Part shown: positions 1 through 14,474 of the stretch, piece after piece
Layout of the letters: each line of letters opens with the position of its first letter
Position numbering within the stretch: the first letter of the stretch is position 1
Source: Candidatus Eiseniibacteriota bacterium
GTDB taxonomy: Bacteria; Arandabacterota; Arandabacteria; JAGLYR01
Length of the DNA stretch: 14,474 nt
Direction of reading: 5' to 3'
Assembly (NCBI GenBank): GCA_023132135.1
Contig: JAGLYR010000089.1
Span: forward strand, 1-14,474
Translations under genes and position numbers: made by a program
The notes under the pieces: generated by a model
Seen by the model: only the letters and a program-made list of their open reading frames with translations
What the model was told of the DNA's origin: nothing
The model's database searches: none

Positions 1-1
1 T

Positions 2-523
2 GCCGTCGCTGCAGCCTGTGTGGTTCTGGGGGTGTGGACCTTGCTGCCCACATTCGTTTCGGCGGAGAAGGCGTCTGTCGAGCGGGACCGGATTTTCGTG
101 GAAAAACACTGGATTCCCATCGGCAAGTGGCTCAGCAGCTATGCCGAGCCGGGGGAGAGCATCGCCGTTACGACCGCCGGCGCGGTGCCCTACTACTCGG
201 GACTCTACACCATCGACATGCTGGGTATCAACGAGGCGGAGATCGCCCACCGCAAGGTGGCAGGAATGGGCACCGGGATTGCAGGCCACGAGAAACATGA
301 CATGGAGTACGTGGTCGGCCGCCGGCCGACGTACATGTTCCATCATCTCTTCCTGCTGACACGGCCGAAATTCACGCGCGAGCAGTTCGAAACACCGTGG
401 AATCCCGGAGAGGAAGAGCTGCTGACCAGCGAGGTCTTCGCTGCCCTGTACGAACCGGTGAGCGAGAAAGTGGGCCCGTTCTACATCAACTTCTTCCGAC
501 TGCGGGAGATGCCGGGGGAGTAG
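2..523 (+). CDS. C-terminal part of a membrane protein, possibly a GT-C-type glycosyltransferase (5' partial)
   Basis: The reading frame is open from base 2 with no convincing start, so the gene begins upstream of the window. The visible part starts with a hydrophobic stretch (AVAACVVLGVWTLL) that looks like the last transmembrane helix, followed by about 150 residues of soluble sequence. That tail contains a segment around AVPYYSGLYTIDMLGINEAEIAH. Similar tails (a residence or identity statement followed by D-x-LG-x-N/D-x-x-IA) occur after the membrane domain of many uncharacterised bacterial GT-C/PMT-like proteins; this is family recollection, not a search result. The stop at 521-523 is 7 bases before the next ATG, so the two genes are probably co-transcribed. 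A role in transfer of sugars to surface glycans or proteins is an inference; another polytopic envelope protein cannot be excluded. Confidence 0.6.
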   Translation, partial: AVAAACVVLGVWTLLPTFVSAEKASVERDRIFVEKHWIPIGKWLSSYAEPGESIAVTTAGAVPYYSGLYTIDMLGINEAEIAHRKVAGMGTGIAGHEKHDMEYVVGRRPTYMFHHLFLLTRPKFTREQFETPWNPGEEELLTSEVFAALYEPVSEKVGPFYINFFRLREMPGE

Positions 524-530
524 AGGAACC

Positions 531-3056
531 ATGAACCGAGGCTGGAGCCGAATGACCGACGGGGTCGTGGTTATGACCCTCGTCGCGGTGTGCTTTGGAC
601 TGGCGCTCTACAAGGAAGTCGACGTCGACCTGGGCTTCCACCTTCGGACGGGCGAGCATGTGCTTGTCACGGGCACCATCCCCCAGAAAGACATCTTCTC
701 CTACACCAGTGCTCACAAGGAATGGCCCCTTCACTACTGGATACCCGACGTTGTTATCTACTGGATCCATCTCCGGTGGGGGATGGAAGGGTTGATTCTG
801 GCGAAGTGTGCGGTGGTCGCTCTCATATTCCTCGTTCTCTATGCCGGGATGCGGCGTCTCGGAATCGGCTGGTTCCTGGCGGTCGTCCTGGTAGTCTGGG
901 TGGCCGTGATGGCGAGACCCCGTTTCTCCATCCGCCCGCTCCTGGGATCTCAACTGTTCCTGGCCATTCTGGTGGCATGGTGGATGTCGGTTCGCGCCGG
1001 CCGTGGATGGCCGTTCCGCTACCTTCCCGTCCTTTTCATGCTGTGGGCCAACGTACATGCCGGAGTTGTCTATGGCGTGATCCTCCTTGCTACGATCTCG
1101 GGCATGGAAATTCTCAAGCGGATCCTGTCCCGGATCCCGCGCGTGAGCCTGCAGGGCTTCGATCCGGCAGCTCTTCGGTCCCTGGTCCTGTGGTCTGTGG
1201 CGGGAGTTGCAACCTCCGCTCTGGTCGTCTGGGTGATGAATCCGCTGAGTCTTGAGGGTCTCCTGCTTCCTTTCAAGTTCTACCGCAGTGAGCTCTTCAT
1301 GTCGGTGATCCAGGAGTATGGCCCGGTGTCCTTTCCGCGGGACCTGCTTTTCGGGGTCCTGGGTCTGGTTGCCGTGATCGCCTTTGTTCTGAACCGGCGC
1401 CGCGTGGACTGGACGGAGGTGGCGATAGCGGGCGTTTTCGGATTCCTTGCCGCGACGTCCGTTCGTGTCGTCATCGTCTTCGGCATCGTGGTGGCTCCTC
1501 TCATCGGCCGCAACCTTCAGGCCGCGCTCGGGGACAGGTGGGAGCGAATCTGGGAGCGACGTCCTGCGTGCGTGCGTGCGGCGTCAGCTCTTCTGGTGTG
1601 CGTTTTGCTGCTCGGCGGCGCCTGTGCCTTTGTGAAGGGGGATGCCGCCTTCCGGCCGGGTTTCGGTTTTGACGAACGGACGTTTCCGGAACGGGCGTTC
1701 CGGTTCATTGAGCGGGAGCAGCCGGAGGGGGAGATCTTCAACTCCGACATGTGGGGCGGCCCCATGATCCTGCGGCTGTACCCGAGGTACAAGGTGTTTG
1801 TCGACGGCCGGCAGGAGGTCTACGAGGAGGATTTCTGGCGGCATGTCTACTTCCGGATCCTGGCGGGTGGGCAGGGTTGGGAAGAAACGCTGGACCGGTA
1901 CGGCGTGAATCTCGCCATGCTCCGTCACGTGGGTGGGGACTATGGACACCGGATCAGCGAACTCCTGCGGGACAGCCCTCGGTGGGCACTGGTGTACTGG
2001 GATGACCTGGTGTCCATCTATGCCCGGGAGGACGAGCGAAACCGGAGTCTGCTCGATCGAGCCTACCGGGTGATCGACCCGGATGGCTTTGATGTGGAGG
2101 CCATCCGGTCCGCGGGGCAGGTGGATGAGGCCATCGGAGAGCTGGAGGCGAAAATCGAGGAGGACCCGGACAGTTGGAGGGGACGGCTCTACCTTGGTCA
2201 AATGTGGCTCGCTGCGCGCGATCCAGAGAAGGCTCAGCAGCAGTTCCGGTGGATACTGGACCGTGATCTCATGGACGGTCCAGCGTCGGCTCTCAGCGGG
2301 CTGGGAGATGCCTTTCTCGAACAGGATCTGGCTGACTCGGCTCTCGTGTACTACCGGAAAGCCCTTCGCTACTGGAAAAGGGACACACTGACACGGCTCA
2401 AGGAAATCTCCGCCCTGGGCGCGCTGGGCCGTACGAAGGATGCCGAGGCCGTGGTTGCCGCGCTGCCCCGGGGCGAGGAACAGGCCAACGGGTGGAGCGT
2501 GCTGGGGCAAGCTCTTCTTGAGGCCGGATACGGGGCTCGGGCGATCGAGGCCCTGGAGAAGGCCATCTCGAAGCATCCACGGGACGAGCACCTCCATTAC
2601 GCTCTGGGTGTGGCCTGCGAGGGATTGGGGCGGATGGAAAGGGCGGAAGCCGCATACCGGGAAGCACTGGTGTGGAGAGCGGATTTCCCCGAAGTTCTCA
2701 ACAACCTTGCCTGGCTTCTGGCTTCGGAGAGAGACGAGTGTCTGCCCGAGGCGCAATCTTTGGCCGAGCAGGCTCGCCGGCTTCTGCCCGGCGACCCCGG
2801 TGTGCTGGACACGGTGGGCTGGATCCAGTACCTCGCGGGCGAGATTGAGGCGGCCGTGGAGTCGTTGGAGAAGGCTGGAAGCTGTCTCGGCGAGACCCGG
2901 GAACCCGGAACGGAGGCCATCTTCTACCATCTCGGTGTCGCACGAGATGCCGCCGGGGACCACTGCGGAGCGCTGGATGCTTTCCGGCGAGCCCTGGAGA
3001 TCAACCCCGACCATGCCGGGTCCCTATCGGCCCTGGAGAACCACGGTCAGCCTTGA
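531..3056 (+). CDS. Polytopic membrane protein with GT-C-like N-terminal half and C-terminal TPR repeats
   Basis: The predicted protein has 841 residues. Residues about 1-370 hold roughly nine hydrophobic helices (for example near 11-27, 90-105, 112-127, 140-152, 165-190, 217-236, 271-287, 297-325 and 350-367). The first loop has D-x-D-x-G-F-H-x-R-x-G followed by PQKDIFSYTS, a pattern typical of GT-C-fold glycosyltransferase-like proteins, where acidic residues in the first periplasmic loop serve catalysis. A soluble segment at about 380-510 includes SDMWGGPMILRLYP and KVFVDGRQEVY. From about 545 to the end I count about seven tetratricopeptide units, with typical pairs such as LGQMWLAARDPEKAQQQF and ALGVACEGLGRMERAEAAY. 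ATG 531 follows GGGGGAG (514-520) at good spacing; ATG 552 is an alternative. It may transfer sugar from a lipid carrier, with the TPR part binding a partner; the enzymatic role is inferred and no substrate can be named. Confidence 0.75.
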   Translation: MNRGWSRMTDGVVVMTLVAVCFGLALYKEVDVDLGFHLRTGEHVLVTGTIPQKDIFSYTSAHKEWPLHYWIPDVVIYWIHLRWGMEGLILAKCAVVALIFLVLYAGMRRLGIGWFLAVVLVVWVAVMARPRFSIRPLLGSQLFLAILVAWWMSVRAGRGWPFRYLPVLFMLWANVHAGVVYGVILLATISGMEILKRILSRIPRVSLQGFDPAALRSLVLWSVAGVATSALVVWVMNPLSLEGLLLPFKFYRSELFMSVIQEYGPVSFPRDLLFGVLGLVAVIAFVLNRRRVDWTEVAIAGVFGFLAATSVRVVIVFGIVVAPLIGRNLQAALGDRWERIWERRPACVRAASALLVCVLLLGGACAFVKGDAAFRPGFGFDERTFPERAFRFIEREQPEGEIFNSDMWGGPMILRLYPRYKVFVDGRQEVYEEDFWRHVYFRILAGGQGWEETLDRYGVNLAMLRHVGGDYGHRISELLRDSPRWALVYWDDLVSIYAREDERNRSLLDRAYRVIDPDGFDVEAIRSAGQVDEAIGELEAKIEEDPDSWRGRLYLGQMWLAARDPEKAQQQFRWILDRDLMDGPASALSGLGDAFLEQDLADSALVYYRKALRYWKRDTLTRLKEISALGALGRTKDAEAVVAALPRGEEQANGWSVLGQALLEAGYGARAIEALEKAISKHPRDEHLHYALGVACEGLGRMERAEAAYREALVWRADFPEVLNNLAWLLASERDECLPEAQSLAEQARRLLPGDPGVLDTVGWIQYLAGEIEAAVESLEKAGSCLGETREPGTEAIFYHLGVARDAAGDHCGALDAFRRALEINPDHAGSLSALENHGQP

Positions 3057-3081
3057 CGGTTCAAGCTCCTTCTGTTAGCTT
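3053..3081 (+). promoter_or_regulatory. Candidate sigma70-type promoter for the que operon
   Basis: TTGACG at 3053-3058 is followed after 17 bases by TAGCTT (3076-3081), or after 16 bases by TTAGCT. The -35 box overlaps the stop codon of the TPR gene. This would start transcription near 3088, leaving a leader of about 40 bases before queD. The -35 match is good and the -10 match is weak, so this is a tentative call. No preQ1-type riboswitch is apparent in the leader. Confidence 0.4.
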
Positions 3082-3089
3082 GCGAAATG

Positions 3090-3115
3090 GCGAGGGCGCT
3101 AAAGAGCGAGGGCGC
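3090..3115 (+). repeat. Direct repeat in the queD leader
   Basis: GCGAGGGCGC occurs at 3090-3099 and again at 3106-3115, separated by TAAAGA. The second copy runs directly into the AGGAGG ribosome binding site (3116-3121 region) of queD. It may be a simple purine-rich duplication; no known regulator or RNA motif is recognised. Confidence 0.5.
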
Positions 3116-3128
3116 GAGGAGGAACTGC

Positions 3129-3500
3129 ATGTATGAGATTTCCGTCAGTCTTCATTTTTCCGCCGCGCACCACCTGCCGGAATATGATGGTAACTGCGGT
3201 TCCATTCACGGTCATAACTGGAGTGTACGGGCGACGGCCGTGGCCGAGGAGCTGGACTCCGGGGGGCTGGCCATCGATTTCAGGGTGCTGAAGGCCTCAC
3301 TCGCCGAGGTCCTGGAGCCGCTGGATCACAGGAATCTGAATGAGGTTCCGCAGCTTCAGTCGATGGCCCCGACGGCGGAGAACATCAGCCGCTGGATCTT
3401 CGAGGAGCTGGCCGGGAAAATCAGCGGGCCCGGCGTCCGACTGGCGAAGGTCGCTGTAGGTGAGTCTCCGGGCTATGAAGCCATCTATCGAGAAGCGTAG
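3129..3500 (+). CDS. queD: 6-carboxy-5,6,7,8-tetrahydropterin synthase (QueD)
   Basis: QueD converts 7,8-dihydroneopterin triphosphate to 6-carboxytetrahydropterin, the second step of preQ0/queuosine synthesis, in the cytoplasm. The 123-residue product has the family signature: zinc-binding His14 in FSAAH, the catalytic Cys23 in C-x3-HGH with His27 and His29, the Asp66-His67 pair in LDHRNLNEV, the PTAENISRWI helix and Glu112 near the C-terminus. Length matches the family (about 120). The start at ATG 3129 is chosen because a strong AGGAGG lies about 8 bases upstream and homologous proteins begin just before the first strand. An upstream in-frame ATG at 3087 would add 14 residues not expected in the family. 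It is the first gene of a queD-queC-DUF366-queE operon and overlaps queC by 26 bases. Confidence 0.95.
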   Translation: MYEISVSLHFSAAHHLPEYDGNCGSIHGHNWSVRATAVAEELDSGGLAIDFRVLKASLAEVLEPLDHRNLNEVPQLQSMAPTAENISRWIFEELAGKISGPGVRLAKVAVGESPGYEAIYREA

Positions 3501-4194
3501 GAAATCGATCGCGCGCGCCGTGGTACTCCTTTCCGGGGGGCTGGATTCAACTGTGTCGCTGTCCCTGGCGACCCGGAGGGTCGTTGTGCTGGCGGCCGTG
3601 ACTTTCCGGTATGGCCAGCGCTCGGCCGAGGAGGAAGTGAAGGCTTCGCGCCGTGTTGCGCGCTCATTGGGCGTTTGCCATCGGGTAATTTCCCTGCCGT
3701 GGCTGGGGCGTCTGAACGCCGGAGGCCTGGCGGATCCGAAGACGCGCATTCCCAAAGTTAGCGTCTCGGACCTGAATGCCGGAAGAACGGCAGCTGCATC
3801 GCGAGCGGTCTGGGTTCCGAACCGAAACGGTCTCTTCATCAATATGGCAGCGTGTCTGGCCGAGGCATGGGGCGCCGGTATTGTCGTCGCGGGATTCAAC
3901 AGCGAGGAGGCCGAGAACTTCCCGGACAACGGTCTGGAATTCGTCCGGGACGCAAATCGGGTACTCAAGCGGTCTACCCTGAACGGGGTGCGGGTGGTAT
4001 CCTACGTCCAGAGAATGACCAAGGAGGAGATTGTGGAGGAGGGAGTCCGTGTGGGCGCGCCACTTGGCGCTGTCTACTCGTGTTACCTGGGTGGACCCGG
4101 GCACTGCGGCGAGTGCGAATCGTGCCGGCGACTGGCCCGGGCTTTCCGATTGGCCGGACAGTGGGATCTCATCCGGTCCAGGTTCAAGGGATGA
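3475..4194 (+). CDS. queC: 7-cyano-7-deazaguanine (preQ0) synthase QueC
   Basis: QueC uses ATP and ammonia to convert 7-carboxy-7-deazaguanine to the nitrile preQ0. The 239-residue product begins with the PP-loop ATP-pyrophosphatase motif SGGLDST (residues 20-26) and ends with the structural zinc site Cys203, Cys211, Cys214 and Cys217 (HCGECESC). Other family segments are visible, including VPNRNGLF and the GFNSEEAENFPDN stretch, the counterpart of the usual N-x-x-D-x-x-x-YPD motif. ATG 3475 is chosen because AGGTGAG (3458-3464) is placed 10 bases upstream; GTG 3460 would add five residues. The start lies inside queD, and the stop TGA shares ATGA with the start of the next gene, so translation is probably coupled along the operon. 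Confidence 0.95.
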   Translation: MKPSIEKRRKSIARAVVLLSGGLDSTVSLSLATRRVVVLAAVTFRYGQRSAEEEVKASRRVARSLGVCHRVISLPWLGRLNAGGLADPKTRIPKVSVSDLNAGRTAAASRAVWVPNRNGLFINMAACLAEAWGAGIVVAGFNSEEAENFPDNGLEFVRDANRVLKRSTLNGVRVVSYVQRMTKEEIVEEGVRVGAPLGAVYSCYLGGPGHCGECESCRRLARAFRLAGQWDLIRSRFKG

Positions 4195-4748
4195 AACGAC
4201 TTTTCCTGGATAAGGAGACGGTGTACACGGGGAGGGAACTGCGCTCTCACTGGGCCTATCGCAACCACGGTCTTCAGGGGGACAGCATCGTCGGGTTCGC
4301 CGGAAGTTGTGATGTTCCGACGGATGCTCTGGTGGACGAGGCGGATCGCAAAGAGGGCGCCTTCATCCGAAGCGAGCATATGCTGCATTTCCTTGTGGAG
4401 CATTTCGAGCGGGATCTGGAGAAAGCTATTCTCCGCCAGCTTTTCCTCGTGTGCCTCGCTCAGGAGGAGATCCATCGAACACTGGGGCGGGTCGTGCTCG
4501 AGCGCCGCGGGGACGATCTGTTCTGCGGCGAGAAGAAGCTGTCCGTCTCTGTCGCGACGCTCTCTCCGGTATCGTCCCTGATCCACCTGGGCCTTAACAT
4601 CTCGGCCGTGGGCGCGCCCGTGCGCGCCATTGGACTGGCGGACCTGGGTGTCGCGGCCCGTCCCCTGGGCGAAGCCGTGATGGAAGCGTACGCCGAGGCT
4701 GTCGAGCGAATCCCGTGGATGAAGAGCAAGGTCCGGGGTGTGGAGTGA
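4191..4748 (+). CDS. DUF366 family protein embedded in the preQ0 operon
   Basis: The 185-residue product resembles the uncharacterised DUF366 family (COG2029), recognised from memory by GDSIVGFAGSCDV near residues 30-45, a following VDEAD, MLHFLVEHFE and the C-terminal HLGLNIS-x-x-GAPVRAIGLADLGV. It has no signal peptide or transmembrane segment, so it is probably cytosolic. The family has, to my knowledge, no established biochemical role. ATG 4191 overlaps the queC stop in an ATGA, and its own TGA overlaps the queE start in a GTGA, so it is translationally locked between two enzymes of one pathway. That placement suggests a task in 7-deazaguanine synthesis or use, such as a pathway accessory protein; this is inference only. 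Conserved Asp, His and Glu residues would allow metal binding or catalysis, but no fold is recognised. Confidence 0.8.
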   Translation: MKRLFLDKETVYTGRELRSHWAYRNHGLQGDSIVGFAGSCDVPTDALVDEADRKEGAFIRSEHMLHFLVEHFERDLEKAILRQLFLVCLAQEEIHRTLGRVVLERRGDDLFCGEKKLSVSVATLSPVSSLIHLGLNISAVGAPVRAIGLADLGVAARPLGEAVMEAYAEAVERIPWMKSKVRGVE

Positions 4749-5524
4749 CCCCCAACGCGGAACCGGACATGGAGCAGGAAGCCGATGTGTGGGAGATCTA
4801 CTCCGCCATCCAGGGCGAAGGCCTCTGCGTCGGCGAACGGCACGTGTTCCTCCGGTTGGCGGGGTGCAATCTCGATTGCCGTTTCTGCGACACTCCTGCC
4901 CGCGGGGGCTCGCGGGCAGCGTGTGCCGTGGAGCGCAACCCGGGGGCCGGCGACTTCAGGCCGCGGTCAAATCCCGTAGGAGTGGGGGATGCGCTGGAGG
5001 CTGTGCTTCGCCTGTTGCGCGGTTCGCCGCCGGCTGTGCGGGTGTCTCTGACCGGTGGAGAACCGCTCATGGCGGTCGGTTTCGTCGAAGCCCTCGCCCG
5101 CGCCCTGAAGGAACGGGGAGTGGGCACGCATCTGGAAACCAACGGCACGCTTGCGGCCGAGATGAATCTGGTTCGCGATCTTGTCGAGTGGGTGGCAATG
5201 GACATGAAGCTGCCCTCATCCGCCGGCGTGGAACCCCTCTGGGAGAGGCATGATGCGTTCCTGAGAGCTGCTCGCGGAACCAGCGTGTTCGTGAAGATCG
5301 TGGTGACTCCCGGAACCCTGGAAAGTGATGTGGCAACTGCAGCCCGCGCCGTTGCGGGCGTCGATCGAACCATTCCGCTGGTTCTTCAGCCGGTGACGCC
5401 GGCGCGGGAGATTGCCGGTGCGCCCCGTCCGGAACAGATGAGGACCTTCGAGTCCATTGCGACGAAGTATCTTGAGAATGTTCGTGTGATCCCGCAGGTT
5501 CATCGCATTCTCGGGGAGAGATAG
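4745..5524 (+). CDS. queE: 7-carboxy-7-deazaguanine synthase (QueE), radical SAM enzyme
   Basis: QueE rearranges 6-carboxytetrahydropterin, the QueD product, to 7-carboxy-7-deazaguanine, the QueC substrate, using a [4Fe-4S] cluster and S-adenosylmethionine. The 259-residue product opens with VWEIYSAIQGEG, then the cluster motif Cys41-x3-Cys45-x2-Cys48 (CNLDCRFCDT) and the SAM-binding LTGGEPLM (about residues 102-109). THLETNGT and the later AMDMKLPSS fit the family. GTG 4745 is chosen because it forms a 4-base GTGA overlap with the DUF366 stop; ATG 4715 would overlap that gene by 34 bases, and ATG 4769 is a shorter alternative. An insertion between the Cys motif and the GGEP motif (about residues 52-80) is fairly long and rich in Arg and Gly. 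FolE, QueF, Tgt and QueA are not in this window. Confidence 0.93.
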   Translation: MTPNAEPDMEQEADVWEIYSAIQGEGLCVGERHVFLRLAGCNLDCRFCDTPARGGSRAACAVERNPGAGDFRPRSNPVGVGDALEAVLRLLRGSPPAVRVSLTGGEPLMAVGFVEALARALKERGVGTHLETNGTLAAEMNLVRDLVEWVAMDMKLPSSAGVEPLWERHDAFLRAARGTSVFVKIVVTPGTLESDVATAARAVAGVDRTIPLVLQPVTPAREIAGAPRPEQMRTFESIATKYLENVRVIPQVHRILGER

Positions 5525-5537
5525 CCCGGTCTGCATC

Positions 5538-5999
5538 ATGAACAGAACAGTGTGTCAATCGATCCTCGTCTTCATGCTTCTCCTTTTTGTTGTGCCGGAG
5601 GGATTCGCCGGGGTACTCTCTGACGGCGGGCGGCCCGGCGAGATCGCTCTTGCATTCCGCGAGGTCGTTGAGCGGGGGACATTGGGAGAGGGGCTGAAAT
5701 GCGGCAGTGACGCGGGAGTGGGGAGCGGGTGCGGTGCGGATGCGTGGCTCGCCCGGGACAAAGCCAGGCATGCGGGGTATTCTTTCATAGGGACGTTGGC
5801 TGCTGCCTCAGTTCTGGGTTCTTTGGGAATGGTGGAGGCCGACTGTGCGCCATGGGGGGCGGCATCTGTTTTCAGCCTGGGGTTGTTCAAGGAAGCCGCT
5901 ATGGACTGGGGAGAGATGGGATCGAGGGCCTCGTGGCGGGATGGGGTGGCCGATCTGGCGGGGGTGCTGGCCGCGTGGCTCATCACGCGGGGTGACTGA
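5538..5999 (+). CDS. Small exported protein resembling the YfiM/DUF2279 lipoprotein family
   Basis: The 153-residue product begins with a typical signal peptide (MNRT, then a hydrophobic core SILVFMLLLFVV, and a likely cut after about residue 24, GFA). The mature part contains ARDKARHAGYS (Asp74, Lys75, His78), a hydrophobic segment, FKEAAMDWGE (Lys118-Glu119, Asp123) and a second hydrophobic stretch after SWRDGVADLAG. The spaced DK-x2-H, KE-x3-D and D-x3-DL-x-G pattern is what I recall of YfiM/DUF2279-like envelope proteins. The assignment is by pattern and is moderate. No lipobox Cys follows the signal peptide, so it may be anchored by the hydrophobic segments. It starts 13 bases after queE, probably in the same transcript, though a functional link to queuosine is not implied. 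The ribosome binding site is weak. Confidence 0.65.
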   Translation: MNRTVCQSILVFMLLLFVVPEGFAGVLSDGGRPGEIALAFREVVERGTLGEGLKCGSDAGVGSGCGADAWLARDKARHAGYSFIGTLAAASVLGSLGMVEADCAPWGAASVFSLGLFKEAAMDWGEMGSRASWRDGVADLAGVLAAWLITRGD

Positions 6000-6065
6000 G
6001 ACAGAAGGACAGCGCTGCGGTATCTGGGGCCGTGGTGTTCGGTTTTCAAACGGGAGGTTGTTCTG

Positions 6066-7421
6066 ATGAAAGGGTGTGTCGGGATCGTCCCTCTGATTCT
6101 GTGCCTGGCGGTGGGCACCGCCTGGTGTGACAAGAGGGAAGTGGCCATCACCGTCTACAACAATGACCTCGGGCTCGTGAAGGATGTCCGCGAGATGGAC
6201 ATTGACAAGGGGATCTCAGAGATTTCGTTCACGGAGGTTGCGTCGCGGATTGACCCTACCTCGGTTCATCTGTCCATCGAGGGGGACGCTGCGGCGATTC
6301 TCGAGCAGAACTACGAATATGATCTGATCTCGACTTCGAAGCTCCTGGAGAAGGCCCTCGAAGGGCGAATCGAGGTCTACACCAAGGAGGACCAGTTCTT
6401 TGACGGAGTCCTCCTGGCTGCTGACGCGCAGCATCTTGTGCTGAGGAGAGAGGACGGCGGAATCAACATGGTCGGCCGTGAGCAGGTTGTTCACGTGGCG
6501 CTGCCGGACCTGATTGAGGGACTCGTGACGCGGCCTACCCTAAAGTGGCTGCTGAGCGGGAACAAATCGGGAAAACGTTCCGTCGAAGTGGCCTACCTCA
6601 CGACCGGGATCCAGTGGCACGCGGAGTACATCGGTGTGGTGGACGACGCGGACCGGAACCTGGATTTCTCCGGGTGGGTCTCTGTCGACAACAGGTCCGG
6701 GACGACGTATCCGGACGCGGAACTGAAACTGGTTGCGGGGGATGTCCGCCGCGTGCAACCCAAGCGGCCCGTCCCGAAGTTCGACAGGACCATGGCGGAA
6801 GCTGGGGTGCTGGAGGCCGGGTTCGCGGAAGAGGCTTTCTTCGAGTATCACCTGTATACTCTCCCGAGGCCGACCACCATCCGGGACCGGCAGATCAAGC
6901 AGATCACGCTGTTCCCGGCGACAAGGACCGCGGTCACCAAGCAGTTCAGGTACGATGGCGCCCGCCATCCCAGGGATGTCCGCGTGATCCTGGAAATGAA
7001 AAACGACAAGGAATCGGGTCTCGGGATGCCCCTCCCGGCGGGCACCGTCCGGATGTACAAGCGCGACCTCAGCGGCAGCCTCCAGTTTATCGGCGAAGAT
7101 CGCATTGACCACACACCCAGGAACGAGGAAATAGATCTCTACATAGGGAATGCCTTCGACGTTGTGGGCGAACGGAGAGTTGTGGAGAGTCGCAGGATCA
7201 CCGATCGAGTCCGCGAGGAGACCTACGAGATCCTGCTCCGCAATCACAAGGAGGAGGCCGTTGACATCATCGTTGTGGAACACTTCCGGCGCGATTGGAG
7301 GATTCTGGATTCCAGCCATGACTATGAGAAGAAGGATGCCTACACGGTGGAGTTCCCGATTCGGGTCGAGGCCGACGAGGAAGTCAAGGTCACCTGCAGA
7401 GTGAGATTCGGGAGAGGTTAG
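6066..7421 (+). CDS. DUF4139 domain-containing exported protein
   Basis: The 451-residue product has an N-terminal signal peptide (hydrophobic core IVPLILCLAVGTA, likely cut near residue 20) and then a DUF4139-type architecture. An N-terminal beta-rich part begins VAITVYNNDLGLVKD and includes EQNYEYDLIS and KLLEKALEGRI (about 80-102). The hallmark segment near residues 175-227 includes VAYLTTGIQWHAEYI, GWVSVDNRSGTTYPDAEL and KLVAGDV. The C-terminal part is rich in beta strands, with LRNHKEEAVDIIVVEHF resembling repeated Ig-like strands. The biochemical function of the family is not established; location outside the cytoplasm follows from the signal peptide. ATG 6066 has GGGAGG (6052-6057) 8 bases upstream. 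The 66-base gap from the preceding gene holds no clear promoter or terminator. The next gene starts 5 bases after the stop. Confidence 0.9.
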   Translation: MKGCVGIVPLILCLAVGTAWCDKREVAITVYNNDLGLVKDVREMDIDKGISEISFTEVASRIDPTSVHLSIEGDAAAILEQNYEYDLISTSKLLEKALEGRIEVYTKEDQFFDGVLLAADAQHLVLRREDGGINMVGREQVVHVALPDLIEGLVTRPTLKWLLSGNKSGKRSVEVAYLTTGIQWHAEYIGVVDDADRNLDFSGWVSVDNRSGTTYPDAELKLVAGDVRRVQPKRPVPKFDRTMAEAGVLEAGFAEEAFFEYHLYTLPRPTTIRDRQIKQITLFPATRTAVTKQFRYDGARHPRDVRVILEMKNDKESGLGMPLPAGTVRMYKRDLSGSLQFIGEDRIDHTPRNEEIDLYIGNAFDVVGERRVVESRRITDRVREETYEILLRNHKEEAVDIIVVEHFRRDWRILDSSHDYEKKDAYTVEFPIRVEADEEVKVTCRVRFGRG

Positions 7422-7426
7422 TTTCC

Positions 7427-8197
7427 ATGGAAACGCCCGGGCAGTTCCTCAGGGAACAGAGGGAAGAAAGAGGCAAGAGCCTGGAGGAGATCGCGGCGCA
7501 AATCAACCTCCGCACCGATGTCCTCAGGAACCTGGAGGCCGATCTCTTTAACTTCGCCCCCGCGCCCGTGTATGTCGTAGGAGCACTGACCGCCTACGCG
7601 CGGGCGTTGGGAGTTGATCCGAGCGAGGTGCTGGATCGGTACCACGGGATGCTGGACCCGCAGCCGAGCGAGCCTCCGAAAGAGCCCGAGCCTCCCCATC
7701 GAGGGTTCCCGATCGGGCGAAACGGTATCATCGGGGCCGCGGTGCTGGTGGTCCTCATTGTTCTGGTTGTGTTACTGGGGCGGAGGAATCCCACTTTCCG
7801 GGAAGAAGCAGCGATGCGTGAGGCAGTTCCGGAGGAAGCGATAGAGATACCGGCGATCGCTCCGCCGGTGGTCGAGACGGCGCCGGAGCGCGTGGTTTTG
7901 CAGATGAGCGTTCACGAGAGCACGTGGGTTGGCTTGGAGATGGATGGGGAGAAGCGGTACTCGGCGCTTCTGGCTCCGGGAGCCTGGCGGCGGTGGGAAG
8001 CCGATAGCACTTTCTCCATCACGATCGGGAACGCCGGCGGGGTGGATCTGACACTGGACGGCGAGACTGTGGACCTGCCGAGACAGCGGGGCCGCGTTGT
8101 TATGCTGGACTTGCCGGAGAGGGACGGCAATGATCGGGCCGGCGGCAGACAGCGGCGACCAGCGGCCCCGGACACGACTGGTGCCAGAGACCTCTAG
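7427..8197 (+). CDS. RodZ-like helix-turn-helix transmembrane protein
   Basis: The 256-residue product has the three-part layout of RodZ, the cell-shape protein that links cytoplasmic MreB to the membrane. Residues about 5-75 form an HTH_25/Xre-like domain (FLREQREERGKSLEEIAAQI, then LRNLEAD and VGALTAYARALGVDP). A Pro-rich linker (about 76-92) leads to one transmembrane helix (about 100-118), then an extracytoplasmic C-terminal domain of the DUF4115 type. This last contains ESTWVGLEMDGEKRYSALLAPG and FSITIGNAGGVDLTLDGE. The N-terminus is cytoplasmic because there is no signal peptide. ATG 7427 starts 5 bases after the DUF4139 gene; GAGAGG lies just upstream. Interaction with MreB is inferred from the family; mreB is not in this window. 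The last 25 residues are Arg/Gly/Pro rich and probably disordered. Confidence 0.85.
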   Translation: METPGQFLREQREERGKSLEEIAAQINLRTDVLRNLEADLFNFAPAPVYVVGALTAYARALGVDPSEVLDRYHGMLDPQPSEPPKEPEPPHRGFPIGRNGIIGAAVLVVLIVLVVLLGRRNPTFREEAAMREAVPEEAIEIPAIAPPVVETAPERVVLQMSVHESTWVGLEMDGEKRYSALLAPGAWRRWEADSTFSITIGNAGGVDLTLDGETVDLPRQRGRVVMLDLPERDGNDRAGGRQRRPAAPDTTGARDL

Positions 8198-8221
8198 CCT
8201 GCATTTCTCACCAGTTTTCTG

Positions 8222-8263
8222 CTACGGTACCGGCTACGGTACCGGCCCACGGTTTCTACGGTA
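8222..8263 (+). repeat. Tandem 12-bp repeat and potential hairpin upstream of uvrB
   Basis: CTACGGTACCGG occurs twice in tandem (8222-8233 and 8234-8245), and a partial third copy CTACGGTA lies at 8256-8263. Each full copy contains the perfect palindrome CGGTACCG (8225-8232 and 8237-8244), so the two copies can pair as an 8-bp stem with a GCTA loop. The element sits in the 86-base gap between the RodZ-like gene and uvrB, 20 bases before the GTG start. No run of T follows, so it is not a standard terminator. It could be an operator, an mRNA stem affecting uvrB translation, or chance expansion. Confidence 0.7.
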
Positions 8264-8283
8264 AGAAGCAGAGGTCCTGAGCG

Positions 8284-10289
<2,006 letters not shown>

Positions 10290-10293
<4 letters not shown>

Positions 10294-11153
10294 ATCCGGG
10301 CGCGAGACTCGACCCGGCCGTGATCGAGGCCGCTGTCAACCTGGCTCTCGAGGAGGACAGCGCGTACGAGGACGTGACAACACAATCCATCTTCGACAGG
10401 GATGACACTCTCTCGGGGATAATCGTGGCCAAGGCGCCGGGAGTTCTGGCCGGCCTCCCGGTAGCTGGAGCCGTCTTCCGCCGCCTGGACGACGGTTTCT
10501 CCTTCAAGGAGGAGTTGGGGGATGGCGAGCGCGTGAGCCGGGGAAGTGTGGTTGCCCGTTGCCGGGGGCGAGCTTGGGCGGTCCTTTCCGGGGAGCGGGT
10601 GGCGCTCAATTTCCTCCAACGGCTTTCGGGGATTGCTACCATGACGGCCCGCTATGTAGAGGCCGCGGGGGACTCCGGAACTTGCATCCTGGATACGAGG
10701 AAGACGACACCGGGTCTGCGGGCCATGGAGAAATATGGCGTGCTGGTTGGAGGGGGAAGAAACCATCGTTTCTCACTGGAGGACATGGTCCTCATCAAGG
10801 ATAATCACATTGAGGCCTCGGGGTCCATTCGCAGTGTCGTGGAGAGGGTCCGATGCCGCTCCACCGGCCGGGCAATTGAGGTGGAAGTGCAGAACCTTCA
10901 GCAGCTGGAGGAAGTGCTGCCCCTGGATGTCGATCGCGTGATGTTGGACAACTTCCATCTGGACGGGATGAAGCGAGCGATGGAGATCATCGGGAACTAC
11001 GATGGGCGGCGCCCGGAAGTGGAGATTTCCGGGGGAGTGACCTTGGAGACAGTGGGGTCCTTCGCACGGGTCGGGGCCGATTTCATCTCAGTGGGAGCGC
11101 TCACCCACTCGGCGATTGCCCTGGACATTAGCATGGAGATCACAAGTTGCTGA
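10290..11153 (+). CDS. nadC: Nicotinate-nucleotide diphosphorylase (quinolinate phosphoribosyltransferase, NadC)
   Basis: NadC converts quinolinate and phosphoribosyl pyrophosphate to nicotinate mononucleotide in de novo NAD synthesis. The 287-residue product has the N-terminal open-face domain ([14 protein letters not shown]), then [18 protein letters not shown] and the phosphoribosyl-binding barrel motifs [49 protein letters not shown] and [10 protein letters not shown]. All expected active-site motifs are present. ATG 10290 is chosen because a strong GGAAGGAGG (10273-10281) lies 8 bases upstream and it overlaps the uvrB stop as ATGA; a start at 10164 in the same frame would lie deep inside uvrB. 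The 3' end overlaps the birA start by 7 bases. The nadA and nadB genes are not in this window. Confidence 0.96.
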
Positions 11154-11950
11154 AACCCCTGGACGCTGAGCGGGTACGGTCGCTGCTTCCACAAGGTTTC
11201 CTCGCGGACGCGCGGGTTTTCGGGGTAGTTGGCTCCACTAATGATCTGGCGAGGCGCCTGGCGAGACAACGGTCCGGGCGGAGCCTCCTGGTGCTGGCCG
11301 AGGCACAAACGGCGGGAAGGGGGCGGCGGAATCGCCGCTGGTTCTCTCCACCGGGGGTCGGACTGTGGTTCTCCCTCGTCCTGTGGCCCAAACTGCATCC
11401 GGCTGAAATCTCTCCCCTCGGTCTTCTGGCGTCGGTCGCCGTGGCGTCGGCCCTGTGCGAGGATCTGGAACTGGAGGCCAAGGTCAAGTGGCCCAACGAT
11501 GTGTGGGTCGGGGGCCGGAAGGTCTGCGGAATCCTCTCGGAGTTGGAGGAAGTCCGCGGGAGGCAATGCGCCATCCTGGGGATCGGCATCAACGTCAATC
11601 AACAGGAAGCGGATTTCCCGGAGGACCTGCGGGGCGCCGCGGCGTCGCTCCGGATGCTCGTTGGATCAATCGTGGAAAGGGATTCGATCCTCAGAACCGT
11701 GCTGCATGGGCTGGCTGCGCGGTACGCGTGCTTCGATGAAAGTGGATTTGCACCCTTCCGGGAAGAGTGGGAGGCATTGTCTTTGATGACAGGCCGTGTG
11801 GTTCGTGTGGAGAGTGGAGCGAATTCCGTAGAGGGAGTGGCCCTGGGGCTGACGGAGGCGGGGGCTCTGAGGGTATCTGTTTCCGAGGATTGCGAACACG
11901 AGGTGGTCGCGGGGGATGTTCGAATTGTCGACGATGACTCTGACCATTGA
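11147..11950 (+). CDS. birA: Biotin--[acetyl-CoA-carboxylase] ligase (BirA, single-domain type)
   Basis: BirA activates biotin as biotinyl-AMP and transfers it to the biotin carboxyl carrier protein of acetyl-CoA carboxylase and related enzymes. The 267-residue product contains GSTNDLARRLA (29-39), the ATP/biotin loop AGRGRRNRRWFSP (about 56-68), KWPNDVWVGGRKVCGIL (114-130, with conserved Lys125) and LGIGINVNQ. A C-terminal small domain (about 215-265) resembles the BPL_C SH3-like domain. There is no N-terminal DNA-binding domain, so it is unlikely to repress biotin genes. The Asn in GRGRRN replaces the Gly of the common GRGRRG loop, a position known to vary. No ATG lies near the expected start; TTG 11147, with GGAG about 10 bases upstream and a 7-base overlap of nadC, is the best choice. 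Confidence 0.92.
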   Translation: MLKPLDAERVRSLLPQGFLADARVFGVVGSTNDLARRLARQRSGRSLLVLAEAQTAGRGRRNRRWFSPPGVGLWFSLVLWPKLHPAEISPLGLLASVAVASALCEDLELEAKVKWPNDVWVGGRKVCGILSELEEVRGRQCAILGIGINVNQQEADFPEDLRGAAASLRMLVGSIVERDSILRTVLHGLAARYACFDESGFAPFREEWEALSLMTGRVVRVESGANSVEGVALGLTEAGALRVSVSEDCEHEVVAGDVRIVDDDSDH

Positions 11951-12698
11951 TGTGGGCAACACCGAAACGCACATCGGACTGTTTCGCGAGGATGTGCTGG
12001 AGAAGGACTGGCGGCTGGCGACCCATCCGATTCGCACGTCGGACGAGTTCGCTCGGGAGCTGGCTGGTTTCCTGGACAGCGAGGGTGTGGCGTGGAAGGA
12101 CCTCGCGGGCGTTGTCCTGGGTTCGGTTGTGCCCGCCGCAACGTCAGTGGTGGAGGAAACGGCCAGACTGCGCCTCAGGAAGGAGCCCGTGACAGTCCAT
12201 GCCGGACTCGGGATGCCCATCGAGATCTGCACCCGGGATCCGCATCAGGTGGGGGCGGACCGGATTGCCAACGCCGTGGCCGGATGTCTCTGGCGCGAGC
12301 CCCCCGTGATCGTCGTAGACCTGGGGACGGCAACAACCCTGGATGTCATTGCCTCAGGTGCGCGGTATATCGGGGGTGTTATCTGTCCGGGTGTGGTTGC
12401 CTCGGTGGAGGAGCTGGTGAAGAGAACGGCAAAGCTCCCGAGCGTTGAGATGCGGGAGCCCGAGCGGGTTATCGGTAGAGACACAGAGGAATGCATGCGG
12501 TCGGGTATCATCTACGGGACCGCGTCGCAGATCGATGGGCTCATCAGCCGGGTACGGGATGAACTCGGGTCCAGCTGCCCGGCGATTGTGACCGGCGGAT
12601 GGGCGCCCACGATTGCTCCCTTCTGCGCGAATGTGGAAGAGGTGGACCGGCACCTGACGCTCAAGGGTCTGAAAGTACTGTATGATCTCAACTGCTAG
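11916..12698 (+). CDS. coaX: Type III pantothenate kinase (CoaX)
   Basis: CoaX phosphorylates pantothenate, the first step of coenzyme A synthesis, and belongs to the ASKHA superfamily. The product (260 residues from ATG 11916) has the phosphate-1 motif DVGNT (12-16), GADRIANAVAG (113-123), VVDLGTATTLDVI (133-145), YIGGVICPGV (151-160), LPSVE and the adenosine-binding VTGGWAP near 225. ATG 11916 is preferred for its upstream GAGGTGG (11900-11906); ATG 11934 would give MTLTIDVGNT, closer to the usual family start, and is a close alternative without a visible ribosome binding site. Both starts lie inside birA, so translation is probably coupled. It is the last gene of the repair/cofactor run, before the groES regulatory region. 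Confidence 0.95.
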   Translation: MFELSTMTLTIDVGNTETHIGLFREDVLEKDWRLATHPIRTSDEFARELAGFLDSEGVAWKDLAGVVLGSVVPAATSVVEETARLRLRKEPVTVHAGLGMPIEICTRDPHQVGADRIANAVAGCLWREPPVIVVDLGTATTLDVIASGARYIGGVICPGVVASVEELVKRTAKLPSVEMREPERVIGRDTEECMRSGIIYGTASQIDGLISRVRDELGSSCPAIVTGGWAPTIAPFCANVEEVDRHLTLKGLKVLYDLNC

Positions 12699-12831
12699 CT
12701 TGGGTTCCTCGCGCTACACAGAACAGCGGCGAAAACAGGCAAAAAACAGAGATTGCAAGAGCATCTGTCATGAGACACGCCCCAATGTCGGCCCAGCCTC
12801 CTTGTCTCTGCGCTCTCGTCCTGGATAGAGC

Positions 12832-12860
12832 TTGCAGTTCTTGCTGAACTTGCATATATT
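12832..12860 (+). promoter_or_regulatory. Candidate upstream groES promoter (not overlapping CIRCE)
   Basis: TTGCAG at 12832-12837 is followed by exactly 17 bases and then TATATT at 12855-12860, a good sigma70-type pair. It lies about 100 bases before the groES start and would begin transcription near 12867. The rest of the 263-base gap after coaX (12699-12830) shows no gene, no hairpin with a T run and no other recognisable element. Confidence 0.5.
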
Positions 12861-12863
12861 GTC

Positions 12864-12892
12864 TTGACGATGACGCTTGGAATGTGCTAGCA
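12864..12892 (+). promoter_or_regulatory. Candidate groES promoter overlapping the CIRCE operator
   Basis: TTGACG at 12864-12869 is followed by 17 bases and CTAGCA at 12887-12892, or 18 bases and TAGCAC. The weak -10 falls inside the left arm of CIRCE, the usual arrangement for HrcA control, where the repressor blocks polymerase binding. The same TTGACG and TAGC spacing style is seen in front of queD. Function is inferred from position. Confidence 0.45.
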
Positions 12893-12913
12893 CTCCTCGC
12901 ATGGGAGTGCTGG
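12887..12913 (+). promoter_or_regulatory. CIRCE operator (HrcA binding site)
   Basis: CTAGCACTC (12887-12895), a 9-base spacer, then GAGTGCTGG (12905-12913). The consensus is TTAGCACTC-N9-GAGTGCTAA; the inner seven bases of each arm match perfectly. HrcA represses groESL through this element until heat shock. It lies 48 bases upstream of the groES start codon, as expected. The hrcA gene is not in this window. Confidence 0.95.
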
Positions 12914-12961
12914 TGAGTATTTCGGGTGAATGTGGGCTGTCTTCTGGAGGGAGGAACTGAG

Positions 12962-13246
12962 GTGAATATCAAGCCGTTGCAGGATCGCGTACTGGTGAAG
13001 CCACTCAAGGAGAAAGAAGTGAAGAAGGGCGGGATCATCATCCCGGATACGGCCAAGGAGAAGCCGCAGGAGGGAACGGTGGCGGCGGTAGGTCCGGGCA
13101 GGATCCTGGAGTCCGGCACGCGGGTTGACCTGGAAGTCAAGAAGGGCGACCGGGTTCTCTACGGGAAGTACTCGGGGACGGAAGTGAAAGTCGACAACCA
13201 GGAATACCTGATCCTCCGTGAGGCGGACATCCTTGCGATTGTCTAG
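12962..13246 (+). CDS. groES: Co-chaperonin GroES
   Basis: GroES caps the GroEL ring and closes the folding chamber. The 94-residue product has the family N-terminus [13 protein letters not shown], the mobile loop region [22 protein letters not shown] (about residues 16-37), [26 protein letters not shown] and the C-terminal [17 protein letters not shown] 12962 is chosen because GGAGGGAGG (12946-12954) is 7 bases upstream and the protein then starts exactly as other GroES do; ATG 12926 would add 12 unrelated residues. It follows the CIRCE operator and precedes groEL by 57 bases, so heat-shock induced bicistronic transcription is expected. Confidence 0.97.
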
Positions 13247-13270
13247 GTCCCATCGTGAGGCGGACATCCT
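13217..13270 (+). repeat. 17-bp direct repeat at the groES 3' end
   Basis: CGTGAGGCGGACATCCT occurs inside the groES 3' end (13217-13233) and again just after the stop (13254-13270), 37 bases apart. The bases after each copy (TGCGATT and GGTCATT) are also partly alike, so a short tail of groES appears to have been duplicated into the groES-groEL spacer. No function is evident. Confidence 0.8.
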
Positions 13271-13300
13271 GGTCATTAATGTAGTGAAAGGAGAAGGTAA

Positions 13301-14474
<1,174 letters not shown>

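Follow-up and report, generated by a model that had tools for sequence, protein, structure and literature searches.

Sequence comparisons tie DUF366 to the preQ0 pathway, point to a biotin/lipoate-ligase fold, and couple it to a single clade of QueC, the FPDN type, even where the two genes are unlinked. To our knowledge this family, with a structure solved since 2007, has no assigned function, and the open-access literature yielded nothing relevant on DUF366, COG2029, PF04017 or 2DDZ, with no paper naming the family or PF04017. Our best explanation, possible rather than probable and offered tentatively, is that DUF366 belongs, as a dedicated fifth component, to a separate preQ0 module, where it would act as an adenylate-forming partner of the FPDN-type QueC in the conversion of CDG to preQ0. 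We infer this chemistry; the fold shared with the biotin ligase BPL does not in itself establish an activity. Two facts are the most informative: DUF366 goes with a single QueC clade, and a few genomes that have lost queD, queC and queE still retain it. The first of these gives a family without a role an enzyme hypothesis open to experiment, in a pathway central to the modification of tRNA and DNA. It further suggests that preQ0 can be made in a second way, by two proteins, and annotation that scores preQ0 synthesis from the presence of QueC may overlook a required partner.

The preQ0 operon and the distribution of DUF366

The window, a stretch of 14,474 nucleotides from a Candidatus Eiseniibacteriota bacterium (contig JAGLYR010000089.1), carries queD, queC, the DUF366 gene and queE in the same orientation (Table 1). 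No promoter- or terminator-like signal was found between the four genes, and Rfam detected no riboswitch in the window. The first-pass annotation, made from the letters alone, had named all four products, and these identities hold. PF04017 is the sole Pfam match of the DUF366 protein and covers its full length (204.5 bits, the cut-off being 29.9; profile positions 1-184); no model matching it was found in PHROGs or NCBIfam. The Pfam and TIGR models likewise uphold queD, queC and queE, the product of the last being a radical SAM protein nearest to the QueE models with scores under their strict cut-offs. The queC reading frame is open from a GTG at 3460 and closes with a TGA at 4192-4194. Downstream of queE lies a 153-aa ORF (5538-5999) without a Pfam match.

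Table 1. Positions of the operon genes and of the sites discussed in the text, numbered along the window.
Feature	Position	Strand	Support
queD, 6-carboxytetrahydropterin synthase	3087..3500	+	PF01242 E 1.7e-37; TIGR03367 QueD above cut-off
queC, FPDN-type	3478..4194	+	PF06508 E 1.1e-49; TIGR00364 above cut-off; placed in the FPDN clade
FPDN codons, QueC residues 148-151, where canonical QueC has YPDC	3919..3930	+	Sequence, alignment, column counts
DUF366 gene, 185 aa, ATG start, predicted biotin/lipoate-ligase fold	4191..4748	+	PF04017 E 1.3e-60; AlphaFold pLDDT 96.6; fold matches
ATGA, DUF366 start overlapping queC stop	4191..4194	+	Sequence
Asp109 codon, invariant, aligned with BPL catalytic Asp (D104, P. 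horikoshii BPL)	4515..4517	+	88-sequence alignment; profile alignment to the BPL encoded in the window
Lys116 codon, invariant, aligned with BPL catalytic Lys (K111, P. horikoshii BPL)	4536..4538	+	88-sequence alignment; profile alignment
Asn136 codon, invariant, aligned with Asn of BPL GIGIN motif	4596..4598	+	88-sequence alignment; profile alignment
GTGA, shared by the DUF366 stop and one of the three candidate queE starts	4745..4748	+	Sequence
queE, radical SAM 7-carboxy-7-deazaguanine synthase, start uncertain	4745..5524	+	PF04055 E 1.3e-12; TIGR03365 E 1.1e-18, below cut-off

The same annotation had DUF366 sharing an ATGA with queC and a GTGA with queE, and took these overlaps as an argument for stoichiometric expression with the enzymes. 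The ATGA is indeed common to both genes. The letters GTGA are also present, but queE could start in frame at any of three codons (GTG 4715, GTG 4745 and ATG 4769), so that the second overlap depends on an annotation choice. Moreover, the 4-bp overlap between queC and DUF366 is found in just 9 of 50 family pairs, with a spacing varying from about -26 to +48. It is thus weak evidence of stoichiometry, and that part of the argument was not borne out. The conserved gene order is stronger evidence of linkage than the overlap. Indeed, all five same-phylum relatives with spanning contigs have queD, queC, DUF366 and queE in this order, at 38-48% protein identity, and a sixth relative, whose contig begins inside DUF366, keeps DUF366-queE. 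Within this small phylum DUF366 is present in seven of eight genomes, the eighth being 73% complete.

A genome-wide scan with a DUF366-only query gave 80 loci from many phyla, 78 of them distinct, the loci inspected being non-archaeal. Sixty-three of the 78 have a que gene within 3 kb (QueE in 51, QueC in 45 and QueD in 36). This enrichment beside que genes, which extends to phages, agrees with what the first-pass annotation would lead one to expect. In Firmicutes, folE is usually added downstream of queE at the DUF366 loci. None was found on plasmid records. Co-occurrence tells the same story: among 299 Bacillota genomes, DUF366 is over the cut-off in 38, of which 36 also encode QueC (Fisher p 4e-20, which ignores shared ancestry; all p values given here are uncorrected for phylogeny, and many of the genomes are metagenome bins). 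Linkage and co-occurrence together make a strong sequence-based case that DUF366 belongs to the preQ0 pathway, as had been proposed. Among 14 well-known control genomes, 12 have QueC but only two, Methanocaldococcus jannaschii and Methanosarcina acetivorans, have DUF366, which is therefore not needed for canonical preQ0 synthesis.

DUF366 also occurs on ten viral contigs. In four of them it adjoins queC, two of these carrying in addition folE and a phosphoribosyltransferase gene, and one of the two a bimodular QueF. The latter two clusters (L100:4900-9800 and L102:5600-10700, with the bimodular QueF in L102) comprise queD, the phosphoribosyltransferase gene, queE, queC, DUF366 and folE, and may serve to make a 7-deazaguanine nucleotide before DNA replication. 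Four related viral loci (L098, L099, L103 and L104) share a conserved arrangement in which DUF366 sits among small uncharacterised genes. Three of the four carry queE and an AAA ATPase gene as well, and the sequence examined showed no queC. In a further record, that of Microcystis phage MaAM05 (MW495066.1, L014), DUF366 is found amid secDF, glyS, fabI, fliM and other housekeeping genes. This record looks like bacterial DNA mislabelled as phage and was left out of the phage evidence.

The QueC clade paired with DUF366

The canonical QueC of E. coli and B. subtilis, which converts CDG to ADG and then to preQ0, is marked by the motifs YxQxHxxE and YPDC(R). The window QueC shares with it SGGxDS, VPNRN, the essential Tyr of SCY and the zinc cysteines, but differs in belonging to a separate, DUF366-associated clade. 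Like the other DUF366-linked QueC proteins, it has Ala or Ser for the His of YxQxHxxE and FPDN, with EE just before, for YPDC. In E. coli QueC the Y131A substitution is inactive and Y131F is partly active (PMC13329287).

Wherever the motif of a DUF366-adjacent QueC is covered, it is of this N type (52 of 52 rows of loci across phyla), and the same is true of all 30 Bacillota in which queC adjoins DUF366. When locus L021 is included, the N type is found in 31 of 35 DUF366-positive Bacillota versus none of 51 DUF366-negative ones (p 2e-19, phylogeny uncorrected), the DUF366-negative genomes with a typed QueC being all Bacillota. In a tree of 104 sequences built with the motif columns masked, the N-type proteins still form a clean clade with a support of 1.0. 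Furthermore, queC genes that are not linked to DUF366 remain of the N type in 24 of 25 genomes and in four of four WOR-3 genomes, i.e., in 28 of 29. This coupling beyond gene neighbourhood is, among the sequence data, the strongest evidence that DUF366 and the FPDN-type QueC work together. Hitch-hiking in a common cassette, considered as the sole cause of the link with QueC type, is weakened by the unlinked FPDN-type genes, leaving ancient co-transfer as an explanation of this kind.

The pairing has its exceptions, which count against the partnership: five genomes with DUF366 have a YPDC-type QueC, and an FPDC form is found on three phage contigs. Among 80 viral QueC loci, the sole one of the PDN type also carries DUF366, and the halovirus HCTV-1 has a YPDC QueC with no DUF366 near its queC.

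Fold of DUF366 and its possible part in the QueC step

The only PDB relative of the window protein found by sequence is the solved DUF366 member 2DDZ of Pyrococcus horikoshii (E 6e-33). An AlphaFold model built from 88 sequences, those of the window and the loci (pLDDT 96.6), superposes closely on it (Z 28.2, rmsd 1.6 A, 182 residues). Thus what is added here to a family without assigned function is a pathway, a QueC-clade partner and a predicted superfamily. After 2DDZ, the best structural matches are the biotin and lipoate ligases BPL and LplA (Foldseek E about 1e-7), with Z 13.7 and an rmsd of 3.2 A over 158 residues for BPL, and Z 12-14 over 150-168 aligned residues for BPL, LplA and LipB. 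Asp109, Lys116 and Asn136 are found without exception in the 88 sequences. The distance of seven residues between the first two reproduces the spacing of the catalytic Asp and Lys of BPL, and all three fall on BPL motif residues when the family profile is aligned with the BPL of the window itself, albeit with weak significance (P 0.03).

On the other hand, the substrate loops of these enzymes, GRGRxGR (biotin and adenylate, BPL) and RRxSGGGxVxHD (lipoate, LplA), are absent from both the window protein and the 88-sequence consensus. LipB uses a Cys-Lys dyad, and the DUF366 sequence alignment has no invariant cysteine; no linkage of DUF366 to biotin or lipoate genes was seen. By the model and the absent loops, DUF366 is a member of the biotin/lipoate-ligase fold, yet it is predicted not to be a biotin or lipoate ligase. 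The first-pass annotation had raised the possibilities of a metal-handling role, for which no evidence was found, and of a pterin site. The latter, T-fold idea was abandoned as the strong fold matches were to biotin and lipoate ligases only. Substrate channelling, which the same annotation put forward, is conceivable.

The conversion of CDG to preQ0 requires two ATP-dependent activations, the first turning the carboxylate of CDG into the amide ADG and the second turning the amide into the nitrile preQ0, and canonical QueC performs both. We propose that the FPDN-type QueC has lost residues on the substrate side, namely the His of YxQxHxxE and the Cys and Arg of YPDCR, with Phe in place of Tyr, and that DUF366, whose adenylate-forming fold keeps the catalytic Asp and Lys, would carry out one of the two activations. 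The carboxylate half would better fit the usual chemistry of this fold. The amide-to-nitrile half would fit slightly better with the presence of DUF366 in genomes that have no QueC.

Indeed, DUF366 is intact at four loci (L035, L051, L158 and L159) where queD, queC and queE are remnants or gone. In two Syntrophomonadaceae (L035:900-2030 and L051:7400-8680), queC and queE are reduced to remnants or lost around an intact DUF366 gene, which is under purifying selection between the two (dN/dS 0.12). One other genome (G285, L158) has DUF366 beside folE and no queC, and another (G344, L159) keeps it with no queC and no neighbouring que genes. This retention may reflect salvage of ADG, genes lost only recently, gaps in the assemblies, or a distinct role further downstream, and it counts against the strict form of the QueC-partner proposal. 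It also favours the idea that the place of DUF366 is after preQ0 synthesis, or in the salvage of 7-deazaguanines, and that it travels with the que genes while remaining outside the QueC step. Such retention is seen in at least three lineages; DUF366 moreover stays beside queE where a YPDC-type QueC has replaced the FPDN type, and one phage encodes it together with QueF and a phosphoribosyltransferase. However, a downstream role does not account for the link between QueC clade and the presence of DUF366 in genomes where the two genes lie apart, and a common role would be hard to name as archaea, phages and bacteria differ in their downstream steps. We consider it unlikely, although it survives better than the alternatives that follow.

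The exclusive pairing with one QueC clade could also be that of a non-catalytic scaffold or channel, which would bind CDG or its adenylate and stabilise the FPDN-type QueC; ligase-fold proteins such as BirA can bind adenylates tightly. Nevertheless, the Asp109/Lys116/Asn136 pattern of an active ligase, kept throughout the family alignment, and the retention of DUF366 without QueC both speak against a scaffold, which seems to us less likely still. Finally, DUF366 might couple CDG through its carboxylate to a lysine or the N terminus of a protein, in the way a biotin ligase couples biotin. Its fold would suit this reaction, and passages of two reports describe QueC-family proteins of anti-phage systems that conjugate deazaguanine to proteins (PMC13279940, PMC13329287), but no acceptor protein is apparent in the DUF366 neighbourhoods and we hold this activity to be improbable.

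HGD-D and the reduction of preQ0

QueA requires preQ1-tRNA, and preQ1 is made from preQ0 by QueF. Yet 27 of 45 DUF366 genomes are without QueF, though 41 of the 45 have QueA, and among QueC-positive Bacillota QueF is found in 4 of 36 DUF366-positive versus 35 of 51 DUF366-negative genomes (p 7e-8, phylogeny uncorrected). The window's own genome (G000, 96% complete) has QueC, TGT and QueA, and neither QueF nor HGD-D was detected in it.

HGD-D (PF06050) is encoded at L009:8204-9211 and 17 other loci (e.g., L030:9493-10488 and L057:5710-6741), often directly 3' of queE. The protein has three invariant cysteines, and its fold is nearest to those of the double-cubane protein, 2-hydroxyacyl-CoA dehydratase and benzoyl-CoA reductase. 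HGD-D and QueF exclude each other. Of the 45 DUF366 genomes, 20 have HGD-D, 18 have QueF and none has both; in the 299 Bacillota, the figures are 55, 75 and 0. Among the 87 QueC-positive Bacillota, 47 have HGD-D only, 39 QueF only, one neither and none both (p 5e-24, phylogeny uncorrected). This distribution singles out HGD-D as a strong candidate for an iron-sulphur reductase of the preQ0 nitrile, non-orthologous to QueF and acting in its place. The open-access literature held nothing relevant linking QueF with hydroxyglutaryl-CoA dehydratase.

That DUF366 itself replaces QueF, as the anti-correlation might suggest, is very improbable: the HGD-D/QueF distribution explains the QueF gap far better, DUF366-negative genomes included, QueF and DUF366 occur together in 18 of 45 genomes and one phage, and methanogenic archaea, which make no preQ1, carry DUF366. 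The window DUF366 protein has no match to PF14489 (QueF), PF04017 being its only one.

The two proposals can be joined into an alternative route to preQ1, in which the FPDN-type QueC and DUF366 would split the conversion of CDG to preQ0 and, in many organisms, HGD-D would reduce the preQ0 nitrile in place of QueF. We regard this full route as conceivable though on the doubtful side. Many anaerobes possess QueD, QueE, QueC and QueA but no QueF, a gap that a substitute would close; HGD-D, if it is a preQ0 reductase, would bring nitrile reduction to an iron-sulphur family where it was not expected.

Six QueF-bearing, DUF366-negative Bacillota (L134-L139) have yet another type of QueC, with the motif DDAAGxAYPDC.
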